Source: Rickettsiales bacterium
GTDB lineage: Bacteria > Pseudomonadota > Alphaproteobacteria > TMED127
Assembly (NCBI GenBank): GCA_002690875.1
Contig: NZGH01000054.1
Coordinates: forward strand, 40,941-100,093
DNA: 59,153 nucleotides
Reading direction: 5' to 3'
Position numbers and translations under genes: made by a program. This document shows, piece by piece, positions 1-59,153 of the stretch. How positions within the stretch are numbered: the stretch's first letter is position 1; every line of letters begins with the position of its first letter. The notes below the pieces were generated by a model, which saw only the letters and a program-made list of their open reading frames with translations, had not been told where the DNA came from and did no database searches.

Positions 1-126
1 TTGTTTCTCTTCTATTGCTTTCCTTTTTTCCTCTTGAAGTTTTTGCGCCTTTTCAATTTCTTTTTTTTGTTTTTCCTCTATTGCTTTCCTTTTTTCTTCT
101 TGTAGTTTTTGAATAATTTCAATTTC
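1..126 (-). repeat. 66-bp tandem coding repeat (22 residues)
   Basis: Bases 1-66 and 67-126 are two in-frame copies with a 66-base period. The first 45 bases of each copy differ at only a few positions. They encode the helix-forming unit QKLQEEKRKAIEEKQ plus a more variable linker. Further copies may lie beyond the left edge. Confidence 0.8.
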
Positions 127-309
127 CTTAGGAGGAATCAGTATTATGGTATCTTTTTTTTTATCTATCGGTGGGGATAATAACCTTTCATTAGAAGGTT
201 TATCGATGATTATTTTTTTAATTTTCTTTTCTTGACTGAACAACTCTAATGGTTTTACTAATAAAACAGTTAGGATTAAAAATATTAAATATTTTATGTA
301 TTTTTTCAT
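1..309 (-). CDS. N-terminus of an exported, charged-repeat protein (partial)
   Basis: An open frame of 103 codons runs off the left edge of the window. It starts with a signal peptide (MKKYIKYLIFLILTVLLVKP, then a probable cleavage near LFSQ), followed by a short proline-containing stretch and a Lys/Glu-rich, probably helical region built of a 22-residue repeat (core QKLQEEKRKAIEEK). The ATG overlaps the TGA of the upstream phosphatase-like gene as ATGA, so the two are probably translated together. Export to the envelope is well supported. The C-terminal domain is outside the window; an OmpA-like or other envelope protein is a guess. Confidence 0.7.
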   Translation of the reverse strand, partial: MKKYIKYLIFLILTVLLVKPLELFSQEKKIKKIIIDKPSNERLLSPPIDKKKDTIILIPPKEIEIIQKLQEEKRKAIEEKQKKEIEKAQKLQEEKRKAIEEKQ

Positions 310-1082
310 ACTTTTATTATATTTGTTTCTACCATCTCTTTAACCATTTTTTCAATCACTTTATTGCTACAAATAAATATTTTTGATCCTTGAAACTCAT
401 TTATATTCAATTTTCCACCACATTCGGCTAATACTAAATTTAAAACTATTTCTATTTTTTTTGTCGGATTTACAAAAATTGCACAATCAATTTTTCCGCT
501 TGCTAAGTCACATAGATCATAATTTAAAGAACCTAGTTCTCTTTGAGTTATAGCATTATCAAAAAAAATATTTTTTAGAAATTTTAATGTTTCTTTATCA
601 TCCTCCTCATTTACTTTTTTAAATAAACTAATAATGATTTCCTTTTTATCCTTTTCGTTAGATACTCTAATTCTGAAATCATTTTTAAATGCACCACTTC
701 CCTTTTCAAAAAAAAAGGAATCATCTTTTACTGGGTTATAAAAAATATAGCTTTTAATGTGACTTTCTTTCATGAATGCTATTCCAATACCTAAGTTTTC
801 GTTGGCTCTTTTTAGGTTTGAATAATAATCTGAGTAATCGATTATCCAACAATCTTTTGTAGGAAAATTTCTACCAGAAATAATTTCTAATTCAGGGTTG
901 ATTTTATTTAAAATTTTGTTCATCTCTGTTTTAAGTTTAGACATCGAATTATCTGCAAAATGATTATTTTTTTTTATTGAACTTTGTAGTTTTTCAATTT
1001 CATAAAAATCTCTTAAAACAAATTTTCTAATTGATCTAATAGATTTACTGAGAATGTTAAGTAAAGGTGATATAGCTACCAT
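306..1082 (-). CDS. Inositol monophosphatase-like protein with degraded metal sites
   Basis: The 258 residues follow the layout of the IMPase/SuhB family: a WIID-x-x-D segment where the family has WIIDPxDGT, then GSGAFKND (family GAFxNG) and YDLCDLASGKIDCAIF (family LDLAYVAAGRLDG). Several catalytic features are altered. The GEE metal motif reads LEII, the GT after the second Asp is YY, and the WD of the third metal site reads IE. It may be a pseudo-phosphatase or have changed substrate. It lies 6 bases after efp in the same operon. Family membership is likely; activity is doubtful. Confidence 0.7.
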   Translation of the reverse strand: MVAISPLLNILSKSIRSIRKFVLRDFYEIEKLQSSIKKNNHFADNSMSKLKTEMNKILNKINPELEIISGRNFPTKDCWIIDYSDYYSNLKRANENLGIGIAFMKESHIKSYIFYNPVKDDSFFFEKGSGAFKNDFRIRVSNEKDKKEIIISLFKKVNEEDDKETLKFLKNIFFDNAITQRELGSLNYDLCDLASGKIDCAIFVNPTKKIEIVLNLVLAECGGKLNINEFQGSKIFICSNKVIEKMVKEMVETNIIKV

Positions 1083-1088
1083 AACCTG

Positions 1089-1655
1089 CTATTTTTTTGC
1101 TTTTTCTAAGTATTCGTAATTATCAGTGTTAATTATAATTTTATCTCCTTCTTTAATGTGAGGTGGAACCAGAATTTTAATATCCTTAGTTGTGCTTGCA
1201 TTTTTAAAAGAAGAAGAAGCTGTTTGACCTTTTACAACTGCATCAGCTGTTTTAACTTCAACAGTTATCGATTTAGGTAGCTTAATATTGACAATTTCTT
1301 CGCCTATAATATCAACTGTTAGTTGCATGCCGTCAGAAAGAAAATCTTTATTTCCTGACAAAAGGTTTTTATCAAGAGAGGACTGTTCAAAATTTTGATT
1401 GTTCATGACAGTTATAAAATTATCGTCAATGAATAAAAACGTTACCGACATTTCATTAACAGATAGTTTTTCAATGTTTTCTGAAGTTCTGAATCTTTCA
1501 TTTACTTTTGAACCACTTTTTATATCTCTCATTTCAACTTGAATATAAGCTCCACCTTTTCCTGGTTTAATTGTGTTAGTATTTAAAACATGAAATTTTT
1601 TACCTTTGTGTTCTAATACATTTCCTACTTTAATTAAATTAGCAATGATTTTCAT
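1089..1655 (-). CDS. efp: Translation elongation factor P
   Basis: The protein has 188 residues, the normal length for EF-P. An N-terminal KOW-like barrel carries the loop PGKGGAY with Lys33 at the tip, the position that is modified in many bacteria, and two OB domains follow. EF-P binds between the P and E sites of the ribosome and relieves stalling at proline runs. Its ATG overlaps the thiE stop (ATGA), so it is probably coupled to thiE. The C-terminus PPHIKEGDKIIINT is typical of the family. No modification enzyme (EpmA/EpmB or EarP) is seen in the window. Confidence 0.96.
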   Translation of the reverse strand: MKIIANLIKVGNVLEHKGKKFHVLNTNTIKPGKGGAYIQVEMRDIKSGSKVNERFRTSENIEKLSVNEMSVTFLFIDDNFITVMNNQNFEQSSLDKNLLSGNKDFLSDGMQLTVDIIGEEIVNIKLPKSITVEVKTADAVVKGQTASSSFKNASTTKDIKILVPPHIKEGDKIIINTDNYEYLEKAKK

Positions 1656-2278
1656 GTGGCCTCCAAACTTTCCTTAAATTTTAACGCTGACTGAATAGGT
1701 CCTTGCTTAAAATTCCATAAACTGTCAATAATTGCAACGTTATTTGGATTGAAACAAATTAAATTTTTAATATTATTTTGATTTATACCCCCGATAAAAA
1801 CAAAAGGTAATTTTATTTTATTTTTAACTTTATTAAATTGTGAGAGATTTATTTGTTCTTTTTCTTTGTTTTTTGATTTAAATGTAGGACCAAAAGCAAC
1901 GTAATTTGCACCACTTCTTTTTGCTATTTTGTATAAATCATATGAATTGGAACAACTTACACCTACTATAAAATCGAGGCCAAACTTTTCTCTTGCTTCT
2001 ATACAGCTTTTATCATCTTGACCAATATGTATGCCATCAAAAATAAATTCTGTGGCAATGTCAAAATCGTTATTTATTATTAGTTTTATATTTTTTTTAC
2101 TACAAATTTTACTAAATGAATTGTGAAATTTTCTTATGAACTTTTTTCTTTCAAAAAGTTTTGAGAATTTGGGTCTAAACTGAAAGTATTCAACAGGGAT
2201 AAGATCAGTTATTTTATCAAAATTTTCAGCATTAAAATTCACATTATAATCTGGTGGTGAAATAATATAAAATTTCAT
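1652..2278 (-). CDS. thiE: Thiamine-phosphate synthase family protein (ThiE/TenI)
   Basis: A 208-residue TIM-barrel protein of the ThiE/TenI family. Visible markers are DGIHIGQDD (family DGVHLGQxD), GVSCSN, YVAFGPTFKSKNK (family YxxFGPxFxTxTK) and the phosphate-binding IGGIN near residue 165. ThiE joins HMP-diphosphate and thiazole phosphate to give thiamine phosphate. thiC, thiD, thiO, thiS and thiG elsewhere in the window make the ThiE role plausible. The family also contains TenI aminotransferases, and the N-terminal half is divergent, so the assignment is good but not certain. It overlaps both neighbours by 4 bases. Confidence 0.8.
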   Translation of the reverse strand: MKFYIISPPDYNVNFNAENFDKITDLIPVEYFQFRPKFSKLFERKKFIRKFHNSFSKICSKKNIKLIINNDFDIATEFIFDGIHIGQDDKSCIEAREKFGLDFIVGVSCSNSYDLYKIAKRSGANYVAFGPTFKSKNKEKEQINLSQFNKVKNKIKLPFVFIGGINQNNIKNLICFNPNNVAIIDSLWNFKQGPIQSALKFKESLEAT

Positions 2279-2637
2279 GAATAATTCTTTAAATTTAAAA
2301 AATTTTTTGTAAACAAAATAATTACATTGTTTTTTTTGGCCATTGATTGAATTTTTTTTATAATCTCATCATCAATTTCTTGACTTAAAGAAATATATTT
2401 GAAGTTTAATCTTATCAATGAAAGTGCTAAACCAACATTAAAATTAGCTTCCACGATAAAATTTAAGTTTTTTTTTTTTAATTTTTTTTCGATATCTTTT
2501 ACTAAAGCAGGACCCTGCCATAAAATTGCTTTAAATGAATAAAGAATATTAATTTTTTTATTCTTATTTTTTTCGTAAAAATTTAGTACATCTTTATAAT
2601 CATTAGATAAAAAAGTTAAATTTTCATAAATTTGCAT
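2275..2637 (-). CDS. Conserved-looking protein of unknown function between gap and thiE
   Basis: A 120-residue protein that I do not recognise with certainty. It looks soluble, with alternating strand and helix segments. A central stretch, EANFNVGLALSLIRLNFKYI, resembles the Gly-Leu-Ala-Leu-Ala pattern I associate with small alphaproteobacterial proteins encoded near thiE, but that is memory rather than proof. The frame overlaps gap by 14 bases and thiE by 4 bases, and this tight packing supports it being a real translated gene. No signal peptide, membrane segment or catalytic motif stands out. Confidence 0.65.
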   Translation of the reverse strand: MQIYENLTFLSNDYKDVLNFYEKNKNKKINILYSFKAILWQGPALVKDIEKKLKKKNLNFIVEANFNVGLALSLIRLNFKYISLSQEIDDEIIKKIQSMAKKNNVIILFTKNFLNLKNYS

Positions 2638-3634
2638 TACTTAATTCTAATATTATATCAACAAGTCTATTAGAAAACCCCCATTCGTTATCATACCAAG
2701 ATAGTATCCTACAGAATTTATTGTTAATTACTTTTGTTTCAGCAAGGTCAACAACTGAGCTGTGTGAATTATGATTAAAGTCACTTGATACAAGGGGAGC
2801 AGATACTGTTTGTAAGATTCCTCTAAACTCACTTTTTTCTGCATTTAAAAAAATTTCGTTAATTTCATTTTCTGAAGTATTTTTTTTCGCCATAAAGCTG
2901 AAGTCAACCAAAGAAACATTTGCGGTAGGAACTCTAATTGCACTTCCATCTAATTTTCCTTTTAAATCTGGTAACACTTCGGATACTGCTCTTGCCGCTC
3001 CTGTTGAGGTAGGTATCATCGAAATTAAAGAATTTCTAGCTCGTCTCATGTCTTTATGAAATGTATCAATTGTATTTTGGTCGCCTGTAACTGCATGAAC
3101 TGTGGTCATATAGCCTGATTCAATTCCAATTTTTTTTTCAATTAAGAAAGCTAAAGGTGCTAAGCAATTTGTTGTACAGGATCCATTGGAGATTATTTTA
3201 TGACTATTGTTAATTTTTTTATCATTTATTCCACAAACAACTGTAATATCAGGGTTTGTTGCTGGTGCGGAAATTAATACCCTTTTTGCTCCAGATTTTA
3301 AATGTTTTTCCGCATCCTCTCTTTTTGTAAATATTCCAGTGCACTCAATTACTAAATCAATGTTATGTTTGTTCCAATCAACCTTTTCTGGGTTAGATTC
3401 TTTAAGAAATAAAATTTCATTCTTTTCTAATATTAATTTATTGTCACTAATTTTAATTTTTTTATTTAAAATCCCATGGATAGAGTCATATTTCAACAAG
3501 TGAATGTTTGCATCAATTGGACCTAAATCATTAACGGCTATAACTTCAATATTTTTAAAGTCCTTTTCAAGTAATGCCCTCAGAGTTAATCTTCCAATTC
3601 TTCCAAAGCCATTAATTGCAATTTTATATTTCAT
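2624..3634 (-). CDS. gap: Glyceraldehyde-3-phosphate dehydrogenase
   Basis: A full-length GAPDH of 336 residues. The N-terminal Rossmann motif is INGFGRIGRL, the active-site cysteine lies in SNGSCTTNCLAP, the catalytic histidine lies in TTVHAVTGDQ, and the C-terminal WYDNEWGFSNR is intact. It catalyses the reversible oxidation and phosphorylation of glyceraldehyde-3-phosphate in glycolysis and gluconeogenesis. It is the first gene of the leftward operon and is followed by a 14-base overlap with the next gene. No pgk or fba is adjacent. Confidence 0.97.
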   Translation of the reverse strand: MKYKIAINGFGRIGRLTLRALLEKDFKNIEVIAVNDLGPIDANIHLLKYDSIHGILNKKIKISDNKLILEKNEILFLKESNPEKVDWNKHNIDLVIECTGIFTKREDAEKHLKSGAKRVLISAPATNPDITVVCGINDKKINNSHKIISNGSCTTNCLAPLAFLIEKKIGIESGYMTTVHAVTGDQNTIDTFHKDMRRARNSLISMIPTSTGAARAVSEVLPDLKGKLDGSAIRVPTANVSLVDFSFMAKKNTSENEINEIFLNAEKSEFRGILQTVSAPLVSSDFNHNSHSSVVDLAETKVINNKFCRILSWYDNEWGFSNRLVDIILELSNANL

Positions 3635-3703
3635 AACAAGTATTTTAAATTTATTTAATATTGAATTATTATATTACTTTAACCAATATACTTATTTGAG
3701 TTG

Positions 3704-3877
3704 ATGAATAAAGAGCAGATTTCAATAATTCTAAAAAAAATTCAATTTTTAAAAAAAAACTTAGATAATAATTCTAAGAAAGATTATTTAATGATAAATA
3801 AAAAGTTGGTTGAAAAAATAGTTAATACTTTAGAAAAGATATTAAAATTTCTAGAAAAAAAAGAAAATAATAAATGA
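3704..3877 (+). CDS. Small coiled-coil protein upstream of zapA
   Basis: A 57-residue frame starting at an ATG just after TTG and ending in ATGA, so its stop overlaps the zapA start. The product is Lys/Leu/Ile-rich with heptad-like spacing (ISIILKKIQFLKKNL, then KLVEKIVNTLEKILKFLEKK). That suggests a short coiled coil. Alphaproteobacteria often carry a small coiled-coil gene directly before zapA (some are called DUF4164). Equivalence is inferred from position only. The coupling to zapA is the main support for it being real. Confidence 0.65.
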   Translation: MNKEQISIILKKIQFLKKNLDNNSKKDYLMINKKLVEKIVNTLEKILKFLEKKENNK

Positions 3878-4170
3878 CAATCTTGAAATTAAAAATTGAT
3901 AACATTGGTTATGAAATTGAATGTAAAAAAGGGGAAGAAAATTTACTTAGAAAAGCCGAAGGATTATTAAACCTAAATTTAGAAAAAAACCCTCATCTAA
4001 AAAAATTATCTCAATCAAAAAAATTTCTCATGCTTTCATTAGTTCTTGCTGCCGATCTAAGCTTTAGTAAAAAACAATTAAAAGATGAAGAAATGGATTT
4101 CAAAAAAATTTTAACTGAACTCTCTGAATTAGAAAAAATAATAGGAATTGAAAGTGATTGGGAAAAATAA
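3874..4170 (+). CDS. zapA: Cell division protein ZapA
   Basis: The 98 residues match the usual ZapA size and plan: a short N-terminal beta-alpha domain (LKIDNIGYEIECKKGEENLLRKAEGLLNL) followed by a long helix with LSLVLAADLSF near residue 60, then a coiled coil. ZapA cross-links FtsZ filaments at the division ring in the cytoplasm. The gene sits between the small coiled-coil gene and folate cyclo-ligase. The latter order is common in proteobacteria, but here there is no room for the 6S RNA gene often found at this spot. Confidence 0.85.
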   Translation: MTILKLKIDNIGYEIECKKGEENLLRKAEGLLNLNLEKNPHLKKLSQSKKFLMLSLVLAADLSFSKKQLKDEEMDFKKILTELSELEKIIGIESDWEK

Positions 4171-4699
4171 ATTACGTGAAAAATTTCTCAAAATTAGAAG
4201 CTCTATAATTAATAGAGAAGAAAAGGAAGAAAAAATATGCAATTTTTTGAATTCTTTAAATTTAAAAAAAACAGTCCTTTCAGGATATTTTCCAGTAAGA
4301 GGTGAAGTAAATATACTCCCATTCTTAGAACTATCTCTCACGAAAGAAAACACCGTGTGCCTACCATGCATTCAAAAAATAGAATCTTATTTAGTTTTTA
4401 AAAAATGGAATTTAGAAACAGAAATGAAAATTGGTAAATTTAAAATTAATGAACCAAATAATAATTTATTTGATGAACCCTCGAGAATTTTGGTACCTTT
4501 ATTAGCATTTGATAAAAATAATTATAGGTTAGGATATGGTGGTGGATTTTATGATAGAACAATTGCTCATCTAGAAAAGAAAAAAAAAATAACTACAATT
4601 GGAATAGGGTTTTATGATCAAAGAATTGACGAACTTCCAAGGATGAAATTTGATAAAAAACTAGATTTAATAATTACAGAAAATGGAGTCCAAAGATGA
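4148..4699 (+). CDS. fau: 5-formyltetrahydrofolate cyclo-ligase
   Basis: About 183 residues of the 5-FTHF cyclo-ligase family, with GYFPVRGEVN near residue 45 and the signature YRLGYGGGFYDR near residue 125. The enzyme uses ATP to convert 5-formyl-THF to 5,10-methenyl-THF and so recycles folate. The given start is a TTG inside zapA; a GTG at 4154 is an equally plausible start, and both overlap zapA. The stop overlaps the next gene as ATGA. Together with folP and fhs, this gives three folate or one-carbon genes in the window. Confidence 0.93.
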   Translation: MKVIGKNKLREKFLKIRSSIINREEKEEKICNFLNSLNLKKTVLSGYFPVRGEVNILPFLELSLTKENTVCLPCIQKIESYLVFKKWNLETEMKIGKFKINEPNNNLFDEPSRILVPLLAFDKNNYRLGYGGGFYDRTIAHLEKKKKITTIGIGFYDQRIDELPRMKFDKKLDLIITENGVQR

Positions 4700-5499
4700 A
4701 AATATTAATTTGTGGGGATATAGTAGGAAAATCTGGCAGGCAAATCGTTCAAGAGCAAATACCTTTCCTGATTAAAAAAAAAAAAATTGACTTTGTTGTA
4801 GTCAATGGAGAAAACGCTGCTAATGGTTTTGGTATTACAAAAAAGATTTGTAATGATTTGTATTCCTCAGGTGTGGATGTAATTACTTCTGGAAACCATA
4901 TATGGGACCAAAAGGAAATTATAGAACATATTGAATGTGATAAAAGATTACTTAGACCATGCAATTATCCAGTTGGGACGCCTGGTTTAGGTTATGGTGC
5001 TTACGAATTAAAAGACGGATCAACCGTAGTTGTTATTAACGTAATGTGCAGATTATTTATGGACGTGATTGATGATCCTTTTAAATCAGTTGACGAAATA
5101 TTAACATTTATTGATAAAAAAATTTCAAATGCAATTATCATTCTAGATATTCATGGAGAGTCTACTTCAGAAAAAATGGCTCTTGCGCATTTTTTTGATG
5201 GGCGATTAACTGCTGTTGTTGGGACACATACTCATATCCCAACCGCAGACCAACATATATTAGAGAAGGGGACATTCTACCAGACAGACCTTGGGATGTG
5301 TGGAGACTATGATTCAGTGATTGGAATGAAGAAAAGTCTATCTATACAAAAATTCACTAACAAATTCTTAAAATCAAGACTTGAAACTGCAACTGGACAG
5401 GGTACATTATGTGGAGCGTTGATTGAGATAGATAATCAAACAAAAATAGTTAATGGTTTTAGTCAAGTTATTATAGGTGGCAAACTTAACCCAAGTTAA
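4696..5499 (+). CDS. ymdB: YmdB-family metallophosphoesterase
   Basis: The 267 residues fit the TIGR00282/YmdB family. Metal-binding motifs are visible as CGDIVGKSGR at the N-terminus, VNGENAANGFG near residue 38, SGNHIWD near residue 70, DIHGE near residue 152 and GTHTHIPTAD near residue 178. Studied homologues are di-metal phosphodiesterases, reported to act on cyclic nucleotides in Bacillus. Their role in alphaproteobacteria is unsettled. The gene is coupled to the folate cyclo-ligase gene by ATGA, and its stop is one base before the yebC ATG. Confidence 0.9.
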   Translation: MKILICGDIVGKSGRQIVQEQIPFLIKKKKIDFVVVNGENAANGFGITKKICNDLYSSGVDVITSGNHIWDQKEIIEHIECDKRLLRPCNYPVGTPGLGYGAYELKDGSTVVVINVMCRLFMDVIDDPFKSVDEILTFIDKKISNAIIILDIHGESTSEKMALAHFFDGRLTAVVGTHTHIPTADQHILEKGTFYQTDLGMCGDYDSVIGMKKSLSIQKFTNKFLKSRLETATGQGTLCGALIEIDNQTKIVNGFSQVIIGGKLNPS

Positions 5500-5500
5500 A

Positions 5501-6250
5501 ATGGCAGGTCATTCAAAATTTAAAAATATTATGCATCGTAAGGGTGCGCAAGATAAAAAAAGAGCAAAACTTTTTTCAAGATTAATTAGAGAAATTTCAG
5601 TTTCTGCAAAACTCGGTTCACCTGATCCAGACTCTAACCCAAGACTTAGATCTGCAATAAATAATGCTTTATCTTCGAATATGACGAAAGATAGTATTGA
5701 TAAGGCAATAAAAAAACAAACCTCTACAGATGATAAAGATTCAATTGAAGAAATAATTTATGAGGGTTTTGGACCTAACGGAGTTGCAATTATTGTTGAA
5801 ACTATGACAGATAACAAAAATAGGAGTGCTGCAGAAGTTAGGTCAACTTTTTCTAAGTATAACGGCAATCTTGGTGTCAGTGGTTGCGTAAAACATAATT
5901 TTAAAAAGGTTGGAGTGATCTCTTATAATAAATCAGTAAGTACATTCGAAAATTTTTTTGACTTCTGTGCTTCTTTAGATGTAGATGATGTAACTGAAAA
6001 TGAGAATGATTTTATTTTGGAAACCAATTTAGATACTTTTAACGCTGTTATTCGAAAATTAGAATCTAAATTCTCTATTCCAAAGTTTTCTGAAATTGAA
6101 TGGAAACCTCTAAATTTTATTGACGTTTCTGATGAAGATAGTGCTAAAGTTCTAATAAAACTTCTAGAAACACTCGAAGACTTGGATGATGTCCAAAGTG
6201 TATCTTCAAATTTTAATATTAACGATTCTTTAATGGAAAAAATAATTTGA
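5501..6250 (+). CDS. yebC: YebC/TACO1-family protein
   Basis: A 249-residue YebC family protein. I chose the ATG at 5501 because it gives the invariant start MAGHSKFKNIMHRKGAQDKKR. A longer frame upstream reads through the previous stop region and adds non-conserved residues. Later hallmarks are DNPRLRSAINNA-like SNPRLRSAINNAL and YEGFGPNGVAIIVE. Members act as transcription regulators or as translation factors that ease ribosome stalling on proline runs, similar in purpose to the EF-P also encoded here. Placement immediately before ruvC is the standard proteobacterial order. Confidence 0.95.
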   Translation: MAGHSKFKNIMHRKGAQDKKRAKLFSRLIREISVSAKLGSPDPDSNPRLRSAINNALSSNMTKDSIDKAIKKQTSTDDKDSIEEIIYEGFGPNGVAIIVETMTDNKNRSAAEVRSTFSKYNGNLGVSGCVKHNFKKVGVISYNKSVSTFENFFDFCASLDVDDVTENENDFILETNLDTFNAVIRKLESKFSIPKFSEIEWKPLNFIDVSDEDSAKVLIKLLETLEDLDDVQSVSSNFNINDSLMEKII

Positions 6251-6741
6251 AAAATTTGATTATTGGATTTGATCCAGGTTTAAATAATACTGGCTGGGGG
6301 ATAATTGAGAATTTAAGTAATTCTGAAAAATATGTTAATCATGGATCAATATCTACAAAAAAATCCATTCCTCTTGGACAAAGATTAAATATGATTTACG
6401 AGGGTGTTTCAGAATTGTTTTCAAAATATTCACCAGAGTCTATTGCAGTGGAGAAAATTTTTTCCAATACAAATCCTCAATCTACTTTAAAGCTGGGAAA
6501 GGCAAGGGCAATAATCTTTCTGGTAGCAGCTCGATTTAATGTAGATATTTTTGAATATTCTCCAAATACTGTAAAAAAAAACCTGGTTGGTTATGGTCAT
6601 GCAGAGAAAATTCAAATTATTAAAATGATTGAAAGGTTTTTTCCAGGTCTTAAATCTTTAGATCATGATTCTGCGGATGCCTTAGCAGTTGCTATTTGTC
6701 ATTCTATGCAGAAAAAGTCTAAAATAAATTTATTTGTATGA
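6247..6741 (+). CDS. ruvC: Holliday junction resolvase RuvC
   Basis: A 164-residue RuvC. The RNase-H-fold active-site acids are visible in IIGFDPGLNNTGWG (first Asp), AVEKIFSN (Glu) and LDHDSADALAVA (last Asp pair). RuvC is a homodimer that cuts Holliday junctions symmetrically after RuvAB branch migration. The best start is a TTG at 6247 that overlaps the yebC TGA (TTGA). No ATG lies close enough to keep the GFDPG strand. It overlaps ruvA by 4 bases. Confidence 0.95.
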   Translation: MKNLIIGFDPGLNNTGWGIIENLSNSEKYVNHGSISTKKSIPLGQRLNMIYEGVSELFSKYSPESIAVEKIFSNTNPQSTLKLGKARAIIFLVAARFNVDIFEYSPNTVKKNLVGYGHAEKIQIIKMIERFFPGLKSLDHDSADALAVAICHSMQKKSKINLFV

Positions 6742-7347
6742 TTGTAAAATTAAAAGGTTTTGTAGAAGATTGGTTTGAAGATTTTGTTGATTTAGACGTC
6801 AAAGGTGTTGTGTATAGAGTTTTTGTTCCCAAAAAAAATATAAATAAGGTTTCCGAAAGAGGTTCATTAGTAACTTTTTTCATATTTGAAATCCTTAAAG
6901 AAAGTGAAAGACTTTTTTTTGGTTTCTTAAATAAAAATGATAGAGAATTATTCTCTGATTTACTAAAAGTCCAAGGTGTAGGTGGGAAAATGGCTTTGAA
7001 TATTATGAGTAGTTTAGACTCTCAAGTAATAAAGCAGTCAATAATTTCAAAAAATCAAGACGTTTTTTCATCAGTAACCGGTGTAGGCGCAAAGTTGGCT
7101 GTGAGGATTGTAAATGAACTTTCCGAAAAAATAAAAAAAAAAAGAAGACAATTTAAAGGTTATTTCCAATTTTTCCAAAACAATTTTTAATGAATTAGTT
7201 TCATGTCTTTCAAATTTAGGTTACTCTCAAAATATATGTGAAAAAACTGCATTTGAAGTTATAAACAAAAATAAAAAAATGAATTTAGAGGAATTAATAC
7301 CTATTGCTCTAAATTATCTTTCTAGGCCAAATTTATCTAAAAAATGA
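6738..7347 (+). CDS. ruvA: Holliday junction helicase subunit RuvA, split by a frameshift in A11
   Basis: The first frame (6738-7190) gives the RuvA OB domain and helix-hairpin-helix domain (VQGVGGKMALNIMS, TGVGAKLAVRIVNEL) but then ends early at a stop after 150 residues. From about base 7144 the +1 frame continues with KEDNLKVISNFSKT, then NELVSCLSNLGYSQN and IALNYLSRPNLSKK, a clear RuvA domain III that contacts RuvB. It ends in ATGA at the ruvB start. Joined at the run of 11 A (7133-7143), the protein would be about 202 residues, the normal RuvA length. Sequence error, real mutation and slippage are all possible. Confidence 0.85.
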
Positions 7348-8333
7348 CCGAAAAAAATAAAAAGATTGAACTAGATTTAGCTGAAAAAGATGAGGACAAA
7401 AAAACCAGTCTGAGACCTCTTGCTTTAAGTGAGTTTATTGGCCAACAATTTATTAAATCAAATTTAGAGGCTTACATAGAATCATCAAAAAAAAGAAAAA
7501 CCAATTTAGATCATATAATACTTTATGGACCACCTGGTTTGGGAAAGACTTCACTGGCTCATATAATATCAAATGAAAAGAATGTTAACTTTCATTCAAC
7601 TTCCGGACCTGCATTTACTAAAAAAGGCGATTTAGTAACATTATTAAGTAATATGATGGAAGGTGATATATTGTTTATAGATGAGATTCATAGATTATCA
7701 CCAATAATTGAAGAAACACTTTACCCGGCGATGGAAGACTTTAAATGTGACTATGTAATTGGTTCAGGACCTTCTGCAAGAGTTGTTCAAATTTCTATTG
7801 AAAAGTTTACTCTAATTGGTGCAACGACTAGGCTTGGACTTCTTTCTAGACCTTTAAGAGATAGATTTGGAATTCCTTTACAATTAAGTTTTTATGAGCC
7901 TGAAGACTTGATGAAAATAATTATCTTAAATTCCAAAAAACTTAAATTTCTTATTAGTGAAGATTCAGCTTATGAGATTGCAAAAAGATCAAGAGGAACA
8001 CCCCGAATAGCAATAAGATTACTAAAACGTATTATAGACTTTTCAATAGTTAATGAAGATGAAAAAATTGACTTAAAATCGGCAAAAGAATCGTTAAAAA
8101 AAATGAAAATTGATTCGGAAGGGCTTGATGATATGGATAGAAAATACATGAATTGCATTGCATATGATTTTCATGGTGGTCCTGTTGGTATTGAGACTCT
8201 CAGTGCTGCTTTACTTGAACATAAGGATATTATTGAAGATGTGATAGAACCCTATCTAATGCAAAGAGGATTAGTTCAAAGAACATCGAGAGGAAGAATA
8301 TTATCTCAAAAGGGACTCGAGCACCTTAAGTAA
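7344..8333 (+). CDS. ruvB: Holliday junction branch-migration ATPase RuvB
   Basis: A full-length RuvB of 329 residues. It has Walker A GPPGLGKTS near residue 62, Walker B LFIDEIHRL near residue 110, sensor 1 GATTR, the arginine finger region RDRFG and a C-terminal winged-helix domain. RuvB forms hexameric motors that drive DNA through the RuvA-bound junction. Its ATG overlaps the stop of the shifted ruvA frame by 4 bases. This is evidence that the +1 frame of ruvA is the natural C-terminus. Confidence 0.97.
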   Translation: MTEKNKKIELDLAEKDEDKKTSLRPLALSEFIGQQFIKSNLEAYIESSKKRKTNLDHIILYGPPGLGKTSLAHIISNEKNVNFHSTSGPAFTKKGDLVTLLSNMMEGDILFIDEIHRLSPIIEETLYPAMEDFKCDYVIGSGPSARVVQISIEKFTLIGATTRLGLLSRPLRDRFGIPLQLSFYEPEDLMKIIILNSKKLKFLISEDSAYEIAKRSRGTPRIAIRLLKRIIDFSIVNEDEKIDLKSAKESLKKMKIDSEGLDDMDRKYMNCIAYDFHGGPVGIETLSAALLEHKDIIEDVIEPYLMQRGLVQRTSRGRILSQKGLEHLK

Positions 8334-8341
8334 GAATTTTG

Positions 8342-8755
8342 ATGAAAAAAATACATCAAACAAAATTTGAAATTTTTTACGAAGACACAGATTCCTCTGG
8401 TTTTACCTATCACACAAGCTATCTAAAATTGGCAGAAAGAGCGAGAAGCCAGTTTGTAAAGCAAAATTTAGAGGAAATTAGGGACAATATGATAAACAAT
8501 TCTTTTTTTTTTGTAGTCAAAGAAATTAAAGTAAGCTTTTTGAAACCTACATATTTATTTGATCAATTATATGTAAAAACATATTTTTTAAAAAATAGTT
8601 TGGCATCTTTAGATCTAAAGCAATTAATTTTTAAAAAAGAAAAAGTCATATGTGAGATTTTTGTTAAACTGGTCTGGATAAATGGAAAATCAAATAAACC
8701 CTCTAAAATCCCTAAAAATATAATAGCTAGATTTAATTCTTTTGAGGTAGTATAA
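8342..8755 (+). CDS. ybgC: Hotdog-fold acyl-CoA thioesterase YbgC
   Basis: A 137-residue hotdog thioesterase. The helix motif YEDTDSSGFTYHTSYLKLAERAR matches the YbgC pattern with the catalytic Asp in DTD and the conserved tyrosine-histidine pair. I chose the ATG at 8342; a TTG one codon earlier is less likely. YbgC hydrolyses acyl-CoA or acyl-ACP and is the first gene of the classical tol-pal cluster, where a link to phospholipid metabolism at the envelope has been proposed. It is followed after 7 bases by tolQ. Confidence 0.9.
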   Translation: MKKIHQTKFEIFYEDTDSSGFTYHTSYLKLAERARSQFVKQNLEEIRDNMINNSFFFVVKEIKVSFLKPTYLFDQLYVKTYFLKNSLASLDLKQLIFKKEKVICEIFVKLVWINGKSNKPSKIPKNIIARFNSFEVV

Positions 8756-8762
8756 ATCTGAT

Positions 8763-9479
8763 ATGGACGAATCAATTGAAAAAAAAATATTGGAAGAATC
8801 TTCTAATGATTTCTCAATACTTTCACTTTTTTTTCAGGCAGATATAGTCGTTAAAATAGTAATTATTTTATTAATTTTTTCGTCAATTTGGTCATGGGCA
8901 ATAATTTTTTCAAAATATACTCTATTGAAAAATATTTTAGTTGATACAGAGGATTTCGAAGAAAATTTTTATGCAAGCGAAACTCTAAGCAAGCTCTCAA
9001 AAAAACTTGGGTCACAGCCCACTCACCCCATTGAAGCAGTTTTTTTCTCAGCAATGGTATATTTTGAAAAAGTAAAATCCGGGTTTTCCAATAAAAATTT
9101 TGATTTTAAAAAGGCTTTTTGTGAAAATGTTAAAAAAGAAATGCTAATTGTTATTAATAAAGAGTTAAGCGCTTTGGAGAAAGGATTAAACTTTCTTGCT
9201 TCAGTTGGCTCTACGGCACCTTTCATAGGACTTTTTGGAACAGTATGGGGCATAATGAATAGTTTTACAGCAATTGGTATTTCTCAAAATACCAGCTTGG
9301 CTGTGGTAGCACCTGGAATTGCTGAAGCTCTTTTCGCAACAGCCTTAGGTCTTGTGGCAGCTATTCCTTCAGTTTTATTTTTTAATAAATTTAACAGTAT
9401 GTTGGAAAATATTTCAAACAAGTTAGAGGTTTTTTCAGAAGAGATAATTTTAATAATTTCAAAGGAAATTTTTAGGTAA
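8763..9479 (+). CDS. tolQ: Tol-Pal motor protein TolQ
   Basis: A 238-residue ExbB/TolQ/MotA-type inner-membrane protein. One membrane segment lies near residues 28-50 and two more follow the cytoplasmic loop, including [19 protein letters not shown] near residue 138 and a C-terminal segment [18 protein letters not shown]. TolQ with TolR forms a proton-driven motor that energises TolA and supports outer-membrane constriction during division. The order tolQ-tolR-tolA-tolB fixes the identity as TolQ rather than ExbB; an ExbB paralogue lies at 43496-44107. Confidence 0.95.
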
Positions 9480-9483
9480 AATC

Positions 9484-9885
9484 TTGAAAAAAAATTATAA
9501 ATCTAGAAAGTCAATCTCCGAAATAAATGTAACACCATTCGTTGATGTCATGCTTGTTTTACTTATAATTTTTATGGTTACGGCACCGCTTTTAACTGCT
9601 GGTATTAAAATAAATCTTCCAGAAAGTTCTTCCGTCTTGAAAAATGAAAAAAATGATCCGGTAACCGTTTCTATGAACTCTAAGGGTGAGATATATATTC
9701 AAAAAAAAAAAATATCACCTAGTGATCTTATAAAAAAGCTAAAAGCATTGAAGGGACAAAATAAAGATTTAAAAATTTATATTAAAGGTGATAAAAATTT
9801 AAATTACGGTAAAATTATGGATTTGATGTCTTTCATTAATAAGTCGGGTTTTAAAAAAGTTGCATTAGTTACTAAACTTAAATAG
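9484..9885 (+). CDS. tolR: Tol-Pal motor protein TolR
   Basis: A 133-residue ExbD/TolR protein. A short cytoplasmic tail ([12 protein letters not shown]) leads into one membrane segment, [18 protein letters not shown]. The Asp in that segment is the conserved proton-path residue. A periplasmic domain follows ([19 protein letters not shown]). The start is a TTG four bases after the tolQ stop; no nearby ATG keeps the conserved tail. TolR partners TolQ to drive TolA. Confidence 0.94.
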
Positions 9886-9891
9886 TTAATT

Positions 9892-10656
9892 ATGACCAGA
9901 GGTCTTTTTAAATCTGTAACGCTCCATTTTGGAATTTTAATAATTTTTTTATATGGAGCAGAGATTTTTAAACAAAATAAAAGATTTGAAATTTATGAAA
10001 TACCATTAGAAATTGTCGATGTTTCAGACCAAACTATAAATAAAACAAATAAAGTAAAAAAAGTCAGTAAGAGGAGTCTTTCAAAAAATCAATTTTTTTT
10101 ACCACCCAAACCAAAATCTAAACCCCAACCCCCAGATTTTTCGTTAAAAGAGGAACAAAAAAATGAAAAAGTAAAAAAAATTGATAAGTCTCCCCAACAA
10201 AAAAAAGAAGAAATCAATAGAATGGATAGCATTCTTAAGTCAATTGAAAAAATTAAAAAAGATAACCAGAAGTTATTAGATGAAAAAAAAGACGATGAAC
10301 GAATTGAGGATAAAGAAGAAATTAAAGAGGTAAGGTTAGGCGAAAAATTAACAATCTCTGAAAAAGATGCAATCAGAAGACAATTTTATAGATGTTGGAT
10401 AGTTCCTGCAGGTGCGAAAGATTTAAAAAATTTGGTTGTTTCAATAAGAATTAAATTAGACGAAGAAGGTGAAGTAATCAAAACTAAACTACTTAGCAAT
10501 AGTAAGCTTAACAACCCTTTTTTTCGTGCAGCATCAGAGAGTGCAATGCGGGCAGTTAACCATCCTGAATGTAAAAAACTTCAAGTGCCAAAAAAAAAAT
10601 ATGAGATGTGGAAAGAAATCATCCTGGATTTTGATCCATCTCAAAGTTTAAATTAA
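9892..10656 (+). CDS. tolA: Tol-Pal protein TolA
   Basis: A 254-residue TolA. An N-terminal membrane anchor (SVTLHFGILIIFLYGAEIF) is followed by a Lys/Pro/Glu-rich, mostly helical periplasmic stalk (about residues 50-150) and a C-terminal TonB/TolA domain with FYRCWIVPAGAKDL and IRIKLDEEGEV. The two cysteines (CW and PECKK) could form the disulphide known in TolA domain III. TolA spans the periplasm and links the TolQR motor to Pal and TolB. The anchor carries the SxxxH pattern that contacts TolQ. Confidence 0.92.
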   Translation: MTRGLFKSVTLHFGILIIFLYGAEIFKQNKRFEIYEIPLEIVDVSDQTINKTNKVKKVSKRSLSKNQFFLPPKPKSKPQPPDFSLKEEQKNEKVKKIDKSPQQKKEEINRMDSILKSIEKIKKDNQKLLDEKKDDERIEDKEEIKEVRLGEKLTISEKDAIRRQFYRCWIVPAGAKDLKNLVVSIRIKLDEEGEVIKTKLLSNSKLNNPFFRAASESAMRAVNHPECKKLQVPKKKYEMWKEIILDFDPSQSLN

Positions 10657-10698
10657 TTTCTTTTGAAAATATTTTCTATAGTTATACTATTAACCTTT

Positions 10699-12009
10699 AT
10701 GAAAAACTTAGTATTTCTATTTTTATTAATACTTTTACCTTTAAAAGCCTTTGCAGAGTTAAGAATTGATATAACAAGAGGAAACACTGAGCCTATCCCT
10801 GTAGCCTTATTAAAATTTAACTCAAATTCTAATGAGGAAGAAAAAATATCAACAAAAATTAATAGTGTTGTTTCTAACAATCTTCAAAGATCAGGATTAT
10901 TTAAGGTTTTGTCAGAGGAGACATTTTTAGAAAAAAATATCAAATTTAATGATACCCCAACTTTTTCTAACTGGAAATTAACTACTTCTCAAGGTCTTAT
11001 TCATGGAAGGTTATCATTTAAAAGAAACCAAAGTCTTGTTATTGAATTTAGGCTTTGGGATGTTTTTTCAGAAAAACAGATGGTGGCTCAACAGTTGACA
11101 ACTGAAATTAGTAATTGGAGAAGAATCGCCCATGTTATCTCTGATATTATATATAAAAGAATCACAGGTGAGTCAGGTTATTTTGATAGTAGAATTGTTT
11201 ATATTTCAGAGTCAGGTCCAAAAAGTAATAGAAAAAAAAGGCTAGCAATTATAGATCAGGATGGTGAAAATCACAAATTTCTAACAGATGGTTCATACTT
11301 AGCACTGACTCCCAGATTTTCTCCAGCGGCACAAGAAGTAGCTTATTTATCATATAATAATAGAATTCCCAGGATTTTTATACTTGATTTAGCAACAGGA
11401 TTTCAAAAAATTTTAGGTGATTTTCCAGGAATGACTTTTAGTCCTAGATATTCTCCAGACGGGAAAAAATTGATTATGAGTTTAGCAAGAGGAGGAAATA
11501 CAGATATTTATGAAATGAATCTTAAAACCCAAAAACTAAATAGATTAACTAAGTACGATGGAATAGATACAGCACCTTCGTATTCGCCTGACGGTAATTT
11601 TGTTACATTTGAGTCAGATAGAAGTGGAAGTCAAAAAATATATGTTATGAACTTAAAAACAAAAAAAATTAAAAGAATTAGTTTTGGTAATGGTAAATAT
11701 GCAACTCCTGTATGGTCTCCTCGTGGAGATCTAATTGCTTTTACTAAATTTTTAAACGGTGAATTCTACATAGGAGTTATGTATACAAATGGTAAAGGGG
11801 AAAGAGTGGTTTACAGGTCGTATTTAGTTGAAGGTCCTACTTGGTCACCTAATGGAAGAGTATTAAGTTTTTATAGCCAAGCTAAATTATCAGATGGAAG
11901 AATAACTGCTCCTAAAATCAAACTAATTGATTTAACAGGGGTGAACCTGAGGGAATTAATTACCCCATCTGATGCTTCAGATCCAGCATGGTCTAGTTTA
12001 CTTCCATAA
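10699..12009 (+). CDS. tolB: Tol-Pal periplasmic protein TolB
   Basis: TolB with an N-terminal domain (ELRIDITRGNTEPIPVALLKF) and a beta-propeller made of repeats such as SPDGKKLIMS, SPDGNFVTFES and SPRGDLIAFTK. I prefer the ATG at 10699 because it gives a standard signal peptide ending in LKAFA before ELRID (436 residues). A TTG at 10663 would add 12 hydrophobic residues and is also possible. TolB is periplasmic and binds Pal. It is the last gene of the tolQRAB unit; the next gene appears to have its own promoter. Confidence 0.95.
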   Translation: MKNLVFLFLLILLPLKAFAELRIDITRGNTEPIPVALLKFNSNSNEEEKISTKINSVVSNNLQRSGLFKVLSEETFLEKNIKFNDTPTFSNWKLTTSQGLIHGRLSFKRNQSLVIEFRLWDVFSEKQMVAQQLTTEISNWRRIAHVISDIIYKRITGESGYFDSRIVYISESGPKSNRKKRLAIIDQDGENHKFLTDGSYLALTPRFSPAAQEVAYLSYNNRIPRIFILDLATGFQKILGDFPGMTFSPRYSPDGKKLIMSLARGGNTDIYEMNLKTQKLNRLTKYDGIDTAPSYSPDGNFVTFESDRSGSQKIYVMNLKTKKIKRISFGNGKYATPVWSPRGDLIAFTKFLNGEFYIGVMYTNGKGERVVYRSYLVEGPTWSPNGRVLSFYSQAKLSDGRITAPKIKLIDLTGVNLRELITPSDASDPAWSSLLP

Positions 12010-12026
12010 AAAAAAAAATCATTGCA

Positions 12027-12055
12027 TTGACTTATCAACATATAAGCTGTAAAAA
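12027..12055 (+). promoter_or_regulatory. Sigma-70-type promoter before the small lipoprotein gene
   Basis: TTGACT at 12027-12032 and TAAAAA at 12050-12055 are separated by exactly 17 bases, followed by an AAGG ribosome-binding site and the ATG at 12083. The same combination recurs before pal, which strengthens the call. Confidence 0.6.
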
Positions 12056-12082
12056 TATTAAAACATATAAAGGTAAGTTCAT

Positions 12083-12292
12083 ATGAAATTTAAATCTCTA
12101 GCGCTGTTAATTGGAATTTTTAGTCTCTCCTCATGTGGATCCTTCGATGACTTTACTTACAGTGGAATATTCGATGATCAAGAAGGTGTTGGAAGGGATG
12201 CATTATTCTCAGATACTACTTTTGAGTCTATACCGACGCACGATCATATTGATTGTGCTGGTTCCTGTACAGTAAAAACATTTAACAAATAG
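12083..12292 (+). CDS. Small outer-membrane lipoprotein between tolB and pal
   Basis: The 69 residues begin with a lipoprotein signal (KFKSLALLIGIFSLSSCG) with Cys18 as the predicted lipidated residue. The mature part is only about 51 residues, acidic and Asp/Phe-rich, with a Cys pair in DCAGSC near the end that could form a disulphide or bind metal. I do not recognise a family. It sits inside the Tol-Pal cluster and has a promoter closely similar to that of pal, which suggests joint expression and a possible accessory role at the envelope. That role is inference. Confidence 0.75.
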   Translation: MKFKSLALLIGIFSLSSCGSFDDFTYSGIFDDQEGVGRDALFSDTTFESIPTHDHIDCAGSCTVKTFNK

Positions 12293-12346
12293 TATTTTTC
12301 AATCCATCTCAACGTTTAAACTATTTATATTAGTTTCAATGCAACA

Positions 12347-12375
12347 TTGACTTATGGTGCTACAGATTGTAAAAA
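12347..12375 (+). promoter_or_regulatory. Sigma-70-type promoter before pal
   Basis: TTGACT (12347-12352), a 17-base spacer and TAAAAA (12370-12375) repeat the arrangement found 320 bases upstream. The extended context ATTGACTTAT and the TG before TAAAAA are shared as well. It would give pal a leader of about 35 bases with an AAGGG ribosome-binding site. Confidence 0.6.
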
Positions 12376-12416
12376 GAAAACTATTATTATTTATTTTTTA
12401 CTAAAGGGTATACATT

Positions 12417-12902
12417 ATGAAAAAAAATTATTTATCACTGCTATTAGTAAGCTTTCTCTTTCTTTCTGGCTGTGAAACTATTGGTGGCGCATCTTCATCA
12501 TCAGATTCTCCTTCATATGAGTATGGTGATTCAAAACAGGCTAGTCTTCAAGCTTACCTTCAAAATGAAATAGGAGATAGGATTTATTTTGATACAGATA
12601 AATACAATATAACCTCAGCCGCAGCCTTTGTACTTGAAAGCCAGGCAAACTGGCTAAAATCTACACCGGGGTTCCAATTAATCATTGAAGGTCACTGTGA
12701 TGAGAGAGGCACCAGAGAATATAACCTTGCATTAGGAGAAAGAAGAGGTAATTCTGTAAAAGATTTTCTCGTTTCCTTAGGTGTTGATGGTGGAAGAATT
12801 ACAGTTATTAGCTATGGTAAAGAAAGACCTGCTGCAGAAGGTAGCACTTCTGAATCTTGGTCAGAAAACAGAAGAGCGGTTACTGTAGTTGGTAGCAACT
12901 AA
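12417..12902 (+). CDS. pal: Peptidoglycan-associated lipoprotein Pal
   Basis: A 161-residue Pal. The lipobox LSGC lies near residue 19, then a Ser-rich linker and an OmpA-like domain with IYFDTDKYNIT, IIEGHCDERGTREYNLALGERR and SWSENRRAV, which bind peptidoglycan diaminopimelate. Pal is anchored in the outer membrane and is pulled by TolA during division. It has its own predicted promoter and a strong terminator 26 bases after the stop, so pal can be expressed at a level independent of tolQRAB. Confidence 0.97.
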   Translation: MKKNYLSLLLVSFLFLSGCETIGGASSSSDSPSYEYGDSKQASLQAYLQNEIGDRIYFDTDKYNITSAAAFVLESQANWLKSTPGFQLIIEGHCDERGTREYNLALGERRGNSVKDFLVSLGVDGGRITVISYGKERPAAEGSTSESWSENRRAVTVVGSN

Positions 12903-12927
12903 ATTTATGTAATAATATCCTTTTACT

Positions 12928-12960
12928 AAGGGCTAGTTAGCGAACTAGCCCTTTTTTTTT
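12928..12960 (+). terminator. Rho-independent terminator after pal
   Basis: An 11-base-pair perfect stem, AAGGGCTAGTT / AACTAGCCCTT, with loop AGCG is followed by a run of T up to 12960. The T run ends directly at the ATG of the next gene (12961). Confidence 0.92.
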
Positions 12961-13851
12961 ATGAAAAATCACTCATTCATATTTATTTTTATAGTTTTTG
13001 TTATTACTTTTACAAAAACCGAATCGCAAGAAATTGACGTTGATAATGTTTTAGAAAGATTAGAAAGAATAGAAAAAAACATTTCGGATCTCCAAAAGGG
13101 TAAAGTGAATGAATTTGAAAAAAATATTTCCTCAGGGTACATATCTAGAAATGAATCGAGATTTGATGAAGTTGAAACAAAAAATAGGTTAAACTTTGGG
13201 TTGATTGAAGAAATTCAGAATAAAATCAATACTTTAGATGAAAAATTAAAACTTATAGATAGTGACTTACAGGCTAGAATTAAAAAAATTGAAAATCAAT
13301 TAAAAAATAAATCAAATTATGAGAAACAAGATGTAAATACAGCTAAAGAAAAAAAGAATATGAAAATGTTCAGTCAAGATGAGGAGAGAGCTGATGTTAA
13401 AAGTCAAAGTTTGGGATTATCAACAATAACAACTAAAAATGATATGATTCAACTTTCAGATGCAGAAATAAAAAAGAAATATGAGAACGCTATAAAATTA
13501 TTATGGGCAAGTAAATTCAACGAAGCTGAAAGTGAATTACAAAATTTAATAAAAATTAAGCCTGATGATTTAATGCCAAACATTCAATATTGGCTTGGTG
13601 AAGTTTATTATGCACAAAAAAACTTTGAAAAGGCTATTATTGCATTTGGAGAAGGTTTAGAAAAATACCCTGAGTCAATAAAGGGCCCTGATAATTTACT
13701 AAAGCTTGGTTTATCTTTTTCTAATCTAAAAAAAAAAGATGAAGCTTGTAATGTTCTATTTGAATTAGAAATTAAATATAAAGATGCGCCAAAAAATGTT
13801 CAAGAAAGAGCTTTATCTGAAATAACTAAACTTGAATGTCCTAAGGAATAA
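12961..13851 (+). CDS. cpoB: Tol-Pal accessory protein CpoB (YbgF)
   Basis: A 296-residue exported protein. A signal peptide (HSFIFIFIVFVITFTKTES) is followed by an N-terminal coiled coil (VLERLERIEKNISDLQK and later INTLDEKLKLIDSDLQARI) and a C-terminal TPR domain from about residue 160 (YENAIKLLWASKFNEAESEL, YWLGEVYYAQKNFEKAI). This matches CpoB/YbgF, which coordinates Tol-Pal with peptidoglycan synthesis. The ATG directly follows the T run of the pal terminator and has no ribosome-binding site before it, so translation or readthrough here is unusual. Confidence 0.88.
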   Translation: MKNHSFIFIFIVFVITFTKTESQEIDVDNVLERLERIEKNISDLQKGKVNEFEKNISSGYISRNESRFDEVETKNRLNFGLIEEIQNKINTLDEKLKLIDSDLQARIKKIENQLKNKSNYEKQDVNTAKEKKNMKMFSQDEERADVKSQSLGLSTITTKNDMIQLSDAEIKKKYENAIKLLWASKFNEAESELQNLIKIKPDDLMPNIQYWLGEVYYAQKNFEKAIIAFGEGLEKYPESIKGPDNLLKLGLSFSNLKKKDEACNVLFELEIKYKDAPKNVQERALSEITKLECPKE

Positions 13852-13852
13852 C

Positions 13853-15124
13853 GTGAATCATATCTCCAGAGATGAGTTCACTTCAATAATGAACTCTAAA
13901 TTTATTTTTGAAAACTCTCCTCACATTGGTCTAAGTATATCAGGCGGTCCAGATAGTATGGCATTACTAATGCTTGTAAGAGATTGGATAAAAATTAAGT
14001 CAGGAAAAATAACAGTGTTTCATTTTGATCATAAAATGAGAAAAAAATCATCTCAAGAGGCTAAATGGTTAAATACATATATTTCGAAATTTGGAATTAA
14101 ATGTCACTTGCTAGCTTGGGAAAGAGATAAAAAATTGACAATAAATATGCATAATGCCAGAGAGGCTAGATATAAAAAAATCATAGAAATCAGCAAAAAA
14201 CTAAAGATAATTCATTTAATGACTGCTCATCATTCCAACGATAATTTAGAAACTTATTTTATGAGAAAAAAAAGAAATTCTTTCAGCCTTGGGCTCTCGT
14301 CAATTCCAAGAATATTAATAAAAGAAAATCTGCAAATTTTAAGACCTTTATTAGGCTTCAGTAAGCAAAGATTAATAAGTACATGTAATTTTTTTAATGT
14401 AAAGTGGATTGAGGACTCCAATAATTTTAATTTACAGTATGAAAGACCTAGAGTTAGAGAAGAATTAGGTAAAAAGACAGCTAATCAAATTTTAAAGTTA
14501 GAAGAACAATTTAAAAAAACAAAAAATCAAAATGAGGAAATGGAAAAAAAAATCAGAAATTTTTTCATTAAAAATCTTAATTTTTTTGAATATGGAGTTT
14601 TTCAGATCGATAAAAATAAATTTTTGCAATGTGATAAAAAATTAAAAGTTCAAATTTTAAAAAAAATTTTAACAACAGCCTCTGGTAAAATATTTTCACC
14701 AAGAGAATCTTCTGTTCAGAATTTAATTAAATTAATGAAATTGAACTATTGCTTTAAATATACTCTTCATAGTTGTTTGTTGATAATTAATTCAGAAAAA
14801 ATTTCAGTGTTTAGAGAAATATCGAGTATTAAAGAAGAAAAAAAAATAATTCTCAAAGGAAATCCATATCTGTGGGATAATAGATTTTTTTTGTATTCAA
14901 AAAATTTTAAATTAGAATGTGAGCGGATTACAAATAAAAACTGGGTTTTTTTAAAAAAATACTTCGCTTTTAAAAAAAATTGTTTGAATTTTTTTATTTT
15001 AAGTTCACTTCCACTTATAAAAATTAATAGAAAACTTTTTATACCTTTTTTGAGTTTAAGTAGTGAAGATTACGATTTTTATTTTAAACCAGTTATTCCA
15101 ATTACAAGGAAAAATTTTTTTTAA
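13853..15124 (+). CDS. tilS: tRNA(Ile)-lysidine synthase TilS
   Basis: About 423 residues. The PP-loop ATP pyrophosphatase motif is LSISGGPDSMALL near residue 32, followed by VFHFDHKMR and MTAHHSNDNLETYFMR, typical of the TilS N-terminal domain. The C-terminal half is divergent but of normal length. TilS modifies C34 of tRNA-Ile(CAU) to lysidine, so that AUA is read as Ile, important in an AUA-rich genome. I chose the GTG at 13853 directly after the cpoB stop; a TTG at 13832 would overlap cpoB. Confidence 0.92.
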   Translation: MNHISRDEFTSIMNSKFIFENSPHIGLSISGGPDSMALLMLVRDWIKIKSGKITVFHFDHKMRKKSSQEAKWLNTYISKFGIKCHLLAWERDKKLTINMHNAREARYKKIIEISKKLKIIHLMTAHHSNDNLETYFMRKKRNSFSLGLSSIPRILIKENLQILRPLLGFSKQRLISTCNFFNVKWIEDSNNFNLQYERPRVREELGKKTANQILKLEEQFKKTKNQNEEMEKKIRNFFIKNLNFFEYGVFQIDKNKFLQCDKKLKVQILKKILTTASGKIFSPRESSVQNLIKLMKLNYCFKYTLHSCLLIINSEKISVFREISSIKEEKKIILKGNPYLWDNRFFLYSKNFKLECERITNKNWVFLKKYFAFKKNCLNFFILSSLPLIKINRKLFIPFLSLSSEDYDFYFKPVIPITRKNFF

Positions 15125-15165
15125 ATATTAATTGAGATTTTTAAGTATATAATTATATAAAAACT

Positions 15166-17097
15166 ATGAATAACACATTTTTAAAAAACCTTGCTGTTTG
15201 GTTGCTAATCGGTTTTTTGGTATTTCTTATTGTCGACTTTTATAATGCTAACAATACACAAGTTAGCAATAAAAACATTTCTTATTCTAGTTTTTTAGAC
15301 GATGTTAAAAACGGTAGCGTCTCAAGTGTTCAAATCAGAGGAAACAACATTCTTGGTAAGTATAATGATGGCTCAAATTTTACTACCTACTCGCCAAATG
15401 ATTTAGGACTAATTGATAAATTAGAAAAGAATAATATTGAAATTATAGCACAGCCCCTTGAAAAAAGCTCCCCAGGACTACTTGACGTACTTATTTCTTG
15501 GTTTCCAATGCTTCTACTAATAGGGGTTTGGATATTTTTTATGAGACAAATGCAGTCTGGAACCGGAAGAGCGATGGGTTTTGGTAAATCAAGGGCTAAG
15601 TTACTTAATGAAAACAAAGATAAAGTTACCTTTAAAGATGTTGCTGGAATAGATGAAGCTAAAGCGGAACTTGAAGAAATAGTTGAGTTTCTAAAAGATC
15701 CATCAAAATTTCAAAGATTAGGAGGAAAAATTCCTAAAGGTGCTTTATTAGTTGGTCCACCGGGCACCGGTAAAACTCTTCTTGCAAGAGCAATAGCAGG
15801 AGAGGCAAATGTTCCTTTTTTTTCAATTTCTGGTTCAGACTTCGTTGAAATGTTTGTAGGTGTAGGTGCGAGTAGAGTTAGAGATATGTTTGAGCAAGGA
15901 AAGAAAAATGCTCCATGTATAATTTTTATCGATGAAATCGATGCAGTTGGAAGACATAGGGGCGCTGGTCTTGGCGGCGGTAATGATGAAAGAGAACAAA
16001 CACTTAATCAACTTTTAGTTGAAATGGATGGTTTTGACGCTACTGAAGGGGTGATTCTAATAGCCGCTACTAACCGTCCAGATGTGTTGGACCCAGCATT
16101 ACTAAGACCTGGTAGATTTGACAGACAAGTTGTAGTGCCTAACCCAGATATTGAAGGTAGAAAAAGAATACTGGATGTTCACACTAGAAAAATAGCCTTG
16201 GCACCCGATGTTGATATCACGGTTATCGCAAGAGGCACTCCTGGATTTTCTGGGGCTGACTTAGCTAACTTATCCAATGAAGCAGCCTTATTAGCAGCAA
16301 GACGTAATAAAAGATTGGTTACTATGTTAGATTTCGAGGATGCTAAAGATAAGGTTTTGATGGGTGCTGAAAGACGTTCCATGGTAATGACACTTAAAGA
16401 GAAGGAATTAACCGCATACCATGAAGCTGGTCATGCACTTGTAGGAATCTTCACTCCTGGCAATGACCCTCTTCATAAGGTAACAATTATCCCTAGAGGT
16501 AGAGCCTTAGGTGTAACAATGAATTTACCTGAACGTGATAAATACTCTGAAACAAAAACAGAAATGAAGGCCAAATTAGCAATGATGTTCGGAGGAAGAG
16601 TAGCTGAAGAGTTAATATTCGGTAAAGATAACATAACCTCTGGAGCATCAAATGATATTTTACAAGCAACTCAAAAAGCCAGAGCAATGGTTGTTGAATG
16701 GGGTATGAGTGATTTATTAGGTCCTTTGAGATATTCTGAAAATGAAGAAGATGTTTTTTTGGGTAGATCAGTTACGCAAAGAAAAAGTATGTCTGATGAA
16801 ACTGCCAAACTAATTGACAAAGAAATTAGAAATTTTATTGATGATGCAGAAAATCATGCTAGAAAAGTATTGAAGAAAAATATGAAACATCTTCACAATC
16901 TAGCAAAAAGTCTCTTGGAGTTTGAGACATTATCCGGAGACGATGTTAATCAACTTATTAAAAAAGGTAAATTAAAAAATAAAGATAGCAATAACACTGA
17001 CAAACCAGATGGTATTAAAACCTCACTCCCAGTGGATGGTGCTGGAAAGAAAAATAAAAAAGTTGGAGGTTTAAACCCCAAGCCTGCAATGTCTTAA
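15166..17097 (+). CDS. ftsH: ATP-dependent zinc metalloprotease FtsH
   Basis: A full-length FtsH of 643 residues. Two membrane segments (about residues 8-25 and 105-125) flank a periplasmic domain. The AAA domain has Walker A GPPGTGKT, Walker [13 protein letters not shown] and the second region of homology [20 protein letters not shown]. The protease site is HEAGH with the downstream metal-ligand region. FtsH degrades membrane proteins and, in many bacteria, the heat-shock factor RpoH, which is also encoded in this window. It follows tilS, the standard order. Confidence 0.98.
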
Positions 17098-17111
17098 ATG
17101 CTATAAATTTT

Positions 17112-18173
17112 TTGTCTTCTCATAACATTAAATATTATCTTAGACCATTTGGTTTCATACCACTAAAAGATTTAGATTTTCAAAAAAATAAAGTTATTGA
17201 AGTTAGAGGAAATCACTATTCTAATATTGAGCTCATAATAAAGGAAAAAAAGAAGATCTCTAGTACTAATTTTTTAGTTGAGGATTTTTACAAATTTACT
17301 GAAAAAAATAAGCAATTACAAAAGTGTTTAGATTCTCTAAAAAGTAAATTAGTTTTAAATAGTAAAATATTTAAAAAAAAAAAATCATTAATTTTTTCTA
17401 TACTTAATATAACACCTGATAGCTTTTCTGATGGCGGAGAAAACTTGGATTTTAAAAAAAATAGCACTAAAGCTGAGGAAATGGTAAAGAATGGTGCTGA
17501 CTTTGTCGATATTGGTGGTGAGTCGACGAGACCAGGGGCTTGCAAAGTTAAACCTAGTGATGAAATACTTAGAGTTTTACCAACAATACAATCCTTAAAT
17601 CATAAAAAAATAAACCTTTCTTTAGATACTAGGAATTCAAGTACAATGGAACTTGGAATTTTATCTGGTGTAAAAATAATAAATGATGTAAGCGCTCTGA
17701 AAAACGATACAAGAAGTATTGATATCCTAAAAAAATATAAAACACCTATAATTCTTATGCATATGCCAGGCACACCAAAAACAATGATGAAAAAAAAAAA
17801 TTACTTTGACGTAGTTCTTGATGTTTATGATTTTTTAGAGGAAAGGATAAAATTTTGTGAATCAAAAGGTATTGATAAAAAAAATATAATTATTGATCCA
17901 GGAGTTGGTTTCGGTAAGGATTTGGAAGATAATATTAAATTGTTGAAGCAGTTATCAATTTTTCATACTTTGGAGTGTCCTATTATGTTAGGAATATCAA
18001 GAAAAAGATTTATTTCAGCCATTAACAAGGATTCTAAGCCTAAAGATCGCCTAGGTGGTACAGTTTCAACAACAATTCATGCTATAATGCAAGGTATACA
18101 AATTCATAGAGTACACGATGTTAAAGAAACAAAGCAAGCAATTGATGTTTTTGAAAAACTAAATGACAAATGA
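17112..18173 (+). CDS. folP: Dihydropteroate synthase
   Basis: A 353-residue protein whose C-terminal 260 residues are a clear DHPS barrel: ILNITPDSFSDGG near residue 97, VDIGGESTRPGA near residue 135, NDVSAL, MHMPGTP and IIDPGVGFGKD. The enzyme joins p-aminobenzoate to dihydropterin diphosphate in folate synthesis. About 95 N-terminal residues precede the core, as in other alphaproteobacterial DHPS proteins. The start is a TTG with weak support; an upstream ATG at 17098 is closed by a stop. It overlaps glmM by 4 bases. Confidence 0.93.
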   Translation: MSSHNIKYYLRPFGFIPLKDLDFQKNKVIEVRGNHYSNIELIIKEKKKISSTNFLVEDFYKFTEKNKQLQKCLDSLKSKLVLNSKIFKKKKSLIFSILNITPDSFSDGGENLDFKKNSTKAEEMVKNGADFVDIGGESTRPGACKVKPSDEILRVLPTIQSLNHKKINLSLDTRNSSTMELGILSGVKIINDVSALKNDTRSIDILKKYKTPIILMHMPGTPKTMMKKKNYFDVVLDVYDFLEERIKFCESKGIDKKNIIIDPGVGFGKDLEDNIKLLKQLSIFHTLECPIMLGISRKRFISAINKDSKPKDRLGGTVSTTIHAIMQGIQIHRVHDVKETKQAIDVFEKLNDK

Positions 18174-19498
18174 AAAAAAAATATTTTGGTACCGATGGAA
18201 TTAGAGGAAAAGTTGGAAGCTTTCCAATTGTTCAACCATTTTTTTTTAAATTGGCTATTTCTCTTGTTAAATCAAAAAAAAATATAAAAAAAATAGTAAT
18301 TGGAAAGGATACAAGATTATCATGTTCCTTGATAGAAAATGCACTTTTTAATGGATTTAGTTCTTTTGGTATTAGAAGTGATTTCATTGGAATTGTTTCA
18401 ACTCCAATATTATCTTTTTACACAAATTCTTTTAAATATGACTTTGGAATAATGATTTCTGCTTCACATAATCCTTATCACGATAATGGAATAAAAATTT
18501 TCAAAAAAAATGGAGAGAAACTAAAAGATCAAGAGGAAGTAAGAATTGAAAAAATTTTAGATTCTCTTCATATAAAACCAAATTTAAAAAAAAAAAAAAT
18601 AAAAAAAAAAGTTCTTAATTTTGAAAGCTATAAGAAAGCAATATTAAATAAATTCTCACAAAAAAAATTTAGATTAAAAGTAGCTTTAGATTGTGCAAAT
18701 GGCTCTGTGTTTGATATTGCACCTCAATTTTTCAAAGAAATTGGATGTGAAGTAATTAAATATTCATCAAAACCAAATGGAATAAATATCAACAAAAACT
18801 GTGGCGCAATGTATCCAAAAAGAATTGCTAGATTAACAAAACAAACTAGAGCAGATATTGGTCTTTCTTTTGATGGTGATGCTGATAGAGTAATTATTTC
18901 TGATGAAAGAGGACAGATATTAGATGGTGATATAATAATAGCAGCTATCGTAAACTATTACGGACTCAAAAAAAACTTTAAGATAAAATCAGTAGTTAGT
19001 ACTCATATGAGTAATATAGGTTTTAGAGTTTTTTTAAAAAAATTAAAAATTAAACTTTACCTTACAAATGTTGGTGATAGATACGTTATTGAAAAAATGA
19101 AGAAAGCTAAAGTATATCTTGGTGGAGAACAATCAGGTCACATTATTTTCTCTGATAACGGATACTGTGGAGATGGTATTCTTACCGCAATGTTTATTAT
19201 AGATACAATATGCAGAAAAAAAATTAAACTTTCTAAATTAACAGAAGATCTGTTTTTTAAAAGCCCTCAAAAACTTAAAAATATAAAAACAAAAATAAAT
19301 AGTGAAAAAATTATAAAAAATCCAGAAATGATTAAAGTTTTAAGAAATATTAAAATCAAATATAAAAACTTAGATTGTCTTGTTAGAAAGTCTGGTACAG
19401 AAAATTTATTAAGAATTATGGTTCAATCAAAGAGTAAAAACGAAGTAAGTGAAGTTCTGAAGGTTTTGGTGAATCTAGTTAAAAAATTAGATGATTAA
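18170..19498 (+). CDS. glmM: Phosphoglucosamine mutase
   Basis: A 442-residue alpha-D-phosphohexomutase. It starts with KYFGTDGIRG, has the phosphoserine loop ISASHNPYHDNGIK (Ser99), the magnesium loop SFDGDADRVI near residue 235, the sugar-binding GGEQSGH and the phosphate-binding RKSGTENLLRIM. These features match GlmM, which converts glucosamine-6-phosphate to glucosamine-1-phosphate for peptidoglycan and LPS. It is coupled to folP by ATGA and overlaps thiD by 8 bases. Confidence 0.95.
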   Translation: MKKKYFGTDGIRGKVGSFPIVQPFFFKLAISLVKSKKNIKKIVIGKDTRLSCSLIENALFNGFSSFGIRSDFIGIVSTPILSFYTNSFKYDFGIMISASHNPYHDNGIKIFKKNGEKLKDQEEVRIEKILDSLHIKPNLKKKKIKKKVLNFESYKKAILNKFSQKKFRLKVALDCANGSVFDIAPQFFKEIGCEVIKYSSKPNGININKNCGAMYPKRIARLTKQTRADIGLSFDGDADRVIISDERGQILDGDIIIAAIVNYYGLKKNFKIKSVVSTHMSNIGFRVFLKKLKIKLYLTNVGDRYVIEKMKKAKVYLGGEQSGHIIFSDNGYCGDGILTAMFIIDTICRKKIKLSKLTEDLFFKSPQKLKNIKTKINSEKIIKNPEMIKVLRNIKIKYKNLDCLVRKSGTENLLRIMVQSKSKNEVSEVLKVLVNLVKKLDD

Positions 19499-20270
19499 GA
19501 GACTTACTACAATTTTAACTATCGCTGGAAGTGACAATACATCTGGAGCAGGAATTCAGTCAGATATTAAAACGTCATTTATTCTTGGTGTTTATTGTCT
19601 GACAGCAGTAACTTCAGTTACTTCGCAAAATTCTAAAAAATTTTCTAAGCTGTTTAATATACCTAACCATATTTTAAAATCTCAACTTCAAGCTTCTATT
19701 GATGAATATGAAATTGATGGAATTAAAATAGGATTGGTTAATAATATTTCGACAGCAAAAATCATTTTTGATTTTTTAAAAAATTTAAAAAAAAAAATTC
19801 CTATTGTTATCGATCCAATTTTAAAATCAACAAACAGAAAAAAGTTTTGTAATTCGAAAGAATTTCAAAAAATTCACAAGATTTTTTCCAAATTAAATCC
19901 AATATTTACACCTAACTTATATGAAGCAAAAGCTTTAATTGGCAACGGTTTTAAAAAAATGACTATAGAAGAAATTTACAAATTATTAAAAAAAAGATAT
20001 GGTTGCCGATTTATAATAACTGGTGGAGATTCAAGATCGGATTACTGCATTGATTACGTCGATGTAGAGGGAAAAATTCACTCCTTAAAGTCAAAAAAAA
20101 AAAAAACCCATTCTACCCATGGTTCAGGATGTGTATTCTCATCTTCTCTAACAATATTTTTAGCAAAAGGCTACACTTTAATTGAATCAATAAAAAAGTC
20201 AAAAAAATTTATTAACCATCAGATCGGCGTTTCACCAATATTGAATGTAAAATATGGACCGTTAATTTGA
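19491..20270 (+). CDS. thiD: Hydroxymethylpyrimidine/phosphomethylpyrimidine kinase
   Basis: The 259 residues match ThiD: TIAGSDNTSGAGIQSDIKT near the start, VIDPILKS near residue 104, TPNLYEAKAL, ITGGD and the C-terminal HGSGCVFSSSLTIFLAKG (family GTGCTxSAAIAAxLA). The enzyme phosphorylates HMP and HMP-phosphate to HMP-diphosphate, which ThiE joins to the thiazole. It overlaps glmM by 8 bases and converges on thiC three bases away. Confidence 0.92.
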   Translation: MIKRLTTILTIAGSDNTSGAGIQSDIKTSFILGVYCLTAVTSVTSQNSKKFSKLFNIPNHILKSQLQASIDEYEIDGIKIGLVNNISTAKIIFDFLKNLKKKIPIVIDPILKSTNRKKFCNSKEFQKIHKIFSKLNPIFTPNLYEAKALIGNGFKKMTIEEIYKLLKKRYGCRFIITGGDSRSDYCIDYVDVEGKIHSLKSKKKKTHSTHGSGCVFSSSLTIFLAKGYTLIESIKKSKKFINHQIGVSPILNVKYGPLI

Positions 20271-20273
20271 TAA

Positions 20274-22055
<1,782 letters not shown>

Positions 22056-22132
22056 TTAAAATTTTAATAAATCCTTTTTATTATAATGTTTAAATTTTCA
22101 AAAAAATAGATATATTTAAATTTCCCTAAATT

Positions 22133-23959
22133 ATGTTTTTGTTAAACGATAATCAGTTCATTTTTTTTAGTTTGTTAATAGTTTTTCTTAGCATGTTTTT
22201 TTATGCTATTGAGAGGTTTTCAATGATTTTTAAATCCATTGTAATTTTAACATTTCTTTTAATTTTTTTTTCAATTTTTCCTTACAAAAATCAAGACGGC
22301 ATTAATTTACTTAACCCTCAGACTATTTTAAGTGGGTTTAGTAATACATCACTTATAACAGTAATCTCTCTTTTAATTTTAGGTCAAGGTGTTGTTCAGA
22401 CAAGAGTTTTAAATGGATTTATAACTAATTTTCTTGGTTTTTTTTCAAATAATACAAAAATTATAATTTTTATTACTCTTTTTATTGTTTTATTTTTGAG
22501 TGCTTTTATTAATAATACACCCGTAGTAATTATTTTTATTCCTATTATTCAAGGCATTGTTAAAAATTTGGATTATTCAATGAGCAAATTTTTAATGCCA
22601 CTCAGTTTTGCAGCTATTTTGGGCGGAATGATTACAATTGTTGGATCTAGTACAAATCTTTTAGTTTCAAATTCATTATATAACTATGCAAAAATAGAAA
22701 TAAGTTTTTTTGAATTTGCTTTGCCAGGATCAGTAATTGCTATTGCAGGTTTGTTTTATTTAATTTTTTTTTCAAAAATTTTACTTAAAGATAGATCTCC
22801 AATATCTAACCAATTAGTAGATGATAGTAAAAATAGTTTTATCACTAAGATTATTTTAAATAAAGATTCATCTTTAATTGGAAAAGCTATTAAAGATTCA
22901 AATCTAAAAGAGTTGGGACAAGCTAAAATTTTGATGATTCAAAGAAGAGAGCATGCAGAACATGGTCCTTTTTATGGTTTTATACTTGAAGAGGGAGATA
23001 TTTTGGTTGTTTCAATATCTCGAGAGCAATTGACAAATATATTGTCACAAAAAATTGGTTCTATTGAAACTTTTGAAAAAGATGACGAGAGTAATAGTCA
23101 AAAAAATCAAATAATTACTGAAGTTATGGTTACTCCTTCCTCCAGCTTGGTTGGAAACACTATCGAAAATGTAAGTTTTAGATATAGATACAATTGCTTT
23201 GTTATAGGTTTACAAAGAAAATCTAAAATAATTACAAGTCATATGAGTGAACTCGCATTAGAGCCAGGTGACACACTTTTAATACAAGGCGAAAAAGATT
23301 CAATTAAAGCATTAAGAACACAAAGTGACTTGTTACCGATGGAATGGGCAACATCTCAAATTTCTTCAAAAGACATTTCAAAAAAATCTATTTATATCTT
23401 TCTATCAGTAATATTTCTTGGTGCATTTGAAATCCTTCCTCTTGTTGTTGCCGCACTAATGGGTGTGGTATTTATGATTATGTTTCAAGTACTTTCTATA
23501 AGACAGGTTATAAGAAGTGTTGATAACAATTTACTTCTTCTAATTGTAACATCTTTAGCATTAGGCAGTGTTATTCAAATTACTGGGACAGCAAATTTCT
23601 TGTCTCAATCTTTAATAGATTTTCTTGGTGAGTCATCTCCTCTAATTTTGTTGCTATGTTTTTATATGCTAGTTTCAATAACTACTAATTTTATTTCAAA
23701 TAATGCTTGTGCGGTATTATTCACTCCAATTGCAATTGACATCGCAGATAAAATTAATGTAGACCCAAAGATATTCGCTATAGCATTGATTTTTGCTGTA
23801 AATACTTCATTTGTAACACCTTTAGCCTATCAAACTAATCTTTTAGTTATGGGTCCTGGTCATTATAAATTTATTGATTATGTTAAGTTTGGTTTGCCGT
23901 TAACAGTTTTATGTTGGGTAGTATTTTTTATTACTTTTCCATTATTTTATGAATTATGA
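22133..23959 (+). CDS. SLC13-like permease with two RCK_C (TrkA-C) domains
   Basis: A 608-residue membrane protein. About ten hydrophobic segments occur in two halves, with GGMITIVGSSTNLLVSN near residue 163 and a related loop near NNACAVLFTPIAI in the second half, as in divalent-anion:sodium symporters. Between the halves, about residues 230-410, lie two soluble domains with the RCK_C/TrkA-C pattern (GKAIKDSNLKELGQAKILMIQR; VGNTIENVSFRYRYNCFVIGLQR). These architectures are annotated as SLC13 permeases; the substrate (sulfate, dicarboxylate or other) cannot be read from sequence. It is coupled to serC by ATGA. Confidence 0.85.
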   Translation: MFLLNDNQFIFFSLLIVFLSMFFYAIERFSMIFKSIVILTFLLIFFSIFPYKNQDGINLLNPQTILSGFSNTSLITVISLLILGQGVVQTRVLNGFITNFLGFFSNNTKIIIFITLFIVLFLSAFINNTPVVIIFIPIIQGIVKNLDYSMSKFLMPLSFAAILGGMITIVGSSTNLLVSNSLYNYAKIEISFFEFALPGSVIAIAGLFYLIFFSKILLKDRSPISNQLVDDSKNSFITKIILNKDSSLIGKAIKDSNLKELGQAKILMIQRREHAEHGPFYGFILEEGDILVVSISREQLTNILSQKIGSIETFEKDDESNSQKNQIITEVMVTPSSSLVGNTIENVSFRYRYNCFVIGLQRKSKIITSHMSELALEPGDTLLIQGEKDSIKALRTQSDLLPMEWATSQISSKDISKKSIYIFLSVIFLGAFEILPLVVAALMGVVFMIMFQVLSIRQVIRSVDNNLLLLIVTSLALGSVIQITGTANFLSQSLIDFLGESSPLILLLCFYMLVSITTNFISNNACAVLFTPIAIDIADKINVDPKIFAIALIFAVNTSFVTPLAYQTNLLVMGPGHYKFIDYVKFGLPLTVLCWVVFFITFPLFYEL

Positions 23960-25032
23960 TTCTTCCAAAGCTTAAAAAACCAAAGTCTCCTAATTTTTCG
24001 TCTGGACCTACAAAAAAACCAGATGAATGGTCTATAAATGATTTGAATACTAATTTTTTAGGAAGATATCATAGATCCATCGATGTTAAAGAATTTATTA
24101 ATAACGTATTGAATAAATTAAAAACAACTTTGGGTATACCCAAAAACCATAAAGTTTTGTTATTTCCTGGATCATGCACCGGTGCAATGGAAGCTGTCAT
24201 CTGGTCTTTTCTGGGGAAAAATACTGTAACGGCAATAATATATGATTACTGGGGGTTAAGTTGGTTTGAAGATTTATTAAAGCTAAATTTAAAAGTAGAA
24301 CTAAGAAAGAATTTAGCTGGTGATTTACCAGATTTAAGTAATATCGATAAAAAAAATGATGTAGTTTTCGTTTGGACAGGTACTTCAACTGGTATGACTA
24401 TAAATAATATAGATTTTATAAAAAGTTCTCATGATGGTTTAATTATATCAGATGTAACCTCTGCTGCTTTTATTGAGGATTTACCTTGGGAAAAAATTGA
24501 TGTTTCAGTTTTTTCATGGCAAAAAGCGCTAGGATCAGAATCACAACATGGAGTTATAGTGATTAGCCCCAAAGCACTGGAGCGTTTAAAAAAAAGAAAA
24601 AAATTACCAAAAATTTTGTCAATTTATGATCATGATTTTTTGATAAATACACCTTCTTTATTATCAATTTCTGATTTTGATTTATGTTTAGAAATTTTTA
24701 AAAAAAGAGGTGGTTTAAAATTTAGTAAAGAAACTTGTATTAGAAATAGATCTATTTTAGAGAATTGGGTAAAAGGTAATCAATTTATAAGTTTTTTTTG
24801 TAAAAAAAAAATATATAGAGCTCTCACTCCATGTTTTTTTATCTTTAAAAAAGACATAAATTATAAACAGATGTTCTCTTTTTTAAGTAAAAAAAAAATA
24901 GCTTTTGATATTGCAAATTATCGTAAAGCTAAATCAGGAATAAGAATTTGGAACGGCTCAAATATAAAAAAAAATGATTTGATTGCTCTCACAAATTGGC
25001 TAGATTGGTCTTTTAATTATTTTAGGTTATAG
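23956..25032 (+). CDS. serC: Phosphoserine aminotransferase, alphaproteobacterial type
   Basis: A 358-residue fold-type I PLP enzyme. It has the N-terminal NFSSGPTKKPDEW, a ligand loop PGSCTGAMEA, DVTSAAF (the Asp that holds the pyridine nitrogen) and the PLP lysine in SWQKALGSE. It matches the SerC branch common in alphaproteobacteria and some archaea. It converts 3-phosphohydroxypyruvate to phosphoserine. In many alphaproteobacteria serA follows directly; here hisZ follows instead after one base. Confidence 0.88.
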   Translation: MILPKLKKPKSPNFSSGPTKKPDEWSINDLNTNFLGRYHRSIDVKEFINNVLNKLKTTLGIPKNHKVLLFPGSCTGAMEAVIWSFLGKNTVTAIIYDYWGLSWFEDLLKLNLKVELRKNLAGDLPDLSNIDKKNDVVFVWTGTSTGMTINNIDFIKSSHDGLIISDVTSAAFIEDLPWEKIDVSVFSWQKALGSESQHGVIVISPKALERLKKRKKLPKILSIYDHDFLINTPSLLSISDFDLCLEIFKKRGGLKFSKETCIRNRSILENWVKGNQFISFFCKKKIYRALTPCFFIFKKDINYKQMFSFLSKKKIAFDIANYRKAKSGIRIWNGSNIKKNDLIALTNWLDWSFNYFRL

Positions 25033-25033
25033 A

Positions 25034-26164
25034 GTGAAAAATCAGCTTTTACCAGAGGGATTCAGAGATAGTCTCCCTGAATTAGCTACCAAAGAAGATA
25101 AAGTTAATTCAACATATATAAAACTAATGCAAAAGAATGGATTTTTGTTAGTCAAACCAACCCTATTAGAGTTTGAAAGCTCACTTTTTTTTCTTTTAGA
25201 TGATAATGAAAAGGCAAATTCATTCAGAGTCCTTGACCCAATTTCCCAAAAAATGATGGGAATTAGATCTGATATCACAGTTCAGATTGCGAGAATTTCT
25301 TGTGGTGCGTTAATTGAATTACCTCGACCATTAAAAGTATGTTACTCAGGAGAAGTTTTAAGAGTTAAAAATAACAGTCTTAATCTCTCTAGACAGGCAA
25401 CTCAAATAGGGTCAGAAATTATTGGTATAGATCAAAATCAATGTGAAAATGAGATTATTTCACTTATGATTGAATCTTTGAAGTTTTTAAGAATAAAAAA
25501 ATTTTTTATAAACTTTACAATGCCCACGTTAATTTCAGCTATTGCTAAGGACTTCAAACTTTCTAAACCTGATTTAGAATTTGTCAGAAACAGATTTAAT
25601 AATAAAAATTCAGAAGGTTTAGAAAAAATATCTAAACAACTAAAAACCATATCAGATGCTTTAATTAATTGTGTGGGAGATGCATCAACAAACCTTAAAA
25701 AACTTAGAAAAATTAAATTCACAAAAAATATTAATAATGAGATACAAAGTTTTATTAAAATTATGACTAGAATAGTTAAGGATTTTTCTAACTTAGAAAT
25801 ACTGATTGATCCTTTAGAAATTGATGAATCGAATTATCATACTGGAATTGCTTTTAAGGTTTTTTCAGAAAATCTAAAAGAACTATTTTCAGGTGGAAAT
25901 TATAAAGTTTCAAATGAAAATTGTATTGGTTTTTCTGGTTTTACAGAATCATTACTATTGGAATCATTTTTAACAAAAAGCTTAGCAAAAAAAATTTTGA
26001 TACCTAAACATATTGACGCTGAACTGAAAAAAAATATCCAAAAGAAGGGATTTATTACTTTTCAAGCGATTAAAAAATTAAATAAACAACAGATTAAAAA
26101 TGAAGCAATTAAACAAAAGTGTAGTTATTACTTTTTTGATAATGTTATTTTAAAGGTAAAATAG
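25034..26164 (+). CDS. hisZ: ATP phosphoribosyltransferase regulatory subunit HisZ
   Basis: A 376-residue class-II tRNA-synthetase-like protein without a catalytic anticodon domain, with LLPEGFRDSLP at the N-terminus, GIRSDITVQIARI (motif 2-like, family RxDxTxQVARI) and PRPLKVCYSGEVLR. HisZ partners the short form of HisG in the first step of histidine synthesis. The GTG start lies one base after the serC stop. The gene is followed by purA after one base, an order seen in other alphaproteobacteria. No hisS or hisG is in the window. Confidence 0.85.
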   Translation: MKNQLLPEGFRDSLPELATKEDKVNSTYIKLMQKNGFLLVKPTLLEFESSLFFLLDDNEKANSFRVLDPISQKMMGIRSDITVQIARISCGALIELPRPLKVCYSGEVLRVKNNSLNLSRQATQIGSEIIGIDQNQCENEIISLMIESLKFLRIKKFFINFTMPTLISAIAKDFKLSKPDLEFVRNRFNNKNSEGLEKISKQLKTISDALINCVGDASTNLKKLRKIKFTKNINNEIQSFIKIMTRIVKDFSNLEILIDPLEIDESNYHTGIAFKVFSENLKELFSGGNYKVSNENCIGFSGFTESLLLESFLTKSLAKKILIPKHIDAELKKNIQKKGFITFQAIKKLNKQQIKNEAIKQKCSYYFFDNVILKVK

Positions 26165-26165
26165 A

Positions 26166-27458
26166 ATGGGAAATGTAACAGTTATAGGTGCTCAATGGGG
26201 TGATGAAGGAAAGGGAAAGATCGTAGATTGGTTATCGAACCAAGCAGATATAGTTTTTAGATTTCAAGGAGGAAATAATGCTGGTCACACAATTGTTATC
26301 GAAAAGAAAAAGATTGCGTTAAGTTTAATTCCATCAGGAATCATCAGGAAGGGAACCTTATCGGTCATTGGTAATGGTGTTGTTGTAAACCCTCTAGCAC
26401 TTTTAGACGAAATAAAAAGTCTAAAAAAGCATGGAGTTAATATAAATTCAAAAAATCTAATCCTATCTGACTGCGCCTCAATTATTTTCAGTTTTCATAA
26501 AAACATTGATAAAATAAGAGAAGAGAGAAAAGGAATTAATAAAATTGGAACAACTGGAAGAGGAATTGGTCCTGCATATGAGGATAAAATTGGAAGAAGA
26601 GCAGTTAGATTTGGTGATTTAAGTAATGAAGATATTCTCAATGTTAAAATTAAAAATATTTTAGATTATCACAATATAATTTTAGCTGGATTAAATTCAC
26701 AACCTCTTAAATTTGAAACAATAAAAAAAGAAATCTATTCTTTTAGAAAACCAATTTTAAAATATGTAAAGAGAATTGCTCCAATATTAGAAAATGCAAG
26801 ATTGAAAGGAAAAAGAATTTTATTTGAAGGAGCTCAAGGAGTCCTTTTAGATGTTGATCACGGCACTTATCCATATGTAACCTCATCTAATACTGTTCCA
26901 AGTAGTGCTGCAGTTGGGACAGGAATTTCAGCCAAACAAATTGGTTTTATATTAGGGATTGTTAAAGCCTATACTACACGAGTTGGTGGAGGACCATTTC
27001 CCAGTGAACTTGATTGTAATATCGGAAAAAAACTTGGAGAAATTGGAAACGAGTTTGGTACTGTAACTGGCAGACAAAGAAGATGTGGATGGTTTGATGC
27101 TGTTTTACTTAAACATTCCATCAATGTTTCAGGAATTGAAGGAATCGCATTGACAAAATTAGATGTACTAGACAGTTTCAAAGAAGTTAAGATTTGTATA
27201 GGTTATAAATTAAATGGAAAAAAAATTAATTATTTTCCTCAGTCAGAGTCTGATCAAAAGAATATAATTCCTGTTTACGAAGTTCATGAAGGATGGTTAG
27301 AAAAAACAAAAGGTACTAAATCCTGGAGTAATCTTCCAGCTTTAGCTATTAAGTATGTAAGAAGAATTGAAGAGTTGCTTGGGGTTCAAGTTTCGTTATT
27401 GTCAACAAGTCCCAAGCGCGAAGATACAATATTAGTGAAGAATCCATTTATTGATTGA
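26166..27458 (+). CDS. purA: Adenylosuccinate synthetase
   Basis: A 430-residue PurA with the GTP-binding GAQWGDEGKGKIVD at the start, FQGGNNAGHTI, GTTGRGIGPAYEDK, FEGAQGVLLDVDHGTYPYV and VTGRQRRCGWFD, all family hallmarks. It joins aspartate to IMP with GTP hydrolysis, the first committed step to AMP. The 3-prime end overlaps the convergent rpoH gene by 11 bases, so no separate terminator fits between them. Confidence 0.98.
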   Translation: MGNVTVIGAQWGDEGKGKIVDWLSNQADIVFRFQGGNNAGHTIVIEKKKIALSLIPSGIIRKGTLSVIGNGVVVNPLALLDEIKSLKKHGVNINSKNLILSDCASIIFSFHKNIDKIREERKGINKIGTTGRGIGPAYEDKIGRRAVRFGDLSNEDILNVKIKNILDYHNIILAGLNSQPLKFETIKKEIYSFRKPILKYVKRIAPILENARLKGKRILFEGAQGVLLDVDHGTYPYVTSSNTVPSSAAVGTGISAKQIGFILGIVKAYTTRVGGGPFPSELDCNIGKKLGEIGNEFGTVTGRQRRCGWFDAVLLKHSINVSGIEGIALTKLDVLDSFKEVKICIGYKLNGKKINYFPQSESDQKNIIPVYEVHEGWLEKTKGTKSWSNLPALAIKYVRRIEELLGVQVSLLSTSPKREDTILVKNPFID

Positions 27459-28341
27459 AGTTTTTACTTCTGTAGTCGACATTTTTGACAAACTTTTTGA
27501 GCTTTTCAAAGGCTTTAGCTTCAACTTGTCTTACCCTTTCTCTTGAAATACCAAAAGATTTACTGAGTTGATCTAGAGTAAGTGGATCATCGACTAGTCT
27601 GCGGTGCGTTATTATGTATCTTTCCCTATCGTCTAAATCTTTAAGAGCACTTTCAAGCATTTCTTTACGTCTGAAAAGTTCTTGTTTGTATATAAATTTA
27701 CTTTCATGACTTTCTTTATCGTCCACTAAGCTGTTAATCCATTCGTCTTCGTTGTCAGCAGAATACGGGTTATTTAAGGATTGGTCGTGTCCAGTCATTC
27801 TTCTGTTCATGTCAATCACATCATTTTCAGAGACGTCCAGTCTATCTGCAATTTCTGTTACAAGTTCTGGAGGTAAATCACCATCTTCTAAAGCTTTAAG
27901 TTTTCCTTTAAGAGAGCGTAAGTTAAAGAAAAGTTTCTTTTGAGCTGCTGTGGTTCCAATTTTAACTAATGACCATGAGTGAAGAATAAATTCTTGAATC
28001 GAGGCCCTTATCCACCACATTGCATATGTTGACAGTCTGAAGCCCCTTTTTGGGTCAAATCTGTTAAGAGATTGTATTAAACCAATATTCCCTTCAGATA
28101 TTAATTCACTTAATGGTAAACCATAACCTCTAAATTTCATTGATATTTTTACTACCAAACGTAAATGAGCATTTACAAGTTTATGAGCTGCGCTATGGCT
28201 TTTATTATTAATCCAGTCGTCAGCTAGGCTATATTCTTCTTCATGCGATAGTAAGGGAAATTTGTTGATTTCTCTTAAGTAAGAAGAAATATCGTTTTGG
28301 TTAAGGTTTCTAACTATATTTGATTCAATTTTTACACTCAT
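27448..28341 (-). CDS. rpoH: Heat-shock sigma factor RpoH (sigma-32)
   Basis: A 297-residue sigma-70 family protein. Region 2 (LVNAHLRLVVKISMKFRGYGLPLSELISEGNIGL; WWIRASIQEFILHSW) and region 4 (TLDQLSKSFGISRERVRQVEAKAFEKLKKF) are clear. Between them is the RpoH box QKKLFFNLRSLKGKL, which distinguishes RpoH from RpoD. The short length and lack of region 1.1 agree. It directs transcription of heat-shock genes and is a known FtsH substrate. It is convergent with purA and overlaps it. Confidence 0.95.
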   Translation of the reverse strand: MSVKIESNIVRNLNQNDISSYLREINKFPLLSHEEEYSLADDWINNKSHSAAHKLVNAHLRLVVKISMKFRGYGLPLSELISEGNIGLIQSLNRFDPKRGFRLSTYAMWWIRASIQEFILHSWSLVKIGTTAAQKKLFFNLRSLKGKLKALEDGDLPPELVTEIADRLDVSENDVIDMNRRMTGHDQSLNNPYSADNEDEWINSLVDDKESHESKFIYKQELFRRKEMLESALKDLDDRERYIITHRRLVDDPLTLDQLSKSFGISRERVRQVEAKAFEKLKKFVKNVDYRSKNFNQ

Positions 28342-28348
28342 AAAAGTT

Positions 28349-28376
28349 ATAATAATGTCACAAAATTAAATTTCAA
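28349..28376 (-). promoter_or_regulatory. Possible promoter of rpoH
   Basis: On the minus strand TTGAAA (28376-28371) and TATTAT (28354-28349) are spaced by 16 bases. Transcription would begin at or next to the rpoH ATG, implying a leaderless or nearly leaderless message. AT richness makes chance matches common. Confidence 0.3.
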
Positions 28377-28411
28377 GAGAAAAATGAATATGAGATGAAT
28401 ATTTTGTTAAT

Positions 28412-29401
28412 TTAGTCGCTTTTTTCACATAGTGATACAAAATCTCTAAATTCCTTTGGTTCTTCAGACTCAAAAAACATGTCCTTTTCCATGTATGGAT
28501 GAAAAAAACCTATTGATTGAGCGTGTAATGCTTGTCGTTTAGGTATTATAAAGTTTTTTTCGATGTTTTCTTTTATATTTAAAGGAAGGTAATCTTTATT
28601 TATATTTTTTTTATAAACAAAATCTCCAATTATAGGAACTCCAATATAATTTAAATGAACTCTTATTTGATGTGTTCTTCCTGTATGAAGCTTACATTCA
28701 TATATGCTTATTGATAATTTTTTAAAATCAAATTTATTTTTCAATTGATACTCAGTCAGCGCATCTCTACCCATATTTTCCTCACAAACTACCATTTTTT
28801 TTCTATTTACTTTCGACCTTATTATATTTTTTTTAATTAAACCCTTTTTAAGATTAGTAGAGTTCCAAGTTAGACAAATATATTTTCTTTTAATATTCCT
28901 ATTTTTAAATTGCTCTGAAAGACTATTATGAGTTATATCATTTTTAGCAATAACTAATAGACCGCTTGTCATTTTGTCAATTCTATGGACAATCCCAGGT
29001 CTTAATACACCACCTATTCCAGATAAAGAGTTTTTGCAATGGTATAATAAACCATTAACTAGGGTATTTTCATAATTTCCTGCACCTGGATGTACTATTA
29101 TTCCCGCCTTTTTATTTAAAACAAGTAAATGTTCATCTTCGTAAAAAATTTCTAGGTCCATTTTTTTGGCAATCAATTTTGAATCTTTAGGTTTAGGTAA
29201 ATTTACAAATAAGGTGCCTTCTTTTTTAATTACCAGTGATTGGTCTTTTATAATTTCTTTATCCAACATAATGTTTCCGTTTAAAATTAGATCTTGAATT
29301 TTATTACGTGAAAAACCATCAATTTTTTTAGATAATAATTTATCAATTCTTTTTCCCAAATCATTGATAGAAACAAATATTTTTATATAATTCTTATTCA
29401 A
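28412..29401 (-). CDS. rluD: RluA/RluD-family 23S rRNA pseudouridine synthase
   Basis: The 329 residues start with an S4 domain (KRIDKLLSKKIDGFSRNKIQDLILNG) and continue with a pseudouridine synthase domain. The catalytic Asp lies in VHRIDKMTSGLLVIAK, with GRTHQIRVHLNYIGVPIIGD and a C-terminal FHP motif. The S4 plus catalytic layout fits RluD (helix 69 of 23S rRNA), but RluC-like specificity cannot be excluded. The start is a TTG at 29401, whose first base is also the first base of the divergent ATG. Confidence 0.88.
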   Translation of the reverse strand: MNKNYIKIFVSINDLGKRIDKLLSKKIDGFSRNKIQDLILNGNIMLDKEIIKDQSLVIKKEGTLFVNLPKPKDSKLIAKKMDLEIFYEDEHLLVLNKKAGIIVHPGAGNYENTLVNGLLYHCKNSLSGIGGVLRPGIVHRIDKMTSGLLVIAKNDITHNSLSEQFKNRNIKRKYICLTWNSTNLKKGLIKKNIIRSKVNRKKMVVCEENMGRDALTEYQLKNKFDFKKLSISIYECKLHTGRTHQIRVHLNYIGVPIIGDFVYKKNINKDYLPLNIKENIEKNFIIPKRQALHAQSIGFFHPYMEKDMFFESEEPKEFRDFVSLCEKSD

Positions 29402-29694
29402 TGAATAAATACCTAAAATTTATAGTCATTTTCTTAGCTGTTTTAATTTTAATTCTATTTTCAATAACAATTTTTGTAATCGTCAAAAAATATAATCAAG
29501 TTGAATATAAATATATTGAAAATTCAGAAATTACCCCCAATTTAACAAATGATCAACTAATTCATTCCTTTGATATTAATAATAATAAACTATATCTTCA
29601 CGTAAAAAATAAATCTAATAACAAATCCTCAATAATAATTTATGATCTTAATAGCAACAAAAAAATTGGAAGTATAATAATTAGAGATAAATGA
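29401..29694 (+). CDS. Small single-span membrane protein (DUF6476-like position)
   Basis: The 97 residues consist of a short N-terminus, one membrane segment (FIVIFLAVLILILFSITIFVIV) and a soluble tail of mainly strand-forming residues. Alphaproteobacteria often have a small one-span gene, annotated DUF6476, divergent from an RluA-family gene; I infer equivalence from position and layout. It is head-to-head with the pseudouridine synthase gene and couples to the next gene by ATGA. Function is unknown. Confidence 0.65.
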   Translation: MNKYLKFIVIFLAVLILILFSITIFVIVKKYNQVEYKYIENSEITPNLTNDQLIHSFDINNNKLYLHVKNKSNNKSSIIIYDLNSNKKIGSIIIRDK

Positions 29695-30149
29695 TAACTA
29701 AAACACTTATAGCATTCCTTACATCCTGGATAATTACTAATACTGAATTTAGTAAAGAAGTTGATCCTCCAGCATTCTTTAAGTTGTCAAAGAAACAAAT
29801 GTCAGATAAAGCTTGTTATTCATCAGAAAATTGTAGAGTCAAAGCTTATTATGTCAAAAAAGAAGGTATTTTTTTCAGGGACAATCTTTTGCCTAATGAT
29901 AATATTTGTGATTTATCAATAATTCTTCACGAAATGGTTCATCATTACCAGAAAAATTCAAACAGGACTTTTGACCTTGATGAGAGAACTCTGTGGACTT
30001 TACAAGAAAGGCAAGCTTTGTACTATCAAAATTTATTTTTAATATCACAAAAAAGACTTAATAACAATAAAGGACCTGAAAACATACTTCAATGTGAAGG
30101 AGGTTCATATCTTGATCTACAATATAAGTACAAAGAAACTAATCAATAA
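29691..30149 (+). CDS. Small HExxH putative metallopeptidase (DUF6647-like), copy 1
   Basis: A 152-residue protein with a zinc-protease-like motif ILHEMVHHYQ near residue 82 and a downstream LQERQALYYQN that could provide a third, glutamate ligand. A cysteine pair (ACYSSENC) precedes the motif, and the N-terminus is weakly hydrophobic (LIAFLTSWIITN). It is related to the protein at 55807-56208: both share the Cys pair, the HExxH with a leading ICxxSIxLHE, and an ExxA..QNxFLI segment. I recall such proteins as DUF6647, but the label should be checked. It overlaps the LOV gene by 11 bases (convergent). Confidence 0.7.
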   Translation: MITKTLIAFLTSWIITNTEFSKEVDPPAFFKLSKKQMSDKACYSSENCRVKAYYVKKEGIFFRDNLLPNDNICDLSIILHEMVHHYQKNSNRTFDLDERTLWTLQERQALYYQNLFLISQKRLNNNKGPENILQCEGGSYLDLQYKYKETNQ

Positions 30150-30555
30150 TTTTATTAAAAGTATGTCTCCTAACAGATTCAACCTCAATGGGGTTTTGTT
30201 CTCCTGCAAAATAAATTAATTTTTTTTCTCTATCAAAAATAGGTATAATTCTTAATCTGTTCCAAAACTTTTCTCCATTTTTTTTGTAATTTAGTATGTC
30301 AATTGTAATTCTCTTTTTAAGCTTTAAAGACAATTTGATTTGCTGAATGTCATTTTCATCAGTTTCAGGACCTTGAAGAAATCTACAATTTTTACCCAAG
30401 GATTCTTTTATACTGTAGCCTGTATGTTTTGAGAACTCTTTACTGATGTAGACCATTGGACAGTCTTTTTGGTAAGGGTCACTAATTACAATACTTCTAT
30501 CTATTTTTTCTAAGTTAAGAAGTTTTAGTGCTATCTTTTCAGAAAGATATTTCAT
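30139..30555 (-). CDS. Stand-alone short LOV-domain blue-light photoreceptor
   Basis: The 138 residues are one PAS/LOV domain with short flanking helices and no output domain. The flavin-binding cysteine motif is GKNCRFLQG with the photoactive Cys57. FMN-contacting residues are also present: Asn89 in ILNYKKNG, Asn99 in FWNRLRI and Gln120 in FAGEQNP. The N-terminal MVYISKEFSKHTGYS also fits. Cys57 is expected to form a blue-light adduct with FMN. With no fused effector, signalling would go through dimerisation or a partner. It neighbours the retinal and proteorhodopsin genes, which suggests a light-response role, by inference. Confidence 0.92.
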   Translation of the reverse strand: MKYLSEKIALKLLNLEKIDRSIVISDPYQKDCPMVYISKEFSKHTGYSIKESLGKNCRFLQGPETDENDIQQIKLSLKLKKRITIDILNYKKNGEKFWNRLRIIPIFDREKKLIYFAGEQNPIEVESVRRHTFNKIID

Positions 30556-30578
30556 AGATATTATAATATAAAATTCTT

Positions 30579-31418
30579 ATGAAAATAAAAAAGCAAAATA
30601 TTTTTGAAAAATTTGACTTTGCCGATGAAGTTGATTCAAATAAACTAAAGACCTCAGTATTTAATGGAAAGATTCTGATACCACAAGGGTTTTCAAGCTT
30701 ACTTTCTTTGATAATTGAAGTAGAAAATTATTTTTTAAAATTTTTTAATGTTTCTATAAATGAATTTGTTAGAGATAATTCAATAATTTTTCAAGAAAAA
30801 GAAATTATAAAGTTTCAAAAGTTAATTAAAAAATCAAAACCTTTATATAAAAAATTTGTAATGTTTTTAAAAGATTTAGGTTTTGAAATTCACGATACTT
30901 ATTGTGATCAAATAACAATTAGATTTAGTCCATCAATTAATGAACAAGGAAAAGGATTATTAAAACCAGCCAAACCACACAGAGATACATGGGCTTCAAA
31001 CTTTCAGCATCAAATTAACTGGTGGGTTCCTTTACACGATTTGTCAAAACAAAATTCTATTTTTTTTTTACCAAAATATTTTACTCAGAAAGTTAAGAAT
31101 AATTCAAAAGACTGGAGTTTCAAATTATTTAAAAAAGGTTATATTAAATGTTCAACACCAGTCTCTCTTCAAAGTTTTAATTCAGTTGACTATAAAACTA
31201 AAAAACTAACTTTAGGTGATGCTTTTTGTTTTTCAGGAAACCATATCCATGGAAGTAACTTAGGAACCTTTAGAAGATTAAATATTGAAACAAGAACATT
31301 ATGTAAAAAAGATTTAAAAAGATTTAGTTTACCTAAAAACATAGATAACAACAATTTAGCTAAACAAGGTAAATGGTTTAAGTCTCTATATGATTCAAAG
31401 TTTTATATGCAAGATTAG
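30579..31418 (+). CDS. 2-oxoglutarate/Fe(II) oxygenase, PhyH/StrG-like
   Basis: A 279-residue protein with a double-stranded beta-helix oxygenase pattern. The iron-binding HxD is PHRDTW (His134, Asp136), the distal histidine is in NHIHGSNLG (His224) and an arginine pair for 2-oxoglutarate follows in TFRRLNIETR. The stretch HRDTWASNFQHQINWW resembles proteins annotated PhyH or StrG-like. The substrate is unknown. It lies between the LOV gene (divergent, 23 bases apart) and blh (convergent, 4-base overlap), so a role in tailoring carotenoid or retinoid, or in a light response, is possible but untested. Confidence 0.8.
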   Translation: MKIKKQNIFEKFDFADEVDSNKLKTSVFNGKILIPQGFSSLLSLIIEVENYFLKFFNVSINEFVRDNSIIFQEKEIIKFQKLIKKSKPLYKKFVMFLKDLGFEIHDTYCDQITIRFSPSINEQGKGLLKPAKPHRDTWASNFQHQINWWVPLHDLSKQNSIFFLPKYFTQKVKNNSKDWSFKLFKKGYIKCSTPVSLQSFNSVDYKTKKLTLGDAFCFSGNHIHGSNLGTFRRLNIETRTLCKKDLKRFSLPKNIDNNNLAKQGKWFKSLYDSKFYMQD

Positions 31419-32290
31419 TCATTTTTTAGAAAATTAATAAGAAAAACATGCGATATTGTTAAAGAGGAAAGTGCAATTACAATATGATTTAAACTTAACA
31501 TGTCATTCTGGATTGAAATTAGTATTAGAAAAAATATTAGTAAGCAACTCAATGCTGTCATAGGTAACGTTCTGATAAATAGTTTTTTGAAAGAAAGGTT
31601 AAGTTTTGACTTTTCGTAAATAAGATGTCGAACAGAATGTAAAAAACAAAAATAAATAAAAAAAGATACTAATGGTTTGAAATATATAAAACAAAAAAAA
31701 AGAAATATTAATTCAATTAACAGATTTGTGGATACTTTGTTGAGTAGAAATTTTATTAAAAAAAAAGAAAAGATAAAGAAAGAGAAATATAAAAAAAAGT
31801 CACTCCAATAAAACAATAAAGAAATTAAATTATCGGTAACAAAAAAAAAGATAAAGATTTCTCTTATCTCATTAATATGAAATTTAATAGGAAAAAAAAT
31901 TATTATAATTGCTCTTAGCAAGACCTCTAATTTTTTTTGCAAGGCAGACTTACTTTCTCTATCACTTATTCCAAAATGAAGCCCGGATAAAATTAAAAAA
32001 AAAATGAAGAATAAATCTGGAAGTATCATCCAAAAATAAAAAAACAAAATTGGGATTGAAATATAAATTAAAAGAAAAAAAAATAAAGTATTCTTTGATT
32101 TTATTAGATTAAATCTTTTAGCTGTAAAAATATCTAGACTTCCATGAGCTAATCCTGGCCATATTAGAGGTAGAGAAAATATAATAAGTTGGTTATATAA
32201 ATTCGAATATATATAGTTTTCAAATAGGTTAACCAATACTGAAAAAAAAAAAATTGATAATATAAATATTTTAAGATCAATTGATTTCAT
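31415..32290 (-). CDS. blh: Beta-carotene 15,15'-dioxygenase, Brp/Blh family
   Basis: A 291-residue membrane protein with about seven or more hydrophobic segments. The iron-ligand histidine motifs of the family are visible: GLAHGSLDIF near residue 47, SGLHFGISD near residue 101 and FLHSVRHLIYE near residue 220. Blh cleaves beta-carotene into two retinals. It is the last gene of the proteorhodopsin-carotenoid unit and overlaps crtY by 14 bases. It is highly divergent in its hydrophobic parts, as is usual for the family. Confidence 0.9.
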   Translation of the reverse strand: MKSIDLKIFILSIFFFSVLVNLFENYIYSNLYNQLIIFSLPLIWPGLAHGSLDIFTAKRFNLIKSKNTLFFFLLIYISIPILFFYFWMILPDLFFIFFLILSGLHFGISDRESKSALQKKLEVLLRAIIIIFFPIKFHINEIREIFIFFFVTDNLISLLFYWSDFFLYFSFFIFSFFLIKFLLNKVSTNLLIELIFLFFCFIYFKPLVSFFIYFCFLHSVRHLIYEKSKLNLSFKKLFIRTLPMTALSCLLIFFLILISIQNDMLSLNHIVIALSSLTISHVFLINFLKND

Positions 32291-33428
32291 TTGATAAAAC
32301 TCTCTTCTTTAAAACTTCAAAAGCTGAAATAAACATTTTTTTTTTTGGTAGGATTATAATAACTCTCAAAAGTTGAAGAAGATTAATATTTCCATTTAGA
32401 AACTTAACTATTAACATTAAATTATTTTTTTTAAAAAAATATAAAAAAAAACTTTTTAGATCTTCAGAATTCTTTTGTATCAAATTACAAAAAACTTCAT
32501 CTAAAAAATTAAGTAAAAAGTTATTTTTGACTCTTATTTTTTTATTATTAAGAATGTTTTCTGTTATAAAGTCTGAATATAAGAAACAATTTTGAAAACT
32601 ATACCCAGTTGATGACTTCATCCAGTTTCCAGGGATACCAATTGGAAAATAATTAAACTGTTGCTTAACATTCTGATTAAACATAGGGAGGATGCCTTGT
32701 TCTTTAAAGTAAATTTGGTATTTTACATTTGGAAAATTTTTATCTATGTATTGTATTATATTTTTTTTATATTTTGATCTTGCAAAAATTTTTTTTGAAA
32801 AATATGTCGATTCAAATAAAGCTTTTTTTGATGAAAAGGGAAGAATATACATAAAATTTATTCCATCAGAAAAACTTTGAAAATCCATTAATGTTACTTG
32901 TTTATTGTTGAGGACATTTTTTTCAAAAACTACTTCATAACCAACAAAATGTTGAAATAAGTCATCTTTTTTCTTTATTAAGTTAGGTCTACTATCAAAA
33001 AGGAATTCACACTCATACTTATATTTACCAATTATCACTTCATTTTTATAGGCGTATTTATTTATTTTATTTATATTTTTTCCATTTAGAATTTTTATTC
33101 TTTTATTTTTTACAAGTTTTTTTGTCATATAGTTGAAAAATGAAGACGAATTTAAATGAAGATATTTGATATTACTATCACTATGAATTATCTCATTCTG
33201 ATCAATCTTTATTTTTATAGAATCCCATGATGTATCAGGTTTTGTTGTAAAGATATTTTGAGGAGTATTCCAAAAACACCAATTCTTGTTGTAGCCTAAT
33301 TTTTTTTTTTTTTCGATTATTAGAATACTTTTTTTTGATCTTTCTGATATTTCATTAGCAAGTATTAATCCAGAAAGTCCAGCGCCTATAATAATTATAT
33401 CAAATTCTTTCCTAATCAAATTTAACAT
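32277..33428 (-). CDS. crtY: Lycopene beta-cyclase
   Basis: The 383 residues begin with an FAD-binding motif (DIIIIGAGLSGLILANEIS) followed by NWCFWNTPQ, a CrtY-type substrate region. Later motifs include VGYEVVFE and GIPGNWMKSSTGYSF (family PxxTGYxF). The enzyme closes both ends of lycopene to give beta-carotene. The position between crtB and blh fits this role. The start ATG lies inside the end of crtB (17-base overlap). CrtY is preferred over the CruA type because of the CrtY-like GxGxxG and TGYSF motifs. Confidence 0.9.
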   Translation of the reverse strand: MLNLIRKEFDIIIIGAGLSGLILANEISERSKKSILIIEKKKKLGYNKNWCFWNTPQNIFTTKPDTSWDSIKIKIDQNEIIHSDSNIKYLHLNSSSFFNYMTKKLVKNKRIKILNGKNINKINKYAYKNEVIIGKYKYECEFLFDSRPNLIKKKDDLFQHFVGYEVVFEKNVLNNKQVTLMDFQSFSDGINFMYILPFSSKKALFESTYFSKKIFARSKYKKNIIQYIDKNFPNVKYQIYFKEQGILPMFNQNVKQQFNYFPIGIPGNWMKSSTGYSFQNCFLYSDFITENILNNKKIRVKNNFLLNFLDEVFCNLIQKNSEDLKSFFLYFFKKNNLMLIVKFLNGNINLLQLLRVIIILPKKKMFISAFEVLKKRVLSNEIN

Positions 33429-34326
33429 TTAATTTTTTCAGTATTAAAATTACTTTATTCTCAAACGTATAATTAAGTGAGAGGTTTTTAGAAAAATATA
33501 ATTTATAAAGTGCTTTCAATGAAAATAAAACTTTTTCAATAAAATTTACATATATTCTTCCCACCCATATGTTTCCTTTTTTGGTAACTATTTTTTTACC
33601 AATTTTTCTGTAAAGTTCTGCTGCTATTGAAACTGGTATCCCATATTCCCTTTTTAAAATATGTATAGAACTCCAAGCGTTTTCATAAAAAAGATCAGCT
33701 TTTTTTAAAAGGACTAACAAATCTTTTGACAATTGTTTTTTTATACTTTTATTACCCAAAATTTTTTCTTTGTCATTTTTTTTAAAACTTCTCATTGATA
33801 GTGGTATATAAATTCTATTCATTTTTAAATCTTCAACTACATCTCTACTTATGTTAGTCAGTTGCATTGCAATTCCTAGTTGGACTCCTCCTAAAATCAT
33901 TTTTTTGTCTCTTATATTTATTATTTTACAAAACATAAAACCAACGGTTCCGGCTACCTGATAGCAATATTTGATTAGTTGCTCAAAAGATTTTATGTTA
34001 ACTTTTTCCCTAAGGTCATACTCGATACCATTTATTAATTCTATCGGAACACTTTTATTAATATTATATTTAATCATTATATCAATAAAGTTTCTAACAG
34101 CTGGAAAAGTTGATTTTTTACTTTTAATTTGGTTTTTTATTATTTTTAACTTTATAAAAGACTCAACTTTACTTAAATTAGGATCGTCACCTAAATCGTC
34201 TAGATACCTACAGAAAATATAAAGATTTTCAATATCTTTTTTTACTTTTGTTGGTAGAAATGCAGAAGCGAAATAAAAGGTTTTGGCTCTATATTGTAAC
34301 GTCAGCTTTTTGTCATTTATTTTCAT
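33412..34326 (-). CDS. crtB: Phytoene synthase
   Basis: A 304-residue squalene/phytoene synthase. The first Asp-rich motif is YLDDLGDD near residue 42, and the second is TNISRDVVEDLKMNRIYIP near residue 160, with YCYQVAGTVGFMF in between. CrtB condenses two GGPP molecules to phytoene, the first committed step to carotenoids. It overlaps crtI and crtY by 14 and 17 bases, so the four downstream genes are translated as a packed unit. Confidence 0.94.
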   Translation of the reverse strand: MKINDKKLTLQYRAKTFYFASAFLPTKVKKDIENLYIFCRYLDDLGDDPNLSKVESFIKLKIIKNQIKSKKSTFPAVRNFIDIMIKYNINKSVPIELINGIEYDLREKVNIKSFEQLIKYCYQVAGTVGFMFCKIINIRDKKMILGGVQLGIAMQLTNISRDVVEDLKMNRIYIPLSMRSFKKNDKEKILGNKSIKKQLSKDLLVLLKKADLFYENAWSSIHILKREYGIPVSIAAELYRKIGKKIVTKKGNIWVGRIYVNFIEKVLFSLKALYKLYFSKNLSLNYTFENKVILILKKLNVKFD

Positions 34327-35794
34327 TGATAATTAAGTTTTCAATAATTTTTGCAGAGCTTACAACTCCAGGAACTCCAGCTCCAGGATGGCTTCCAGCT
34401 CCAGTAAAATAAAGATTTTTAAAATCCTCTGATTTGTTATGAAACCTAAACCATGCAGATTGTTTAAAAACAGGACTTATGGAAAAACCTGAACCGTAAG
34501 TTGATAAATAATCATTTTTAAAGTTTTCTGGTGTCATATAAAAACAGACTTCTAGATTTTTTCTTAATTCCGGCATTATTGTTTTTTCAAGAGCTAATAA
34601 TATCTTATTTTTATATTTCTCTCCATTTTTTTTCCAATCTAAATTTCCTTTTAAATTTGGTACCGGAGATAAAACATAAAAACAGTCACATCCTTTAGGA
34701 GCCATTGATTGATCTGTTGAAGTCGGTCTGTGAAGGTAGAGACTAAAGTCGTCGGCTAAAACTTTTTTCTTGAAAATATCATTTAATAAACCTTCATATC
34801 GTTTTCCCATCCAAATTGTGTGATGAGCAATCTTTTTATATTTTTTTTTTGTCCCAAAAAAAATAACGAATAGTCCCATCGAATAATCAAGGTTATCAAT
34901 GCGTTTGTTATTCCATTTTTTGTTATAAGGGGTTTTAAGTAAGTGCTTGTAGGTATAGGTTGGATCAGCGTTTATAATAATTTTATCAGCAAGAAAAGTT
35001 TTTTCTTTGTTTACTTCAACACCTATAACTGTATTTTTCTCAGTAATTATTTTTGTAACTTCTGAGTTTCTCTTGATAACAATTTTTTCTTCTAACATTA
35101 GTTTTTTTAACCCATCAATAAGTGCTCCTGTTCCCCCCATAGCATAATGAACTCCCCATTTCCTTTCTAGAAAATGAATTAAATTATAGATAGATGTAGT
35201 TGTAATTGGATTTCCACCCAATAAAAGAGGTTGTATACTCAAAGCTTGTTGTAGTTGATTATTCTTAATAAACTTTCCTACTAAACTAAAAACGCTTAAA
35301 TAACTTTTTAATATTAAAAGTGTTGGGAGTTGTTTTATCATAAACCAAAAGTTATGAAATGGAGTAAATGATAATTTTAAAAAACCAACATTGAAAATTT
35401 TTTCAGAAAATTTAAGGAGTTTTCTGTAACCCTCCACGTCCCTATAATTAAATTTTTTAATTTCATCTTCTGTTTTTTTTAAGTCGTCTGAATAATCAAA
35501 AATTTTTTTATTTGATGAGAAATAAAATCTATACCAAGGGTCTAATCTAACAAATTTTACGTATTTTTTTCTATCCTTTTTGAATAATTTAAACAGCTCG
35601 TCAAATAAAAAAGGTGCAGTAATTACTGTTGGACCCGCATCAAAAGTGTATCCTGATTTTTTAAAAACCCTTGCTCTACCTCCGATTTGGTCTAGCTTTT
35701 CTAATATTGTGACTTGAAACCCAAGTTTTCTAAGTCGCAATGCAGATGCAATTCCACCAAAACCGGATCCTACAACCAATGCTTTTTTTTTCAT
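34313..35794 (-). CDS. crtI: Phytoene desaturase CrtI
   Basis: A 493-residue CrtI. The N-terminal FAD motif is ALVVGSGFGGIASALRLRKLG, followed by DQIGGRARVFKKSGYTFDAGPTVI, and the C-terminal signature is YFTGAGSHPGAGVPGVVSSA. Bacterial CrtI converts phytoene to lycopene by four desaturations. The ATG overlaps the crtE stop by one base (TAATG). Length and motif order are complete. Confidence 0.96.
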   Translation of the reverse strand: MKKKALVVGSGFGGIASALRLRKLGFQVTILEKLDQIGGRARVFKKSGYTFDAGPTVITAPFLFDELFKLFKKDRKKYVKFVRLDPWYRFYFSSNKKIFDYSDDLKKTEDEIKKFNYRDVEGYRKLLKFSEKIFNVGFLKLSFTPFHNFWFMIKQLPTLLILKSYLSVFSLVGKFIKNNQLQQALSIQPLLLGGNPITTTSIYNLIHFLERKWGVHYAMGGTGALIDGLKKLMLEEKIVIKRNSEVTKIITEKNTVIGVEVNKEKTFLADKIIINADPTYTYKHLLKTPYNKKWNNKRIDNLDYSMGLFVIFFGTKKKYKKIAHHTIWMGKRYEGLLNDIFKKKVLADDFSLYLHRPTSTDQSMAPKGCDCFYVLSPVPNLKGNLDWKKNGEKYKNKILLALEKTIMPELRKNLEVCFYMTPENFKNDYLSTYGSGFSISPVFKQSAWFRFHNKSEDFKNLYFTGAGSHPGAGVPGVVSSAKIIENLIINENK

Positions 35795-36891
35795 TAATGA
35801 ACTTTAATTTTATCTGAAATCCTTAACAAAATATTCAGAATTACAAATTCTGTTATTTTATTAAGTCCGTTACTTACTTTCCTGGATTTTAAAATAGCAT
35901 CTTTGGATACTTTTATTAAATGCTCTATTGATTTTTCTATTATTCCTCTACTTTTTATAATTTTAATCCAATTTAAAATGTCATCCTCTGATATTGATTC
36001 AGATTTTTTTGTAAAAAACTCTTTCAATAAAAATCTCTCACCACTTGTTGCTGTTTCTAAAAAATGCATTATTAAAACATTCATTTTTCCTTCTTTAAGA
36101 TCTCTACCTGGAAGTCCTCTATCTTTAATACCAAGAAAGTCAGAAAGGTCGTCTTGTATTTGATAAGCTAATCCGGCTTCATATAATGGCTTAAAATTAA
36201 TCTCATCAATATTTTTTTCGCCATTCAAGATCATTATAAGCTTTATTGGCCAGCAAATTAATCCTCCTGTTTTAGCTTTAGCAGTAGATTCATACTCTTC
36301 CATTCTCAAATTGAGATTAGATCTCTGGAGAATTTCATGTGATTGACCTTTTACAGTTTGTTGAATTGTATAACTCAAATGTTCAATGGCTTTACATTTG
36401 TTCTCAGGGTTACCTTTTATTTTAGACAATGCTTCAAATGAACCAGCGATAAAGTAGTCACCTAGATTTATTGCAGTATGATCTCCAAATCTATTCCAAA
36501 TAGTTGGAAGACCTCTTCTTAGGATGTCTCTATCTTGAAGGTCGTCATGAATTAATGAAGCATTATGAATTAACTCACAACAGATAGCGGCATAAATTGC
36601 ACTTTCGTTGCTTATTTTATAAATATCTGCCGCAATAAGTGCTAATAATGCTCTAAATCTTTTTCCACCAGAGTGAAGTTGATATTTTGCACAATGCCCC
36701 ATCCATGAGTCGTCACATAGAATTGTGTTCATTTTTTTTTCAACTGATCTTAATTTACTTTTATATTTTGAGTTTAATAAAAATTTATGATTTAAGGCAT
36801 TGGAAAGCTTATCTAGTTCATCCCAATTAGAACATGAGCGAACAAAATCAAGGTTTTCCTTATAGCTTTTATAACTTTGATTTCTAAACAT
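35794..36891 (-). CDS. crtE: Geranylgeranyl diphosphate synthase
   Basis: A 365-residue trans-prenyltransferase. The first Asp-rich motif is LIHDDLQDRDILRRG and the second is YQIQDDLSDFLGI; GGKRFRALL precedes them. The ATG at 36891 is the better start; a TTG two codons upstream is possible. Placement with crtI and crtB and the difference from the ispA paralogue at 47159 support the GGPP role. It has an N-terminal extension of about 60 residues before GGKRFR. The start lies directly after the proteorhodopsin terminator. Confidence 0.92.
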   Translation of the reverse strand: MFRNQSYKSYKENLDFVRSCSNWDELDKLSNALNHKFLLNSKYKSKLRSVEKKMNTILCDDSWMGHCAKYQLHSGGKRFRALLALIAADIYKISNESAIYAAICCELIHNASLIHDDLQDRDILRRGLPTIWNRFGDHTAINLGDYFIAGSFEALSKIKGNPENKCKAIEHLSYTIQQTVKGQSHEILQRSNLNLRMEEYESTAKAKTGGLICWPIKLIMILNGEKNIDEINFKPLYEAGLAYQIQDDLSDFLGIKDRGLPGRDLKEGKMNVLIMHFLETATSGERFLLKEFFTKKSESISEDDILNWIKIIKSRGIIEKSIEHLIKVSKDAILKSRKVSNGLNKITEFVILNILLRISDKIKVH

Positions 36892-36892
36892 A

Positions 36893-36930
36893 ACCAAAAA
36901 ATAAGGGAAACATCAATGTGATGTTTCCCC
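36893..36930 (-). terminator. Terminator or attenuator between proteorhodopsin and crtE
   Basis: The minus strand has a perfect 11-base-pair stem (GGGAAACATCA paired with TGATGTTTCCC, loop of 3, 36905-36929) followed by TTATTTTTT. It lies 22 bases after the proteorhodopsin stop and just before the crtE ATG at 36891. It should stop most transcripts and let a fraction read into the crt genes. Confidence 0.85.
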
Positions 36931-36951
36931 TAAAATTGTTAATTACATTAC

Positions 36952-37650
36952 TTAAGCTTTTGAAGTATCAGCTTTTGCTGCAGCCCAAATAATTACACCA
37001 AATGCGATTTTATTGATGTAGTCAGCTAAGTTATAAACCCAGTTTAATGTAGCTGCATCAGCACCTGCACCTGATAAATAACCTAGGAAATATCCTATAG
37101 GATAAATAGACCAACCAATAGAAACAATCCACTTAAGAGCGTTAAAAGCGGATTTCATACCTGCAGAATTACTTGCAGCGCTAGCTTGAGCAGCCTCACC
37201 AGCAAATACTTCATAAAGTATGTAAATCCATCCAGCCATACCGATGATGAATCCCACAGTTGCGTTAATGTAGCCAGCTTCGCCCATGAAGCCACCAACA
37301 AGCATTATAATAGTACCAATTAGTAGTCTCCAAAAGATTCCAGCTGTAGCTGCTCCAACTGCAGCAAGAATAAGGTAAAATTCAATCATTTGAAGTGGCA
37401 CCGTTAGTAACCAATCAATGTATCTTAAAACGGTAGGTGATTCACCTGTAGAAACCCATACATCTCTCATATAGTAGTAGTGCACAGCAGCGATTAATGT
37501 TACTAGACCGGCTACTCTGACAGATGTTGCCCAATGCTTTGAAACACTGTTTGCTTCTAGGAAGAAGAAAGCAGTTGAGGCTACCATTGAAACTGAAATT
37601 ATCCAAAAAGTAACACCAACAAAGTCTTCTGGTTTTAGCATATAATCCAT
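36952..37650 (-). CDS. Proteorhodopsin, predicted blue-absorbing
   Basis: A 232-residue, seven-helix retinal protein. Proton-pump residues are present: the acceptor Asp79 in RYIDWLLTVP, the donor Glu90, His57 in AVHYYYMR (the acceptor's partner in many proteorhodopsins) and Lys214 in DYINKIAFG for the retinal Schiff base. The tuning position eight residues after the acceptor Asp is Gln87; in known proteorhodopsins Gln there gives blue absorption and Leu gives green. No cleavable signal peptide is evident at the N-terminus. It is a light-driven outward proton pump of the inner membrane and heads the unit that supplies retinal. Confidence 0.98.
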   Translation of the reverse strand: MDYMLKPEDFVGVTFWIISVSMVASTAFFFLEANSVSKHWATSVRVAGLVTLIAAVHYYYMRDVWVSTGESPTVLRYIDWLLTVPLQMIEFYLILAAVGAATAGIFWRLLIGTIIMLVGGFMGEAGYINATVGFIIGMAGWIYILYEVFAGEAAQASAASNSAGMKSAFNALKWIVSIGWSIYPIGYFLGYLSGAGADAATLNWVYNLADYINKIAFGVIIWAAAKADTSKA

Positions 37651-37657
37651 ATGTCTA

Positions 37658-37664
37658 TCCTTTC
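37658..37664 (-). promoter_or_regulatory. Strong ribosome-binding site of proteorhodopsin
   Basis: GAAAGGA on the minus strand ends 7 bases before the ATG at 37650. It is one of the clearest Shine-Dalgarno sites in the window, and agrees with high proteorhodopsin expression. Confidence 0.75.
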
Positions 37665-37681
37665 GTAGTTAATATGTCTAA

Positions 37682-37698
37682 TCACAATACATTTGTGA
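37682..37698 (-). promoter_or_regulatory. Inverted repeat upstream of proteorhodopsin (possible operator)
   Basis: TCACAA-TACAT-TTGTGA is a perfect 6+5+6 inverted repeat located 31 bases before the proteorhodopsin ATG. It is placed where an operator or a 5-prime mRNA hairpin would act. The surrounding gap (37651-37833) holds nothing else that I recognise apart from an A8C/T7 stretch near 37810. Confidence 0.5.
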
Positions 37699-37833
37699 CT
37701 AAATGTTATTACAAATAGAGTAGATGTATGGGCTATATACTAATTAAAGCTACCCAAAATCTCCCCATATACTTCGATATAGAATGACTTAAAACGAATT
37801 GAATTCAAGAAAAAAAACTTTTTTTGTTTATAT

Positions 37834-38268
37834 CTAATTGATTTTATTGATAAATAAATTGCAAACAAGTGGTGAGATAGCTACAGTAGTAATAATTATT
37901 CTCATTTTTTTAAACCATTGTTTATTTTCGTTTTTCAAAATTGAAATATCTATGTATAGGCACCACAGTAGACTTAGAATTACAGTTAATTGAAAAAATA
38001 TTATTTCAGAAAAAAACGAAATCCAAAGTACAACAGATGGAATCATTGGAAAATATAAAAATCTTTTTTTTAATTCAATAAATTTTATCCACTGCATTCC
38101 ACATAAAAAGCTAGAAATGAAACCACCATATAAAAAACTCACTAAATTTATTTGTTGAAAAAATTTCAAATTATAAAAATTGCTTAAAAAATGAATTATA
38201 ATACCAAAGTAAAAAGGAATTATTCCTAAACACGAAAGAAGGATTACTTTTTTTTTTACTGTCAACAT
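37834..38268 (-). CDS. DUF3429-like small membrane protein
   Basis: A 144-residue protein with about four membrane segments. It begins VILLSCLGIIPFYFGIII and contains FLYGGFISSFLCGMQW, which resembles the YGAVILSFLGGxxWG pattern of DUF3429 (TMEM69-like) proteins. The function of that family is unknown. The gene lies upstream of proteorhodopsin on the same strand, 183 bases away, and is not likely to share its promoter. Confidence 0.6.
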   Translation of the reverse strand: MLTVKKKVILLSCLGIIPFYFGIIIHFLSNFYNLKFFQQINLVSFLYGGFISSFLCGMQWIKFIELKKRFLYFPMIPSVVLWISFFSEIIFFQLTVILSLLWCLYIDISILKNENKQWFKKMRIIITTVAISPLVCNLFINKIN

Positions 38269-38325
38269 ATCTTCTTGCCTGATTAAAATTTATCATTATC
38301 ATAAAATTAAATTTTTATCTATAAA

Positions 38326-38541
38326 ATGACTGAATTTGAAATTAAACAATTACAAGATTATTTAAACCATAAGTTTGAAACTAATAAATTTGTTGCAAAA
38401 AAAAGAAAGTCCATCGAGGACTCTTGTGAAATATTTATTGACGATGAATTTATTGGTTTGGTTTATATTGAAGATGATGAAGGTGAAGTTTCTTACCAAT
38501 TTCACATGACTATTCTTAGGGAAGACTTACTGGATAGTTAA
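38326..38541 (+). CDS. DUF3126 family protein
   Basis: A 71-residue protein that fits the DUF3126 pattern: EIKQLQDYLNHKFETNKF at the start, DSCEIFIDDEFIGLVY in the middle and a YQFHMTILREDL ending. The family is small, soluble, restricted mainly to alphaproteobacteria and of unknown function. It supports the taxonomic assignment. It is divergent from the DUF3429-like gene and 100 bases upstream of an outer-membrane protein gene. Confidence 0.85.
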   Translation: MTEFEIKQLQDYLNHKFETNKFVAKKRKSIEDSCEIFIDDEFIGLVYIEDDEGEVSYQFHMTILREDLLDS

Positions 38542-38641
38542 CTTTATGACTTTATTTTTAGGGACTTATTTCTCAATAAATAAATCCTGTTTCAATATTA
38601 ATAAATGTTTATCAAACACAATATTAATTTTTTTTAAAAAT

Positions 38642-39403
38642 ATGATGCAAAATAAAAAACATAGTTTAGTTAAAAACAAAATAGTATTGAATATTTTATT
38701 ATTTCTTCTGTTAACTTCTAAGCCTCTTTTTTCACATCATAAAATTTACAGTCCAATAGTTGAAGAGGGAAGACAATCTTTTGAGTGGAGAGGTCACTTT
38801 GATGTTGACGACAGAGTTGAAAAGAATAAAGCTCATCATCACGTTCTTGAAACAGAATATTCATGGACAGATTTTTGGCAAAGTGAGTTAGAATTTCATC
38901 TTTCCGATAAAGAAAATACGCCAATGGATTGGGAGAAAACAGAGTTTCAAAATCAATTACAAATTTTTGATTATAAAAACTGGGCTGCAGCATTGTATTT
39001 TTCTTATAATGTTGTGTCAAAATCAGATTCAGCTGATGAAATCGAATATAAATATCTCAATGAATTTTATAATGACACCTTTGGATTTATTTCTAACTTT
39101 ATTTTTGAAAAAGAGGTTGGCAAAACCGCCGAAGGTTCAACTACATTTTCGATAAGTAATTACTTATATATGAAAGATATTTTTTTTGATTTAAGTTTTG
39201 GTGTGTTGGGGTTTAGTGAATTTGGAAAAATTTCAGATACAAATACTTTTGGAAATCAAGAACATCAATATGGGTTTCAATTTGAATATGAGTTTAAACT
39301 TTCAGATTCAGAAATTGAACTTGCATTAGGGTATTTGCATGGATTAACAGATGCCTCAGCTAATCATGGATTATTATGGAACTTTGAGTATGAGTTTCAC
39401 TAA
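38642..39403 (+). CDS. Exported outer-membrane beta-barrel-like protein
   Basis: I place the start at the ATG at 38642 (or 38645), which gives a signal peptide VLNILLFLLLTSKPLFS followed by mature HHKIYSPIVEEGRQSFEWRG. The remainder of about 225 residues consists of alternating hydrophobic and polar strands (YSWTDFWQSELEFHL, NWAAALYFSYNVV, LRFDLSFGVLGF-like LSFGVLGFSEF) and ends in FEYEFH. This is a typical barrel layout. I recall similar unnamed proteins in marine bacteria beginning with a His pair, but no function is known. The end overlaps the next gene by 4 bases (convergent). Confidence 0.7.
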   Translation: MMQNKKHSLVKNKIVLNILLFLLLTSKPLFSHHKIYSPIVEEGRQSFEWRGHFDVDDRVEKNKAHHHVLETEYSWTDFWQSELEFHLSDKENTPMDWEKTEFQNQLQIFDYKNWAAALYFSYNVVSKSDSADEIEYKYLNEFYNDTFGFISNFIFEKEVGKTAEGSTTFSISNYLYMKDIFFDLSFGVLGFSEFGKISDTNTFGNQEHQYGFQFEYEFKLSDSEIELALGYLHGLTDASANHGLLWNFEYEFH

Positions 39404-40419
39404 TAACCAAATTCTTTAAGTTTTTTTAGATAGTTTTCTTCACTTATTAAGCCTCTCTCTCTCATTTTTTCTAATGACTTTAAAGTAAAATTATTGGTTG
39501 CAGGTTTTTGAACTGGATAGTACTGCTGAGGAGGTGCTGGATAACCGTATGGTGATGATTGAGGAGGGTAGTAGGGATAACCTCCCTGTTGAGGAGGATA
39601 TGCAGGTTGTTGATAAGGAGGAATTGCTCCATATTGATACTGAGGATATCCATAAGATCCTGGTTGACCAGGGTTTCTTATGGATTGTAATTCCCTTCTA
39701 AGTTGTTGAACTTCATCTCTTAAACCTTGAACCTGAATATTTGCTCCTGTTGCAAATTTTCTTTGGTCAGCAGTTAAATCATCTCTGGCTTGAAGTGCTT
39801 TGTTAGTAAAGACCAACCAATCGGCTCTTCCTTTAGCTTCTTTAGGTCTAAAAACACCAGAATTTGGTATTGTTGATAAATAATATTCACTTTTAACAGT
39901 CTGATACCTTGAACCTGGTACATAGGGGTTTGTAGCTAAATCAGGGTTTAATCCTGATGATATCATAGGATCAGTATCAGAAATATTTCCCTTTCTCATA
40001 ATTGAGCCAAAAATTACGTTTAATCCATTTTTATTATAAAAAACCCTGCCAGAGGTTACTCTGTTTTCAGAGAGTGTTTTTTTTCGATACCAACCTTCAA
40101 CTGTAAACACTACATCTTGATTTTTTTTTGCCTCGGCTAAAGCTTCACTGATGGCAACGGAATAAGGCAAATATTTTTCTTTTTGAAATAACGGCTCCGA
40201 TTTTGGTCCGTATTTTGTTATTATAAGCTTTAGTGCTCCTTGGATCTTCAAAGGGCTGATTTTGATTGGATGAATGTTTTTTGTATTATTGTTTTCCACA
40301 TCCAATTGTACTCTTTGATAGCCATTCTTATAATAAAATTTATTATCCTTAAATGGGTTAAAAGTTGAGCAAGATGATAAAAATACAAAAATTAAAATAA
40401 AAAATAAATTTAAATACAT
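39400..40419 (-). CDS. Lipoprotein with Pro/Tyr/Gln-rich tail and SHOCT domain
   Basis: The ATG at 40419 gives a lipoprotein signal (YLNLFFILIFVFLSSCSTF) with Cys at the lipobox; a TTG at 40440 is less likely. A globular domain of about 200 residues follows with a short coiled coil (VQGLRDEVQQLRRELQSI). Then comes a Pro/Tyr/Gln/Gly-rich region (about residues 245-310) and a C-terminal SHOCT-like helix pair (LEKMRERGLISEENYLKKLKEFG). It is probably an envelope protein. The tail resembles intrinsically disordered segments; function unknown. Confidence 0.75.
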   Translation of the reverse strand: MYLNLFFILIFVFLSSCSTFNPFKDNKFYYKNGYQRVQLDVENNNTKNIHPIKISPLKIQGALKLIITKYGPKSEPLFQKEKYLPYSVAISEALAEAKKNQDVVFTVEGWYRKKTLSENRVTSGRVFYNKNGLNVIFGSIMRKGNISDTDPMISSGLNPDLATNPYVPGSRYQTVKSEYYLSTIPNSGVFRPKEAKGRADWLVFTNKALQARDDLTADQRKFATGANIQVQGLRDEVQQLRRELQSIRNPGQPGSYGYPQYQYGAIPPYQQPAYPPQQGGYPYYPPQSSPYGYPAPPQQYYPVQKPATNNFTLKSLEKMRERGLISEENYLKKLKEFGY

Positions 40420-40440
40420 TTTAATCTTGAAACTTATCAA

Positions 40441-40498
40441 AAAAAAAGGGAGAGCTCAATACTCTCCCTAATTTTTATAAACACTCTTTAAAAGTGTT
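40441..40498 (-). terminator. Terminator of the porin gene (two hairpins)
   Basis: On the minus strand a first stem (AACACT/AGTGTT, 40480-40498) is followed by a second, stronger stem AGGGAGAG/CTCTCCCT (40447-40469) and seven T (40441-40447). This is a classical intrinsic terminator 40 bases after the porin stop. Confidence 0.9.
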
Positions 40499-40509
40499 AG
40501 GTAATAATT

Positions 40510-41829
40510 CTACCAGAAGAAGAAGGCACCAACGCCACCGAATGAATCTTCTTGTTCGGTGTCGGCAAGATACCATGATTTCTCAGTATAACCACCTTCA
40601 GCTATTAACCTGAAGTTATCAGTTACGTTATGCCAAATCATACCAGAATGCATAGTCTGACAGTTCATTACACCACGTGCTTGAATGTCATTACCAGTTC
40701 TTTTCAGACAGTTACCACCATATGAGTAACCAGCAGAAGTACCTTGACCGAAGTCATATGTACCTTGAAGATAACCACCATATGTTTTTCTTTCAGTACC
40801 CACGTCATCTAAAGCACCCGTTTGACCTAAACCCTGTACTGCCTTTTGTCCTCTAATACCTTGTGCATTAGCGTAGAAACCAGTAGCAACAATTGAAAAG
40901 CCTTGGTAGCTAACTTTAGTACCAAAACCAACACTTGCGGAGTCAACATCAGTGTCTCGTGTATTTTTAACGTCAGCTGTGTTAACACCTGGACCGTCGT
41001 TTGAATTATACGCAGAAGCTTCAGCTTCACTTCTTTCAGTATTTTGATAAGAACCATCAACCCAAAGGTTAATGCCTAAATCACCAAGACCACCGTTATA
41101 AGTAATTTGTGCTTCAACTCTTGGAGAAGATTTATCAGTTGCACTAAATGCAGCAGAATCAGCAACTACATCATCCGGATCAAAAATACCGATTTTAGCA
41201 CCAAAGTTACCATTTAAAGCATCCATTCCTGGAAGTACCCAAGAAACTTGTGGTCTAAAATCTGTGTATAAGTAACCAAGTCCAATTCTACCTAATGTAG
41301 TGTTATTGTTACCCGCGGATGCCGCAGCACCAACACCGAATAGAAGCATATCATTTAAGATCGCATTACTTTGGTGAATACCAAGACTTCTACCTACTAA
41401 AACAGTACCAAAGCTTCCAGCTACGGAACCACTAGTTTCACGAATATTTATTTGACCATTTCCAAGAGCGTTTTCACCACCGTTCATGTGAGTGTATAAA
41501 CCTAGTCTCATAGAAACATCTAATCCATTTGCAGTAGGAGCCTTTAAAGTCATACCCCAAACGTTAGGTAATAAACCTGTAACAATACTTGTGTCGTCGT
41601 TACCACCAGCTACACCACCGTATGTGTCGAAAGCGATATTTCCAGTACCACCACTGCTATCAGGAACATTTGAAACGCTGTTTTTCATAATGAAGGCGTT
41701 TGCAGCACCGTCAAAAGACACTTCCCATCCTTCTTGACTCATCAATAGAATTTTTGAGTCAACGGAAGTGGAAGCAAGAGCCATTACAGCAGGAACAGCA
41801 GCAATAGCTATTTTTCTTTTAATGTTCAT
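40510..41829 (-). CDS. Outer-membrane porin
   Basis: The 439 residues start with a signal peptide (KRKIAIAAVPAVMALASTSVDS) and mature strands (WEVSFDGAANAFIM) and end in VGAFFFW with an aromatic terminal residue, the BAM-recognition signal of barrels. Repeated Gly/Ser/Thr/Asn-rich strands are seen throughout (VSMRLGLYTHM, GTVLVGRSLGI, YGGYLQGTYDFG). It resembles general porins of marine alphaproteobacteria. It has a strong RBS upstream and a strong terminator, so it is likely highly expressed. Its codons look richer in C and G than its neighbours, as in a highly expressed gene. Substrate unknown. Confidence 0.85.
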   Translation of the reverse strand: MNIKRKIAIAAVPAVMALASTSVDSKILLMSQEGWEVSFDGAANAFIMKNSVSNVPDSSGGTGNIAFDTYGGVAGGNDDTSIVTGLLPNVWGMTLKAPTANGLDVSMRLGLYTHMNGGENALGNGQINIRETSGSVAGSFGTVLVGRSLGIHQSNAILNDMLLFGVGAAASAGNNNTTLGRIGLGYLYTDFRPQVSWVLPGMDALNGNFGAKIGIFDPDDVVADSAAFSATDKSSPRVEAQITYNGGLGDLGINLWVDGSYQNTERSEAEASAYNSNDGPGVNTADVKNTRDTDVDSASVGFGTKVSYQGFSIVATGFYANAQGIRGQKAVQGLGQTGALDDVGTERKTYGGYLQGTYDFGQGTSAGYSYGGNCLKRTGNDIQARGVMNCQTMHSGMIWHNVTDNFRLIAEGGYTEKSWYLADTEQEDSFGGVGAFFFW

Positions 41830-41835
41830 ATTATT

Positions 41836-41844
41836 TCCTTCCTT
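41836..41844 (-). promoter_or_regulatory. Strong ribosome-binding site of the porin
   Basis: AAGGAAGGA on the minus strand ends 6 bases before the porin ATG. Upstream to 41969 the sequence is AT-rich; I found no promoter with confident -35 and -10 spacing. Confidence 0.7.
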
Positions 41845-41969
41845 ATTTTATTAATAATATTTTCCTATTGTAGTTTATTATTTGTTATATAGAAGAAATT
41901 TATTGATTTAAGAGAATAAAAATTAATTTTTGTTGTTTTTCTGCAACAAAATTAAGTATACGCTATTTT

Positions 41970-42701
41970 TTATTTCAAAATAAAATTAACTGAAATTTTA
42001 AATTTGACTAATTTTTGATTATTTAAAATATTTTCTGGTGGTTTTGGAAAAACGTATTTTTTAAAAATTTTTTCAGTTGTTTTAAAAAGTCTTTTCGGTT
42101 TTTTTTTATCAAAATCTATGTTTCGTAAATTTCCATCTTTATTTAATGTAATTGTTGCAATGATAGTGCCTTGTTCTCTTCTTTTTATAGATTGCCTAGG
42201 GTAAGACTTTGCAGCAATTAAATTAATTTCCTTTGATATTTTACCAAGATAAATACTTAACTGTTTGCTAAGTAATTCTGCGTTAATCTTAGAGGTTATG
42301 ACTTGTTGAGCTTTTTGATCCTGCTGAGTTTTATCAGGGGGATCCTGAATTTCAAATTTTTTAGGCTTAATTTTTTCTTTTTTTTGTTTCGCTTGTGTCT
42401 TTGGTTTTTCTTCAATTTTTGGTTTTTCTAAGACAATCTTTTCTTCTTCCATTTTTTGCAATTTTTTTTCAATTATTTTTTCCTCTTTTTGAGGTAGTTT
42501 TTTTTCAATTATTTTTTCTTCTTTTTGGGTTGGAGGAGGGGGGGATAATTTTTTTTCAACTTTAAACTCCTTAAATAAAGTGAGATCCATAACAATTATT
42601 TCTTCATCTTTTTGTTTGTATGTTTCGAAAAACTGTATAAAAATTAAGTGACATATTATGGAGAAAAAAGCTGATAATGTAAGATAATTAATTCGTAGCA
42701 T
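41970..42701 (-). CDS. tonB: TonB-like energy transducer
   Basis: A 243-residue protein with an N-terminal membrane anchor (LTLSAFFSIICHLIFIQFF, with the SxxxH pattern), then a Lys/Glu/Pro-rich stalk with a 12-residue repeat (QKEEKIIEKKL, twice) and a PPPP run. The C-terminal TonB domain shows GTIIATITLNKDGNLRNIDF and VKFKISVNF. It would carry the motion of the ExbB/ExbD motor to outer-membrane receptors. It overlaps the second exbD gene by 14 bases. It is distinct from TolA at 9892. Confidence 0.85.
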   Translation of the reverse strand: MLRINYLTLSAFFSIICHLIFIQFFETYKQKDEEIIVMDLTLFKEFKVEKKLSPPPPTQKEEKIIEKKLPQKEEKIIEKKLQKMEEEKIVLEKPKIEEKPKTQAKQKKEKIKPKKFEIQDPPDKTQQDQKAQQVITSKINAELLSKQLSIYLGKISKEINLIAAKSYPRQSIKRREQGTIIATITLNKDGNLRNIDFDKKKPKRLFKTTEKIFKKYVFPKPPENILNNQKLVKFKISVNFILK

Positions 42702-43101
42702 TTTTTTCTAGAACATTTAAAAATATTTTTTCAAACCCTGCAGACTTGAGATTTTTGAAAATTTCGTTTGTTTTTGTTATTTTTATGTTTTTATCCATGT
42801 TAAGAATCAACACATCTATATTATCAATTTTAAGCTTATTTAAATCTTCATTTTTAATTATTTTTCCATTTAATTTTAGTACTCCATTTTCATTGACCTG
42901 AATGGTGATATTACCAGAAAAGTTATCCTTCTTCATTCCTTGGTTTGATTCTGGTATTAAAATGCTTGGGTCTTCTTTCTTTTGAATAATCCCCGTTAGT
43001 AAAAAAAAAATAAGAAGTAAAAAAACTAGATTAATCATTGGTATTAGATTAATTGAATCACTTAAATTAACTTCTTTCTTAAATCTAAATTTTTGGGTCA
43101 T
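42688..43101 (-). CDS. exbD: ExbD-like protein lacking the membrane aspartate
   Basis: About 137 residues from the ATG at 43101. The plan is that of ExbD/TolR: cytoplasmic tail, one membrane segment (PMINLVFLLLIFFLLTGI) and a periplasmic domain (ITIQVNENGVLKLNGKIIKNEDL). The conserved Asp of the membrane segment, which carries protons in ExbD and TolR, is Asn24 here (codon AAT). The adjacent ExbD keeps its Asp. The pair may work as a heterodimer, with this copy structural. It overlaps exbD1 by 17 bases and tonB by 14. Confidence 0.85.
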   Translation of the reverse strand: MTQKFRFKKEVNLSDSINLIPMINLVFLLLIFFLLTGIIQKKEDPSILIPESNQGMKKDNFSGNITIQVNENGVLKLNGKIIKNEDLNKLKIDNIDVLILNMDKNIKITKTNEIFKNLKSAGFEKIFLNVLEKNATN

Positions 43102-43477
43102 CTGCAAAACTTACATTTTTAATTTTATTTTTTTTTAGAATATCGAGAATAAAAATTAATTTTTGAAGGTTAGAGTTTTTATCATTTAAAATTATAATAT
43201 TTTTATAATTTTTTGAATTCCAATAATTTAGAACTTTTTGTTCAATTTTATTATTTGTTATTGAATCTTCATTAATTATAAAAGAATTGTCTTTAATAAA
43301 AATTAATAAGTTTTCTTGGTTATCGTTTAATGTTTCAATGTTTTGTTTGAGTGTAAAATTGATTTCTTTTTTTTCTGAGAAGTTAGTTGCTAACATAAAA
43401 AAAACAAGCATTAAAAAAATAATATCAATTAGAGGGATTATATTAATTTTTATATTTTTTTTTTGAATATTAATCAT
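43085..43477 (-). CDS. exbD: ExbD-like motor protein with intact aspartate
   Basis: A 130-residue ExbD/TolR protein. The short cytoplasmic tail leads into INIIPLIDIIFLMLVFFMLAT with Asp18 in the conserved proton position, then a periplasmic domain (NLLIFIKDNSFIINEDSI). Together with ExbB it should form the proton-driven motor for TonB. It lies between exbB and the Asn-containing copy. The order exbB-exbD-exbD-tonB is known in other bacteria. Confidence 0.87.
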   Translation of the reverse strand: MINIQKKNIKINIIPLIDIIFLMLVFFMLATNFSEKKEINFTLKQNIETLNDNQENLLIFIKDNSFIINEDSITNNKIEQKVLNYWNSKNYKNIIILNDKNSNLQKLIFILDILKKNKIKNVSFADDPKI

Positions 43478-43495
43478 TAATTCGTAATTTTGACT

Positions 43496-44107
43496 TTAGT
43501 TAGATTTGTTTATTAGTTTTGTTAATAAAGCATTTGAGGATTGGATTGTATAAGCTAATTTTTTATCAAAAAAATAATGAGATATTAAAGCTGGTATTGC
43601 AACAATTAAGCCCATCGCAGTTGTAAGTAAAGCTGTCCATATACCACCAGCTAAGATAGATGGATCAACTAAACTTCCTCCTAATTCTAACTCGTTGAAG
43701 GAGTCAATCATTCCTATCACTGTGCCTAATAAACCTATAAGTGGACTGACTTGAGCGATGATTTCAAGAGAGGGTAAAAATTTTTGAGACTTTAAATATT
43801 TTTTTTGAAGAAGACTTTCTATCTCCTGATCCTTAAAGGCTTTTGAAGTATTTGTTTCAATAATATTTAGTGTTTCAATTAGAAATATTTTTTTTTGTGA
43901 ACTGGGTTCAAGATCTATTAATCGCCTAAAATCTTTTATATTTGAGCTATTAGTTAAATTTTTTTCAAAATTTTGTAAATCAAGGTCATTGAAAAAATTT
44001 ATTTCAATAAATTTGTAGGTTATAAGCGTAAGCCCTATTGCAGACAATACCAATAAAATTGAAAAAATAATTCCACCTTTTTCAATATAATCGTAAAAAT
44101 TATCCAT
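43496..44107 (-). CDS. exbB: ExbB-like motor protein
   Basis: A 203-residue MotA/TolQ/ExbB family protein. A first membrane segment (GIIFSILLVLSAIGLTLITYKF), a cytoplasmic loop and two further segments (IAQVSPLIGLLGTVIGMIDSF and TALLTTAMGLIVAIPALISHYFF) are visible. It forms the ring around ExbD. The neighbouring ExbD, ExbD and TonB genes set it apart from TolQ of the Tol-Pal system. The gene begins 18 bases after the ABC ATPase stop, so the motor and the ABC transporter are probably one operon. Confidence 0.9.
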   Translation of the reverse strand: MDNFYDYIEKGGIIFSILLVLSAIGLTLITYKFIEINFFNDLDLQNFEKNLTNSSNIKDFRRLIDLEPSSQKKIFLIETLNIIETNTSKAFKDQEIESLLQKKYLKSQKFLPSLEIIAQVSPLIGLLGTVIGMIDSFNELELGGSLVDPSILAGGIWTALLTTAMGLIVAIPALISHYFFDKKLAYTIQSSNALLTKLINKSN

Positions 44108-44125
44108 TTTTTAAATCCTTAATAT

Positions 44126-44884
44126 TTAGATCAAACCCTCAAGTAACTGCGGATATTTTCTTTTAAGTTTTTTATATTCGCTATCAACTGACTTATTATC
44201 CAGTGTTAGAGGTTTCATGATTGATTTTACTTTGTAATCAAAAACAACTGTACCAGGTTTTTTTGAAAAGAAAAGAATTCTGTCCCCCAGAAGGATAGCC
44301 TCTTTAAGCACATGCGTAATAAAAATTACAGTAATGGGATTATTTTTTCTGTATTTAACTAAAACATCATATAAACTCTCTGAGGTAGGTTGATCCAGTG
44401 AGACAAAAGGCTCATCCATAAGTAAAACTTTTGGCTTATTAATTAGAGCTCTTGCTAAAGCAACCTTTCTTCTCATACCTCCAGAAATAGTTTTAGGATA
44501 AAAATTTAAAAAATCTTTTAGTCCAAAACATTCCAATAAAAAATCAACACTATCAGAATTAAAGTTTGATGAATCTGTTTCACAGACAAGTTCGACGTTT
44601 TCTTTTACAGTAAGCCATGGAAGTAACCTTGAAGTTTGAAAAACATAACCAAATTTTTCGACTTCTATATTCTCTTTACTCGTGGATTGAACAACCTGTT
44701 TTTCAGTATCAATTAGTCCCCCAATCATATTCATCAAAGTGGTTTTTCCACAACCAGATGGACCAACAATACACACAAACTCTTTAGGTTTTATAGATAT
44801 GTCAATGTTTTTTAAAACACTTGTCTTGTTTTTGTCATGTTTGTTATGAAAAATTTTTTCTTTAATTTTTATTTGAAAACTCAC
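44126..44884 (-). CDS. ABC transporter ATP-binding protein, nitrate/taurine type
   Basis: About 252 residues. Walker A is VGPSGCGKTT, the Q-loop region FQTSRLLPWLTV, the signature TISGGMRRKVALARAL and Walker B LLMDEPFVSLD. All are complete; the signature is typical of the SsuB/TauB/NrtD group. I prefer the GTG at 44884, which follows a GGAG site by 8 bases and lies after the permease stop. A TTG at 44917 would overlap the permease by 29 bases. Confidence 0.9.
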   Translation of the reverse strand: MSFQIKIKEKIFHNKHDKNKTSVLKNIDISIKPKEFVCIVGPSGCGKTTLMNMIGGLIDTEKQVVQSTSKENIEVEKFGYVFQTSRLLPWLTVKENVELVCETDSSNFNSDSVDFLLECFGLKDFLNFYPKTISGGMRRKVALARALINKPKVLLMDEPFVSLDQPTSESLYDVLVKYRKNNPITVIFITHVLKEAILLGDRILFFSKKPGTVVFDYKVKSIMKPLTLDNKSVDSEYKKLKRKYPQLLEGLI

Positions 44885-44888
44885 TATG

Positions 44889-45638
44889 TTATCTCCATAC
44901 CGAAATTTTTCTCTCAAACGGTCTTACTATTATAAATTCAATAATTATAATCAAAAAAACGAAAGCTAATGTGTATGCAAGAATTCCAGAAATATCAAAA
45001 AATTGAAAAAATCCGTATAATTTAAAACCAACTCCATTACTTCTTCCCAATAGCTCAACAACTAAAACTATTTTCCATATGAGTGATAATCCTGATCTTG
45101 CTGATGATAGAAGATAGGGGTAAAGTTGGGGAAATATGACTTTAAAAAAAAATTTACTTTTTTTAATTTTGTAAAATTTTGCAACTTCAACATAATCTTT
45201 TTCTATTGATCTAGCACCCTCTCTCATTATGACTGCTACCATAGGAATTTTATTTAGAGAAACTGCTAGTATTGCTGCCATTTCATTTAAGCCAAACCAT
45301 ACATAACAGAGAATTATAATTACAAGAGCTGGAACATTAAGTCCAAGAACTAACCAATCATCTAAGAAGACATTTAATTTTTTATTTCTTCCCATATAGA
45401 TCCCAAAGAAAGTTCCTATAAACATTGCTATGACAAAAGAAATAAAAACCCTTTTAAGTGTTATGAGTGTATGAAAAAATAATTCATTAGTTTTCGCTTC
45501 TTCAATGATCTTTGAAAGAACCTCTCCTGGAGATGGTAATAATTCAATATTAATAAACAAGCTGGAGATTTGCCAAATTGAAAAGAACAGAGCAACTGAA
45601 GCAATTCTTAAAATTGCGTTAGATCTGTAAAATTCCAC
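44889..45638 (-). CDS. ABC transporter permease, nitrate/taurine type
   Basis: A 249-residue membrane protein with about six hydrophobic segments and the permease loop EVAKFYKIKKSKFFFKVIFPQLYP (family EAA motif, EaA...G.....I.lP). It begins LFFSIWQISSLFINIELLPSPGEVL, typical of SsuC/TauC-type permeases (LPSPxxVL). The start is a GTG with GGAG upstream. It is between the binding protein and the ATPase in a standard three-gene ABC importer. Confidence 0.88.
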   Translation of the reverse strand: MEFYRSNAILRIASVALFFSIWQISSLFINIELLPSPGEVLSKIIEEAKTNELFFHTLITLKRVFISFVIAMFIGTFFGIYMGRNKKLNVFLDDWLVLGLNVPALVIIILCYVWFGLNEMAAILAVSLNKIPMVAVIMREGARSIEKDYVEVAKFYKIKKSKFFFKVIFPQLYPYLLSSARSGLSLIWKIVLVVELLGRSNGVGFKLYGFFQFFDISGILAYTLAFVFLIIIIEFIIVRPFERKISVWR

Positions 45639-45640
45639 AA

Positions 45641-46618
45641 TTAATTACTCCAAAAAGTTCCCGGGGATAATTCTTTAGCGTTACCAACAAGCTCTTTACC
45701 TCCAATTTTCGAAAGGATGGAGTAAAGTTTTTTTGCTCCTTCTATTTGTGACTTTGTAAACTTCTTTTTAGGAATTCCCTCTCTATATATTTCGCGAAGA
45801 TTGCTGAAAAGTAAATCGTCCTCAGCCATCATATTGGGTCTAATTTTTTCCCAAATCTTATCTGATTCAAGCATGATTTTTTTTGCTTCATCTGATGCTT
45901 TTAAGAAATTGTTAAGAACGGCATTGTTATTTTTCCCCCAATCATCTCTGAAAACCCAACCAATAACTGGTATCCCACCTGGAATACCTAGTTCATTCAA
46001 TATTTCATTAATGTTAATTACCTTCTTGAAGCTATTATCTGTTAAAAGTTTTGCTTGATATGGCCAATAAGTAAGAATTGCATCAAAATTACTCTGTTGC
46101 ATTTTTTTATTTAATAATGGTGGAGCACCAAAAATTGGTCTGCTTAAATCAATTAAATCCATACCATGTTTTTTTTTATAATATGCTCTGAAGATTAACC
46201 AACCCTTATCAACTTGCCCTCCTGCAACACCTATTTTTTTGTTCTTAAGATCTAGGTCATTGACTATTTGTGATTTTTTGGAAGCAATTAAGCCGCCTGC
46301 AGCCATAGAATGAGGTATAAAAGAAAATAATCTTTTTTCATTTCTTTGTCTGGAAACCCAAAACCAGTCAGTTACAATAAGATCAACAGCACCACCTTGT
46401 AAGGCAACAGCAGCAGCATTTTTACTTGCCAATTCTACTATTTCAAGTTCAAAGGAGTTTTTTTTATCAAGGTCTAAATCTTGAATTAGTTTTAACTCCC
46501 AATTTACACTTCCATATTGCAGAGACCCAATTCGTATTTTTTTTGCTAAAGAGTCAGTTGAATTAAAACTAAATATAAATACACTGAGAAAAAAAATTTT
46601 TAAGATGATATTCTTCAT
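45641..46618 (-). CDS. ABC transporter substrate-binding protein, NitT/TauT/NMT1-like
   Basis: A 325-residue exported protein: signal peptide (ILKIFFLSVFIFSFNSTDSLA) followed by KIRIGSLQYGSVNWEL, then ALQGGAVDLIVTDWFWVSRQR near residue 75 and GKKIGVAGGQV-like NKKIGVAGGQVDKGW near residue 126. This is the periplasmic-binding-protein-like II layout of the nitrate/taurine group. The DWFWVSRQR stretch is unusual for sulfonate binders. I have a weak memory of it in binding proteins near methanol/lanthanide genes, which I cannot confirm. Substrate unknown. Confidence 0.85.
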   Translation of the reverse strand: MKNIILKIFFLSVFIFSFNSTDSLAKKIRIGSLQYGSVNWELKLIQDLDLDKKNSFELEIVELASKNAAAVALQGGAVDLIVTDWFWVSRQRNEKRLFSFIPHSMAAGGLIASKKSQIVNDLDLKNKKIGVAGGQVDKGWLIFRAYYKKKHGMDLIDLSRPIFGAPPLLNKKMQQSNFDAILTYWPYQAKLLTDNSFKKVININEILNELGIPGGIPVIGWVFRDDWGKNNNAVLNNFLKASDEAKKIMLESDKIWEKIRPNMMAEDDLLFSNLREIYREGIPKKKFTKSQIEGAKKLYSILSKIGGKELVGNAKELSPGTFWSN

Positions 46619-46651
46619 AAACTTAGGATAATACTAATTAACAAATAAATG

Positions 46652-46681
46652 TTATCAAATGTTTTTGAATAATTATATAAT
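46652..46681 (+). promoter_or_regulatory. Possible promoter of tusA
   Basis: A perfect TATAAT occurs at 46676-46681 with a weak TTATCA (46652-46657) 18 bases upstream and the tusA ATG 20 bases downstream. The -35 match is poor. Confidence 0.3.
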
Positions 46682-46700
46682 GTTTTTTTTTTTAAACGCT

Positions 46701-46931
46701 ATGATAAAAAACATAAAATTAATCAATCTCATGGGTTTAAGATGTCCGTTGCCTGTCTTAAAGATTGCGAAAAAAATCAAAGAGATAAAGAAAGGCGATA
46801 TTATAAAAGTTAAAGTTGACGACCCTAAAGCAGAAAACGACATTAATGAACTCAAAAAACAAATTAAAATAAAAATAATAAAAAAAATTAAACACAATGA
46901 TTTCATGTTGTTTGAAATAGAAAAGAATTAA
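46701..46931 (+). CDS. tusA: TusA/SirA-family sulfur carrier
   Basis: A 76-residue protein from the ATG at 46701, chosen because it gives the usual start before LMGLRCPLPVLKIAKKI. The CPxP motif with its cysteine is the persulfide-carrying site of TusA. TusA moves sulfur from cysteine desulfurase for tRNA 2-thiouridine and other uses. A longer frame from 46659 has a hydrophobic non-conserved start. The family has several paralogues, so the exact role is not fixed. Confidence 0.82.
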   Translation: MIKNIKLINLMGLRCPLPVLKIAKKIKEIKKGDIIKVKVDDPKAENDINELKKQIKIKIIKKIKHNDFMLFEIEKN

Positions 46932-46938
46932 GAATTTT

Positions 46939-47166
46939 ATGGATTTACTAAATAAAAATGTGACAAATCTCTCATTTGAGGAAGCTTTCGAACGTTTGAA
47001 TAAAGTTGTTGAGTTAATTGAAAGTGGTGATGTAAGTTTAGACGAATCAATTAAGTACTATGAGATAGGGGTTCTCCTTAAAAACCATTGTGAAGATAAA
47101 CTAAAAAATGCAGAGATAAAAATTAAAAAGGTTATCGATAATAAAATAAAAAATATTGATGAATAA
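46939..47166 (+). CDS. xseB: Exodeoxyribonuclease VII small subunit
   Basis: A 75-residue protein with the whole XseB pattern: LSFEEAFERLNKVVELIESGDVSLDESIKYYEIGVLL, then KLKNAEIKIKKV. XseB binds XseA to make a single-strand DNA exonuclease. It precedes ispA, as in many proteobacteria. It starts 7 bases after tusA and overlaps ispA by 8 bases. xseA is not in the window. Confidence 0.9.
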   Translation: MDLLNKNVTNLSFEEAFERLNKVVELIESGDVSLDESIKYYEIGVLLKNHCEDKLKNAEIKIKKVIDNKIKNIDE

Positions 47167-48055
47167 AGATTTCAGAAATATCGAAAAAATTATAAAGAGC
47201 TTTTCGACTGATTTTGAAAAAAAACTCCTTGGTTTTTTGCCAAAAAATTTTTTTTTTTCCGATAAATTAGATAATGCAATGAAATATGTTGTAAAGGTTG
47301 GCGGTAAGAGGCTGAGACCATTGATATTAAAAGAAATTTCTTCGATATTAGGTGTAAAAAAAGGAAATTCCGACAGAGTTGCGGCAGGTATAGAATTTAT
47401 ACATTGCTATTCTTTAGTTCATGACGATCTTCCTGCAATGGATGATGATGATATGAGAAGAGGACATCCAACTTGCCATCTAAAATTTGATGAAGCAACA
47501 GCAATTTTGGTTGGTGATGCTTTCCAATCTTTAGCATTTGAAATTATTTCCCATAAAAAAACACATAACAACGCAGAAGTCAGATGCAATTTGATAACTG
47601 AACTAGCTAAATCATCTGGTGCTCAAGGAATGGTTGGAGGACAGATGTTAGACTTAGAAGCTGAAAAAAAAACATTAAGTTTAGAGAAAATTTTTGAATT
47701 ACAAAGGTTAAAAACAGGTGAATTGTTCAGGTTTTCTTGCATAGCCCCTTGTATTTTAGCTGAAAGACATGAAGAGCTAGAAATTTTTGGTAATTTTTCA
47801 TCTAAACTTGGTCTAGCATTTCAGATTAAAGATGATTTATTAGATGTTGAGGGAAACATAATTGATGTTGGTAAAAAAACAGGAAAAGATCTTAAACAAG
47901 GAAAGGAAACTTTAATTTCACTTCTTGGAAAAGAAAATGCAAAAAAGAAATCTGAGGATTTGATAGAAGAATCTATAAAAATAATTAAACCGTATGGAGA
48001 AAAAGCAAAAAATTTGATTGATTTAGCAAACTTTATAATTTCACGAAACAAATAA
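47159..48055 (+). CDS. ispA: Farnesyl diphosphate synthase
   Basis: A 298-residue prenyl synthase with GGKRLRP near residue 48, the first motif VHDDLPAMDDDDMRRG and the second FQIKDDLLDVEG. The first motif contains the DDxxxxD spacing that marks bacterial FPP synthases. It makes farnesyl diphosphate for undecaprenyl and quinone side chains, and supplies the precursor for CrtE. I chose the ATG at 47159 over a TTG one codon earlier. dxs, usually next to it, is absent here. Confidence 0.92.
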   Translation: MNKDFRNIEKIIKSFSTDFEKKLLGFLPKNFFFSDKLDNAMKYVVKVGGKRLRPLILKEISSILGVKKGNSDRVAAGIEFIHCYSLVHDDLPAMDDDDMRRGHPTCHLKFDEATAILVGDAFQSLAFEIISHKKTHNNAEVRCNLITELAKSSGAQGMVGGQMLDLEAEKKTLSLEKIFELQRLKTGELFRFSCIAPCILAERHEELEIFGNFSSKLGLAFQIKDDLLDVEGNIIDVGKKTGKDLKQGKETLISLLGKENAKKKSEDLIEESIKIIKPYGEKAKNLIDLANFIISRNK

Positions 48056-48064
48056 ATAATAGAA

Positions 48065-48832
48065 ATGTTTAGCTCAAACATTGTCTCAAAAAAACTTAAC
48101 AATAAAAGATTAGACTTAGTTTTAGTAGAAATGGGTGTTGTTAACTCTAGACAAAGAGCAATTTCACTCATTATGAGTGGTAATGTTTATATAACCGATA
48201 AAAAAGCTGATAAACCTGGAAAATTAATCAAGAATAAACAAATAATTCGAATAAAAAAAAATGACAACCCATGGGTTTCAAGAGGTGGACTGAAATTAGC
48301 AAAAGCAATTAATAATTTCAAAATTAAAGTAAATGACAAAATTTGTGCTGATATTGGATGTTCAACAGGTGGATTCAGTGATGTTCTTTTGAAAAATGGT
48401 GCGAAAAAAATTTTTGCAATTGATGTTGGTTATGGTCAGTTTGATTGGAGATTAAGAAATTCGAAAAAAATTATTTTATTAGAAAGAACAAATGCTAAAT
48501 TTGTAAATTCCAAAGTTATTACAGAATTAGTTGATTTAGTAGTTTGTGATGTCAGTTTTATTTCATTAAAAAAAGTAATTTTACCTTTCAAAAAACTATT
48601 AAAAAAAAAATATGAAATTATAGTACTTATAAAACCTCAATTTGAAGTTTCTAAGAAACTAGTTGGAAAGAAAGGAATTATTAGAGATGAGAAAATTCAC
48701 AGCACTGTTTGTGAGAATATAAATCATTGGTTTGTTGAAAATTTTTCGCCAGATTACCTTGATATTATCGACAGTCCAATTTTAGGCCAAAAAGGAAATA
48801 AAGAATTTCTAATTTATGTCAAAAAGAGCTAA
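48065..48832 (+). CDS. tlyA: TlyA-family rRNA methyltransferase/hemolysin-like protein
   Basis: A 255-residue protein. An N-terminal S4 RNA-binding domain ([33 protein letters not shown]) is followed by [13 protein letters not shown] and an FtsJ-like methyltransferase domain with [17 protein letters not shown] and [10 protein letters not shown]. TlyA methylates 2-prime hydroxyls of 16S and 23S rRNA in mycobacteria; the name hemolysin is historical. Placement after ispA fits the alphaproteobacterial xseB-ispA-(dxs)-tlyA order. Its 3-prime end overlaps aroC (convergent) by 4 bases. Confidence 0.92.
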
Positions 48833-49896
48833 TTATTAATTTTATTCGTAAGAAATAAGTCAGCAAGTACAATTGCAACCATTGCTTCCCCGATCGGAAC
48901 TGCCCTGATACCCACGCATGGATCATGTCTTCCCTTAGTCATAATTTCAGTGTTCTCGCCATTGACATCAATGGTTTTTTTTTTTTTCAATATTGAGCTT
49001 GTTGGTTTGACAACAAACTTAATTACAATGTCTTGTCCTGATGTAATCCCACCTAATGATCCACCTGAATTATTGGATTTGAATGAAATTTTATTTTTCA
49101 AAATACTAATTTCGTCGGCATTTTCTTCACCACTTAGTTCAGCTGATTTAAATCCCGAACCAATTTCGAAACCTTTAACAGCAGGAATACTCATTATTGC
49201 TCTAGCTAAAAGTGCTTCTACTTTATCAAAAACAGGTTCACCAAGACCAATTGGAACGCCTGAAACGTTAATTTGTATGATTGCACCGATAGATGAACCA
49301 TTTTTTCTAACTCTTTTTAGGTAATTTTCCCATTTCTTAACAGTTGATTTATCAGGACAAAAAAAGTCATTATTTTCTATTTCATTCCAATTCCACCTTT
49401 TTTCATCAATTTTTTCTTTACCTATTTGAATTAATGCGCCTTTAACCTTAACTTTACTTCCGAGTATTTTCTGCGCTATTGCACCTGCAGCAACTCTCAT
49501 TGCCGTCTCTCTTGCTGATGCTCTTCCTCCCCCCCTGTAATCTCTAATCCCATATTTTTTAAAATAGGTAAAATCAGCGTGACCTGGTCTAAATTTTTTT
49601 TTTATTTCTTCATAATCTTTTGATCTAGTGTCTTCATTGAAAATTATTAAGGAAATGGGTGTGCCGGTTGTGATGCCATTAAATACTCCAGATAGAATTT
49701 TAACTTTATCACCTTCTTTTCTTTGTGTTGTATACTTAGATTGACCTGGTTTCCTTCTTTCAAGAAATTTTTGAATGTATTTCTCAGTTAATTTCATTTT
49801 TGAGGGTACTCCTTCTATAATACATCCTAATGCTTCACCATGACTTTCTCCCCAAGTTGAAATTTTAAATAGCTTTCCAATGGTACTTCCAGTCAT
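48829..49896 (-). CDS. aroC: Chorismate synthase
   Basis: A 355-residue AroC with the N-terminal [22 protein letters not shown], then [39 protein letters not shown] and the C-terminal [20 protein letters not shown]. All the FMN- and EPSP-binding signatures are intact. It makes chorismate, the branch point to aromatic amino acids, folate and quinones. It lies one base after fabI, so the two are probably cotranscribed. Confidence 0.98.
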
Positions 49897-49897
49897 T

Positions 49898-50707
49898 TTA
49901 TTCTACCGAAATATCTGGTGCATCAACAGCTTTCATACCAACAACATGATATCCACAATCGACATGAACGACTTCACCCGTAACTCCAGACGACAAGTCT
50001 GAAAGAAGGTAGGATGCATTTTTTCCTACCTCTTGAATAGTTGTACTTCTTCTTAAAGGTGAATTATATTCATTCCACTTTAAAATATATCTAAAATCTG
50101 AAATTCCTGACGCTGCTAAAGTTTTAATTGGACCTGCTGAAATAGCATTAACTCTGATATTTTCTCTACCAAGATCTTCAGCTAAGTATTTTACGCTCGT
50201 TTCCAAAGCAGACTTAGCAATACCCATAACATTATAATGTGGCATTACTCTCTCAGCACCTAGATAAGATAACGTAAGAATCTGTCCGCCTTTATTCATA
50301 AGCTTTCTTGCTCTTTGGCAGATAGCTGTAAATGAATAACAAGAAACGTTTAATGTATTTATAAAGTTTTCTCTCGTAGTTTCAATATATCCACCTTTTA
50401 ATTCATTTTTATCAGAAAAAGCGATTGAATGAACGATAAAATCGATAGAGGACCATTTTTTAGAGATCTTAGAAAAGAATTGGTCAATGCTTTCATCATC
50501 TTTTACATCACATTCAAAAACCATTTCAGAGTTACAATTTTTTGCTAAAGGAATTACCCTTTTTTTAATTGACTCATTTACATAAGAGAAAGCTAGATTG
50601 GCGCCTAACTGATTAAGTTGATCAGCTATTCCCCAAGCAATTGACTTGTCATTTGCAATGCCAAGTACTATACCTTTTTTATCTTTTAAATTAATAATTG
50701 ATGCCAT
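49898..50707 (-). CDS. fabI: Enoyl-[acyl-carrier-protein] reductase FabI
   Basis: A 269-residue SDR protein. The FabI-type NAD site is [19 protein letters not shown], and the active-site Tyr and Lys lie in [19 protein letters not shown] with Y-x6-K spacing, which marks FabI rather than ordinary SDRs. The C-terminal [17 protein letters not shown] is typical. It reduces the enoyl-ACP at the end of each fatty-acid elongation cycle. It is divergent from pdxH with a 54-base gap. Confidence 0.97.
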
Positions 50708-50761
50708 AACCTTTAATACTTATATTTAATTTTATAATACATTTCATTCTAAAAACAAATA

Positions 50762-51331
50762 ATGAATCCTTTTAATAAATTTAACAAATGGTTTAGTCTA
50801 GCAAAAAAAAGCTTTGAGTTTGATCCTACAGCTTTCGCTCTATCTACAAGTTCAGATAATAAGCCAGATGTAAGAATGGTTTTATTAAAAAAAATTTTAC
50901 CAGATGGCTTTGTATTTTTTACTAATATTAAAAGTAATAAGGGTAAACAATTTTTAAAAAATAATAATCTTGCAATGTGCTTTTATTGGGAAAGCTTAAA
51001 AAAGCAAATAAGAATTTCTGGAAGAGGATTTATAGTTAATGAAAATGAATCTGATTCATACTTTTCTTCAAGACCAAGAGAAAGTCAACTTGGCGCTTGG
51101 GCTTCAAAACAGTCATCTGTAATTCAAAGTAGAAAAGTTTTAATAAACAGATTCCAAAAATATGAAAAAAAATTTAAAAAAAAGACAGTCACTAGACCAT
51201 CATATTGGGTTGGAATAAAAGTGGTGCCAAAATGCTTTGAATTTTGGAAGGGAAATCAATTTAGATTGCATGAAAGGGAAGTATATTATTTCAAAAAAAA
51301 GGTATGGGAGAAAAAAATCTTGTCACCCTAA
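50762..51331 (+). CDS. pdxH: Pyridoxamine 5'-phosphate oxidase
   Basis: A 189-residue PdxH. The segments FDPTAFALSTSSDNKPDVRMVLLK near the start, FVFFTNIKSNKGKQF, YFSSRPRESQLGAWASKQS and the C-terminal FEFWKGNQFRLHER are characteristic. It uses FMN to oxidise pyridoxamine or pyridoxine phosphate to PLP. PLP is the cofactor of ALAS, which is encoded convergently just three bases away, and of SerC. Confidence 0.96.
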   Translation: MNPFNKFNKWFSLAKKSFEFDPTAFALSTSSDNKPDVRMVLLKKILPDGFVFFTNIKSNKGKQFLKNNNLAMCFYWESLKKQIRISGRGFIVNENESDSYFSSRPRESQLGAWASKQSSVIQSRKVLINRFQKYEKKFKKKTVTRPSYWVGIKVVPKCFEFWKGNQFRLHEREVYYFKKKVWEKKILSP

Positions 51332-51334
51332 ACC

Positions 51335-52546
51335 TTAAGCTGCATATTTAATACTTAAATTTTCAAAAACTATTTTAAGAGCCTTTACCAACTCCTTGAT
51401 CATCTTCTGGCTGTGATTAGGGGAACACGTTATTCTTAATCTTTCGGTTCCTCTGGGTACAGTTGGATGGTTAATCGGCTGTACATATATTTTAAAATCA
51501 TCTAACAAAATTTGACTAGCTTTTTTACAGAGCTTGGGATCTCCTATTAATACTGGTATTATATGACTGTTGTGATCTAAAAATGGTATGTTATTTTTTT
51601 TTAGTTGATTTTTTAACTTTTTAACAATGTCAAACATCATTTCTCTTTCTTCATCAGAAAATTTCAAGTGTCTGATTGAAGCATAAGCTCCTGCGGCAAT
51701 ACATGGTGGTAAAGATGTTGTAAAAATAAAACCGGATGCAAAACTTCTTATAAAATCGACAAGTTCTTTGCGACCTGTAATGTATCCCCCAATAACACCG
51801 AATGATTTTGCTAGTGTTCCCTGAATTATATCAATTTGATCCATTACACCAAGCTTTTCTGCTACACCAGCCCCACGGTTTCCATAAATTCCTACGGCAT
51901 GAACTTCATCTAAAAAAGTTAATGCATTGTATTTTTTAGCTAATTGACATATTTCTCTTATGGGAGAAAAGTCACCGTCCATCGAGTAGACAGATTCAAA
52001 TATTATTACTTTAGTAACATTTTTTTCTGCAGCCTGAAGTTTTTTTTCAAGATCAAATAGATCGTTATGTTTAAAAATTAATTTTTTAGCACCAGAGTTT
52101 TTAATTCCTTGAATCATTGATGCATGATTCTTTTCGTCTGATATAAATACACAATCTGGTAGTTTTTTTCCAAGTGTTGATAATGTTGCTTGGTTAGCAA
52201 GATATCCAGAGTTGAAAAGTAATGCAGATTCTTTCTGATGAAGGTAACAAAGTTCTCTTTCTAATAAAACATGATAGTGATTAGTTCCCGATATATTTCT
52301 TGTACCACCCGAACCTGCGCCGACTTTTTTTAATGCGTTTAACATACTTTCAATTACTGTATTTTTTTGACTCATTCCTAGATAGTCGTTACTACACCAT
52401 ACTGTGACTTCGGATACTTTATCATCTTTGTAATTTAATGCTTGAGGAAAGTTTCCAGCGATTTTTTCTAGATCAGCAAAAACTCTATAGTTACCCTCGT
52501 CTTTTAGTTTAGTCAGTTCTTTTTTGAAAAATTGGTAATAATTCAT
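51335..52546 (-). CDS. hemA: 5-aminolevulinate synthase (C4 pathway)
   Basis: A 403-residue alpha-oxoamine synthase that starts [28 protein letters not shown], as in alphaproteobacterial ALAS. It has [44 protein letters not shown] and the PLP lysine in [13 protein letters not shown]. It condenses glycine and succinyl-CoA to 5-aminolevulinate, and is typical of alphaproteobacteria and mitochondria. It overlaps msrB by 4 bases. Glycine is also the substrate of ThiO nearby. Confidence 0.96.
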
Positions 52547-52926
52547 TTTTTTTTAAAATTTATTGCCACAGAGTTAATACAGTATCTCTTTTCGCTAGGT
52601 TTGGGACCATCATCAAAAACATGCCCAAGATGTGCATTGCAACTTTTGCACCTGACTTCAGTTCTAGTCATACCATAAGAATGATCTTGAATATAGGAAA
52701 GTGCTTCAGAATCAGAGGTCTCAGAGAAACTAGGCCAACCTGAGCTTGATTTAAACTTTTTATCTGAGTTGAATAATTTTCGATTGCAACATATGCATTG
52801 ATAGCTCCCTTTTTCAAAAAAATTAAAATATTTTCCTGTAAAGGGTCCTTCCGTTTTGGCGTTCTGAGTAACTTCAAATGCAAGTTTACTAAGCCTTTTC
52901 TGTAAATTTGTTTTATTTATGGTCAT
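52543..52926 (-). CDS. msrB: Methionine-R-sulfoxide reductase MsrB
   Basis: A 127-residue MsrB from the ATG at 52926. Two zinc-binding Cys pairs are present (CICC and CKSC), with [26 protein letters not shown] and the catalytic cysteine in [11 protein letters not shown]. It reduces methionine-R-sulfoxide in oxidised proteins. This is reasonable in a light-exposed, photosensitiser-containing cell, but that link is inference. It is coupled to hemA by ATGA. Confidence 0.96.
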
Positions 52927-52992
52927 AATCAAATACTCTAGCTATATAATAAATAAGTAAATTTTTTAAACAAAAAATAATAATATTTTCTT

Positions 52993-54081
52993 ATGATTGC
53001 AATATTTGGTTCTGGAATTATTGGTTTGTTCACGGCTCATAAACTTTTAGAGCTAGGAAAAAAAGTAAAAATCTTTGAATATAAAAATAACGAAGGAAAT
53101 TCAACTGATGCTTCTGTAGGGATGTTAGCACCTTTAATAGAAGCAAAACCATATGAAAAAAAATTATTTCAACTAATGTTAGAATCAAAAAAAATTTGGG
53201 ATAATTTTTTAAAAGACAAGAAATTTACTGTTGAAACTGGTTTAAGAAAAAACTCTTCACTAATGATTGCCACTAATAATGATGAGGAAGAGTCAATTTT
53301 TTTTAAAAAAAAATTTATAGAAAAATTAGGCTTTTCACCGAAAATATTGGATTCTCAAGAAACTAAAAAGATTGAACCCAACCTAAATTCTAATATTAAA
53401 TGTTCTCTATTACTTCAGGATAACAATCAAACTAACCCTGAGTTCTTAAAATTTTATTTAAAAAAAAAAATAAAAAAAATGGGGGGAGAAATTTTTGTTT
53501 ACGATAATTTGAACGACATTAAATTTAAGCCTAATAAATTAATTTTAAAAAAAATACACTTTGATTTTGAAAAGATTGTTGTCGCTTGTGGGGCCTGGAG
53601 TAACGACTTTCTAAAAAAAAAAATGGGCGTTGAATTTCCTATGAGACCAATAAAGGGTGTTTCAATGATATTTAAAGCGAATAAAAAATTATTTAAAAAT
53701 AATATTTGGTTTAAAAAAATTTATGTTGCCCCTAGAAATAACAACCAATTTGCAATCGGTGCAACGGAAGATGAAAAAGGTTTTGAAAAATTTGTTACAC
53801 TTGATGAAATTTTTTATTTAAGTACAAGCATATGGGAATACCTTCCTCAAATTGAAAATTTTAGATTTTTAAAAAGTATCTCGGGATTAAGATCTCTTCT
53901 CAATGACGGAAATCCAGTAATTGGTAGTTTGAAAAAAAATAAAAAAGTAATTTGTGCTTTTGGTCATTTTAGACACGGAATATTGCTTGCTCCTATTACT
54001 GCTGAAATTGTAAGTCAGTATGTTTTTGAAAAAACAAAAAGAAGAAATTATTTTTTTTCTCCTAATAGATTTAATTTATAA
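52993..54081 (+). CDS. thiO: Glycine oxidase ThiO-like FAD oxidoreductase
   Basis: A 362-residue DAO-family flavoprotein with the N-terminal dinucleotide motif IAIFGSGIIGLFTAHKLLELG, DASVGMLAPLIEAKP, VACGAWSNDF and the C-terminal ISGLRSLLNDGNPVIG. ThiO oxidises glycine to iminoglycine for thiazole formation in aerobes. The following thiS and thiG genes make this assignment strong. It lies divergent from msrB-hemA with a 66-base gap in which I see no TPP riboswitch. Confidence 0.9.
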   Translation: MIAIFGSGIIGLFTAHKLLELGKKVKIFEYKNNEGNSTDASVGMLAPLIEAKPYEKKLFQLMLESKKIWDNFLKDKKFTVETGLRKNSSLMIATNNDEEESIFFKKKFIEKLGFSPKILDSQETKKIEPNLNSNIKCSLLLQDNNQTNPEFLKFYLKKKIKKMGGEIFVYDNLNDIKFKPNKLILKKIHFDFEKIVVACGAWSNDFLKKKMGVEFPMRPIKGVSMIFKANKKLFKNNIWFKKIYVAPRNNNQFAIGATEDEKGFEKFVTLDEIFYLSTSIWEYLPQIENFRFLKSISGLRSLLNDGNPVIGSLKKNKKVICAFGHFRHGILLAPITAEIVSQYVFEKTKRRNYFFSPNRFNL

Positions 54082-54109
54082 TAATTTAGTTTATTTTAAT
54101 ATTAAGGAA

Positions 54110-54328
54110 ATGAGTAAAAAAAATTGTTTTGTTAATGGCACTTCTTTTACAATAAAGAATTGTGGAATTCAGTTAGAAGAGCTGATCAAAATTACCGTTG
54201 GAAAAAAAAAAAATCTTTCTTTTGCAGTGGCGGTGAACAATGAGTTAGTTCAAAAATCCAAATGGAAAAGTAAGGCTATAAAAGAAGGTGATGTAATTGA
54301 AATTGTTCACCCTTTTTTTGGAGGATAA
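54110..54328 (+). CDS. thiS: Thiamine sulfur carrier ThiS
   Basis: A 72-residue ubiquitin-fold protein ending in HPFFGG, with the C-terminal Gly-Gly that is adenylated and thiocarboxylated. Internal features are AVAVNNELVQKSKW and IKEGDVIEIV. I chose the ATG at 54110 directly after AAGGAA; a longer frame overlaps thiO and is not ThiS-like. It donates sulfur to ThiG. The last codons of the gene also form the ribosome-binding site of thiG. Confidence 0.93.
   Translation: MSKKNCFVNGTSFTIKNCGIQLEELIKITVGKKKNLSFAVAVNNELVQKSKWKSKAIKEGDVIEIVHPFFGG
54320..54324 (+). promoter_or_regulatory. thiG: Ribosome-binding site of thiG inside the ThiS Gly-Gly codons
   Basis: GGAGG at 54320-54324 encodes the terminal Gly-Gly of ThiS and lies 11 bases before the thiG ATG at 54336. 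It determines the choice of start for thiG. Confidence 0.7.
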
Positions 54329-54335
54329 ATTAATA

Positions 54336-55115
54336 ATGTCTAATAAAAAAGATGAACTTATTATTGATGGAAAAAAATTTGAATCAAGACTTATCATGGG
54401 TACTTCACAATATCCTAATCTTGAGGTACTAAATAAGTCACTAGAGGCTTCTGGTACAAAAATTATCACAGTTTCTATGAGGCGATTTAATCAAGAGGGA
54501 GAAAAATTTTTCTTAAAACAAATTAAAAATAAATATACTTTTCTTCCCAATACAGCTGGGTGTTATACAAAAAAAGAGGCATTGTTAACAGCAGAACTTG
54601 CAAGAGAATCACTTAAAACGGATTGGGTGAAATTAGAATTAATAAGTGAAAATGAAATGCTTTTGCCTGACCCTTTAGAGCTGTTTGCTACTTGTGAAGA
54701 ATTGGTAAAAAAAAAATTTAAAATATTTGCTTATTGTTCTGATGATCCAATTTTGTGTAAGAGATTAGATGAATTAGGTTGTGCGGCTGTTATGCCTTTA
54801 ATTTCACCTATTGGATCAGGCTTAGGAATAAGAAATGAACATAATCTTGAGATTATAAGAAGTTTGTGTAAAGGTGTTATCATAGTTGATGCAGGTATTG
54901 GGACACCTAGTCATGCCTGCAAAGTTATGGAATTAGGCTTTGATGGAGTTTTGTTAAATTCCTCTGTTGCAAGATCTTTTGATCCTATCCAAATGGCTAA
55001 GGCAATGAATCTAGCAACGAAAAGTGGCAGATTAAGTTACTTATCAGGACCCATTGAAAAAACAAAAAAAGCTGTGAGAAGCACTCCGTTCAGAGGAAAG
55101 ATTTCAAATTTTTAA
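54336..55115 (+). CDS. thiG: Thiazole synthase ThiG
   Basis: A 259-residue TIM-barrel protein from the ATG at 54336. It has FESRLIMGTSQYPN, PNTAGCYTKKEALLTAELARE, the Schiff-base lysine in WVKLELI, GCAAVMPLISPIGSGLGI, DAGIGTPSHA and FDGVLLNSSVARS. ThiG makes thiazole phosphate from deoxyxylulose phosphate, iminoglycine (from ThiO) and ThiS thiocarboxylate. Its end overlaps the convergent pyrE gene by 26 bases. No thiF is seen in the window. Confidence 0.97.
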   Translation: MSNKKDELIIDGKKFESRLIMGTSQYPNLEVLNKSLEASGTKIITVSMRRFNQEGEKFFLKQIKNKYTFLPNTAGCYTKKEALLTAELARESLKTDWVKLELISENEMLLPDPLELFATCEELVKKKFKIFAYCSDDPILCKRLDELGCAAVMPLISPIGSGLGIRNEHNLEIIRSLCKGVIIVDAGIGTPSHACKVMELGFDGVLLNSSVARSFDPIQMAKAMNLATKSGRLSYLSGPIEKTKKAVRSTPFRGKISNF

Positions 55116-55752
55116 TTCCCATAGAGTTTAAAAAATTAACAATTAATTTAATTTGTTTTTTTTGAAAAAACTTTTTTGAAATTATTATATTTAAAACATC
55201 TTCCCATTTAGCTAAGGAAATTATTTTTATTTTTTTTCCTTTATACTCTAAAAATTCATTATTTATTCCGTAGTTAAAAATTACAAAAATAGCTTTAATT
55301 CGACCTCCAACTTTTTCTACAGCATCAATAAAATTATATTTGCTTTTTCCATCTGTAATTAAATCCTCAACAATCAAAACATTGTCTTTAGGTTTAATAA
55401 CTCCTTCAATTTGAGATTTTTTTCCAAATTTTTTTCTTTCTTTTCTTATGTAAGATAATGGTAGTTTCATTTTTTGAGCTAACAATGAAGCATAGGGAAT
55501 TCCAGCTGATTCACCACCAGCAATGTTGGTAAGTGAATTAAGTGTTTTATCCAATTTAATTTTTTTTAAAGCAAAGTTAATTAATTTTTCACGCTCAGAT
55601 GTGTATGCAATAATTTTTCTACAATCACAGTATACTATACTTTTTCTTCCAGATGTAAGTTGAAATTTTTTTCTAAAATTAAATTCGATACATTTCTTTG
55701 TAAGAAGAATACTTGCTGTTTCATTTGAGATTTTTTTTTCAATATTTATCAT
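55090..55752 (-). CDS. pyrE: Orotate phosphoribosyltransferase
   Basis: About 220 residues from the ATG at 55752. The PRPP motif is NVLIVEDLITDGKSK, preceded by AGGESAGIPYASLLAQ and YIRKERKKFGKKSQIEG, and an N-terminal FQLTSGRKSIVYCDCRKI. It attaches orotate to PRPP in pyrimidine synthesis. The C-terminal 26 bases overlap thiG on the opposite strand. No other pyr gene is adjacent. Confidence 0.94.
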   Translation of the reverse strand: MINIEKKISNETASILLTKKCIEFNFRKKFQLTSGRKSIVYCDCRKIIAYTSEREKLINFALKKIKLDKTLNSLTNIAGGESAGIPYASLLAQKMKLPLSYIRKERKKFGKKSQIEGVIKPKDNVLIVEDLITDGKSKYNFIDAVEKVGGRIKAIFVIFNYGINNEFLEYKGKKIKIISLAKWEDVLNIIISKKFFQKKQIKLIVNFLNSMGIKNLKSFL

Positions 55753-55806
55753 AGGCAATTTGAGACAATTATATAGAATAATTTTAAAAAACTAAAAATA
55801 ATTTTT

Positions 55807-56208
55807 ATGCTTACTAATATATTACCATTTCTTTTGGAATGGATTACTCAAAATACGCATTATAATGCTAGCATTTTCAATTTTGAAGTTATTGAGCTAT
55901 CAAAATATGAACTCCAAGCTTTAGCATGTGGAGGGAAATGTCCAGTAATTGCTTTTTTTAAGCCTGAAATGGGTATTCTAATTTCAAAAATGGATTTTGA
56001 AAATATATGTAATCAATCAATCTTACTTCATGAGATCATTCATGCATTGCAGTATTTAAGTGAGTTAAATTTAGTGAACGCATTTAAAGAAAAAGAGGCC
56101 TATCAAATTCAAAATAAATTTCTTATAGAAATTTCAGTTAAAGAGGAGTTAATTGATCCTTTGAATTTAAAAAAATGTAGATCATTGCAGTCAAATGCAT
56201 TAATGTAA
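55807..56208 (+). CDS. Small HExxH putative metallopeptidase (DUF6647-like), copy 2
   Basis: A 133-residue relative of the protein at 29691-30149. Both share an N-terminal hydrophobic helix with W-x-T-x-N-T, a Cys pair (ACGGKC here), [17 protein letters not shown] with the HExxH motif and [15 protein letters not shown] with a possible third ligand Glu. It lies between pyrE (divergent) and fhs, starting 55 bases after the pyrE start and ending 5 bases before fhs. Function is unknown; zinc binding is predicted only from the motif. Confidence 0.7.
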
Positions 56209-56213
56209 CATTC

Positions 56214-57896
56214 ATGTCAGACTATAAATCAGATTTAGAAATAGCTAGAGAGGCTAATAAAGTTCCAATTGTTGATTTAGCAAGAGAAAAACTATCAATG
56301 AGTGATCATGATTTAATTCCTTATGGTCATTACAAAGCAAAAATTGATTCTAATTTTTTAGATAAAGTACAAAAGGAAAAAGATGGTAAATTGATTCTTG
56401 TAACAGCTATGACACCAACAACAGCTGGTGAGGGTAAAACAACAACTTCTGTAGGATTGAATGATGGGCTAAATTACATTGGAAAAAAGTCAATTGTTGC
56501 TTTGAGAGAACCAAGTCTAGGACCATGTTTTGGTATGAAAGGCGGGGCTGCTGGAGGAGGATATGCTCAAGTTGTTCCAATGGAGGATATTAACCTTCAT
56601 TTTACTGGTGACTTTCATGCCATAACTTCGGCTCATATGCTTTTGTCAGCAATGGTTGACAATCACGTTTATTGGAATCTTGAACCAAAGATAGACCCAA
56701 GAAGAATTACATGGAGAAGAGTAGTAGATATGAATGACAGAGCTCTTAGATCAATAGTTAACTCTCTTGGAGGAGTTCCTAATGGTTACCCAAGAGAAGA
56801 TGGTTTTGATATAACTGTTGCTTCTGAGATAATGGCTATCTTGTGTCTATCACAAAACTTTGAAGATTTAACTAATAGACTAGGAAAAATTATAATTGGT
56901 TACACGAGAGACCTTGAACCAGTTTATTGTAAAGATATAAAAGCAGATGGTGCTATGTCTGTACTTCTTAAAGATGCTCTGCAACCCAATTTAGTTCAAA
57001 CTTTAGAAAACAACCCTGCATTTATACATGGGGGACCTTTTGCTAACATAGCACATGGATGCAATACTGTTGTAGCAACTAAAACTGCACTTAAGCTTGC
57101 TGACTATGTTGTTACAGAGGCTGGGTTTGGAGCAGATTTAGGTGCTGAGAAATTTGTAAATATAAAATGTAGAAAAGCTGGGTTATCTCCATCCTGTGCT
57201 GTTGTTGTGGCTACAGTTAGAGCTTTAAAACTTCATGGCGATGCTGACCCTAAGAATCTTGGTGAGGAAAATTTATCAGCATTGGAATCTGGGCTACCAA
57301 ATTTACTAAGACATTTAGAAAATTTAAATAAATTTGGTATATCTCCTGTTGTTGCATTAAATAGGTTTCCAACAGATTCTGTAAAGGAAATAGAAAAAGT
57401 TCAAAAAGTCTGTAGTGAAAATGGGGTAAATGCAATTCTTGCAGAACATTGGGCAGATGGAGGAAAAGGTGCATCAAAATTAGCTGAAACTGTAATTGAA
57501 AATATTGAAAGTAAAAAATCATCTCTTAAATTTTTATATGCAGATAATGAAAAGCCTGAAGATAAAATAAAAAAAGTTGCTACTGAGATTTATAGGGCAT
57601 CAGATGTTTCATTTTCACCTCAGGCTATTAAAAAATTGAAAGAAATATCTGATCTTGGTTATGATAATTTTCCCGTTTGTATGGCTAAGACTCAATATAG
57701 CTTTAGCACAGACCCATCTAATAAATGTGCCCCTGAGGGACACGGTATTCAAATAAGAGAGATAAGGCTTTCAGCAGGAGCAGAATTTATAGTTGCTATT
57801 GCTGGTGATATAATGACTATGCCAGGACTACCTAAAAAACCAGCAGCCTATGAGGTTTGCATAGGTAAAGATGGTAACATCAAGGGTTTATTTTAG
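56214..57896 (+). CDS. fhs: Formate-tetrahydrofolate ligase
   Basis: A 560-residue FTHFS, full length. The P-loop is [16 protein letters not shown] near residue 66, followed by [26 protein letters not shown] and [20 protein letters not shown], the family signatures, and later [17 protein letters not shown]. It uses ATP to form 10-formyl-THF from formate and THF, in either C1 assimilation or formate disposal. Many marine alphaproteobacteria use it for one-carbon metabolism. It overlaps the convergent glycosyltransferase by 9 bases. Confidence 0.98.
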
Positions 57897-59009
57897 TAGA
57901 GATTTATAAACCTCTCTAAACTTTTTACTCACAAGTTTGTTTCCAAAATTTCTCACAACATGGTTTCTTCCGTTCTTACCAAATTTATCTATCATTTCTT
58001 GGTTAAAAACTAATTTTTCAATAGCTCTGGCTAATGATATTGCGTCTTTGGGTTTTACAAGAAAACCATTAAATTTATCTAAACAAATTTCTTTACAACC
58101 AGGAACATTTGTTGAAATTATTGGTAATTCACAACTTGCTGCCTCTATCAGGCTTCGGGGAAGACCTTCTCGGTATGATGGTAAAATTGCTATTTTAGAT
58201 TTTTGTAAATAGGGTAAAACATTGGTTACTCTTGGCTTCCAAATGATGATTTTGTTATCATTCCACTCATTTAACTGTTTAAAACTTATTGATGAAAAAT
58301 TTTTTGGGTCAGGGTTTCCAAGAATGAGGACTCGGAGAATAATTTGTTTTTTTTTAAGTTTTTTAAGGGCATCAATTATTTCTAAAACACCCTTATCTTT
58401 TAAAATTCTTGAGTGAAATATTAAATCATATATTTTTTTATTATTTCCTTTTTTAAAAAAATTTGTATCAACTCCTGAACCTTTTATTATTTTTACATTA
58501 TTATTTTTTATTAATCCTTTTTCTTCAAAAAATTGAAGGTCGTCTAAATTTTGAAATACGTAGTTGATATTTTTCATAGTAAAGGCTTTTAATAAAAAAA
58601 AGTAACATTCTCTAATTACATTTGAAAAAAAACTCCTATTGATTATTAAGAATCCTACACCAACCACGCAGCATAACACTTTAATTTTTTTGTTAAAAAA
58701 GGCAGCAATTGTAGTAATTAATATCGGCTTTAAGGCAAAGCACTGAATAATATTTGGCTTAAAAGTATGAATAATTTTTAATAATCTTATTAAGCAAGTT
58801 ATATTATTTATTGGATTAATAGATTTACGATTAAAGTTAATATTTTGTGTTTTAAAACCTTTAGACCTAATCCTTTTTTCATACTTTGTGAAATTACAAA
58901 TTATCATTACGTCAAATTTATTTTTTAATGCATCTTTAGCTTGAAAAATTTTATGAGACAAAAAATATTCATCTTCACTTACAAAATATAAAAGTTTATA
59001 TTTTTTCAT
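57888..59009 (-). CDS. Glycosyltransferase, family 4-like
   Basis: A 373-residue GT-B protein. The C-terminal domain has [20 protein letters not shown] near residue 195 (family GRL..KG) and [24 protein letters not shown] with the E-x7-E motif of GT4 enzymes. The N-terminal domain shows [16 protein letters not shown]. Such enzymes build LPS, capsule or exopolysaccharide; donor and acceptor are unknown. The gene diverges from the partial gene at the window edge by 12 bases, suggesting a polysaccharide locus beyond it. Confidence 0.88.
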
Positions 59010-59021
59010 AAGGAGTATTTT

Positions 59022-59153
59022 ATGGTTTTTTATCTTGTTTCTGCAATAGTCATTTTAACTATATTAATTTATATAGTTACTGAATTGATTCATCTACCTA
59101 AAAAAAAATTTAAAAAATACGTAAAATATTTTTTTTTAATATTTATTATTTGT
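59022..59153 (+). CDS. N-terminus of a small or large membrane protein (partial)
   Basis: An open frame of 44 codons runs off the right edge, starting at an ATG 6 bases after AGGAG (59011-59015). The visible part is a membrane segment (VFYLVSAIVILTILIYIVT), a positive linker (LPKKKFKKYVKY) and the start of a second membrane segment. I do not recognise it. Its position next to a glycosyltransferase suggests a polysaccharide-related membrane protein, but that is inference. Confidence 0.6.
   Translation, partial: MVFYLVSAIVILTILIYIVTELIHLPKKKFKKYVKYFFLIFIIC

Follow-up and report, generated by a model that had tools for sequence, protein, structure and literature searches.

The short LOV protein encoded beside the retinal and proteorhodopsin genes in this alphaproteobacterial DNA is, in our judgement, best explained as a fast-cycling blue-light sensor of the DsLOV type, which probably acts in trans by way of a partner encoded elsewhere, and its divergent neighbour as a PhyH-like oxygenase whose substrate is probably not retinal. 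The neighbourhood itself is for the most part a matter of inherited gene order, and does not prove that a dedicated unit senses and uses the same light. Such a unit had been proposed in an earlier, sequence-only reading of the DNA. What survives of that proposal is the pairing of a blue-light sensor with a blue-type pump, together with the precedent of DsLOV in controlling photopigments; a dedicated linkage of LOV, oxygenase and retinal genes is not supported.

Layout of the locus and the proteorhodopsin

The window, that is the whole 59-kb stretch of DNA that was analysed, is placed by its relatives in the HIMB59/AEGEAN-169 order of the alphaproteobacteria. Coordinates and Pfam matches agree with the gene layout first described, in which a short LOV gene (30139..30555, minus strand) and an oxygenase gene (30579..31418, plus strand, 279 amino acids) stand divergently beside blh-crtY-crtB-crtI-crtE and a blue-type proteorhodopsin gene. 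The start codons of the divergent pair are separated by 23 bp of AT-rich DNA (30556..30578), and the stop codon of the oxygenase overlaps by 4 bp that of blh (31415..32290, minus strand), a gene of the beta-carotene 15,15'-dioxygenase family (PF15461, E 1.3e-34). On the same minus strand lie the lycopene cyclase crtY (32277..33428), the phytoene synthase crtB (33412..34326) and the polyprenyl synthase crtE (35794..36897), each with a Pfam family match, and between the latter two a gene (34313..35794) that matches the broad Amino_oxidase family PF01593 and which we take to be the phytoene desaturase crtI. Proteorhodopsin (36952..37650, minus strand, Pfam family match) is split from crtE by a terminator-like hairpin (36902..36932, minus strand), and since the annotated TTG start of crtE sits in the T run of this hairpin, translation may in fact begin at a codon further inside the gene. 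On the other side of LOV, on the plus strand, are u97 (29401..29694), encoding a small protein, and downstream of it u152 (29691..30149), whose protein has an invariant HExxH and a weak DUF6647 match below the cut-off. Known proteorhodopsin-crtEIBY-blh clusters contain the same six genes, and the terminator-like hairpin that sets the pump gene apart from crt is a further likeness; the difference here is the presence of LOV and the oxygenase at the far end, an arrangement which, among the loci examined, is seen only in this order.

A shared divergent promoter between LOV and the oxygenase was considered but found unsupported: most relatives lack the palindromic TATAAT-like stretch of the gap, and shuffled sequences yield promoter-like sites at least as often (53 found, 60.4 expected). 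Gaps are quoted without L005 because the gap there rests on a guessed start, and L080 is absent from the gap list.

The pump residues of the window's proteorhodopsin are D-T-E, and its tuning position is Gln, as expected of the blue type. Gln occupies this position in all 27 proteorhodopsin loci examined, which gives no support to a link between LOV presence and pump colour, and D-T-E is found in 26 of the 27; in L087 the third of these residues could not be read. The sequences support the presence of a putative blue-light sensor in a bacterium with a blue-type proteorhodopsin. Recent transfer of the pump gene in L082, L084 and L087 was likewise set aside, as its third codon positions there match those of the window at 52–54%, about as in the flanking genes.

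The LOV protein and its likeness to DsLOV

The LOV protein of 138 amino acids consists of one PAS domain (PAS_9, E 6.9e-16) with short flanks and without an effector domain. All four flavin residues reported at the outset (Cys57, Asn89, Asn99 and Gln120) are indeed present in the window and are invariant in the 13 LOV sequences of the order, as is the GxNCRFLQ motif that holds the adduct cysteine, with two Asn and one Gln to the flavin. Where it could be estimated from finite dS, in four of five pairs, dN/dS is 0.018–0.061; in other words, the gene is under purifying selection.

The closest solved structure is that of DsLOV (4kuk, E 4.9e-45), a protein of Dinoroseobacter shibae, with an alignment that covers positions 10–123. 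The two share the LOV core, the Cys/Asn/Asn/Gln set, part of the N-terminal cap and a Met on strand B-beta; both are without an effector domain and come from marine alphaproteobacteria that use light energy. The Met in question, Met34, is invariant in 13 of 13 sequences and stands 23 residues ahead of the cysteine, just as M49 stands ahead of C72 in DsLOV. According to the accessible text of PMC4335406, the DsLOV adduct has a lifetime of 9.6 s, for which M49 is the proposed cause; DsLOV controls the accumulation of carotenoid and bacteriochlorophyll, and a strain in which it is deleted is nearly devoid of pigment. The differences are that the host of DsLOV is a bacteriochlorophyll phototroph whereas that of the window has proteorhodopsin, that the LOV of the window runs on past the alignment into a short C-terminal tail, and that it is known here from sequence. 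Because the alignment spans the LOV core and only part of the N-terminal cap, any regulatory role is assigned by analogy.

On this analogy, FMN bound to the protein would absorb near 450 nm, whereupon Cys57 would form an adduct with the flavin. A shift of the N-terminal cap and of the dimer's beta-sheet would follow, with binding or release of a partner that is encoded elsewhere and is probably a regulator of transcription. Since Met34 replaces Met49 of DsLOV, decay of the adduct would be expected within seconds, and the sensor would therefore track the current irradiance. As with DsLOV, the dark state may favour expression of genes for phototrophy or photo-oxidative stress, possibly proteorhodopsin and crt among them. 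The narrower proposal, that the sensor sets the level of retinal or proteorhodopsin in this order by the current blue irradiance, seems doubtful.

Two other short LOV proteins are instructive with respect to the partner. PmSB-LOV of Pseudomonas mendocina likewise is without an effector domain and is expected to have a protein partner; in the accessible part of PMC9758184 this partner is PmlR2, a LitR protein of the MerR type encoded next door, whereas the LOV of the window has no adjacent regulator. RsLOV of Rhodobacter sphaeroides, as recounted in the accessible part of PMC4335406, affects genes for pigment and photo-oxidative stress in a host that uses bacteriochlorophyll, and is likened to the LOV of the window by this description. 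MerR is the class of the one short-LOV effector met in the papers found. In the present order, a single short MerR protein (102–116 amino acids) is encoded in 9 of the 12 genomes with LOV and in 15 of the 20 without it, so that a MerR/LitR partner tied to LOV is unsupported.

Gene order and losses of LOV

LOV is present in 12 of the 32 genomes of the order, and in all 12 it occupies the same slot. In 13 further slots LOV is absent and the oxygenase and blh are still present; the slot could not be assessed in G032 and G018, where the sequence ends within blh and within the oxygenase, respectively, and five further LOV-less genomes have no oxygenase match. The neighbourhood is conserved across the order except for LOV itself, contrary to the first of the two outcomes that the sequence-only reading named as refuting it. 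On the tree, whose outgroups are placed by purA alone, LOV has to change state twice, and a topology that unites the LOV-less genomes in one clade is rejected (p-AU 1e-5); L088 and L091 are included in the first tree and left out of the second. LOV was probably ancestral in the order, and it has been lost at least twice, cleanly, with the oxygenase and retinal genes staying in place; the gene is, in other words, dispensable. The tree of the LOV gene has little resolution (2 of 10 branches starred), so that it agrees with vertical descent without proving it.

The constancy of the slot has to be read against the gene order of the whole window, whose genes are colinear in the five genomes compared, bar a few best matches on paralogues. 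These exceptions concern gene 60 (G008, G015 and G010), genes 12 and 21 (G015) and genes 12 and 13 (G010); gene 39 was not found in G010, and the stretch covered is shorter in G015 and G010. In G027, 62 of 63 window genes were found, and the missing one is LOV. Since 59 kb are colinear across the order, occupation of the same slot in 12 of 12 genomes is no more than background, and little about function can be concluded from which genes are neighbours in these genomes. The position of LOV beside the retinal genes would then be an old, frozen gene order.

Outside the order, neither LOV nor the oxygenase lies near blh in the flanks read at 17 blh loci. A scan of unfiltered open reading frames, which recovered the gene known to be there at each of 13 positive loci, again gave 0 of 17; the overlap-filtered scan had missed known genes in L192, L196 and L198. 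Genome-wide, LOV is no commoner where blh is present (1 of 17 genomes) than in the other 363 genomes, 34 of which have it (Fisher p = 1). Outside the order both genes are found equally often away from retinal genes, the second of the outcomes that the sequence-only reading took as refuting it. Adjacency does not exceed background gene order, and LOV is not kept wherever the retinal genes are. Together with the colinearity, the losses and the oxygenase homologues found away from blh (see below), this leaves the dedicated LOV-oxygenase-retinal unit not supported.

It could still be argued that LOV is a dedicated regulator of its neighbours, with blue light tuning crt and blh, or proteorhodopsin, through a partner in trans. 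The pigment control ascribed to DsLOV in the accessible part of PMC4335406 would suit such a role, as would the retention of the slot beside the oxygenase and blh in every LOV-bearing genome and the uniformly blue-type pump. However, colinearity removes adjacency as evidence, the losses left proteorhodopsin and crt in place and blue-type, and neither the 17 outside loci nor the genome-wide comparison associates LOV with blh; we consider this role unlikely. That LOV acts outside phototrophy altogether, in general stress, at the surface or elsewhere, and stands beside proteorhodopsin only by history, is a possibility to which we give somewhat more weight without adopting it. It accords with the window-wide gene order, with losses that left the content of proteorhodopsin and crt genes unchanged, and with three other LOV loci with short frames, where no pigment genes are found among the neighbours scanned: transporters, an arylsulfotransferase and MmgE/PrpD at G240, DUF4399 and fumarase at G214, and an FMN-dependent dehydrogenase at G033. 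Against it stands DsLOV, a regulator of photopigments and the nearest relative among proteins whose structure has been solved. A search for LOV in viral contigs found none.

The means by which bacteria with proteorhodopsin match the pump to the light are, to our knowledge, little settled. A rhodopsin system controlled by a short LOV protein was not met in the literature found, which takes in subscription papers only in part, and no paper on a LOV protein in the HIMB59/AEGEAN-169 order was found there; a term search gave no mention of LOV within the accessible text of PMC10308909, PMC11366302 and PMC10308929. According to a passage of PMC3380642, LOV proteins are absent from Vibrio campbellii with proteorhodopsin. 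If the fast-cycling sensor does act on the pump or its pigment, it would be a case of such control, and the two lineages that lack LOV and keep the pump would be natural LOV-minus controls. A streamlined marine group with a short LOV conserved in some species and cleanly lost in others would permit paired comparisons in existing transcriptomes.

The oxygenase

His134, Asp136 and His224 of the oxygenase, presumably the iron ligands of an HxD...H motif, are shared by all 18 orthologues and stay the same throughout a set of 69 sequences. In a structural model with a pLDDT of 94.2, the protein adopts the PhyH-type Fe/2OG fold. As there is no Pfam PhyH match at E 0.01, the protein is named PhyH-like by fold and ligand pattern only. 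Of the description 'PhyH/StrG-like' originally given to it, the first half holds in this sense, and the profile searches lend the second no support: the sole NCBIfam match, TIGR04324, is far below its cut-off (28.2 bits against 150), and no curated profile named StrG matches in Pfam or NCBIfam. Several oxygenase starts were taken as the first possible codon and are uncertain; the alignment (A2) leaves out L005, whose N-terminus is uncertain, and L025, whose gene is split into two frames.

By sequence, the best match among solved structures in the PDB has E = 1. The nearest folds are PtlH and AndA, which are terpenoid oxygenases, followed within 2 Z units by FtmOx1 and OkaE. PtlH (PDB 2rdq), itself PhyH-type, is 14% identical to the oxygenase, and Foldseek TM-scores are ca 0.4–0.6 among the matches listed. 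The likeness of the model to PtlH and AndA is compatible with an isoprenoid substrate.

The oxygenase lies beside blh, convergently, in all 26 genomes of the order that carry it, and the two stops overlap in 18 of the 22 loci measured, a list from which L025 is absent. Such adjacency and overlap would be compatible, too, with a function connected to retinal. A tailoring enzyme that acts on the products of blh or crt would be in keeping with this arrangement, with nearest folds that include terpenoid and meroterpenoid oxygenases, and with a dN/dS of the same order as those of blh and crtY. In the LOV-less relatives, however, the oxygenase follows u152 in the same orientation after only 2–32 bp, and this tight position behind u97-u152 suggests an operon with those genes. 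Moreover, oxygenase homologues occur in 20 of 385 genomes of the class outside the order (the match in G138 being marginal, E 9.8e-6), 17 of which have no blh. We therefore regard tailoring of retinal or carotenoid as improbable, and favour a PhyH-type Fe(II)/2-oxoglutarate enzyme with a substrate that is probably not retinal. In the remaining three genomes blh is ca 200 kb from the homologue or on another contig, and the oxygenase adjoins genes for fructokinase, phosphofructokinase and sarcosine oxidase.

Gene arrangement in the window and in relatives

As the sequence-only reading had it, the LOV and oxygenase genes lie beside the blh–crt–proteorhodopsin genes, an arrangement borne out by the coordinates, the gene matches and the proteorhodopsin residues in the window. 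The proteorhodopsin (PR) gene (36952–37650, minus strand), which encodes D-T-E and a Gln at the tuning site, is followed on the same strand by crtE, crtI, crtB, crtY and blh in that order, with blh ending at 31415. The oxygenase gene (30579–31418, plus strand) is convergent with blh, their stops overlapping by 4 bp, and the LOV gene (30139–30555, minus strand) diverges from the oxygenase across a gap of 23 bp. The adjoining small gene u152 (29691–30149) has an invariant HExxH motif; a second window gene (55807–56208) finds u152 as its best match in three genomes, at 31–34% identity, and by its sequence is likely a paralogue.

The close relatives of the window are uncultured marine alphaproteobacteria, here called HIMB59/AEGEAN-169 (the order), of which 32 genomes were sampled. 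LOV occurs in 12 of these, PR in 25 and the oxygenase in 26, although whole-gene absences outside a read slot mean little, because genome completeness is not given and several genomes break within the region. From adjacency it had been proposed that the blue-light sensor and the blue-tuned pump belong to a unit which senses and uses the same part of the spectrum. A dedicated unit with the oxygenase and retinal genes is not supported, since the window genes, housekeeping genes included, are colinear over up to 60 kb in all five order genomes compared, except for a few best hits on paralogues, and two of these five come from the deepest lineages of the order. The adjacency of LOV, oxygenase and blh is therefore no evidence of a functional unit. 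One genome (G027) has 62 of the window's 63 genes and lacks just LOV.

Across the class, blh is found in 22 of 385 sampled genomes, five of them within the order. Neither LOV nor the oxygenase was found flanking blh at any of the 17 blh loci outside the order in the stretches read (mostly ~ 7 kb per side, less at contig ends), and the same flank scan, as a positive control, recovered the expected gene at 13 of 13 loci. Anywhere in the genome, LOV is present in 1/17 blh genomes outside the order vs 34/363 without a blh match (Fisher p = 1; E 1e-20 cut-off, LOV domains within larger proteins also counted).

Probable loss of LOV within the order

The stretch between u152 and the oxygenase reads through without LOV in 13 genomes, 10 from a first reading and three later (G021, G024 and G025). 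Searching the rest of the 20 order genomes without LOV gave no relative of it. On a seven-gene tree, whose root comes from purA only with eight outgroup genomes, nine of the genomes lacking LOV group together, and the remaining one, G015, falls within a LOV-bearing group. Two changes of LOV state are needed on this tree, and a topology that forces all genomes lacking LOV into a single clade is rejected (p-AU 1e-5). Wherever the slot can be read in the deepest lineages, the branching order of which is not settled by the tree, LOV is present, and the pattern is therefore more likely due to loss than to gain. Part of the order has retained LOV by descent, and in the remainder the gene is dispensable.

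The oxygenase

The oxygenase is modelled with confidence and folds like the PhyH-type Fe(II)/2OG enzymes, with PtlH nearest; the 'StrG-like' label given to it earlier found no support in family-model searches. Among 5.8 billion proteins, a search that reaches only relatives sharing short words returned 127. Eight aligned homologues outside the order keep the HxD motif and the second His at 20–27% identity to the window protein. By whole-genome profile, the family occurs in 25 of the 385 class genomes: five of the order, three others with blh and 17 without. In these three other blh genomes, which are small, the oxygenase is ~ 200 kb from blh or on a separate contig, and its neighbours are genes for fructokinase and phosphofructokinase at one end and for sarcosine oxidase at the other (families scanned in locus L186 alone, the other two by matching gene order).

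Within the order, the oxygenase adjoins blh in all 26 genomes carrying it. Where LOV is missing, it lies 2–32 bp after u152 on the same strand (nine loci measured), such that its co-transcription with u152 and the further upstream gene u97 is likely in those genomes. Retinal or a carotenoid is a possible but rather unlikely substrate, and the oxygenase is probably unrelated in function. In G012 the gene (locus L025, ~ 6930–7752) is split over two frames, through assembly error or decay.

The LOV protein and possible control of the retinal genes

The full flavin set is kept in all 13 LOV sequences (12 order genomes and the window). By sequence, the window LOV is a real sensor. The first match of the LOV profile among solved structures is DsLOV, the short LOV protein of Dinoroseobacter shibae, for which PMC4335406 describes dimerisation via the N-cap, a dark recovery of 9.6 s with M49 on strand B-beta as its proposed cause, and a deletion strain in which pigment formation is almost wholly abolished in all lights tried. 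The window LOV has Met34 as far from its cysteine as DsLOV M49 is from its own, and this Met34 is invariant among LOV sequences of the order. The window LOV is a further protein of the DsLOV kind, here in a proteorhodopsin host. The dN/dS values of four pairs are 0.061, 0.038, 0.029 and 0.018, three of them based on dS of at least 0.89 (dS of a fifth pair was saturated); these low values indicate that the gene is in use where present. A 138-residue LOV relative, P0163, bears the source name biphenyl 2,3-dioxygenase, apparently wrongly.

By analogy with DsLOV, light would be absorbed by the FMN of LOV with formation of a Cys57 adduct, which would move the N-cap within a LOV dimer and so alter affinity for a putative partner. 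PmSB-LOV of Pseudomonas is described as working through a regulator of the MerR type whose gene adjoins its own (PMC9758184), whereas the only MerR proteins found in the order are short and have no tie to LOV presence. It seems rather unlikely that LOV directly controls the retinal unit.

Between PR and crtE lies a hairpin that is strong, terminator-like and followed by a T run (36902–36932, minus strand), and a comparable one, its stem letters varying, is present at all 23 order loci inspected and at the three PR loci looked at in other small genomes. The cell therefore probably makes opsin and the retinal enzymes in unequal amounts, and if light controls retinal, it may do so via read-through besides the promoter. 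G030 has a pair of PR loci (L060 and L076), both with crtE and crtI behind them, reflecting a mixed bin or a true duplicate. The PR proteins of three LOV-less genomes (L082, L084 and L087) are 94–97% identical to that of the window, sister genomes being at ~ 80%, and the flanking genes of these loci are far more diverged than the PR protein. The third codon positions of these PR genes are about as diverged as those of their neighbours, which marks the discordance as an old one.
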